From NCBI GenBank assembly GCA_029945665.1, contig JAQSCZ010000094.1, forward strand, positions 76,574 through 110,696: a DNA stretch of 34,123 nt. The letters are read 5' to 3'. The notes under the pieces were generated by a model, which was given only the letters and a program-made list of their open reading frames with translations, searched no databases and was not told where the DNA came from. The translations under genes were made by a program, and so were the position numbers. The stretch comes from a bacterium. Lineage in GTDB: Bacteria > Bacteroidota > Bacteroidia > NS11-12g > UBA955. Positions 1-34,123 of this stretch are shown piece by piece. Within the stretch, counting starts at the first letter, position 1; each line of letters opens with the position of its first letter.

Positions 1-195
1 GCTATCGATTTTAAGAAAACATTAAAAATAACAGATAGAAAGGAAGCCATTAGAACGGCCATCATGTTAAGTAAGCCTAAAGACATTATCCTAATAGCCG
101 GTAAAGGTCATGAGACTTATCAAGAAATAAAAGGCATCAAAACGCCTTTCGACGACAGAATTGTATTAACAGAAATTTTTAATCAAATGAAATAA
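1..195 (+). CDS. murE: UDP-N-acetylmuramoyl-tripeptide synthetase MurE, C-terminal end (partial)
   Basis: Frame 1 is open from the first base and stops with TAA just before mraY, giving the last 64 residues of a protein whose start lies outside the window. The segment [14 protein letters not shown] followed by FDDR matches the C-terminal domain of MurE ligases. MurE adds the third amino acid (meso-diaminopimelate or lysine) to UDP-MurNAc-dipeptide in the cytoplasm. The DNP-R motif that distinguishes the substrate lies upstream, so the amino acid cannot be read here. Only one base separates its stop from the mraY start, as expected in this cluster. The identification rests on the motif plus the neighbouring genes. 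Confidence 0.93.
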
Positions 196-196
196 T

Positions 197-1453
197 ATGC
201 TTTACCATCTATTCACATATCTGCATCAAGAATATCACATCAGCGGTTTAGGTGTTTGGCAATACCTTACCTTCCGTATGGCCTTGGCTGTAATTTTTTC
301 ATTGTTGATTTCTGCAGTATTTGGCAAACGTCTTATCAATGCTTTGCACCGCATGCAAGTATCGGAAACAATTCGCGAATTGGGTTTACAAGGTGAAGAG
401 AAAAAAAGAGGCACGCCTACCATGGGTGGATTAATTATCATTGGTGCTATTTTAATACCAACATTATTGCTGGCGCGATTAACCAATGTCTATGTTTTAT
501 TGATGATTGCTGTAACAATTTTATGTGGTCTTATTGGCTTTATTGATGATTACATCAAAGTCTTCAAAAAAGACAAAGAAGGTTTAGCAGGACGCTACAA
601 AATCATGGGCCAGATAATTGTGGGTCTTGTTGTTGGATTGACTTTATATTTTAACAAAGCTGTTGTGGTTACAAACCATTACAGCCTTAAAGAAGTTGCC
701 GCTTTAAATCTAGACACCACTAAATTGGTAGGAAAAACAATTGCAGGGGAACGCTTATTCATGCAGAATATAAAGTCTACCGAAACAACGATTCCATTCT
801 TTAAAAACAGCGAATTTGATTATTGCACTATCACTTCCATTTTTGGAGAATCGGCAAGTAAATATTGCTGGATTATTTATGTACTTATCGTTATTTTTAT
901 TATCACCGCTGTATCAAACGGCGCAAATATTACAGATGGTATTGATGGCTTAGCAGCAGGTACTTCGGGTATTATAGGCATTACGCTTGGTGTTTTTGCT
1001 TTTGTCTCTGGTAACGTCATTATTGCAAAATATCTCAATATAATGTATATCCCATATTTGGGCGAGTTATTTGTATTTGCTGGCGCATTTGTAGGAGCTT
1101 GCATTGGATTCCTTTGGTATAATAGCTACCCTGCCCAAGTATTTATGGGTGATACCGGCAGTTTAACAATTGGTGGAATCATCGCTGCTTTAGCAATTAT
1201 TGTTCGCAAAGAATTATTAATTCCTATCATGTGTGGAATTTTCTTGGTAGAAAATTTAAGTGTAATGATACAAGTGGCCTATTTCAAATATACTAAAAAG
1301 AAATATGGCGAAGGCAAAAGAATATTCTTAATGTCTCCCATTCATCACCACTATCAAAAGAAAGGATTTCACGAAGCTAAAATCGTTACAAGATTTTGGA
1401 TTGTGGGCATCATACTAGCCGTATTAACCATTATCACTTTAAAAATAAGATAA
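197..1453 (+). CDS. mraY: Phospho-N-acetylmuramoyl-pentapeptide transferase MraY
   Basis: This integral membrane enzyme transfers phospho-MurNAc-pentapeptide from UDP to undecaprenyl phosphate, forming lipid I. The 418-residue translation has about ten hydrophobic segments. It carries the family signatures: RGTPTMGG near residue 71, DDYIKV near 115, [15 protein letters not shown] in the middle, FMGDTGSL, and the HHHYQKKG histidine motif near the C terminus. It is longer than the roughly 360-residue E. coli enzyme because of an insertion around residues 155-225 between membrane segments. That enlargement appears common in Bacteroidota MraY, but this is from memory. The start is ATG one base after murE. 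Confidence 0.97.
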
Positions 1454-1457
1454 TAAA

Positions 1458-2813
1458 TTGAAAAAACGAATTGTCATATTAGGTGCCGGAGAAAGTGGAA
1501 CTGGCTGTGCTATACTAGCATTGCAGAAAGGATATGATGTATTCGTTTCTGATAAAGGCGAAATAAAAGCTGCTTACATTGCTGAATTAGAAAAAATGAA
1601 TGTTGCCTTTGAACAAGGTCAGCATACAGAAGATTTAATACTGAATGCAGATGAAATAATAAAGAGTCCTGGTATTCCAGACAAAGCAGATATTATTGTT
1701 AAAGCAAAGAAAAAAAATATTTCAATAATTTCTGAAATTGAATTCGCTAGTCGATACACAAAAGCAAAACATGTTGGCATAACAGGCACCAATGGCAAAA
1801 CAACCACAACCCTATTATGCTACCACATTTTACAAAAGGCAGGATTCAACGTGGGTCTTGGTGGCAACATAGGCAAAAGCTATGCTCGCCAGGTTGCCCA
1901 AAATGATTTTGAATACTTCGTTTTAGAATTAAGCAGTTTTCAACTGGACAATACTTATACTTTTCGCCCCAATATTGCTATTCTATGCAATATTACGCCC
2001 GATCATTTGGACCGATATAACTACGAATTTCAAAACTACATCGATTCGAAATTTCGCATTGCGATGAACCAAACCAAAGATGATTATTTCATTTATTGTG
2101 CCGACGACCAAATAACAGTTGAAAATCTTTCAACACATAAAATTGATGCGCAACAATTACCATTTGCTTACGAAAAGAAATTAGAAAAAGGGGCCTATGT
2201 ACTCGATAAAGAATTTCACTTATTAGACAACAACAATCCAACCAACAATAACCACTATTTAACCATGTTCATGAATGATTTCGCCTTAAAAGGCATCCAC
2301 AACAGCTACAACGGAATGGCCGCTGCAATAGCAGCCAATGTCCTAAACATTAGCAAAGAAAACATCCGCGAGAGTTTAACCGACTTTCAAAATGTTGAGC
2401 ACCGTTTAGAATATGTAGCCACTATTGGCGGTGTAGAATACATCAACGATAGCAAAGCCACCAACGTCAATTCTACTTGGTATGCTTTAGAGAGCATGGA
2501 CAAGCCAATTGTATGGATAGTAGGCGGTGTCGACAAAGGCAATGATTACGAATCACTTTTACCAATGGTAAAAGAAAAAGTTAAAGTAATTGTATGCTTA
2601 GGTTTAGACAACACTAAAATTCATTTAGCATTTGGCAAGCATGTCGATTTAATGCTTAACACAAGCAGCGCTGAAGAAGCTGTACAAGTTGCTAAAAGAT
2701 TCGCAGCAAAAGGTGATGTGGTATTGCTTTCTCCGGCATGTGCGAGTTTCGATTTATTTGCCAATTACGAAGACAGAGGTTGGCAATACAAAGCTGCAGT
2801 TAAAAATTTATAA
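1458..2813 (+). CDS. murD: UDP-N-acetylmuramoylalanine--D-glutamate ligase MurD
   Basis: MurD adds D-glutamate to UDP-MurNAc-L-alanine in the cytoplasm using ATP. The 451-residue translation shows an N-terminal Rossmann-like segment (VILGAGESGTG, residues 6-16). The Mur-ligase P-loop GTNGKTTT follows at residues 110-117, then the central-domain stretch around NITPDHLDRY, and the C-terminal EYINDSKATN motif. The only in-frame start that keeps the full N-terminal domain is TTG at 1458, four bases after the mraY stop. Its length is normal for the family. Its place between mraY and ftsW is the standard one. Confidence 0.96.
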   Translation: MKKRIVILGAGESGTGCAILALQKGYDVFVSDKGEIKAAYIAELEKMNVAFEQGQHTEDLILNADEIIKSPGIPDKADIIVKAKKKNISIISEIEFASRYTKAKHVGITGTNGKTTTTLLCYHILQKAGFNVGLGGNIGKSYARQVAQNDFEYFVLELSSFQLDNTYTFRPNIAILCNITPDHLDRYNYEFQNYIDSKFRIAMNQTKDDYFIYCADDQITVENLSTHKIDAQQLPFAYEKKLEKGAYVLDKEFHLLDNNNPTNNNHYLTMFMNDFALKGIHNSYNGMAAAIAANVLNISKENIRESLTDFQNVEHRLEYVATIGGVEYINDSKATNVNSTWYALESMDKPIVWIVGGVDKGNDYESLLPMVKEKVKVIVCLGLDNTKIHLAFGKHVDLMLNTSSAEEAVQVAKRFAAKGDVVLLSPACASFDLFANYEDRGWQYKAAVKNL

Positions 2814-2879
2814 CCACTGCAGAAGTCAGTATAAGAATTTAAATATCTTCTGTTTTTGAAACAAAAAAACATTGGATAA

Positions 2880-4055
2880 ATGAATATGAAAATAGGAAAA
2901 TTAACATTCAGAGGCGATGCCTATATTTGGTTTGCGATAATTTGTTTATCTCTTATTGGGCTATTGGCTGTCTATAGCGCTACAGGTTCTTTGGCCTTTA
3001 GAAAGCAAGATGGCAATACCGAATATTTTCTTTTTAAGCATGCCCTATTTTTATTTGGTGGTTTTTTTCTTATGTATTTTTTTCATTTACTGGATTACAA
3101 ATACTTTTCAAGACTATCGCAAATGGCTGTGGTGATAGCCATCATTTTGTTAGTAGCAACCTTGATTTTCGGGAACGATGTAAATGATGCAAAAAGAACC
3201 ATTACAATATTTGGTATTACGTTTCAAGCCAGTGATTTTGCCAAATTTACTTTAATAATGTTCATTGCCCGCTATCTCTCCAAAAATCAAGAAGAGATGA
3301 ATTCATTGCGCGGATTTGTGATTATTTTAGCTTGGATTTGTGGTATCTGTATTTTAATCATGCCCGAGAATTTAAGTACTTCCTTAGTGCTATTTTTTAC
3401 ATGTTGCATGCTTCTTTTTATTGGCAATGCACGCATCAAACATTTACTTTTACTAACAGGCTCTTTTATTGTTATTGCATTAATCGGTTTTACAGTTTTG
3501 TTAAAATCGCCTGAAAGCATGCTACCTGGTAGAGCAGCAACCTGGAAAGCCAGACTAGAAAATTTTACAGGAAAAGATACTGTTGAAGAATACCAAACCA
3601 TTCAAGCAAAAATTGCAGTTGCTTCAGGTGGATTAACAGGAAAAGGACCCGGCAAAGGAGAACAAAGTGCTTACTTACCTGAAGCCTATTCAGATTTTAT
3701 TTTTGCAGTTATTATTGAAGAATATGGTTTAATATTTGGAGGATTAGTTGTTGCAGGATTGTATTTATTAATTTTATACCGAACAATTCGCATAGTAATA
3801 AAAAGCCCTAAAGCATTTGGCGCATTGCTTGCCGTTGGATTGGCCTTCAGCTTAGTATTGCAAGCTTTTATACACATGGCGGTGGCTACAAGTTTCTTTC
3901 CTTTAACTGGCTTAACTCTACCATTAATTAGTATGGGAGGAACCAGTATAATTTTTACAAGCGCTGCATTTGGAGTTATCTTAAGTGTTAGCCGTTCTAT
4001 TGAAGAACAAGAAGCAAAAGAAACTGTAGAGAAAGGAGGGCAAGTTGCCTCTTAA
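2880..4055 (+). CDS. ftsW: Lipid II polymerase / SEDS cell-division protein FtsW
   Basis: FtsW is the SEDS-family peptidoglycan glycosyltransferase of the divisome and works with a class B penicillin-binding protein. The 391-residue protein has about ten membrane segments. It carries SEDS signatures: GDAYIWFAIICLSLIGLLAVYSATGS at the N terminus (shown only as start and end of the segment), PEAYSDFIFAVIIEEYG in the extracytoplasmic loop, and PLISMGGTS near the C terminus. Two ATG codons (2880 and 2886) are possible starts. A 66-base gap separates it from murD, the longest in the cluster. Its 3' end overlaps murG by 11 bases. RodA is the alternative SEDS assignment, but the position between murD and murG argues for FtsW. 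Confidence 0.95.
   Translation: MNMKIGKLTFRGDAYIWFAIICLSLIGLLAVYSATGSLAFRKQDGNTEYFLFKHALFLFGGFFLMYFFHLLDYKYFSRLSQMAVVIAIILLVATLIFGNDVNDAKRTITIFGITFQASDFAKFTLIMFIARYLSKNQEEMNSLRGFVIILAWICGICILIMPENLSTSLVLFFTCCMLLFIGNARIKHLLLLTGSFIVIALIGFTVLLKSPESMLPGRAATWKARLENFTGKDTVEEYQTIQAKIAVASGGLTGKGPGKGEQSAYLPEAYSDFIFAVIIEEYGLIFGGLVVAGLYLLILYRTIRIVIKSPKAFGALLAVGLAFSLVLQAFIHMAVATSFFPLTGLTLPLISMGGTSIIFTSAAFGVILSVSRSIEEQEAKETVEKGGQVAS
4032..4040 (+). promoter_or_regulatory. Strong Shine-Dalgarno sequence for murG
   Basis: AAAGGAGGG lies inside the ftsW coding end, with AGGAGG five bases before the TTG start of murG at 4045. This is a near-perfect anti-16S complement, while most genes in the window show no such motif. 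It supports the unusual TTG start and the overlap with ftsW. Confidence 0.7.
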
Positions 4056-5130
4056 TAAAGTAATTATATCAGGTGGAGGAACTGGTGGGCATATTTTTCC
4101 CGCAGTTGCTATTGGCAATGAATTGAAAAGACTTTATCCAACGATTGAAATATTATTTGTTGGAGCCCTTGGCCGAATGGAGATGGAAAAAGTACCAGCT
4201 GCCGGATTTAAAATTGTCGGATTACCAATAACCGGCATTCAACGAAGCTTTTCGATATCAAATATATTCGTGCCTTTTAAATTAATAACAAGCATTTTAA
4301 AAGCAAAAAAAATAATACAAGCGTTCAAGCCAGACATTGTTATTGGTGTTGGAGGATATGCAAGTGCAGCCATACTTTATGCTGCATCAAGCAAAAGCAT
4401 ACCCTGCCTAATTCAAGAGCAAAATTCATATGCAGGCTTAACCAATAAATGGTTGAGTAAAAAAGTTAATACCATTTGTGTGGCTTATCAAGGCATGGAA
4501 AAATTTTTTCCCAAAGAAAAAATAATGATTACAGGCAATCCTGTTCGCGCTGCCATAGCAGACGCTTCTGGAATTAATCAAAAAAGCGCAAAAGATAGAT
4601 TAGGATTTGACTCTGCGTTGCCCATGGTACTTGTTATTGGTGGCAGTCAAGGTTCACGCATGATTAACCAAAGTATCCAATCTAAACTCGTACTATTTGA
4701 GGAAAACAATTGCCAACTTTTATGGCAAACTGGTCAGCTCTTTTCGCCGGATACACAATCTATAAAAGGAATACAGGCCCTGCCATTTATTGGCGATATG
4801 GCCACCGCCTATGCTGCAGCCGATATTGTAATTTCAAGAGCAGGCGCTACCTCTATTAGTGAACTATCACTGTTAGGCAAATCATGTATTTTAGTACCTT
4901 TACCGAGTGCGGCCGAGGACCATCAAACAGAAAACGCCATGGCACTTGTTAATAATTCTGCGGCCCTACTCATAAGAGATTCAGAGGCCAATGACAAATT
5001 GGTTGCAACCGCAATTGAATTGTTAAAAAACAAAAAGCTGCAACTTGAGCTTTCAGAAAACATAACCCACTTCGCGCAACCGAATGCATTAGTCAACATA
5101 GTTGACCAAATTAGAAAATTAACCCAGTAG
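4045..5130 (+). CDS. murG: UDP-GlcNAc:lipid I N-acetylglucosaminyltransferase MurG
   Basis: MurG is a peripheral inner-membrane GT-B glycosyltransferase that converts lipid I to lipid II. The 361-residue protein begins with the glycine loop SGGGTGGHIFPA (residues 9-20). It has a second glycine-rich loop GGSQGSRMIN at the start of the C-terminal domain and the UDP-GlcNAc-binding stretch ISRAGATSISEL. All three are diagnostic. The start is TTG at 4045, supported by the Shine-Dalgarno sequence immediately upstream and by the position of the first glycine loop. It overlaps the end of ftsW by 11 bases and ends four bases before murC. Confidence 0.96.
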   Translation: MPLNKVIISGGGTGGHIFPAVAIGNELKRLYPTIEILFVGALGRMEMEKVPAAGFKIVGLPITGIQRSFSISNIFVPFKLITSILKAKKIIQAFKPDIVIGVGGYASAAILYAASSKSIPCLIQEQNSYAGLTNKWLSKKVNTICVAYQGMEKFFPKEKIMITGNPVRAAIADASGINQKSAKDRLGFDSALPMVLVIGGSQGSRMINQSIQSKLVLFEENNCQLLWQTGQLFSPDTQSIKGIQALPFIGDMATAYAAADIVISRAGATSISELSLLGKSCILVPLPSAAEDHQTENAMALVNNSAALLIRDSEANDKLVATAIELLKNKKLQLELSENITHFAQPNALVNIVDQIRKLTQ

Positions 5131-5134
5131 CAAT

Positions 5135-6508
5135 ATGAATTTAAAGGATATTAAAACAGCTTATTTCATTGGCATTGGCGGCATAGGAATGAGTGCAATT
5201 GCCCGCTATTTCAAATCTTTGGGCATTGCTGTTTATGGCTATGACCGATCGCAAAACGATTTTACATCTCAATTAATTGCCGAAGGATTTAACATTAGAT
5301 TTTACGAAGACATTCAAAATATTCCAAAAGAAATAATCAACTCTCCTAAGGAGTCGATTGTTATATATACTCCCGCAATTCCAGCCGAACATACCGAATT
5401 ATTGTATCTTAAGGAGAAAAAAATAAAGCTTTATAAACGCTCTGAAATATTGGGTCTAATTTCAAAAAACACTTTTACAATTGCTGTAGCCGGCACACAT
5501 GGCAAAACAACAACAAGTTGCATGATTGCCCATCTATTAAATGAATGTGGCATTAATTTTACAGCCTTTCTTGGCGGTATAAGTACAAATTTCAATAGTA
5601 ACTATTGGCACAAAACTGATGGCAGAGAGATTTTTGAAGAATCCATTACAGTGGTAGAAGCCGATGAATTCGATCGATCCTTTCTTCATCTGTCACCTAA
5701 TATTGCAATTGTCACCTCAACAGATGCCGACCATTTAGATATTTATGGCCAGGCAGCAGAAGTAAAAAAATCGTTTCAAGCTTTTATAAATTGCATGCAA
5801 TCAGATGGCACAGCAATCATCAGAGAAAAATTAGATTTAAATTTCTTAGGAGAAACCATTCATTATGGTAAAGCACGAAAATCAGAAGCGCGATATGACC
5901 ATATAACCATTGAACAATTCAAATTTAATTTCGAATTTTCGTATCGCAAAATCGAATTAAATGTAAACAGTGGAATTCCAGGATTTCACAATGTTGAGAA
6001 TGCAACAGCTGCGCTTGCGGCATGCATAAGAATTGGTGTAAACGAATATGATTTGGCAAAAGCCATGGCCAATTTCAAAGGTATTAAACGCCGATTTGAA
6101 TATGTTGTTAATACACCAAACCATGTAGTAATCGACGACTATGCCCACCACCCCACTGAGTTAACAGCAGCCATTACTTCAATCAAAGAATTATATCCTA
6201 ACAAAAAAATAACTGGCATTTTCCAACCCCATTTATTTTCGCGCACGCGCGATTTTGCAGATAATTTTGCAACAGCCTTAGAACTTCTAGATGAATGTTG
6301 GTTAATGGATATATATCCAGCGAGAGAACAACCAATACCTGGAATTAGTTCTGAATTTTTGGCCTTAAAAATGACCACAAACGTAAAGATTGTTAGTAGC
6401 AATTGGGTACTTAAAACGATTGCTGAACAAAAACCAGAATTATTAGTCATATTAGGTGCTGGCGATATTGATAAACTTGTAAAACCTATTCAAGTTTTAT
6501 ATGCGTAA
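5135..6508 (+). CDS. murC: UDP-N-acetylmuramate--L-alanine ligase MurC
   Basis: MurC adds the first amino acid of the stem peptide to UDP-MurNAc. The 457-residue protein has the dinucleotide-like loop GIGGIGMSAIA (residues 13-23), the P-loop GTHGKTTT (120-127), the VVEADEFDRSF central motif, and the C-terminal DDYAHHPTE motif that separates MurC/Mpl from the other Mur ligases. The position between murG and ftsQ favours MurC over the recycling ligase Mpl. The start is ATG. The last eight bases overlap ftsQ, suggesting translational coupling. Confidence 0.96.
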   Translation: MNLKDIKTAYFIGIGGIGMSAIARYFKSLGIAVYGYDRSQNDFTSQLIAEGFNIRFYEDIQNIPKEIINSPKESIVIYTPAIPAEHTELLYLKEKKIKLYKRSEILGLISKNTFTIAVAGTHGKTTTSCMIAHLLNECGINFTAFLGGISTNFNSNYWHKTDGREIFEESITVVEADEFDRSFLHLSPNIAIVTSTDADHLDIYGQAAEVKKSFQAFINCMQSDGTAIIREKLDLNFLGETIHYGKARKSEARYDHITIEQFKFNFEFSYRKIELNVNSGIPGFHNVENATAALAACIRIGVNEYDLAKAMANFKGIKRRFEYVVNTPNHVVIDDYAHHPTELTAAITSIKELYPNKKITGIFQPHLFSRTRDFADNFATALELLDECWLMDIYPAREQPIPGISSEFLALKMTTNVKIVSSNWVLKTIAEQKPELLVILGAGDIDKLVKPIQVLYA

Positions 6509-7325
6509 AATCGTTGCCTTTTTTAAAGAAAACAAAAAGTGGAACGTCGTTCTGTGGAGTGCTATTGCATTATTTTTAGTAATATCCTTATTGATTATAA
6601 ATGAAAAAGAAAACACCCTAAGAATAAAAAAAATAAGTGTTACAATACTACCTGAATCTGAATTGAGTTTTTTGGATAGCAATGCAATTATCAATGTCAT
6701 TAAAGGCATTGAACCAGATATGATTTTGGTGGGTGCGCGACTAGAAAATATAAAAATTGACGAGATGGAAGCCGACTTAGAAGCTAATCCATTTGTTGAA
6801 GAAGCAGATATTTCTGTTGATTTAAGTGGTCGAATGAAAATAAAGGTATTACAGAGAAGTCCAGTGCTAAGGGTATTCAATAACAAAGGTCAAAGTTACT
6901 ATGTATCAAAAAATGGATACAAAATTCCACGCAATGACGAGTACTCTGCAAGGGTCATAGTTGCCAATGGAAATATAACTGAAAGCCTTGCTGACAGTAT
7001 CTTTGCTAAGACTAAAGTATTGAAAGATTTATACCAAATTGCACAGTATTGCAGCAAGGATAAATTTTGGGATGCACAAATTGAACAATTGTATGTAGAT
7101 AATTATAATGACATTTTGTTGATTCCTAAGGTAGGAAATCATACTATTGTATTCGGTTCTGCAGAAGGCTTAGATGGCAAGTTTACTAGACTGAAGGAAT
7201 TTTATTTCAAAGGATTAAATAATATCGGGTGGAATAAATATAAATCAATCAATGTAAAATACGATAATCAAATTATCGCCGAAAAAAATGGGCTATTCAA
7301 AAACGCTTCAGATACCGCAAAATAA
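6501..7325 (+). CDS. ftsQ: Cell-division protein FtsQ
   Basis: FtsQ is a single-pass divisome protein whose periplasmic POTRA domain links early and late division proteins. The 274-residue translation has a short cytoplasmic N terminus, one membrane helix at about residues 15-33, and then a periplasmic domain. The stretch ANPFVEEADISVDLSGRMKIKVLQRSPV (start and end of the match) resembles the FtsQ/DivIB POTRA strand pattern, with YYVSKNGYKIP beyond it. Sequence similarity alone is weak, as is usual for FtsQ. The overlap with murC and the 26-base gap to ftsA make the call secure. Confidence 0.9.
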   Translation: MRKIVAFFKENKKWNVVLWSAIALFLVISLLIINEKENTLRIKKISVTILPESELSFLDSNAIINVIKGIEPDMILVGARLENIKIDEMEADLEANPFVEEADISVDLSGRMKIKVLQRSPVLRVFNNKGQSYYVSKNGYKIPRNDEYSARVIVANGNITESLADSIFAKTKVLKDLYQIAQYCSKDKFWDAQIEQLYVDNYNDILLIPKVGNHTIVFGSAEGLDGKFTRLKEFYFKGLNNIGWNKYKSINVKYDNQIIAEKNGLFKNASDTAK

Positions 7326-7351
7326 ATTTAAAAAGTAATTTTCAAAAAGAT

Positions 7352-8650
7352 ATGTCGAATAAATTAATCGTTGGTTTAGATATTGGAACTACAAAAGTAT
7401 GTGCCATTGTAGGCCAAAGAAATGAAAATGGAAAAATCAACATCTTAGGAGTTGGTTCAGCGCCATCTCTCGGTGGAGTGATGCGCGGTGAAGTTACCAA
7501 CATTTCTAAAACTGTGGATGCCATAAAGGAAGCCATAGCCAAAGCTTCAAAAATTTCAAATGTTGAAATTAATGCAGTTAATGTTGGAATTGCTGGCGAA
7601 CATATAAAAAGCTTCCAACAAACAGGTGTTAGAATAAGAGAAAATTCTGAAGCAGAAATTACAAGAGAAGAATTAGATGAAATGAATAAAGAGCAATATA
7701 GAATTGCTGTTGAACCAGGATCAAAAATTCTACATGCTCTTCCTCAAGAATACACCATTGATTCACGCTTTACCACTAAAGAACCAGAAGGCATGCCGGG
7801 CACAAAATTGGAATGCAAATACCATATTATTACTGGCCGTGTAAGCGCTGCAAAAACCATTGCAAAGTGTGTTGAGAATGCAGGTTTACAAGCAAACGAT
7901 GTAGTTGTTGAACCAATAGCTTCTGCGCATGCTGTTTTAAGCGAAGAAGAATTACAAGCGGGTATTGCAATTTTAGATATTGGCGGTGGCACTACTGACC
8001 TTGCTATTTTTCACGATGGAAAAATAAGACATACTGCGGTAATCCCTTTCGGTGGTGAAATTATTACTGCCGACATAGCAGATGCTTTCGGTATTTTACC
8101 AAAACAAGCTGAAATGATAAAAGTGAAATATGGACATGCTTTGGTAGAGGGTACTAAAAGCAATGAATTCATAAGTGTTCCTGGCATTAAGGAGAGAAAA
8201 GCAAAAGAAATTTTAGTTCGCAATTTAGCACATGTTATTCATGCAAGGGTTAAAGAAATCATGGAAATGGTGAATGAAGAAATTGAAATATCCGGGTATA
8301 AAAATAAATTAAATTTGGGCATTGTTTTAACAGGCGGTGGGGCACAATTAAAAGACCTTTCTCATTTGGTTGAGTATACAACACATTGTGAAGTGAAAAT
8401 CGGTTTACCTGACCCTCATTTGGGCAAAGGTTTAGTTGAAGAAGTAAGAAGTCCTATGTATGCAACTTGTATTGGCCTTGTTTTAAAAGGTTTTGAGGAT
8501 CTGAGAGAAACCGAAAACGAAAACAAAAACACCCCAATGAAAAAGTCCGCAAAGACGAAAACAAGCAATGAAGGCGGGATGATGAAAGGCTTCTTTGGCA
8601 GCTTCAGAAAATGGATTGATGATGACCAATCTATGGATGATTTTAAATAA
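7352..8650 (+). CDS. ftsA: Cell-division actin homologue FtsA
   Basis: FtsA is an actin-fold ATPase that tethers FtsZ filaments to the inner membrane. The 432-residue protein shows the first phosphate loop VGLDIGTTKVCAIVG at the N terminus and the second, ILDIGGGTTDLAIF, near residue 210. It also has the adenosine-binding VLTGGGAQLKDL near residue 330. After a lysine- and threonine-rich linker, the last 20 residues (GFFGSFRKWID) form a plausible amphipathic membrane-targeting helix, as in other FtsA proteins. The neighbours are ftsQ and ftsZ. Confidence 0.97.
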   Translation: MSNKLIVGLDIGTTKVCAIVGQRNENGKINILGVGSAPSLGGVMRGEVTNISKTVDAIKEAIAKASKISNVEINAVNVGIAGEHIKSFQQTGVRIRENSEAEITREELDEMNKEQYRIAVEPGSKILHALPQEYTIDSRFTTKEPEGMPGTKLECKYHIITGRVSAAKTIAKCVENAGLQANDVVVEPIASAHAVLSEEELQAGIAILDIGGGTTDLAIFHDGKIRHTAVIPFGGEIITADIADAFGILPKQAEMIKVKYGHALVEGTKSNEFISVPGIKERKAKEILVRNLAHVIHARVKEIMEMVNEEIEISGYKNKLNLGIVLTGGGAQLKDLSHLVEYTTHCEVKIGLPDPHLGKGLVEEVRSPMYATCIGLVLKGFEDLRETENENKNTPMKKSAKTKTSNEGGMMKGFFGSFRKWIDDDQSMDDFK

Positions 8651-8689
8651 AAAAAGTGGTCTAAAACAGAATTATAAATTGAATTAAAA

Positions 8690-10030
8690 ATGAATTATTT
8701 TAAAGTAGAATTACCCAAAGAACAATCTTCCATTATCAAAGTAATGGGTGTTGGTGGCGGAGGAAGCAATGCTGTTAACCATATGTTTAATAGAGGTATT
8801 GTAGGTGTCGATTTTTTTCTTTGCAATACCGATGCGCAACATTTGGAAAAAAGTCCGGTACTCAATAAAATACAATTGGGCAGCAATTTAACCGAAGGCT
8901 TGGGTGCCGGTGGCGACCCAGAGTTTGGAAAAAGATGTGCCATGGAAAGTATTGATAAAATTGAAGATGCACTTCGACATAATACAAAAATGCTTTTTAT
9001 TACTGCTGGCATGGGTGGTGGAACAGGAACTGGCGCAGCTCCTATAATCGCTCAAAAAGCAAGACAAATGGGGATATTAACCATTGGTATCGTAACCCGT
9101 CCATTTAAGAATGAGGGTCCCCACAAGGCTGAAAAAGCAGACAAAGGCATCAATGATTTAAAGCCACATGTAGATGCATTATTAGTCATAAGCAATGAGC
9201 GCATTTTACAAATGTTCTCCAACCTAAGATACCGCGAAGCACTCAGTCAGGCAGATGATATTTTATTCACTGCATCGAAAGGTATTGCCGAAATAATTAC
9301 TGTTGAAGGCTATATGAATGTCGATTTTAGAGACGTTAAAACAGCATTGGAAAATAGCGGCCGCGCTATAATGGGTACTGGTATAGCTAGCGGCGACGAC
9401 AGAGCAATAAATGCGGCACAGAAAGCATTAGATTCTCCATTGTTAGACGAAAATAGCATAGAAGGATCAAAACATATTCTTGTTAATATTAGTTTTGGTA
9501 ACGACGAGCCGTACACCAATGAAATTGATATAATCACGGGTTTCTTCCAACAACAAGCGGGTTCCAATGCCAACCTGAAATTTGGGTTAACATACAATGA
9601 TACACTCGACAAAGAAATTGCAATTACGGTGGTTGCCACAGGATTTGAAAACCGCTTAAAGGATGAGATAGGATTTGAAAACAATAACAATGAAGGGATG
9701 CTCGAAATCAATTTAGATACCCCAGAAAGCATCGTATTGCCATTGGATGACTTCAAACCAACTGAAGTGCCAAATCAAATGGAGCAATTATCGTTTTTGG
9801 AAATCAATAGATTGCGCACCCAAAGAGAAAATAACCCTGCACCGGCAGAAAACAAATTTAAAACTTTAAACAATATGGAAATACCTGCTTATTTGAGACA
9901 TAATGTAATTTTTGATGAAGCGCAGCAAGGTATTGAAATGTCAAAATTATTTCTTGAAGAAGAAAAAGAAAATAAAACCTCCCGATTCAAAGATGGAGGC
10001 AATAAATATTTACATGACAATGTAGACTAG
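8690..10030 (+). CDS. ftsZ: Cell-division tubulin homologue FtsZ
   Basis: FtsZ is the GTPase that polymerises into the division ring. The 446-residue protein has the N-terminal GGGGSNAV loop (residues 22-29), the tubulin signature GGGTGTG (109-115), and the T7-loop region NVDFRDVKTAL. Beyond the globular core (about 330 residues) lies a linker. A conserved block follows at IPAYLRHNVIF near residues 397-407, a pattern I recall from Bacteroidota FtsZ. The tail is acidic and lysine-rich. This is the last gene of the cluster; a terminator follows about 60 bases downstream. Confidence 0.98.
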   Translation: MNYFKVELPKEQSSIIKVMGVGGGGSNAVNHMFNRGIVGVDFFLCNTDAQHLEKSPVLNKIQLGSNLTEGLGAGGDPEFGKRCAMESIDKIEDALRHNTKMLFITAGMGGGTGTGAAPIIAQKARQMGILTIGIVTRPFKNEGPHKAEKADKGINDLKPHVDALLVISNERILQMFSNLRYREALSQADDILFTASKGIAEIITVEGYMNVDFRDVKTALENSGRAIMGTGIASGDDRAINAAQKALDSPLLDENSIEGSKHILVNISFGNDEPYTNEIDIITGFFQQQAGSNANLKFGLTYNDTLDKEIAITVVATGFENRLKDEIGFENNNNEGMLEINLDTPESIVLPLDDFKPTEVPNQMEQLSFLEINRLRTQRENNPAPAENKFKTLNNMEIPAYLRHNVIFDEAQQGIEMSKLFLEEEKENKTSRFKDGGNKYLHDNVD

Positions 10031-10086
10031 CCTATAAAGATAGTTCTATGAAAGTACACCTGAAATAGATCTATGAATTCATTGAT

Positions 10087-10118
10087 AAAAAGAGCGCTTC
10101 GCAAGAGGTGCTCTTTTT
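10087..10118. terminator. Bidirectional terminator between ftsZ and the convergent 160-residue gene
   Basis: AAAAAGAGC at 10,087-10,095 pairs perfectly with GCTCTTTTT at 10,110-10,118, with a small inner CTT/AAG stem. A T run follows on both strands. It lies between the stop of ftsZ (+) and the stop of the convergent gene (-), so it can serve both. Confidence 0.8.
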
Positions 10119-10130
10119 AGTTAAAAATGT

Positions 10131-10613
10131 TTAGTAAATATTTAGCTGTTTTTCTAACAATTTAATGAAATCATATTGCAAATCTTCATGCATTGAGGCA
10201 ATCGACTTGCGGATTTTCTTTATTTGCCCATCATACAAATTCAGCAGCGCAGTGCTGCCATGGAAGTCCAAACCTAAGCCATTTAACCGCACACAAAAGT
10301 GTATGAGCAATTCTGCACTGGTTTGAGGATTCCCTGAATACTTTATGTATTTGGTGACGGATCTTAAAATCTTGCGAATACTTTTCTTAGCTAAATAATA
10401 ATTTCGGGTTGTGATTTCTTCAAATAAACCTTCTACCTCTGCCTTAATATTTTCTATATATAATTCTTCATTGCCACTTTCAAACAAAATATAGTGAAGT
10501 AATTCTTTGTTTTCCTTTTTATATTTTGCCATTCGGGCACACAATTCTACCAATTGTTCTTGAGGCAAGGTTTGTAATTCTTTTTTAATTCCTGAGAGAG
10601 AAGTTGTCTGCAT
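10131..10613 (-). CDS. Conserved Bacteroidota-type protein of unknown function (160 aa, helical)
   Basis: I do not assign a function. The 160-residue protein has no signal peptide or membrane segment, is rich in Lys, Glu and Leu, and is probably almost all helical and cytoplasmic. The opening (KKELQTLPQEQLVELCARMAKYKKENKELLHYILFE, given as start and end of the segment) resembles a small uncharacterised family in this phylum, possibly DUF6155. That name is from memory and unverified. The start is ATG. An exact -7 element TATTTTTG lies 14-21 bases upstream on the same strand. It converges on ftsZ and is separated from it by a shared terminator. Confidence 0.75.
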   Translation of the reverse strand: MQTTSLSGIKKELQTLPQEQLVELCARMAKYKKENKELLHYILFESGNEELYIENIKAEVEGLFEEITTRNYYLAKKSIRKILRSVTKYIKYSGNPQTSAELLIHFCVRLNGLGLDFHGSTALLNLYDGQIKKIRKSIASMHEDLQYDFIKLLEKQLNIY

Positions 10614-10626
10614 TCTGATAATGACA

Positions 10627-10659
10627 CAAAAATAATACTTTTAAATTTAGACTATCAAA
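10627..10659 (-). promoter_or_regulatory. Predicted promoter of the 160-residue gene
   Basis: On the - strand TTTG (10,659-10,656) is followed after 21 bases by TATTTTTG (10,634-10,627). The second element is an exact match to the Bacteroidota -7 consensus TAnnTTTG. It lies just upstream of the ATG at 10,613 and overlaps the T-tract of the neighbouring - strand terminator. Confidence 0.55.
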
Positions 10660-10684
10660 CAAAAACCCCAGCATAACTGAGGTT
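10655..10684 (-). terminator. Intrinsic terminator read from the - strand, ending the structured RNA
   Basis: AACCCCAG (10,664-10,671) and CTGAGGTT (10,677-10,684) form an 8-bp stem (one G-U pair) around a five-base loop. On the - strand the stem is followed by TTTTTGTTTG. There is no T tract on the + strand. No - strand protein gene lies upstream for it to end, which points to a non-coding transcript covering 10,685-10,850. Confidence 0.6.
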
Positions 10685-10835
10685 CGTTTGTGATTTTAAG
10701 AGCTTTAGGTTTAAAGTAACAAAAAGAGCTGGACCGAGAAGGCGTATAGGGTGGCCCATGTTTTCAAGTGGGCCCGCCTTCTCAAAGTCCAACATACAGC
10801 TGGTGCAAAGGAAGGATACTTTATCCAATTAAAAA
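10665..10835 (-). ncRNA. Candidate 6S-like structured RNA
   Basis: Complementary blocks nest in order around one axis. The outermost is TAAAGTA (10,712-10,718) with TACTTTA (10,817-10,823), extended by GG/CC. Then comes a large internal loop of 8 against 15 bases. Next are AGCTG (10,727-10,731) with CAGCT (10,797-10,801), GGAC with GTCC, and GAGAAGGCG (10,736-10,744) with CGCCTTCTC (10,775-10,783). Innermost is GGCCCA (10,753-10,758) with TGGGCC (10,769-10,774). The GC-rich arms stand out from AT-rich surroundings. Closing stem, central bubble and long terminal arm are the architecture of 6S RNA, the RNA polymerase regulator. The - strand is favoured because a terminator lies on that side. 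The 5' end is uncertain. The identity as 6S is inference; the structure itself is seen. Confidence 0.6.
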
Positions 10836-10837
10836 AG

Positions 10838-10876
10838 CGTAAAACTACGCAAAATTTTTACGTAGTTTTACGTACG
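10838..10876. promoter_or_regulatory. Cluster of CGTA-N4-TACG dyads, probable operator
   Basis: CGTAAAACTACG (10,838-10,849) and its exact reverse complement CGTAGTTTTACG (10,861-10,872) are separated by 11 bases. Each arm is itself a CGTA-N4-TACG dyad, so two identical sites lie 23 bp centre to centre. The right-hand site runs into a further CGTACG palindrome (10,871-10,876). This looks like tandem binding sites for a dimeric regulator. A candidate is the LuxR-type regulator encoded at 12,776. On the - strand the repeat is followed by six T residues, so a terminator reading is possible but has no obvious transcript to end. Confidence 0.55.
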
Positions 10877-10948
10877 CAAAAGTAGACACTATTTGCAACC
10901 AATTGATTTTCTATTGTTTATGCAGCGATAGTGATTTTAAAAAAAAAC

Positions 10949-10977
10949 TTGCTGCCTTATTATTATTCTTATTTTTG
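10949..10977 (+). promoter_or_regulatory. Predicted promoter of the small Asn-rich gene and signalling cassette
   Basis: TTG (10,949-10,951), an 18-base spacer and TATTTTTG (10,970-10,977) match the Bacteroidota TTG / TAnnTTTG promoter closely. The ATG follows 22 bases later. The dyad cluster lies about 75-110 bases upstream of the TTG element, a position suited to an activator. Confidence 0.65.
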
Positions 10978-10999
10978 AGCAATCTAATAAATAAATAGT

Positions 11000-11320
11000 A
11001 TGCCTAACCCAAACATTACACCAAACACAGGCGGTCAAATTTCACTTCCTTCAGCCATTCAATGGACCACCAATTTCAGAAACCAGAATCCAACAGCTGT
11101 TAAAGCACACTTTTTTGGTAATGTAATTATCAACGAAATTTTAAATCAACCAGGCTGTATCGGTTTGCGTTTATATAATGCCATAGATGACAACAACCAA
11201 CCTCAAATATTACTAGTAGGTGTAGACAATAACAACAATGATATGACCAATGGAATAATTGCAGACATGAGTCAACCATGCCCTACACAATGCAGTGGTA
11301 ATAATGTTTTATGGATGTAA
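11000..11320 (+). CDS. Small Asn-rich protein of unknown function (106 aa)
   Basis: I do not recognise a characterised family. The 106-residue protein has no signal peptide or membrane segment. It is rich in Asn, Pro and Gln, and carries WTTNFRNQNP (about residues 22-31), QPGCIGLRLYNAIDD in the middle, VGVDNNNNDM, and a two-cysteine C-terminal block CPTQC. I have a general memory of similar WxTxFRxxNP proteins in Bacteroidota genomes, unverified. It has its own near-consensus promoter and precedes the membrane protein, kinase and regulator genes by 48 bases, so it may be part of that cassette or its main target. A structural or ligand-binding role is open. Confidence 0.75.
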   Translation: MPNPNITPNTGGQISLPSAIQWTTNFRNQNPTAVKAHFFGNVIINEILNQPGCIGLRLYNAIDDNNQPQILLVGVDNNNNDMTNGIIADMSQPCPTQCSGNNVLWM

Positions 11321-11368
11321 AACTGGATAATAATGTTTAAGTACTTTAATTTATAATGAACGCCCCTC

Positions 11369-12001
11369 ATGAATTATTATAAATTATTGGTCACCATTTC
11401 TATGGCCTCCATTATACTGCCTAACATAGGTGGCATACTCGCTTATAGAAAGCTCGATATAGAAGGCAAAAAGATATTACTTTTTTTTGGTGTATTTATG
11501 ATTGTAGATTTCACCATTTCGTGGCTGGCCAATCACAATATTAACAACATGCCAATGTTTAATATTTTTAGTATTTTGGAATATGGGTTTTATGCTTACT
11601 TATTTTACTCAAATATAAATAACCGCAATTGGCGAAAAGGGATTTATTACTCCATCTGGTTCTTTTCAGCATTTACCATATTTGCTGTCATATTTATACG
11701 ATCTATCTATGAATTTAATTCAGAGGTTCGAGTGGTTGAATCACTTTTTCTGGTATTTTGTTCTCTGCTTTATTTCAGCCAATTGTCTAACACACTCATT
11801 TTCGAAAGAACAAAAATATTTAAGATTCCAATGTTCTGGATTAGTATTGGGGTGCTTTTCTACTTTGCAGGCAATTTTTTCCTATTCCTTTTTTTCAGAG
11901 AAATTTCTCAAATAAGTCCAACTATTTGGTCTTTGCACTCAGTAGTTAATATTATTACCAACTCACTTTTTATGATCTCATTCTTATGCAGACTCAAGTA
12001 A
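11369..12001 (+). CDS. Multi-pass membrane protein of a kinase-regulator cassette
   Basis: The 210-residue protein is strongly hydrophobic with six or seven predicted membrane segments (about residues 4-26, 33-53, 61-80, 92-111, 119-139, 152-175 and 185-207) and short loops. No enzyme motif is visible. Its end overlaps the histidine kinase gene by 16 bases, so the two are probably translated together. That kinase has only one membrane helix and no sensory domain. The inference is that this protein is the sensing subunit or an accessory membrane anchor. The exact function is unknown. Confidence 0.8.
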   Translation: MNYYKLLVTISMASIILPNIGGILAYRKLDIEGKKILLFFGVFMIVDFTISWLANHNINNMPMFNIFSILEYGFYAYLFYSNINNRNWRKGIYYSIWFFSAFTIFAVIFIRSIYEFNSEVRVVESLFLVFCSLLYFSQLSNTLIFERTKIFKIPMFWISIGVLFYFAGNFFLFLFFREISQISPTIWSLHSVVNIITNSLFMISFLCRLK

Positions 12002-12789
12002 ATATACTTTTTGTAGTGCTAGCTAGCGCCATATTTGCACTTTTATTGGTGGCTTTTATTGTTATATTTTTAAACATTACACAAAAACGCAGTTTTAAAT
12101 ACAATGAAAATTTACTTCGCATAAAACAAGAATACGATAGTGCGATACTAAATTCTCAAATTGAAGTGCAAGCCCAAACTTTAAAAGAAATATCAGAAGA
12201 ACTTCACGACAATGTTGGTCAGATATTAAGTTCTGTTATTTTGCACATTAAGGTTATTGGAGAGAAGGCCCCCGTAAATATTCAAAAGCAGATTGAAGAC
12301 ACCAAATCTTTAGTCACTGAAATTAAAGAGCAAGTAAGACATATATCAAGAAGTATTTCACCGCAACATATAGAGAACTTTGGATTATTCAACGCGATAA
12401 CTTATCAAGCGGATAGAATCAATAGAATTGGAGCTATTAAAATAGAATTAAAAACAGAAGGCAAAGAAAAAAAATACAATCCAAGAATTGAATTGGTGCT
12501 TTTTCGCATGGTTCAAGAGCTTATTAACAATGCTATTAAACACAGTGAATGTGAAAATATTTACGTGAAGCTTAATTATGTAAATGAGGTGCTAACCATT
12601 TCGGTAAAAGATGATGGCAAAGGTTTTGACGAAACTGAAATATTGCGAGATAGACAATTTCGAGATGGCACCGGTTTACATTCTCTTGAGAACAAGGCTA
12701 AATTTATAAACTGCAGTATAACCTTTAACAGCGGCGAGAAGGGAACCAAAGTAACAATTATTAAAGACTTCGAAAATGAATATTATTAA
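11986..12789 (+). CDS. NarL-type (HisKA_3) sensor histidine kinase
   Basis: The 267-residue protein has one membrane helix (about 7-30), a short coiled-coil-like segment, then a HisKA_3 dimerisation domain with ELHDNVGQ, putting the phospho-accepting histidine at residue 74. The HATPase domain shows the N-box ELINNAIKHSE, the G1 box DDGKGFD, and GTGLHSLENKAK. It lacks any periplasmic or PAS/GAF sensory domain, so input probably comes through the overlapping upstream membrane protein. It overlaps the response-regulator gene by 14 bases, and phosphotransfer to that protein is the natural expectation. Confidence 0.92.
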   Translation: MQTQVNILFVVLASAIFALLLVAFIVIFLNITQKRSFKYNENLLRIKQEYDSAILNSQIEVQAQTLKEISEELHDNVGQILSSVILHIKVIGEKAPVNIQKQIEDTKSLVTEIKEQVRHISRSISPQHIENFGLFNAITYQADRINRIGAIKIELKTEGKEKKYNPRIELVLFRMVQELINNAIKHSECENIYVKLNYVNEVLTISVKDDGKGFDETEILRDRQFRDGTGLHSLENKAKFINCSITFNSGEKGTKVTIIKDFENEYY

Positions 12790-13420
12790 TATTGGCATTG
12801 CCGATGATCATAGATTATTTCGAAAAGGCCTGATAGCATTACTTTCACTATATGATGATTTAAATATTATCTGGGAAGCTTGTGATGGAAAAGATTTATT
12901 ACAAAAAGCAGATGAACAGCTACCCGATATTTTGTTAGTCGACGTTAATATGCCCAAAATATCTGGAATCGAAGCTACCAAAAAACTAATTCAAAAATAC
13001 CCTAAATTAAAGATTATTGCTTTGAGCATGTTTGAAGACAATGGCCATATTATAGCAATGATTGAAAGTGGCGCTAAAGGTTATCTAATCAAAGATTCTG
13101 AACCTTCGGATATCTATATATCCATTATTGAACTTTACAATAAAGGTTTTATTAACTCAAGTTTAGTTGCGAATGCACTTCAAAATAAAATGGAGGCAAG
13201 TGGCGCAGAAAGTGCCATGTTTGCATCCTTGAACGACAAAGACAAACAGTATCTAAAGTTAATTGCGGAAGGTCAATCTGCCAAAGAAATTGCGGCTAGT
13301 TTCAATACCAGTTCCCGCACAGTGGAAGGTTATATTGAAAAAATAATGACTAAACTTAATGCGAAAAACCGAATACAATTAGCCACCTATGCGGTTAAAC
13401 ACGGCCTAACAGAAGCCTAA
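12776..13420 (+). CDS. LuxR/NarL-family response regulator
   Basis: The 214-residue protein has an N-terminal receiver domain with acidic residues at 10-11 and the phospho-acceptor Asp56 in LLVDVNMP. A C-terminal LuxR-type helix-turn-helix lies around SAKEIAASFNTSSRTVEGYI. It is the partner of the overlapping upstream kinase. Proteins of this class bind short inverted repeats as dimers. The tandem CGTA-N4-TACG dyads at 10,838-10,876 are the best candidate sites in the window, which would make the cassette autoregulated. That link is inference. Confidence 0.93.
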   Translation: MNIINIGIADDHRLFRKGLIALLSLYDDLNIIWEACDGKDLLQKADEQLPDILLVDVNMPKISGIEATKKLIQKYPKLKIIALSMFEDNGHIIAMIESGAKGYLIKDSEPSDIYISIIELYNKGFINSSLVANALQNKMEASGAESAMFASLNDKDKQYLKLIAEGQSAKEIAASFNTSSRTVEGYIEKIMTKLNAKNRIQLATYAVKHGLTEA

Positions 13421-13485
13421 TAGCCTTCAATTTTTCAATAATTGCAATTTACAAAAAGCAACGTTCATTGCATCTATTTTTTACC

Positions 13486-13493
13486 TAATTTTG
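13486..13493 (+). promoter_or_regulatory. Predicted -7 element upstream of fabG
   Basis: TAATTTTG is an exact TAnnTTTG match ten bases before the fabG ATG. A TTG lies 15 bases upstream (13,468-13,470), a shorter spacing than usual. The fabG-tatC-rpiB group probably starts here. Confidence 0.5.
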
Positions 13494-13503
13494 CACCTTA
13501 ATT

Positions 13504-14247
13504 ATGTTAAAAGGTAAAACAACATTAATAACTGGAGCCAGCAGAGGAATTGGCAAAGGCATAGCAGAAGTATTTGCTAAAAATGGCTCTAACATTGCAT
13601 TCACCTATGCAAGTTCTGTCGAAAAAGCGAAGGCTTTCGAAGCTGAATTATCTTCGAAATATGGTGTAAAAGCTATCGGTTATCAAAGTAACGCTGCAGA
13701 TTTTGCCTCTTCTCAAGAATTAGCAGATAAGGTCATTGCCGACTTTGGAACCATCGATGTATTGATTAATAATGCAGGCATTACGCGCGATACATTATTA
13801 ATGCGAATGAGCGAGGACCAGTGGGATGAGGTCATGGATACCAATTTAAAATCAGCTTTTAATTTAACGAAAGCCTGTTTAAAAGTATTCCTTAAAAATA
13901 AAGCTGGGAGCATAATAAATATGACAAGTATTGTAGGAATTACTGGAAATGCTGGCCAAGCGAATTATGCAGCCAGTAAAGCTGGATTAATAGGATTTAC
14001 AAAATCTATTGCCAAAGAACTTGGCAGTCGAAATGTAAGATGTAACGCCGTTGCGCCCGGTTTCATAGAAACAGAGATGACAGCAGAATTAAAAGAAGAA
14101 GTGCGCACTGCATGGATAGATACAATTCCGCTTAAAAGAGGTGGCACAACCGAAGATGTAGCGAATTTATGTTTGTTTCTCGCTAGTGATATGAGCACTT
14201 ATATCACCGGACAAACGATCAATATTTGTGGCGGTATGGTAATGTAA
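13504..14247 (+). CDS. fabG: 3-oxoacyl-[acyl-carrier-protein] reductase FabG
   Basis: FabG reduces 3-oxoacyl-ACP with NADPH in fatty acid elongation. The 247-residue protein is a classical short-chain dehydrogenase. It has the cofactor loop TGASRGIG (residues 10-17), NNAG (89-92), the catalytic set Asn114, Ser142, Tyr155 and Lys159 (YAASKAG), and GGMVM at the C terminus. The opening, the NNAGITRDTLLMRM stretch and the length fit FabG better than other short-chain dehydrogenases. tatC begins three bases after its stop. Confidence 0.93.
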   Translation: MLKGKTTLITGASRGIGKGIAEVFAKNGSNIAFTYASSVEKAKAFEAELSSKYGVKAIGYQSNAADFASSQELADKVIADFGTIDVLINNAGITRDTLLMRMSEDQWDEVMDTNLKSAFNLTKACLKVFLKNKAGSIINMTSIVGITGNAGQANYAASKAGLIGFTKSIAKELGSRNVRCNAVAPGFIETEMTAELKEEVRTAWIDTIPLKRGGTTEDVANLCLFLASDMSTYITGQTINICGGMVM

Positions 14248-14249
14248 GC

Positions 14250-15104
14250 ATGTCACTAGACCAAGTAGATATAGATACAGAGAACATCGGAGAAGACAAA
14301 GAAATGTCTTTCTTCGATCATGTCGATGAATTGCGCAAACATTTAATGAGAGCCGCGTTGGGGATTGTTTTTTTTACAATCGTGGCCTTCGTTTATATTG
14401 ATTATATTTTCCATAAAATTATTCTAGGCCCCCTTCAAAAGGATTTCTTCACTTATCGCAAACTGTGCGAATGGTCGCAAGCTTTTTACCATAATGATCA
14501 ACTCTGTGTTGGTGATTTTGATATTAAATTGCAGAATACAGAAATGGCTGGGCAGTTTATGATGTCGTTCAAATTGGCATTCCTATTAGGAATTATCATG
14601 GCAATGCCTTTTATATTGTGGCAAATTTGGCGTTTTATCAAACCCGCCCTTAGCAATAAGGAAATGAAAAACACCCGTGGTTTTGTTTTTTACACCACAA
14701 CATTATTTCTTCTTGGAGTTGCCTTTGGATATTTTATCCTTTGCCCTATATCCATCAATTTCTTTGCCCGTTATACTTTAAGTTCATTGGTTAAAAACGA
14801 AATTAACATTCAAAGCATCGTCTCATTTATGAGTGTTTTGGTTTTAGGAACAGGCTTAATATTTGAACTTCCAGTGCTCATGTATTTCCTAGCAAGAATC
14901 GGCATTATCTCTTCAGACTTCCTTAAAAAATATAGAAAATACGCTTTTATTGTTATTCTAATTATTGCAGCAATTGTAACTCCGCCAGACATTGTGAGCC
15001 AAATTATTCTAACCATACCGCTTTACACTTTATTTGAAATGGGTGTTATTATAACTAAACGTGTTGAAAAGCAAAAAAAACAAGATGAACAACAATTTAC
15101 CTAA
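14250..15104 (+). CDS. tatC: Sec-independent protein translocase subunit TatC
   Basis: TatC is the membrane receptor that recognises twin-arginine signal peptides. With the ATG at 14,250 the protein has 284 residues. An upstream in-frame TTG at 14,226 lies inside fabG and is less likely. The N-terminal FFDHVDELRKHLMRA matches the conserved HLxELRxR motif of the family. Six hydrophobic segments follow, with the conserved FEMGV region near the end. The extracytoplasmic loop after the first helix is long. No tatA/tatB gene is visible here. The gene overlaps rpiB by 20 bases. Confidence 0.94.
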   Translation: MSLDQVDIDTENIGEDKEMSFFDHVDELRKHLMRAALGIVFFTIVAFVYIDYIFHKIILGPLQKDFFTYRKLCEWSQAFYHNDQLCVGDFDIKLQNTEMAGQFMMSFKLAFLLGIIMAMPFILWQIWRFIKPALSNKEMKNTRGFVFYTTTLFLLGVAFGYFILCPISINFFARYTLSSLVKNEINIQSIVSFMSVLVLGTGLIFELPVLMYFLARIGIISSDFLKKYRKYAFIVILIIAAIVTPPDIVSQIILTIPLYTLFEMGVIITKRVEKQKKQDEQQFT

Positions 15105-15528
15105 TATCGTTATTGGTAGCGATCACGCTGGCTTTGAACAGAAAGAATCTGTTAAATTATCACTCGAATCTTTAGGTTATTCTATAAAAGATTATGGGCC
15201 CTATAATATGGATTCTGTTGACTACCCAGATTACGCACATAAGGTTGCAGAAGCTGTTTTATCTGGCGAAAACACGCTTGGAATTTTATTATGTGGAAGT
15301 GGCAATGGAGTTTGTCTAACTGCTAATAAACATGCTGGCATAAGAGCTGCTTTGTGTTGGCTACCCGAACTTGGCGCCCTTGCAAGACAGCATAACAATG
15401 CTAATATTTTATGCCTCCCTGCTAGATACATTAATGGTGAATTAGCCAACGAGATCGTTTCGGCTTATTTAAATGCAAGCTTTGAAGGCGGTAGGCATGA
15501 AAAGCGCGTAGAGAAAATAGATTTGTAA
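15085..15528 (+). CDS. rpiB: Ribose-5-phosphate isomerase B
   Basis: RpiB interconverts ribose 5-phosphate and ribulose 5-phosphate in the pentose phosphate pathway. The 147-residue protein starts with IVIGSDHAGFE. It has the DYPDYAH block, the catalytic-cysteine loop LLCGSGNGV, KHAGIRAALCW and the HNNANILCLPAR segment, all typical of the RpiB/LacAB family. ATG at 15,085 is preferred; a GTG at 15,061 would add eight lysine-rich residues before the family's usual start. It overlaps tatC by 20 bases. Confidence 0.93.
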   Translation: MNNNLPNIVIGSDHAGFEQKESVKLSLESLGYSIKDYGPYNMDSVDYPDYAHKVAEAVLSGENTLGILLCGSGNGVCLTANKHAGIRAALCWLPELGALARQHNNANILCLPARYINGELANEIVSAYLNASFEGGRHEKRVEKIDL

Positions 15529-15536
15529 AAAGTTTG

Positions 15537-15776
15537 TCAAATTTCCTTTAGAATTCCAACTGTTTTGAAACGTTCAAACACTGACTTTGTGTGAGGTGCA
15601 TTTTCAAGTTCTAGGGTTAAATCTTGGCCGGCCCAATGCTCATAATGCTTACCCCCACGCCATAGTCGACTATCACTTACATCGTAAATTTTTCCTTTAA
15701 AAGCCACCCAAATCTCAGGTTTATCTTGACCATTTCTCAGAGCAAGCTGTTGTAAAGTAAAGTGGGGTAAATCCAT
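15537..15776 (-). CDS. Small cytochrome b5-like heme-binding domain protein
   Basis: The 79-residue protein consists of a single cytochrome b5-like domain. It opens with FTLQQLALRNGQ and continues with IYDVSDSRLWRGGKHYEHWAGQ (given in part), then ENAPHTKSVFERFKTVGIL. These match small bacterial cyt-b5-like proteins, in which the usual HPGG motif is replaced by GGKHxxH-like residues. Candidate heme contacts are the two histidines of KHYEH and the His of APHT. It has no signal peptide or membrane anchor, so it should be cytoplasmic. The redox partner is unknown. It converges on rpiB and diverges from the following kinase gene. Confidence 0.82.
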   Translation of the reverse strand: MDLPHFTLQQLALRNGQDKPEIWVAFKGKIYDVSDSRLWRGGKHYEHWAGQDLTLELENAPHTKSVFERFKTVGILKEI

Positions 15777-15795
15777 AACATCAAATAAATTGAAT

Positions 15796-15803
15796 TATAT
15801 TTG
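15796..15803 (+). promoter_or_regulatory. Predicted -7 element of the OmpR-type two-component operon
   Basis: TATATTTG exactly fits TAnnTTTG and lies 19 bases before the TTG start of the kinase. No clear TTG element is present at the usual upstream distance, which could mean dependence on an activator. Confidence 0.4.
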
Positions 15804-15822
15804 AACTACCAATTTATATTTA

Positions 15823-16965
15823 TTGAAAATACGCTTATTTCTTGTTATGGTGATTCTGTATATTCTAGCAGCCTTCGGTTGGTGGTTATATTCTTTAATT
15901 GACTTTACGAACAAAGAACATGCTTATGAAATTAGCTCCATAAAATACAAATCGGCCCACATCAAAGAAGAATTAGTTAATTTTTTGTACAAGAACGAGA
16001 ACTCAGAAATCGGATATTTTATGACCTTCGAATCCAATAAAAATGAGTTTACAAAATTGTTAAATAATTTACAAAAAGAACAAAAATGTTTGGTCGATTT
16101 GACCATCAATGCTGGTAAAAACAACTTCAACGACCTATTGACTATTTCGCCAAACCGAAGCGAATTTACAAAAATAAATAAGCGTTACGAAACCAAATTA
16201 AGAGCCTTTTATTCCGAGGCAATTGTCTTTACACTTGCCGTAATTCTCGGTGTACTATGGGTCTTCTCTCGCTTAGAATCCTTGTTAAATTTAAATCGCA
16301 TGCAAAATAACTTCCTGCTTTCGGTTACCCACGAACTAAAGACACCATTGGCTGCAATAAAACTTAGTGCTCAAACCCTTTCTCAGAGAAAACTAAATGA
16401 AGCTATACTGCCACAAGTAATTAATCAAACAGTGCAAAATGCCGACCGCCTCAATGATTTGATAGACAACGTGCTTTTGGCAACAAAAATTGATGGCAAA
16501 AGCTATCATTACAACTTTGAAACAATCAATATTGTATCTGTTATTGAAAAAGCAGCTCATCAAATATTAAATCCACCTTATTTTAATGGATCTTTAAATA
16601 TTGAAAACGGGACTTATTTTATTAAAGGAGATTTAATTTCGCTAAATTTAGTATTTAGCAATATTTTTCAGAACGCCATTAAATACGCTGGAGAAAACAC
16701 CAATATCGACGTGAAATTCGCCATTGATAGAAAGAAACTGAAAATCATTTTATCTGATAACGGTCCTGGCGTTTTAGATATTGAAAAATCTAAAATTTTC
16801 TCCAAATTTTACAGAAGCGGAGACGAGAACACGCGCCAAACCAAAGGTACTGGTTTGGGTTTATTTCTTGTCAAACAAATTCTGATTGTGCACGATGCAA
16901 AAATTACCGTTGAAGACAATGTACCAAAAGGTGCTAAATTTATAATTACAATCAAAACAACATAA
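15823..16965 (+). CDS. Membrane sensor histidine kinase (HisKA type)
   Basis: The 380-residue protein has a membrane helix at about residues 5-25, a periplasmic domain of roughly 105 residues with no recognised fold, and a second helix at about 131-149. The HisKA box HELKTPLAAIK follows with the phospho-accepting His170. The ATPase domain shows NIFQNAIKYA, DNGPGV and GTGLGLFLVKQI. The start is TTG at 15,823, which preserves the positively charged N terminus; ATG at 15,847 would cut into the first helix. It ends four bases before the OmpR-type regulator. The signal is unknown. Confidence 0.92.
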   Translation: MKIRLFLVMVILYILAAFGWWLYSLIDFTNKEHAYEISSIKYKSAHIKEELVNFLYKNENSEIGYFMTFESNKNEFTKLLNNLQKEQKCLVDLTINAGKNNFNDLLTISPNRSEFTKINKRYETKLRAFYSEAIVFTLAVILGVLWVFSRLESLLNLNRMQNNFLLSVTHELKTPLAAIKLSAQTLSQRKLNEAILPQVINQTVQNADRLNDLIDNVLLATKIDGKSYHYNFETINIVSVIEKAAHQILNPPYFNGSLNIENGTYFIKGDLISLNLVFSNIFQNAIKYAGENTNIDVKFAIDRKKLKIILSDNGPGVLDIEKSKIFSKFYRSGDENTRQTKGTGLGLFLVKQILIVHDAKITVEDNVPKGAKFIITIKTT

Positions 16966-16969
16966 CAAC

Positions 16970-17665
16970 ATGAGTAAAAGAATACTATTGGTAGAAGATG
17001 AACACAGCTTATTGGATTTGGTTAAGCTTAACCTTGAATTGGATGGCAATAAAGTTGTGGGGGTTAGAGACGGTATTGAAGCGATTAAGCGATTCAAAGA
17101 CGAGCAGTTTGATTTAGTTGTATTAGACATCATGATACCCGGTATTGATGGACTCAATGTATGTGAAAATATTAGACTAAAAAACACCGAAGTGCCTATC
17201 CTATTTCTATCTGCCAAAAATTCGGCAGAAGATAGAATTGCTGGCCTTAAAAAAGGCGCTGACGACTACTTAACGAAACCATTTAATCTTGAAGAACTAC
17301 AATTGCGTGTTCAAAATCTATTGGCTCGCAAAGGAAATGCAGCCGCTAATGTTAGCCATTCTATTAAAGATTTTACATTTGGTGCCAATTACGTAAACTT
17401 CGAAACCTATGAAGCCAGAACGCAAAACAGCAAGTTTACACTTACAAAAAAAGAAGCTTTGCTGCTTAAGTTATTAATAGAGCATAAAAACGAAGTGGTG
17501 AGCCGTGAAAAAATTCTTCAAACAGTATGGGGCTATGCAGTCTATCCTTCAACCAGAACCATTGATAATTTTATTCTTTCATTCAGAAAATACTTTGAAT
17601 CAGACCCTAAAAACCCACAATATATAAATGCCATTAGAGGCGTTGGCTATCGTTTTGAAATTTAA
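16970..17665 (+). CDS. OmpR/PhoB-family response regulator
   Basis: The 231-residue protein has a receiver domain (Glu9 and Asp10 in LLVEDE, phospho-acceptor Asp53 in VVLDIMIPG, Lys near residue 103 in YLTKPF). A C-terminal winged-helix domain follows, ending with the typical GVGYRFEI. It pairs with the kinase gene four bases upstream. The heme-uptake operon begins 110 bases downstream on the same strand, so control of that operon is plausible but unproven. OmpR-type proteins usually bind direct repeats. Confidence 0.94.
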   Translation: MSKRILLVEDEHSLLDLVKLNLELDGNKVVGVRDGIEAIKRFKDEQFDLVVLDIMIPGIDGLNVCENIRLKNTEVPILFLSAKNSAEDRIAGLKKGADDYLTKPFNLEELQLRVQNLLARKGNAAANVSHSIKDFTFGANYVNFETYEARTQNSKFTLTKKEALLLKLLIEHKNEVVSREKILQTVWGYAVYPSTRTIDNFILSFRKYFESDPKNPQYINAIRGVGYRFEI

Positions 17666-17680
17666 AAATTTAATACTTCT

Positions 17681-17692
17681 TGACAATTGTCA
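17681..17692. promoter_or_regulatory. Perfect 12-bp palindrome upstream of the heme-uptake operon
   Basis: TGACAATTGTCA is a perfect palindrome 16 bases after the regulator's stop and 51 bases before the -7 element of the next operon. It is a good candidate for a dimeric regulator site. It does not match the GATAAT-type Fur box. Confidence 0.4.
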
Positions 17693-17743
17693 TTTTTATG
17701 TCAATATCCCGACCCGAGTTCTGTTAAAATAGTAGTAATGACG

Positions 17744-17751
17744 TAATTTTG
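17744..17751 (+). promoter_or_regulatory. Predicted -7 element of the heme-uptake operon
   Basis: TAATTTTG exactly matches TAnnTTTG. The ATG of the first gene follows 24 bases later. The element contains the TTG at 17,749, so that codon cannot be a usable start for a transcript made here. No TTG element is seen at the normal upstream spacing. Confidence 0.5.
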
Positions 17752-17775
17752 CACCACTATATAAAAATCAGTATA

Positions 17776-19035
17776 ATGAAACAAAAATTAATAATTTTCT
17801 TACTTGTTGTTTGCTCAACAAAACTATTTTCACAATGTGTCACCTCAGATAGCACTGTAATGGGACCAGCTTACGCTAACGACGTCTTTTATTCACTGCA
17901 AAACGGCACTGTTAAAACGGAATCGAATAACAATTGGAACCTCGCCTTCTCGGTGCAAGGCAGTCAATTCCCTCTGAAACCAGAAACAGGTGTCGCTATA
18001 AGAGTAAACAGTGTAAAAGGCAATACACTTGTAAAATTAAACGGCGCTAATACAGCCAATTGGAGAAAAATTGACACAACTGGCCTATTTACACTACCTG
18101 AAAGACTAGATTCTTTCAAAACTTGGGATATCAGTGCATTCACCAAAGGCTACAACTATACAAAAGCGCCTTTCAATTTTATATGGGGCAATTACAATAA
18201 CACGACCCATGATGTCGAAGGCAATAACGTTTTTGTGCTTTACAATAAAAATGCTGGCATGTATAAAAAAATATTTATCAAATCTCTGGGTTACGATACA
18301 TTATGGAATGTCATTATTTCTAATATTGACAACAGCGATTCCACTAATTTAATTTTTAGTAAAGGTCAATACCCTAACCGCTTGTTTGTATACTACGACC
18401 TAATCAATAAGCAGTTAATAAACAGAGAACCTGCCAAAAACACTTGGGATTTAGTTTGGACCAGATATAAAGATGTAGTTACAATTTTCAACGTAACAGC
18501 ACCCTATCCTGTTACTGGTGTGCTTTCAAATAAAAACACCAAAATTGCAAAAAACCTAGGTAAAAAATGTAACGAAATATGGTTAACAAATGTTAACGCA
18601 CCATTTATTTCAGACATAGACAACATTGGATGGGATTGGAAAATAGCGCCTCAAGGCCCAGGCCCATTTGTTATTGTAGATACCTTTGTATACTTTATCA
18701 AGAACATTGCTAACAAAGACTATAAAGTGTCTTTCAACGGCTTCATTGGTTCTTCTGCAGGTAAAAGTTATTTTTCTGTAACACCAGTCAGTGCCTCTTT
18801 AAAAAACATCAATAACAATGTTAGCAATATTTATCCGAATCCAGCAAATGGCTCAGTTAATATTAGCAGCAATGAAACAATTTCAAACATCGAACTAATT
18901 GATATCACAGGCGCCTCAACAAAGCTTATAGCAAACAACAACATGATAGACATTTCAAACTTGGCTAGCGGTATTTACATTTTAAATATCCAAACCAAGT
19001 CAGGCATTTCATCGCATAAACTAGTAAAAGAATAA
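17776..19035 (+). CDS. T9SS-exported protein with two HmuY-like repeats
   Basis: With ATG at 17,776 the protein has 419 residues and a signal peptide ending near LFSQC. Two segments show the HmuY-like pattern of a YxL strand followed by W-D/N-L and an aromatic residue: VFYSLQNG with NNWNLAFS, then VYYDLINKQ with NTWDLVWTRYK. The last 69 residues (from NIYPNPANG to SSHKLVKE, with ASGIYILNI) form a type A T9SS sorting domain, so the protein should reach the cell surface or be released. HmuY is the heme-binding protein of Porphyromonas gingivalis. Binding of heme is inferred from this and from the receptor next door. It is paralogous to the lipoprotein at 21,065. Confidence 0.78.
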   Translation: MKQKLIIFLLVVCSTKLFSQCVTSDSTVMGPAYANDVFYSLQNGTVKTESNNNWNLAFSVQGSQFPLKPETGVAIRVNSVKGNTLVKLNGANTANWRKIDTTGLFTLPERLDSFKTWDISAFTKGYNYTKAPFNFIWGNYNNTTHDVEGNNVFVLYNKNAGMYKKIFIKSLGYDTLWNVIISNIDNSDSTNLIFSKGQYPNRLFVYYDLINKQLINREPAKNTWDLVWTRYKDVVTIFNVTAPYPVTGVLSNKNTKIAKNLGKKCNEIWLTNVNAPFISDIDNIGWDWKIAPQGPGPFVIVDTFVYFIKNIANKDYKVSFNGFIGSSAGKSYFSVTPVSASLKNINNNVSNIYPNPANGSVNISSNETISNIELIDITGASTKLIANNNMIDISNLASGIYILNIQTKSGISSHKLVKE

Positions 19036-19039
19036 TTCT

Positions 19040-21061
19040 TTGACCCGTTTTACAACATATCTATTTCTGTCTTTTGCATTGTTATTTTATAACAATGCAA
19101 AAGCGCAGATTGATGATACAGCTGTATTACAACTGGTTGTATTTACGGGCGAAATTGCCCCTACTACTTCTTCAAAAACTGTACAGAATGTGAAAATAAT
19201 CACATTCAAAAACATTGAGAGACAAGGCGCAATTAATTTACGAGATGTGCTTATTAAAGAGCTTAATATTCGAATCGACAACGATAATATCCTTGGCAGT
19301 TCAATGAGTTTGCAAGGTATTAGTGGCCAAAATATAAAGATACTATTAGATGGTGTTCCAATGATTGGCCGAGAGAATGGCAATATCGACTTGAGTCAAA
19401 TTAACCTGACGAATATCGACCGAATAGAAATTATTGAAGGACCCCTTTCTGTAATTTATGGAACCGATGCTTTAGGAGGTGTTATTAATTTAATTTCTAA
19501 AAAGGTTCTGCTAAGTAAAGAAAAACAGTCGCAATTAAGTGGCAACACTTATTACGAAAGCATAGGCCAATACAATATCGGTGGCGGAGGTGTTGTTAAT
19601 GTGAACAAATTGATGGATTTTTCGGCCAATGTTAATCGCAATTTTTTTGCAGGCTATAATCCCGACAAAAACAGCAGAACAATGCTTTGGAAACCTAAGC
19701 AACAAGTATTTGGCAATTTTAGTATTTTAAACGAAAAAGGAAAACTTAGAATTCGTTTCAAAACAGATATTTTCAATGAGAAAATTGAGAACAAAGGAGA
19801 ACCAGTGATTAACCATGTTGAGGCTTATGCAAAAGACCAATATTATATCACTAACAGGATGATAAGCTCATTAAGTCTCGATTATAAAAGAGACTCCAAC
19901 ACCTATGAGAATCTACTTACCTCATTTAGTTTTTACAGCAGGGATATGATTACCTATCTCAAAGACCTTGTGGATCCTGGATTACCTCCTACCCTAGTTG
20001 ACAATAAAGAATCACAGAGCAGAAACTACTTTCTTAATTTCATGACCAGAGGTAGTTATAACAAACAATACAATAAAAATTTTAACTATCAATATGGGTT
20101 TGATATTAATCTAAACAGTGCCTTTGGAACCAGAATAGAAAATGATAAAGGCAAAATGAATGATTATGCAGCATTTGCCTGTGTAGAAATTAAACACCTT
20201 AAAAACTTTAATATTAAACCAGGTGTGAGGGCCACTTACAATTCCCGCTACCCTGCTCCATTTATTCCATCCATTCAAGTACAATATGCTGGAGTTAAAA
20301 ATCTAACAGTTCGCTACTCGTATGGCAAAGGATTTAGAGCACCTTCGTTAAAAGAATTGTATCTTAATTTTGTAGACTACAATCACAATATACAAGGAAA
20401 CACAGAGCTAAAATCAGAAATATCAAACAATCACAATTTCACATTGCGATATAAAATAAAATTAAACAGAAGAGCGCAAATATTTCTAGACAACGGCAAT
20501 TTCTATAACCATATTTACAATCAAATTTCACTGGTTTCTCTTAATGCGAATATCAATGAATACACATACATGAACATCGACAATTTCAAATCTATTGGCA
20601 CCAATTTCAATGCGTCTTTGCAGTATAAAAATTTGAATATTTCCTCAGGATTTGCACTAACAGGAATTTACAACAATGCCTTTAAATATGTGAATGAGTA
20701 TAAATACAATTATTCACCTGAAATTCGTTCCCAAGTTTCATATGGCATAGGCAAAAAAAACATAAAATCGAGAACAACGCTTTCCCTTTTTTATAAATAC
20801 AATGGCAAACGCATAGGCTATTCACTGAGTGACACCCGCGCAGTGGTTCAGACAAAAATAATGGATTACTCCATGTTGGATTTTACAATTAATCAGCCAC
20901 TATACAAAAAGAAATTTAATCTTACAGTAGGTTGCAAAAACATTTTCAATGTTACCAATATTAATTCAACAGGAAGTTTAACCTTCCACTCTTCAGGCTC
21001 TAATTCAATGCCAGTATCCATCGGGCGATCACTCTTCTTTCAGCTCAATTTTATACTCTAA
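19040..21061 (+). CDS. TonB-dependent outer-membrane receptor, probable heme receptor
   Basis: The 673-residue protein starts with TTG four bases after the previous stop. It has a signal peptide ending near AKAQ and a plug domain with VLIKELNIRI and the EIIEGPLSVIYGTDALGGVINLI block (given in part). A 22-strand-type barrel follows, ending in an aromatic-rich terminus. It lacks the carboxypeptidase-like N-terminal domain of SusC receptors. FRAP (residues 432-435), a histidine at 449 and GNTEL (453-457) reproduce the FRAP-His-NPxL arrangement described for heme receptors such as HemR and HmuR. Heme is therefore the leading substrate; other iron complexes remain possible. Confidence 0.9.
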   Translation: MTRFTTYLFLSFALLFYNNAKAQIDDTAVLQLVVFTGEIAPTTSSKTVQNVKIITFKNIERQGAINLRDVLIKELNIRIDNDNILGSSMSLQGISGQNIKILLDGVPMIGRENGNIDLSQINLTNIDRIEIIEGPLSVIYGTDALGGVINLISKKVLLSKEKQSQLSGNTYYESIGQYNIGGGGVVNVNKLMDFSANVNRNFFAGYNPDKNSRTMLWKPKQQVFGNFSILNEKGKLRIRFKTDIFNEKIENKGEPVINHVEAYAKDQYYITNRMISSLSLDYKRDSNTYENLLTSFSFYSRDMITYLKDLVDPGLPPTLVDNKESQSRNYFLNFMTRGSYNKQYNKNFNYQYGFDINLNSAFGTRIENDKGKMNDYAAFACVEIKHLKNFNIKPGVRATYNSRYPAPFIPSIQVQYAGVKNLTVRYSYGKGFRAPSLKELYLNFVDYNHNIQGNTELKSEISNNHNFTLRYKIKLNRRAQIFLDNGNFYNHIYNQISLVSLNANINEYTYMNIDNFKSIGTNFNASLQYKNLNISSGFALTGIYNNAFKYVNEYKYNYSPEIRSQVSYGIGKKNIKSRTTLSLFYKYNGKRIGYSLSDTRAVVQTKIMDYSMLDFTINQPLYKKKFNLTVGCKNIFNVTNINSTGSLTFHSSGSNSMPVSIGRSLFFQLNFIL

Positions 21062-21064
21062 AAA

Positions 21065-22099
21065 ATGAAATACACTCTAGGCTTATTATTGCTCGTCTTA
21101 TTAGGCACATCCTGCTTTAAAAAAGATGATGCAGTAACCTTACCTCCTGGCTATACTGAAATAAGTTCGTGCTTTATGGGGACCGATGCAGATCATTATT
21201 CGAAACAAATGTACTTTGATTTGAGTACTAATAAATTTTACGAAAATCAATTACAAGATTGGGACATTTGTTTTCAGTCTTCAGATGATGGATTTGGTGT
21301 TTTTATCAATGGAGGCAACGGTATTACAGTTAGAAAAGCGGAACTTTACAATTTAAACGAGTCGAAAACTAATGATGTCGACAATTATATTTTGCTTCAA
21401 AACGAATTGGTTGATGCAAGCAATGGAAATCCAGATCAAAGTGCCATGGGTGATTGGAAAACCTATAAAAAACCTTCAGGTACGGGCGATACAATTCATG
21501 GTATTTATTTTATCGAACTTGGGTATATTACTAGTCGCGATAGATTTAAAAAATTACAAATAATAAGCGTTAATGACTCTTTTTTTAATGTTAAAATATG
21601 TGCGTTGGATTCAAACAACGCGTCAATCATAAAAATACCGAAAAACAAAACACAAAATTTTACTTATTACAGTTTTAAAAACAAAGGCAGTATCGTTAAT
21701 TTAGCCGAGCCTCCTAAAAATGAATGGGATTTTGTATTTACTAAATATAGAACCACTATCCCCAATCCTCCAACAACCATATTGTACACTTTAACAGGTG
21801 TTTTAAACAATCCAAACAACGTGGCAGTTTATATGGAAAAAGTTGTTAAGTTCGATGATATAAATGCCAATTCAATTAGCAATCTTAATTTCAATACAGA
21901 CCGCGATGCCATTGGTTACGACAATTGGAAAACATTCGATTATATCAATGGTGCTAAAGGCAGATATACAGTGCACCCTGAAATCACCTACATTATTCGC
22001 GATACAGACAATAAATTTTACAAATTGCGTTTTCTCGATTTCTATGACAAGGCTGATAGAACCGGTAATCCTAAATTCGAATTCATACGAATTAAATAA
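21065..22099 (+). CDS. HmuY-like surface lipoprotein
   Basis: The 344-residue protein has a lipoprotein signal with Cys17 (LLGTSCFKKDD), so it is lipid-anchored, possibly at the cell surface. The first repeat reads MYFDLSTNKF, then QDWDICF and INGGNGI, close to the HmuY pattern. A second repeat reads FTYYSFKNKG, then NEWDFVFTKYR, then LTGVLNN. The second repeat aligns with the matching part of the protein at 17,776 (NTWDLVWTRYK, then VTGVLSN), so the two are paralogues. It lies three bases after the TonB receptor. The expected role is to capture heme and pass it to the receptor. Ligand residues are not identified. Confidence 0.82.
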   Translation: MKYTLGLLLLVLLGTSCFKKDDAVTLPPGYTEISSCFMGTDADHYSKQMYFDLSTNKFYENQLQDWDICFQSSDDGFGVFINGGNGITVRKAELYNLNESKTNDVDNYILLQNELVDASNGNPDQSAMGDWKTYKKPSGTGDTIHGIYFIELGYITSRDRFKKLQIISVNDSFFNVKICALDSNNASIIKIPKNKTQNFTYYSFKNKGSIVNLAEPPKNEWDFVFTKYRTTIPNPPTTILYTLTGVLNNPNNVAVYMEKVVKFDDINANSISNLNFNTDRDAIGYDNWKTFDYINGAKGRYTVHPEITYIIRDTDNKFYKLRFLDFYDKADRTGNPKFEFIRIK

Positions 22100-22117
22100 G
22101 CATTAATATCGCGTTTA

Positions 22118-22597
22118 ATGGATTGGAGTATTGATACGAAATGGCAACAAAAAGCCAAGGAAAAAAGGAAAACGTACCAACGCTATTTAAATACTGCTAA
22201 ACCTGCTGAAATTATCAAACAATTGCCCATTCTTCACGATGAAGCCTTTGCTAAAATAAATTGCTTAGATTGTGCCAATTGTTGCAAAAACCACAGTCCT
22301 ACGTTTAAGAGCACCGACTTAAAGCGCATTAGTAAACACCTTAGAATTAAAGAAACGGATTTAATCGAACAATATTTAAAACTAGATGAGGACAATGATT
22401 TTGTTTTAAAACAATCACCCTGCACTTTTTTAAATTCAGATAATACTTGTAAAATATATGAAGTGCGTCCATCCGACTGCGCACGTTATCCTTACACCGA
22501 TGAGGATGTATTTATAAAAAGAAAAAATCTGACCCTTACCAATTCTAGTGTTTGCCCTGCAGTGCACTACATACTTGAAAAACTAACCACTTTATAA
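22118..22597 (+). CDS. YkgJ-family CxxCC cysteine-cluster protein
   Basis: The 159-residue cytoplasmic protein carries the cluster CLDCANCC (Cys49, 52, 55, 56) and later cysteines in SPCTFL, DNTCKIY, PSDCARYP and SVCPAVH. This is the YkgJ / zinc- or iron-chelating CxxCC family, whose biochemical function is not established. It follows the HmuY-like lipoprotein by 18 bases and probably belongs to the same operon. A metal link to the uptake genes is only inference. Its stop is one base from the stop of the convergent gene. Confidence 0.85.
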   Translation: MDWSIDTKWQQKAKEKRKTYQRYLNTAKPAEIIKQLPILHDEAFAKINCLDCANCCKNHSPTFKSTDLKRISKHLRIKETDLIEQYLKLDEDNDFVLKQSPCTFLNSDNTCKIYEVRPSDCARYPYTDEDVFIKRKNLTLTNSSVCPAVHYILEKLTTL

Positions 22598-22598
22598 T

Positions 22599-24560
22599 TT
22601 ATTTTACAATAAATTTTTGTGTGCTTACTTGATCCCCCTGGGTTACAACTATGCTATACATGCCCGAAGATAATTGTTCTAAATTAAATGCCGTAAATAA
22701 AGCACTTACTTCTTTCATGAAAACTTGTTTTCCTGCAGCATCGAAAATCGCAATTTGCGAAGTTACATTGTTGATATAATCAATAGAAAAATTTGTTATT
22801 GCATCTGATGGATTTGGAAAAACGCGTATCTGAATTGGGGCATCTCCTTGATTGAAAACTGAAGGCACATCCATTGAAAAAGTGGTATAGAAATTATGCA
22901 TTATTTTAGTACCGAAATCTGCACCAAAATTTTTCAATACAGCGTTGGTTATTCCATTCCTTATAACAATTGAACCATTGCCGTCGGTAGAATTCGCCCA
23001 CCAACTTAAACCATCTTTGTTCAATGGATTATTAGCAGGTCCAGGACCGTCATCAAACAATTCAAATTTATAGCAAATATTATTTTCTAATTGCACTGTA
23101 TCGCGGTAAACTTTGTTGTTCACTAAATTATCTTTAAACTTAACAATGTTACCCTTGGAATCTGTAATTCTATAGTAGTTTTCGCTAGCGGCATTGTTTG
23201 TGCTTAGTACCACGATTATTTTATTAGGCCAAGTTACTGTATTCGTAATTTTCGAATACATCACGTTATTTTCGTCGTTTTCATCCGTTTGGTTATTGAC
23301 CTTTAATATTTTTGCATAAAACGTATTCCCCGGTCCGCTCCAATCGTATATAGCTTCTAAATTAACGGCACTGTCTTGCATAGAGGGAATATTGCATTGC
23401 ACTTCTATGTATTGAATTTTACCACCTAACTTCCCGTATTCAAAATAAATCTTGCGAATGGTTTCGGTCCCCATATTTTTTATCCGAATGATAGGTGCCC
23501 CACACTCCGGATTTAAACGCAAATAATCCAAATGCGAAGAAGGAGCAAGAATATCATCAATAGCCGCATCTATTACTTTTCTATTGTCCTTAAAATACAT
23601 AGCATACGCACTGATATAATAATTGGCACTACTGCCAGCCGTATTGGTATAATCTTCCATATTCAATGAATACGTATGTTGTGAATTTTCACTTAATTTC
23701 AAATCGAAATCAGCAGGTTTTACTGGAGCACCTGGACACCAACCTGCCCTATCATATAGCCATGTACCTGCTTGCGGATACAAAGAATTTAAACCACAAT
23801 CGCTTCTCCAAACATGTCTACTATTTGTTGTATTATTATCGATACTAATGGTTCTCACTTTATCGCAAAACTCCGAACAATTTTCGGTTGTATTAAAACC
23901 ATGCCCAGTTTGAATGGTTTTAAAACGCACCATATCTGCTCCACTTTTTACTGTAAAATTTTTATCTGGCAAAGCATTTTTGAAAGGGCTATTGATATTA
24001 CCATAAGGAGCCGAAACTTCAAAAAATCGGGTAACTCCTTTTGGCTCCAAAACAGGTGTTCCTTCAATGCATTTAAAATCGAGGGTAACTGTCCAACCTC
24101 TATCATTGTTAGCTTCATAACCTGTATGCTTATAAATAATTTCTAAAGAATCGTGCAATAGAAATGCATAATCGGTAAGATCGTAATACCAACCATGCTT
24201 CCAATTACTGGCGGCATTCCATTGGTTGCCATAAGGCGTAATAAAACGACTTAATTCATAGTATAAGCTATCGCACTTAACACCACCTTTGCGACCTAAG
24301 TATATACTGTTGATATAATCCCATTCGCCACAATTCAAACCTGGGGCACAACCGAATTCCATGTATAAGTATACTTTGCGATATTTTATACTATCTGCTG
24401 GAAATACACCCCAAGCTGGATAGGTCGTAGAACCTATACTAGGATTAGTTTTAATAACCACTTTGCTATGCGTAATTACTCGGGTGGTATCACCCTTTGA
24501 CGCAAACAAGGTATTCATGAAACAGATTACGAAAAGAATAAGTGTAAATTTTTTATACAT
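22599..24560 (-). CDS. PNGase F-like secreted enzyme with T9SS sorting domain
   Basis: The 653-residue protein has a signal peptide ending near LFASKG. It then has a region resembling peptide-N-glycosidase F, which releases N-glycans from glycoproteins. Matching blocks are CGEWDYINSIY (Trp80-Asp81), TGHGF (218-222), NCSEFC (227-232), SDCGLNSLYPQAGTW (253-267) and RAGWCPG (271-277). Asp81 and Glu230 could correspond to the catalytic Asp60 and Glu206 of PNGase F, but this needs an alignment. About 300 further residues precede a T9SS sorting domain (residues 578-653, from IRVFPNP to QKFIVK). Broader PHM-fold relatives are the alternative. Confidence 0.8.
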   Translation of the reverse strand: MYKKFTLILFVICFMNTLFASKGDTTRVITHSKVVIKTNPSIGSTTYPAWGVFPADSIKYRKVYLYMEFGCAPGLNCGEWDYINSIYLGRKGGVKCDSLYYELSRFITPYGNQWNAASNWKHGWYYDLTDYAFLLHDSLEIIYKHTGYEANNDRGWTVTLDFKCIEGTPVLEPKGVTRFFEVSAPYGNINSPFKNALPDKNFTVKSGADMVRFKTIQTGHGFNTTENCSEFCDKVRTISIDNNTTNSRHVWRSDCGLNSLYPQAGTWLYDRAGWCPGAPVKPADFDLKLSENSQHTYSLNMEDYTNTAGSSANYYISAYAMYFKDNRKVIDAAIDDILAPSSHLDYLRLNPECGAPIIRIKNMGTETIRKIYFEYGKLGGKIQYIEVQCNIPSMQDSAVNLEAIYDWSGPGNTFYAKILKVNNQTDENDENNVMYSKITNTVTWPNKIIVVLSTNNAASENYYRITDSKGNIVKFKDNLVNNKVYRDTVQLENNICYKFELFDDGPGPANNPLNKDGLSWWANSTDGNGSIVIRNGITNAVLKNFGADFGTKIMHNFYTTFSMDVPSVFNQGDAPIQIRVFPNPSDAITNFSIDYINNVTSQIAIFDAAGKQVFMKEVSALFTAFNLEQLSSGMYSIVVTQGDQVSTQKFIVK

Positions 24561-24579
24561 TTTGAAAAATTATTTATTA

Positions 24580-25026
24580 TTATTGATTGTTATAGATTGC
24601 AATTGTATAATCTCCTCTGTCTACCCAATGGGTAGTAGTTTTACGAACAAGTAATTTGAAGACTAGAATTGGAATGGCAATGGTGCTAAAAAAAACAAGA
24701 CCAACAGCAGTGAAAACAGGGTTTATACGCCTTTTTTGACCACGGAGTTTAACTTTGATGGATGAAATATTTTTTATGTTAAAAGTATCTAACCCAATTT
24801 CATTAAACCTATTAAGCAATAAAAACTGACTGTCATTTACAATGTATACTTTCGAATTAAAAATCTCTGATTCTCCGACCTTAAAATTAAACCGAGCATA
24901 ATTATTCACTGTATATGTTTGGCTATTGTTGAGTTTAACTTGAATAAATGGATTGCTCGCTTGTCCGAATATTGCATTCATAGTGCAAAAAAACAACACC
25001 GCTAAAATTACAATTGATTTATTCAT
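24580..25026 (-). CDS. Small membrane protein of unknown function (148 aa)
   Basis: No family recognised. With ATG at 25,026 the protein has 148 residues: an N-terminal signal-like helix (about 4-20), a polar region of some 80 residues likely to be beta-rich, one membrane helix (about 104-126), and a short charged tail. The start overlaps the DUF1684 stop by eight bases, so coupled translation is likely. An earlier in-frame TTG at 25,062 would hide the signal peptide. It lies 19 bases before the PNGase F-like gene. Confidence 0.7.
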   Translation of the reverse strand: MNKSIVILAVLFFCTMNAIFGQASNPFIQVKLNNSQTYTVNNYARFNFKVGESEIFNSKVYIVNDSQFLLLNRFNEIGLDTFNIKNISSIKVKLRGQKRRINPVFTAVGLVFFSTIAIPILVFKLLVRKTTTHWVDRGDYTIAIYNNQ

Positions 25027-25684
25027 ACAGCTTCTTTTCACCCGCATTAATTGGAATATCAAGTATATTCTCAGAAGGCACTAAAGGACAACTATAATCA
25101 TGGTTGTAATGACAATATGGGTTGTAGGCATAATTAAAATCCAATAACAACATCGTCTTTTCACCATGATAATCAATATCCATATACCGCCCACCACCAT
25201 AGCTTTCAATATTTGAAGTAGCATCTTTAAATGGCACAAATAAACTTTCTGGATTATTGATATTCTCTACATATCCATATAACATAGAATTTTTACCATC
25301 TTTTACAAAATTCAATTTGCAAAATTTGTAATATTCTGGAGCGCGAGAGTCTGTTGTTTTAAATATAACTTTCTCCGGTTTCAATAATTCTAGCTTAGCC
25401 TTGAAAATAAATGTGCTATCCGGCGGAAAATAATTTAAGCCTTTAAAACTTTCCACGTTGGCTTTCTCAATTATTCCATTTTTAACGGTTGATTCGTCTT
25501 TGTGCTTTCGCATGGCCTCCATGGCTTCACGATATGAAGAAAACACAGGAATTGAAGGCAGTTTTTCCTCAAGAACCAATGTGGAGTCTTTTCTAACTTC
25601 TTGATTTTTCATGGCATTATTGCATGAAAAAAAAACAGAAATAAGGCTAGTAAATAGAGTAAAATAAAGAAATAAACGCATCAA
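25019..25684 (-). CDS. DUF1684 lipoprotein
   Basis: The 221-residue protein has a lipoprotein signal (SVFFSCNN, Cys21) and the DUF1684 hallmarks: FPPDSTF, SLFVPFKDATSN, ESYGGGRYMDIDY, LLLDFNYAYNPYCHYN, DYSCPLVPSEN and a terminal INAGEKK. DUF1684 proteins are widespread but have no established function. Two ATG codons (25,684 and 25,681) are equivalent starts. It heads a - strand group with the 148-residue membrane protein and the PNGase F-like gene. Confidence 0.9.
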   Translation of the reverse strand: MMRLFLYFTLFTSLISVFFSCNNAMKNQEVRKDSTLVLEEKLPSIPVFSSYREAMEAMRKHKDESTVKNGIIEKANVESFKGLNYFPPDSTFIFKAKLELLKPEKVIFKTTDSRAPEYYKFCKLNFVKDGKNSMLYGYVENINNPESLFVPFKDATSNIESYGGGRYMDIDYHGEKTMLLLDFNYAYNPYCHYNHDYSCPLVPSENILDIPINAGEKKLYE

Positions 25685-25772
25685 TTAATTTTTAATTTTT
25701 TGTAATACAATAATACAAAGAAACTTTACAAAAATCAATTGATAAATTTAGAGCTTGCGATAAAAATTTAAT

Positions 25773-27038
25773 TTAGCTTCTTTTGGCTAGCTTTTTCTTC
25801 TGAACTAAATTCAATGAATTAATTTTCTTGTATTGCGTAACCTTGGCTTTTGGAACTTGTATCTTAAGTTTCTGTCCTTTAAAAATAGACTCTCGTTTCA
25901 TGCCATTCCACTTCTTTATATCGCTAACCCTACAGTCAAACAAATCGGCAATCAGCAATAGACCATCACCTTTTTTAACAATGTATGTAATGGTTACTTT
26001 AGACTTTTCGACGACCTTAGGCTTTGTTGGTTCGTCCTCTGTGTCATCCGATTCAACAACTGGCTGATCGATTGGCGGTTTTACATAAATTCGTTCTCCC
26101 AGATTCAATGAATCTTTCAGCAAGGTATCAGAAAAAACAAAAGTTGGCGGAAATAAAATATTTAATTTTTCATGGTACTCTGCAATTTTGTCCTTAGGTA
26201 ATTTTAAACCAATCACATTGTAACTTGTTGGCGCTATTGAAATACGCAATTCGGAATTGCATTGTTTCAAAACTTCTTCGGAAATATTAAGTTGATAAGA
26301 TAACGAAGACAGGCTTATTTCATGCTGAACTTGCACTGTATCTGTTTCGGGTAATCTGTACTTAATTGGTACGATGCGGTGTTCTGCATAAAAATTCCAG
26401 ATATACAAAAAAGCAAAATAATTAACAGCGGTGTTTTGAAACTCAATGTCAAGTTTGTTGTGAATGACCCCATAGTCTAATGAATTATTGGCCTTATGGA
26501 TGGCCATGTTCATATTTATTGGACCACATCTAAAAGCAACTAAACTTTTTAGCCAATCTTGATAAATTAAATTTAAATCCTTAAAATAAGTAGCTGCTAC
26601 TTTCGAACTCTTGTTTGCATTTCTTCTTTCATCAACATAACTATTGGTTGTTAAATCATACTTTTTAGCTATCGCGTAAGTCAGTGCCCACATGCCACTT
26701 GCTCCATCTAAATCTACAAAAGTCGGATTGCTTTCGCTGTTCGCAGCACATGCCAAAAACAATTGTTTTGGCACACCGTTTTCTTCAAATAAGTGTGCAT
26801 TTAAGTTATAATAATATTGGGTTTTACCAATTAGAATGGCCGTTGAATTATTTAAATTCTTAATGTAAACACCAATCTGACGTCTTACATTTTCATTATA
26901 AAATACTGAAACTTGAGAGTTTGTTTTTAAAAGTTTTTGAAAATAAGGGTCCTTTATAAAACTTGAATCAGAAGGATTAGCAATGCCTGCTATAACATTG
27001 AATATAAATACCAAACAAATAAAAAACCGCTGCATCAT
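25773..27038 (-). CDS. Lytic transglycosylase-like protein with C-terminal LysM
   Basis: The 421-residue protein has a signal peptide (about residues 1-20). A domain resembling MltD-type lytic transglycosylases follows: CAANSESNP with Glu102 as candidate catalytic acid, GASGMWAL (112-119), YDLTTNSYVDERRN, and SLVAFRCGP where AYNxGP is usual. A linker rich in Pro, Glu and Thr leads to one LysM domain (TYIVKKGDGLLLIADLF to GQKLKIQV, about 347-391), which binds peptidoglycan. The Asn-Gly change in AYNxGP and the short spacing after the Glu make reduced activity possible. An exact -7 element TAATTTTG lies 18-25 bases upstream. Confidence 0.8.
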   Translation of the reverse strand: MMQRFFICLVFIFNVIAGIANPSDSSFIKDPYFQKLLKTNSQVSVFYNENVRRQIGVYIKNLNNSTAILIGKTQYYYNLNAHLFEENGVPKQLFLACAANSESNPTFVDLDGASGMWALTYAIAKKYDLTTNSYVDERRNANKSSKVAATYFKDLNLIYQDWLKSLVAFRCGPINMNMAIHKANNSLDYGVIHNKLDIEFQNTAVNYFAFLYIWNFYAEHRIVPIKYRLPETDTVQVQHEISLSSLSYQLNISEEVLKQCNSELRISIAPTSYNVIGLKLPKDKIAEYHEKLNILFPPTFVFSDTLLKDSLNLGERIYVKPPIDQPVVESDDTEDEPTKPKVVEKSKVTITYIVKKGDGLLLIADLFDCRVSDIKKWNGMKRESIFKGQKLKIQVPKAKVTQYKKINSLNLVQKKKLAKRS

Positions 27039-27055
27039 AACTTAAATAGAATCTC

Positions 27056-27063
27056 CAAAATTA
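27056..27063 (-). promoter_or_regulatory. Predicted -7 element of the LysM transglycosylase-like gene
   Basis: TAATTTTG on the - strand exactly fits TAnnTTTG and lies 18 bases before the ATG. A TTTG lies 14 bases upstream, shorter than the usual spacer. Confidence 0.4.
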
Positions 27064-27142
27064 ACATTTTATTATGACAAATGCCGTTTGTTGGCAATCT
27101 GTGCAGATTTTAAAATAGTGTCGTATCTGAACATCACAACTT

Positions 27143-28546
27143 CTATTTTGGCAATGACCACAAGCGCTCATACAAAGGCTTGAAATACAATTGTTGTAAA
27201 ACCACTAACAAAAAGAAACCAATATATACGGCAAATGTGAAAAATGAATCGGCCTCAGAGGAATTAATATACTCACTAGGACACACCTGAATGTTATTAC
27301 TATCCGCATACCAATGATACATTTGATGGTTATACAATATATACAAGGACACAGCGATTAGTGGTAAAAAAGGCACCAATATATTAAATATAGAAACGGC
27401 AAACGCATTAACTATTCGGTATCGTTTCTGATAAAAGACCCTAATGGACAATAGAAACAGAACAAGCGTCCACAAGACCGCAATAACCCCTAAAGCAATG
27501 ATATTGATTCCAACATTGAGATATTCATTAAAAAAAACACCAAACACAATTGAATTAACTATAACTAATAGGATACATATACCAATGGTAATTAAAAAAA
27601 ATTTCAACGACGTGTTTCTGAAAATAGTTAGAATTAAGAGTGTTAAAGGCAACAATACAATTAACCAAATGAAGTAGAAATAACGGTCTAATAAAAAATC
27701 GAATCGACTAATCACTGTAAAATCAGTGTCTATAATTGAATGAGCCGCATTGTTTATCGACGTATTAATATCCTCGAAGGTTAGGTCTCTTTGATAGGCC
27801 AAGGTATCATCTATTAAGGCTGTTATTTTTTGAACCGAGTAGGGATGTGACAGTCCTATACTTTTTAAAACGGTTAAATAACTTTCCACCCCTTGCCGAA
27901 TACTATCTTTTCCTTGTATTCCGTAAAAACGTTCTTGCACAGCCGAATAAATCAAATAATTTGAATCTAATTTATGATACGAGTCGTAACCATAATAATT
28001 ACTAGGACAGCTTAATTTATAGGAGATCGCATTTAAATGCATGGAATCCATAGGTAAATAAATCGCTTGCAAATCATATTCATTCTGAGGAAAAAATCCC
28101 GCATTTACATTGAGTATATTAACCTTTTCATGGTCATTACCCTTTTGAATTTTAAAATGTGAATCAAGCAACTTTACCGCAGGCATTACTAAAATGCATG
28201 AAGAAATTAATAACATACAGAGATATTGCGACAACATATTGACCCATTCGCGACCCCATACCCTATTGCCATGCTGTTTAGTGCTGTTATGTCGAAACAA
28301 AAAAAACAACCAGATAATCAGAGCAGCCAACATGCATAAAATTGAGAGCAACCAATAGAATCCCAGAAAATCATTGTTGATTAATTCATTCGATACCAAC
28401 AATCCAAAGACAACCATGGCGAGCCATACAAAAAGAGAATACCAAGCCACAAAATGAATCCGACTGTTCCATATTAATGGGAAATTTAGCAATAAATAGC
28501 GGTCTACTTTTACGAGGAAATTTGGCATTAAAAACTTTTTTAACAT
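27143..28546 (-). CDS. Membrane subunit of a putative ABC transporter
   Basis: No named family recognised. The 467-residue protein has about three membrane segments in the first 130 residues. A large extracytoplasmic region follows (about residues 130-290, Tyr- and Ser-rich, with no recognised domain), then about five more segments to the C terminus. It starts 13 bases after the ABC ATPase gene on the same strand, so it is the obvious membrane partner. The layout of helices around one large exterior domain recalls ABC exporters of the ABC-2 class. The substrate is unknown. Confidence 0.7.
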   Translation of the reverse strand: MLKKFLMPNFLVKVDRYLLLNFPLIWNSRIHFVAWYSLFVWLAMVVFGLLVSNELINNDFLGFYWLLSILCMLAALIIWLFFLFRHNSTKQHGNRVWGREWVNMLSQYLCMLLISSCILVMPAVKLLDSHFKIQKGNDHEKVNILNVNAGFFPQNEYDLQAIYLPMDSMHLNAISYKLSCPSNYYGYDSYHKLDSNYLIYSAVQERFYGIQGKDSIRQGVESYLTVLKSIGLSHPYSVQKITALIDDTLAYQRDLTFEDINTSINNAAHSIIDTDFTVISRFDFLLDRYFYFIWLIVLLPLTLLILTIFRNTSLKFFLITIGICILLVIVNSIVFGVFFNEYLNVGINIIALGVIAVLWTLVLFLLSIRVFYQKRYRIVNAFAVSIFNILVPFLPLIAVSLYILYNHQMYHWYADSNNIQVCPSEYINSSEADSFFTFAVYIGFFLLVVLQQLYFKPLYERLWSLPK

Positions 28547-28559
28547 TGAATAATATGGA

Positions 28560-29702
28560 TTAGAATAAACGCTTGGTTGAATTGGTGATGTCTCTATAAT
28601 ATTGAATATCTATATCCGCATCCAATATTCTTTTTAATAGTATTTTGGCGCTTAATATTTTAGAGGTTGTTAGGGTGTAAAAATTATTTTCCGCTTTTAA
28701 TTCTCCATTTAAGCCATTGGCTATTTTTTTTATCTCTTCGAATGGATTTGAGGAAATAAACTCAATGATAATCGTTTCTAAATTATTTGGTGTTGAAGCA
28801 GATTGGTACAAACAATGGCCATCTTTAATAAAAAATAGATCATCCGAAACCTGCTCAACTTCGTGTAATAATTGCGAGCTTAGAATAACCGCCATTGGAT
28901 GACCCTCTGTCATGGCCATGTATTTTAAATCTTGCAAAAATGTTTGCTGTGCCTTAACATCTAAGTTTGCCAAAGGCTCGTCGAGTACCAATATACTTGG
29001 TCGTTTTAGAAGCACCTTTGCCAATTCAAATCGTGTCCGATAACCGCCCGAAATTTGCGACCAAGTAAATTGCCTATACTCATAAAGACCTAAACGTTTA
29101 AGCATTATTTCAACCCTAAATTCTATTTCTTCAGGGTGAAATCCTAAAGTAGCGAGGGCAAACTTTAAATTATCTTCGAGCACACCAAACCAAGCGGGTA
29201 TGCGTTGGGGAATATATCCGATATGCTGTTTAATAGTGTAAGGATCTTGATTCTTCGCAGCAATTAATGGATATTCAATAAAACCTGTACTAGCTAATAA
29301 ATCGCCTGACAACATGCTAAGAAGGGTCGTTTTGCCATTCCCATTTCTGCCAACAACACCTGTTAAACTGCCTGCCTTTAATTCAAAACTAATTGATTTG
29401 AATTGAAATGACCCAACTGCATATTGCTTACTTATACCATTGGCCTTTAGCACTAATTCTGAATGTTCAACACGCATAGGCTCTTCAAATTTTTGTGTAA
29501 TATTTAAATATTCGTGAATATTTAATTCTATCAAATCAACTGATTCTTTATTATTTAACAAATCTGCCATTTTGCGCACAATCTCATTCAAATCACTTTT
29601 GTAAGTTGAACTCAAAGCATGGTCGATACTCCTTTTCAAGGCCACTTCGTGGTTGCCATTATTTAATTCAGATAGCAGTCTGCTCCTAAGTTTTTCACTC
29701 AT
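28560..29702 (-). CDS. ABC transporter ATP-binding protein with N-terminal extension
   Basis: The 380-residue protein has Walker A at GRNGNGKT (118-125), the signature ISGGYRTRFELAK (canonical LSGGQ), and Walker B ILVLDEPLANLD. The ATPase domain ends near residue 310, with a further 70 residues beyond. The first 80 residues are a charged helical extension that ordinary ABC ATPases lack. The Tyr in SGGYR is a substitution for the usual Gln. It is the first gene of a two-gene unit with the membrane protein. Cargo is not deducible. Confidence 0.88.
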   Translation of the reverse strand: MSEKLRSRLLSELNNGNHEVALKRSIDHALSSTYKSDLNEIVRKMADLLNNKESVDLIELNIHEYLNITQKFEEPMRVEHSELVLKANGISKQYAVGSFQFKSISFELKAGSLTGVVGRNGNGKTTLLSMLSGDLLASTGFIEYPLIAAKNQDPYTIKQHIGYIPQRIPAWFGVLEDNLKFALATLGFHPEEIEFRVEIMLKRLGLYEYRQFTWSQISGGYRTRFELAKVLLKRPSILVLDEPLANLDVKAQQTFLQDLKYMAMTEGHPMAVILSSQLLHEVEQVSDDLFFIKDGHCLYQSASTPNNLETIIIEFISSNPFEEIKKIANGLNGELKAENNFYTLTTSKILSAKILLKRILDADIDIQYYRDITNSTKRLF

Positions 29703-29850
29703 TAATTATCGCATTAATTTTTTAATGGTAACGAACTTAATGATTTTTTAGTATCCGGATTAAATTCTATTACTCAAAATTGACCAAGCCTGTTAAAACC
29801 AAGACAAAAGTCTTTGTATTGTCAAGAATTACATTATTTTTCATACTTAA

Positions 29851-29881
29851 TTTGAAACAAAGCTTTAAAGTGTTATTTTCG
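29851..29881 (+). promoter_or_regulatory. Predicted promoter of secDF
   Basis: TTTG (29,851-29,854), 19 bases, and TATTTTCG (29,874-29,881, one mismatch to TAnnTTTG) lie 34 bases before the secDF ATG. The remainder of the 213-base gap between the divergent ABC and secDF genes shows no other clear feature. Confidence 0.55.
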
Positions 29882-29915
29882 CACCCTTAAATAAAATCTG
29901 ATTTAACGTAACAAA

Positions 29916-32888
29916 ATGAAAAATAAAGGTTTAGTAATTTTTATTACAATTGTCTTAGCGCTTACATGCATCTATCAATTGTCTTTTACATGGAAGGCTC
30001 GAAGCTTCGAAGCCAAAGCCAAAGCATTTGCCACCAAAGGCGGGGTATATGACGGTGAGAAATACCGTACTTACTTGGATTCTCTAGGAAGAAAGCCATT
30101 GCTGGACATAGGTATCACCAAAAAGGATTATTTCCAATGTAAAGACGCCGAGCTTAAGCTAGGACTGGATTTACAAGGTGGAATGAACGTTATTTTGGAA
30201 GTTTCAAAAGGTGAAGTTATAAAAACTTTAGCTGGGCAAGCCCAAAAAAATCCTAACCTTCTAGCCGCAGTTTCTAAATCTGAGCAAGACTATCAAAAAG
30301 GTGGCGGCGATTTTGTTGACTTATTTGTAAATAATTTAAAAACAAATTACCCTAACACAACCTTAGGTAGCTTATTTGTTAATAGAGATAATCCTCAACT
30401 TAAATCAAATTCTACTGATGCTGATATCGTTGCATACCTTAAAAGAGAATTAAAAAGCAAAGCAGACAATACTAGACAGGTTATCGAAGCCCGTTTAAAT
30501 TCTGGTAATATCAGTCAGCCGAACATTCAACAACTAGATGGCGGCAGAATATCTGTGGAACTTCCGGGTGTTGATAATCCTAAACGTATCAGAGCCTTGT
30601 TAGAGCAAAGCGCTCGACTTGAATTCTGGGAAGTATACGGCAATAACTCAAAAAATAATTTCGAGGGTTATAAAAAAGTATATGAGCCTATGAACGCTGC
30701 TTATGCTCAAAAATTGCGCTTAACAAAAGGTACTTCATCGGAAGATTCAGCTGAGTTAATAGCCATTGCAGCCATGACAGATTCAACGGCACGCGATAGT
30801 GCTAGAAAAGCTTTCGTAAAAGCACAAAATGCAAAAGATTCTTCTAAGTATCCATTTGCCGAAGCTGGCTTAGTTCCTTTAATGGATCAAAAAGGTAGCA
30901 TCGTGGAAAGTAGTATTTTAGCAAGAGCTCCAAAAGAGCTAATGACTAAAATCAACAAAATGTTAGAAGACCCCATTGTTATAAATGCAATTCCAAAAGA
31001 TGTTAAATTTGCATGGAGTGCAAAACCAGAAAGTGCCGAAATTGCTGTTTATCAACTCTATGCTTTGCGTTCTACCAAAGAAGGTAAATCGGCATTAGGA
31101 AGTGGTGAAGATAATATCATAGCAGATGCATTTGCAACCAATAGTGCTAATAGCGGTCAGGTTGAAGTTAGCATGAGTATGACCCAACAAGCCTCTAAAG
31201 ATTGGAAAAACATCACTAAAAAAGCAGCGAACAACAATGATTTTATAGCCATTGTTTTGGATAATAAGGTATTCTCAGCGCCACGTGTTAACGGAGAAAT
31301 ACCAAATGGTAATTCATCTATCAGTGGTGGTTTTTCTGTTGAAGAAGCTACCGACTTAGCGAACGTTTTAAAAGCAGGTAAACTTCCTGCTCCAGCAACA
31401 ATTATAGCAGAAGATGTGGTTGGTCCTACCTTAGGTGCCGAATCTATCAAGAAAGGTGTTAACTCTTTCATCATCGGTTTTGCTGCTGTATTGGTTTTAA
31501 TGTTATTATATTATAACAGAGGTGGCTTAATTGCTACAATTGCTGTTTTTGCGAACATATTCTTTATCATTGGTATATTGGCTTCTTATGGTGCCGCATT
31601 AACCTTACCAGGTATCGCTGGTATCGTGTTAACAATCGGTATGGCCGTAGATGCGAACGTACTAATTTACGAAAGGATTAAAGAAGAAATAAGAAATGGA
31701 AGAAGCATGAAGCTTTCTGTTTCTCAAGGTTTCTCTGCAGCGTTTTCTTCTATTATAGATGGTAACCTAACAACCTTGATTGCCGCAATCATTATGACCT
31801 TCGTTGGTGCAGGTCCTGTTTATGGCTTCGCAATTATCTTAATTATTGGTATCCTTACCTCTTTATTCACCTCTATTTTTATTACAAGAATATTAATTGA
31901 AAGTAGAACTGAAAAAGGCAAAGATGTATCGTTCTCTAATAATTTTACGAAAAACTTAATGTTGAATTCTAATTTCGATTTTATTGGAAAAAGAAAACGT
32001 TTCTATGCAATCTCAAGTATTATAATTGTCATTGGTTTTGCTGTCTTAATTAAGAATGGCGGATTAAGTACTGGTATCGATTTCAAAGGCGGTTACGGTT
32101 ATGTAATGCAATTGCAAACAGGTAAACAAGCTGAAGATATCAAAGCGGCCTTAGATAAAGGCTTGCCGGGAAGTAGCAATGAAGTAAAAACCATTGGTAA
32201 CGAAGGCCGTTATAAAATTGTAACTACCTACAAAATCAATGAGCCAAGCATGAGTGCTGATAGTATAGAGGACGATGTAATAAGAGCCCTTGCGCCATAT
32301 AACGCCAGCAAAGACAATATATTAAGTAGTTCGGAAGTTGGACCAACAGTTGCTTCGGATATCAGAACAAAATCAATGTGGGTTGTAATTGTTTCGATTA
32401 TTGCAATTTTTCTTTACATTATTATTCGATTCAAAAACATTGGGTTTGCAGTTGGTGCAATTGTAGCTTTGTTACACGACGTATTGATGGTATTTGCTAT
32501 CTTCGCCTTACTTGATGGTGTGGTTCCCTTCGCATTAGAATTAGATCAAAATTTTATTGGGGCTGTGCTCACAATCATCGGTTATTCAATTAACGATACC
32601 GTTGTAATTTTCGATAGAATTAGAGAAAATTTAAACGAGTTTAAATCGGAACACGATAAAGGTAAAATTATTAACAGTGCAATCAATCAAACCTTGAGTA
32701 GAACCATCATGACTTCCGTAACTGTATTTGTTGTGGTATTGGTTTTATTCTTATTTGGTGGACTTGCTTTGAAAGGTTTCTCATTAGCCCTATTAATTGG
32801 TGTAATAAGTGGTAGTTATTCAACTGTCTTTATTGCTTGTCCAATTGTGTTAGACTTATTCAAAAAAGATAAATCAATGCTAAGTTAA
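29916..32888 (+). CDS. secDF: Fused protein-export membrane protein SecDF
   Basis: SecDF uses the proton-motive force to help SecYEG complete protein export. The 990-residue protein is a single-chain SecD-SecF fusion, as commonly found in Bacteroidota. It begins with a membrane helix (about 5-23), then the SecD motif LGLDLQGGMNV (82-92). A long periplasmic P1 region and six helices follow, with the conserved GMAVDANVLIYERIKEE and DGNLTTLIAA. The SecF half begins near residue 680 with IDFKGGYGYVMQL. It contains GYSINDTVVIFDRIREN and LSRTIMTS. It has its own promoter and a strong terminator. Confidence 0.97.
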   Translation: MKNKGLVIFITIVLALTCIYQLSFTWKARSFEAKAKAFATKGGVYDGEKYRTYLDSLGRKPLLDIGITKKDYFQCKDAELKLGLDLQGGMNVILEVSKGEVIKTLAGQAQKNPNLLAAVSKSEQDYQKGGGDFVDLFVNNLKTNYPNTTLGSLFVNRDNPQLKSNSTDADIVAYLKRELKSKADNTRQVIEARLNSGNISQPNIQQLDGGRISVELPGVDNPKRIRALLEQSARLEFWEVYGNNSKNNFEGYKKVYEPMNAAYAQKLRLTKGTSSEDSAELIAIAAMTDSTARDSARKAFVKAQNAKDSSKYPFAEAGLVPLMDQKGSIVESSILARAPKELMTKINKMLEDPIVINAIPKDVKFAWSAKPESAEIAVYQLYALRSTKEGKSALGSGEDNIIADAFATNSANSGQVEVSMSMTQQASKDWKNITKKAANNNDFIAIVLDNKVFSAPRVNGEIPNGNSSISGGFSVEEATDLANVLKAGKLPAPATIIAEDVVGPTLGAESIKKGVNSFIIGFAAVLVLMLLYYNRGGLIATIAVFANIFFIIGILASYGAALTLPGIAGIVLTIGMAVDANVLIYERIKEEIRNGRSMKLSVSQGFSAAFSSIIDGNLTTLIAAIIMTFVGAGPVYGFAIILIIGILTSLFTSIFITRILIESRTEKGKDVSFSNNFTKNLMLNSNFDFIGKRKRFYAISSIIIVIGFAVLIKNGGLSTGIDFKGGYGYVMQLQTGKQAEDIKAALDKGLPGSSNEVKTIGNEGRYKIVTTYKINEPSMSADSIEDDVIRALAPYNASKDNILSSSEVGPTVASDIRTKSMWVVIVSIIAIFLYIIIRFKNIGFAVGAIVALLHDVLMVFAIFALLDGVVPFALELDQNFIGAVLTIIGYSINDTVVIFDRIRENLNEFKSEHDKGKIINSAINQTLSRTIMTSVTVFVVVLVLFLFGGLALKGFSLALLIGVISGSYSTVFIACPIVLDLFKKDKSMLS

Positions 32889-32899
32889 GTAACCTATTT

Positions 32900-32936
32900 A
32901 AAAAAGCCCTGTGTAAAAAATACACAGGGCTTTTTT
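32900..32936 (+). terminator. Strong intrinsic terminator after secDF
   Basis: AAAAAGCCCTGTGTA (32,901-32,915) and TACACAGGGCTTTTT (32,921-32,935) are perfectly complementary around a five-base loop, and a T run of six follows. It lies 12 bases after the secDF stop. Confidence 0.92.
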
Positions 32937-33034
32937 ATGCTTAATAATTATATGTCATTACAAGAAAATACAAGGCTTTAAATGCATCAATGGCATTGTA
33001 TTTGCACTTTTCTGTAACAAAATATATTTATTGA

Positions 33035-33880
33035 ATGAAACCATTTATCTTATTAGGAACTGCGTTGGTATTAGTTACCACCCCAGCTTGTGTAAGCAAG
33101 AAGAAATACAAATTACAATCGACAGAGCTCGAAAGTGTAAAGAAGAAATTTGACGATGTAAGTCGCGATTTAAATCTATGCATGTCTGAAAAAGAAAAAC
33201 AAGAAGCCAAAATTAAATCGCTACAAAATGAAGTTGATGTGCTTAAATCCAATAGTAATGCCTTGGTTAATCAACTTACAAACTTGGCCGTATTAACTCA
33301 GACACAAGCAGAAAGTGTTAAAAAGTCCATAGAAAATTTAAATTCAAAAGACGCATATATCAAAGACTTACAAGTGGCTATGGCCCGCAAAGATTCTTTA
33401 AACTTAGCACTCGTTCTAAATCTAAAAGGCGCATTGAAAGATATTAACGACCAGGATATAGAAGTTAAAGTAGAAGGCAGTGCCGTTTTTATTTCGCTAT
33501 CTGATAAATTATTATTTAGTAGTGGAAGTTATGATATTACCCCGCGTGCCAAAGAAGTATTAGGCAAAGTTGCCTTAATTTTAAATGCTCAGAAAGAATT
33601 GCAATTTATGGTGGAAGGACACACCGATAATAAACCAATAAAAACCTCATCAATAAAAGACAATTGGGATTTGAGTGTACTAAGAGCATCTTCTGTTGTG
33701 CGCACCTTACAAAAAGAATTTGGTGTTGAACCACAACGTATGATTGCTTGCGGCAGAAGTGAATACATGCCGATGGTTAGCAATAATACAGATGAAAATC
33801 GCTCTTTAAATAGAAGAACCAGAATTGTTATTATTCCTCAGCTAGACCAATTCTTCAAACTACTTGAAGTAAAAAAATAA
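33035..33880 (+). CDS. OmpA-family outer-membrane lipoprotein
   Basis: The 281-residue protein has a lipoprotein signal with Cys19 (TTPACVSKKK). An approximately 100-residue coiled coil follows, rich in Lys, Glu, Ser and Leu. The C-terminal OmpA-like peptidoglycan-binding domain carries VEGHTDNKPI, NWDLSVLRASSVV and SLNRRTRIVI. These residues include the Asp and Arg that bind diaminopimelate in the family. It probably links the outer membrane to the wall, in a Pal-like way. A MotB stator role is excluded by the lipobox and lack of a membrane helix. It is the only gene between secDF and the end of the window. Confidence 0.92.
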   Translation: MKPFILLGTALVLVTTPACVSKKKYKLQSTELESVKKKFDDVSRDLNLCMSEKEKQEAKIKSLQNEVDVLKSNSNALVNQLTNLAVLTQTQAESVKKSIENLNSKDAYIKDLQVAMARKDSLNLALVLNLKGALKDINDQDIEVKVEGSAVFISLSDKLLFSSGSYDITPRAKEVLGKVALILNAQKELQFMVEGHTDNKPIKTSSIKDNWDLSVLRASSVVRTLQKEFGVEPQRMIACGRSEYMPMVSNNTDENRSLNRRTRIVIIPQLDQFFKLLEVKK

Positions 33881-33893
33881 TTGACCCTGAATT

Positions 33894-33928
33894 AAAAAAA
33901 CTACATTCATTGGATGCAGTTTTTTTTG
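33894..33928 (+). terminator. Intrinsic terminator after the OmpA-like gene
   Basis: AAAAAAACT at 33,894-33,902 pairs with AGTTTTTTT at 33,918-33,927, and CATTC pairs with GGATG inside (one G-U). A run of eight T residues follows. It lies 14 bases after the stop. Confidence 0.8.
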
Positions 33929-34074
33929 TTTTATAGATTTCATAATGCTTTTGTTTATTCTTTAGTCCGCCACCTAGCAGTATGGATAAACTATAGCGGC
34001 ATTTAACAATGATAATTTTGACACTAAATAATATTTATAATTGGTATTATAAGTCGTCATTTTTAGCAATAAAA

Positions 34075-34107
34075 AAAGGCCCTGTGTAATAATTACACAG
34101 GGCCTTT
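34075..34107. terminator. Terminator-like hairpin near the window end, near-copy of the secDF terminator
   Basis: AAAGGCCCTGTGTAA (34,075-34,089) pairs perfectly with TTACACAGGGCCTTT (34,093-34,107) around a three-base loop. The stem core GCCCTGTGTA is identical to that of the secDF terminator. Seven A residues on the left side give the - strand a better T tract. It may end a gene on either side of the window edge, or a small RNA. Confidence 0.65.
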
Positions 34108-34123
34108 CTATTAAAGTTTATTA

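Follow-up and report, generated by a model that had tools for sequence, protein, structure and literature searches.

In the gammaproteobacteria, the GacA-controlled RsmY/RsmZ and CsrB-type RNAs combine a LuxR/NarL-family regulator with a palindrome located upstream of a terminated small RNA gene. The locus described here, which lies beside the cell-division gene ftsZ in a 34,123-nt stretch of the genome of an uncultivated Bacteroidota bacterium (hereafter the window), resembles the GacA-RsmY/RsmZ arrangement in that a small RNA gene ending in an intrinsic terminator is preceded by a predicted regulator palindrome. It differs in its palindrome, phylum, and promoter type, with no sequence similarity shown between the two systems, and, unlike CsrA-binding RNAs, the small RNA is devoid of repeated GGA hairpins. 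The trans-acting RNAs of the Bacteroidota (BTncRNA_FopS, GibS, and Rfp18 of Flavobacterium; PMC9723704) are likewise intergenic, transcribed from their own promoters, structured, and conserved at the genus level. In the Rfam scan, FopS and GibS scored 19 and 15.7 bits (cut-offs, 56 and 115, respectively); both were chance-level matches to the opposite strand. With 6S RNA (RF00013 and RF01685; Bacteroides 6S, PMC7366714), the element shares a long, GC-rich, imperfect hairpin of similar size, whereas its ends are unpaired, its closing stem is not conserved, no Rfam match is obtained, and it is confined to four genomes and placed under a regulon promoter.

Few small RNAs of the Bacteroidota have known promoters or regulators, and a literature search for a LuxR-type regulator of this phylum associated with a small RNA returned no relevant result. 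At the present locus, the operator, spacing, -7 box, RNA, and terminator can all be read from the sequence, which provides a testable link from regulator to RNA, and the locus also gives a regulon definition for an uncultivated clade. The hairpin, which an earlier note had described as 6S-like, was re-read once its promoter was recognized. It probably belongs to a new trans-acting small RNA of a NarL-type two-component regulon, encoded on the minus strand from about 10,801 to 10,655.

Structure and conservation of the RNA element

The minus-strand features of the locus are as follows.

10,131-10,613, minus strand: gene for a 160-aa protein of unknown family; the gene follows the small RNA and has its own promoter
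10,627-10,634, minus strand: -7 box TATTTTTG of the 160-aa gene (in three relatives, TATGTTTG occupies this position)
10,655-10,801, minus strand: predicted small RNA of about 147 nt, starting near 10,801-10,799 and ending in the T-run of the terminator (from promoter class, terminator, and four-genome conservation)
10,660-10,685, minus strand: intrinsic terminator of the small RNA (from folds, terminator scan, and one compensatory pair)
10,691-10,727, minus strand: largely unpaired linker from hairpin to terminator, with the conserved end AAAAUCACAAACG (from alignment and folds)
10,728-10,793, minus strand: long, near-invariant hairpin of 22 base pairs (from pairing in four genomes, compensatory pairs, and column invariance)
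10,806-10,813, minus strand: -7 box TTCCTTTG of the small RNA, with exactly the 23-nt operator distance seen at four other sites in the genome
10,837-10,850, minus strand: proximal operator GCGTAGTTTTACGC, a NarL/LuxR-type palindrome (from seven exact GCGTAGTTYTACGC copies; class conserved in relatives)
10,860-10,873, minus strand: distal operator ACGTAAAACTACGT (proximal and distal pairs also occur at L091 and L095)
10,877-10,890, minus strand: outer element AGTGTCTACTTTTG (over 10,879-10,892, all but two of the 14 columns are invariant)

The nested complementary blocks that the earlier note had described over positions 10,712-10,823 are present in the sequence. Folding of the region gave -41.9 kcal/mol (z = -3.84) for the minus strand and -44.4 kcal/mol (z = -3.55) for the plus strand, each beating 200 of 200 dinucleotide shuffles. 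The core of the folded element is a single long hairpin of 66 nt, with the minus-strand layout GUUGGACU..GAGAAGGCG-GGCCC-loop-GGGCC-bulge-CGCCUUCUC-GGUCCAGC. In the four genomes that carry the element, 22, 21, 22, and 22 of the 22 standard pairs are formed on the minus strand, compared with 20, 19, 19, and 20 on the plus strand; the plus strand has fewer pairs in every genome because the G-U pairs work only in a minus-strand RNA. The terminator facing the minus strand, also described earlier, is real (about 10,685-10,660; -16.0 kcal/mol, z = -3.35), and the terminator scan agrees.

No other long stretch of the locus is as conserved as the hairpin: 49 of its 66 columns are invariant in the four-genome alignment, as against 16 of 69 in the gap that precedes the divergent operon. 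When relatives were checked for compensatory changes, as the earlier note had proposed, two pairs in the apical helix of the hairpin (in G006) and one further pair in the terminator were found to be changed on both sides. The covariation is thin, at three such pairs, because only four sequences carry the RNA, and on these four the element has the conserved structure and compensatory changes of a non-coding RNA. The linker between the hairpin and the terminator is a candidate target-pairing region.

A DNA search of 70 genomes of the family identified the element in three further genomes, all of the same genus (G012, G018, and G006), with 83, 83, and 79% identity and E-values of 3e-45 to 3e-34. 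In all of them, it is flanked by the 160-aa gene on one side and by the 106-aa gene/kinase region on the other, the latter region being partly gone in G018. Covariance model R1 gave convincing matches in only 4 of the 108 genomes of the order. The weak R1 matches elsewhere that were inspected lay mostly in apparent coding sequence, and one of them (L073) was an unrelated terminator-like hairpin. An exact-pattern search of about 85,000 species yielded no further homologue, although a far-diverged one could be missed by this search and by R1. The pattern records in three Bacteroidota MAGs (JANXMZ010000059, CAJBKH010000310, and CANMBF010000020) add no further homologue, and a pattern match in Hydrogenedentota (L088) was rejected, having no structure match.

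Promoter of the small RNA

When the window genome was searched with the intergenic region, every strong extra match fell on the inverted repeat at 10,837-10,876, a second repeat that is absent from the earlier note and is key to the locus. Its unit, GCGTAGTTYTACGC, is present in seven exact copies in the window genome and, with one mismatch allowed, at 11 sites, compared with 2 for a backward control. The motif TnnnTTTG is located exactly 23 nt downstream of the operator at five of the seven exact sites, and a sixth carries TAATTTAG there; with 60 possible offsets taken into account, five of seven sites would share a single offset by chance with a probability of about 1e-10. The promoter class is composed of the NarL/LuxR-type palindrome GCGTARWTYTACGC, a spacing of exactly 23 nt, and the Bacteroidota -7 box in the form TnnnTTTG. 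The -7 box of the phylum is TAnnTTTG (PMC7366714). That of the small RNA, TTCCTTTG or GTCCTTTG, has its TCCTTTG core in all four genomes and is without the usual A at position 2.

By the 23-nt spacing rule, the -7 box of the small RNA is TTCCTTTG at 10,813-10,806, with a predicted start near 10,801. The promoter suggested earlier (TACTTTTG at 10,884-10,877, closely preceded by a TTG) does not mark the likely start and was rejected in favour of the conserved TTCCTTTG. It is replaced by CACTTTTG in one relative, and at the regulon sites the operator separates its look-alikes, which are upstream, from the -7 box. The TACTTTTG sequence belongs instead to the outer element (roughly TGTCYnAYTTTTG), which precedes the operators at several other regulon sites. 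Beyond the small RNA, a TAnnTTTG box (TATTTTTG or TATGTTTG) lies between the terminator and the start codon of the 160-aa gene in all four genomes; this gene therefore has its own promoter, and the small RNA is thus not simply its leader. The small RNA itself has a predicted promoter and an intrinsic terminator separate from those of its neighbours.

Alternative readings of the element

Although the folded element is genuine and conserved, it is very unlikely to be 6S RNA. Of the earlier proposal of a 6S-like regulatory RNA, the structured and terminated minus-strand RNA is well supported by its occurrence at one place in four genomes, the compensatory pairs, the promoter class, and the terminator, whereas the 6S identity lacks support. 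The closing stem on which the 6S-like shape depended (10,712-10,718 with 10,817-10,823) is outside the minimum-energy fold of both strands; it pairs in 79% of the cells and is broken in one of the four genomes (G006), even when a one-base shift of the alignment is allowed. Because the predicted start is near 10,801, the upstream arm of this stem is promoter spacer rather than RNA, leaving the 5' and 3' ends of the transcript unpaired. Without a closing stem, the unpaired 5' GCUGUAUG and 3' UCUUUU would be free ends rather than a bubble. No Rfam 6S match was obtained for the window at the gathering threshold or for the locus at E-values up to 10, and the Rfam scan was also silent for the homologous loci in relatives. 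Permissive thresholds gave only chance-level matches (PsrR1, 20.6 bits; FopS, 19 bits), none of which is 6S. RF00013, which had matches in eight control genomes, gave nothing above its cut-off in 39 relatives and therefore neither recognizes the small RNA nor points to another 6S RNA. The silence of RF01685 (6S-Flavo) means little, because the control genomes gave no match either. A broad vertical distribution is expected of 6S RNA, and the element is found in 4 of the 108 genomes of the order. A 6S RNA (or analogue) specific to this lineage, binding RNA polymerase through an open-complex-like bubble, would account for the long GC-rich hairpin with bulges and for the conserved unpaired 5' segment adjoining the inner stem, and Bacteroidota 6S sequences diverge greatly; nevertheless, such an RNA is improbable in view of the closing stem, the Rfam results, the narrow distribution, and the dedicated regulon promoter. 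Also unlikely is a lineage-specific RNA whose near-invariant hairpin acts on a protein, either RNA polymerase or an RNA-binding regulator, and which is made on two-component demand; such an RNA would be an analogue of 6S or CsrB placed under signal control, and in one relative it would have survived the loss of its regulator.

The element might also be a cis-acting leader or attenuator of the 160-aa gene, with the hairpin switching the terminator on or off. The gene is on the same strand, its start codon is only about 47 nt beyond the terminator, and it is the constant neighbour in all four genomes. The -7 box between the terminator and the start codon, the absence of an alternative antiterminator pairing in the folds, and the presence of 160-aa orthologues without the RNA elsewhere in the family make this reading unlikely as well. 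The plus strand folds equally well, and yet a functional RNA on that strand has little probability, since it has fewer pairs in every genome and both the regulon promoter and the best terminator are oriented for minus-strand transcription. Similarly low is the probability that the palindrome with its T6 run is a terminator rather than an operator: it does score as a minus-strand terminator, but it lies at an exact 23-nt spacing from the -7 box, no minus-strand gene is evident immediately upstream in the window, and it is degraded in the relative that has lost the regulator (G018). The least credible reading is a translated small ORF of 46 codons (ATG near 10,795), which is open to the terminator in the window genome. 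Three genomes have MLDFEKAGP in common, but there is a stop at codon 4 in G006 and a frame-shifting indel between the window genome and the others, giving lengths of 46, 29, 21, and 3 codons, and the paired positions are conserved irrespective of codon position.

The regulon and its neighbouring two-component system

The preferred reading, a trans-acting small RNA of a NarL-type regulon, draws in the divergent operon, which has the following features.

10,970-10,977, plus strand: -7 box TATTTTTG of the divergent operon (TATTTTTG in two relatives, TAATTTTG in the third)
11,000-11,320, plus strand: first gene of the operon, for a 106-aa protein of no known family
11,369-12,001, plus strand: gene for a 210-aa probable membrane protein of no known family
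11,986-12,789, plus strand: gene for a histidine kinase (HisKA_3 and HATPase_c), the candidate sensor
12,776-13,420, plus strand: gene for a NarL-family response regulator (receiver and GerE/LuxR helix-turn-helix), the candidate activator of the small RNA

Transcription would start just after the -7 box TTCCTTTG, and its activator would be a response regulator of the NarL/LuxR type that occupies one or two palindromic operators (GCGTARWTYTACGC) abutting the -33 region. The likeliest regulator is the neighbouring one (12,776-13,420), which would act together with the histidine kinase encoded at 11,986-12,789; the 106-aa and 210-aa proteins that open this operon (11,000-12,001) had no Pfam or NCBIfam match and are candidates for accessory sensor parts. 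The predicted transcript comprises a short 5' tail, the long near-invariant hairpin, the mostly unpaired linker with its conserved end, and the intrinsic terminator, an architecture that points to mRNAs of the response as the RNA's most likely targets, in trans and presumably by base pairing. Such action would extend the regulon beyond its direct promoters.

The combination of operator and box was found in the window genome (G000; 6 sites) and in its relatives G006 (5), G016 (3), and G018 (2). The remaining 104 of the 108 genomes of the order had no such site, and the backward version of the pattern had one match in the 108 genomes. The small-RNA promoters of G012 and G006 escape the combined pattern because of GTCCTTTG, with the operator and spacing present. 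The shared palindromic operator, at a fixed promoter distance, thus precedes several genes. Genes behind it include those for a 268-aa secreted protein (orthologues in G000, G006, and G018), an 83-aa membrane protein (G000 and G016, with a 95-aa relative in G006), and a DUF6924 protein (G000 and G016). The presence of orthologous genes behind the same promoter in different genomes indicates that the promoter class is conserved, and the small RNA is one of its members.

Close relatives of the regulator are present only in G000, G012 (81%), G006 (63%), and G016 (73%, cut by the contig end). These four genomes have both operator and regulator, and the genus members without matches have neither. 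The small, lineage-specific regulon is probably run by the sensor/regulator pair encoded next door. G018 lacks the regulator, yet two intact operators are found at other genes (L105 and L109), which suggests that the loss is recent or that another regulator reads the site. The kinase of this genome (L090:2123-2926) has ELQDH where ELHDN holds the phospho-acceptor histidine, Gln replacing His; the operators before its small RNA are degraded, and the hairpin, -7 box, and outer element are intact. By its sequence, G018 appears to retain a decaying two-component system beside a deleted response regulator.

Several regulon sites have further features. At L110 and L104, a gene for a small membrane protein of the 83-aa type with a regulon promoter is followed by a gene for a putative CMP-sugar (NeuA-type) cytidylyltransferase; such a cytidylyltransferase-like gene follows the membrane protein gene in both G006 and G016. 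At L114, the membrane protein gene is close to the contig end. In G006, a long inverted repeat (GTGCAATAATTCT..AGAATTATTGCAC) lies behind the regulon promoter at L115, and no open frame begins at that position. A strong hairpin (CCTTCTCCAATTC..GATTGGAGAAGG) is located downstream of the operator at L106 of the same genome, near a contig end; it has GAGAAGG/CCTTCTC in common with the small RNA and might represent a second RNA gene.
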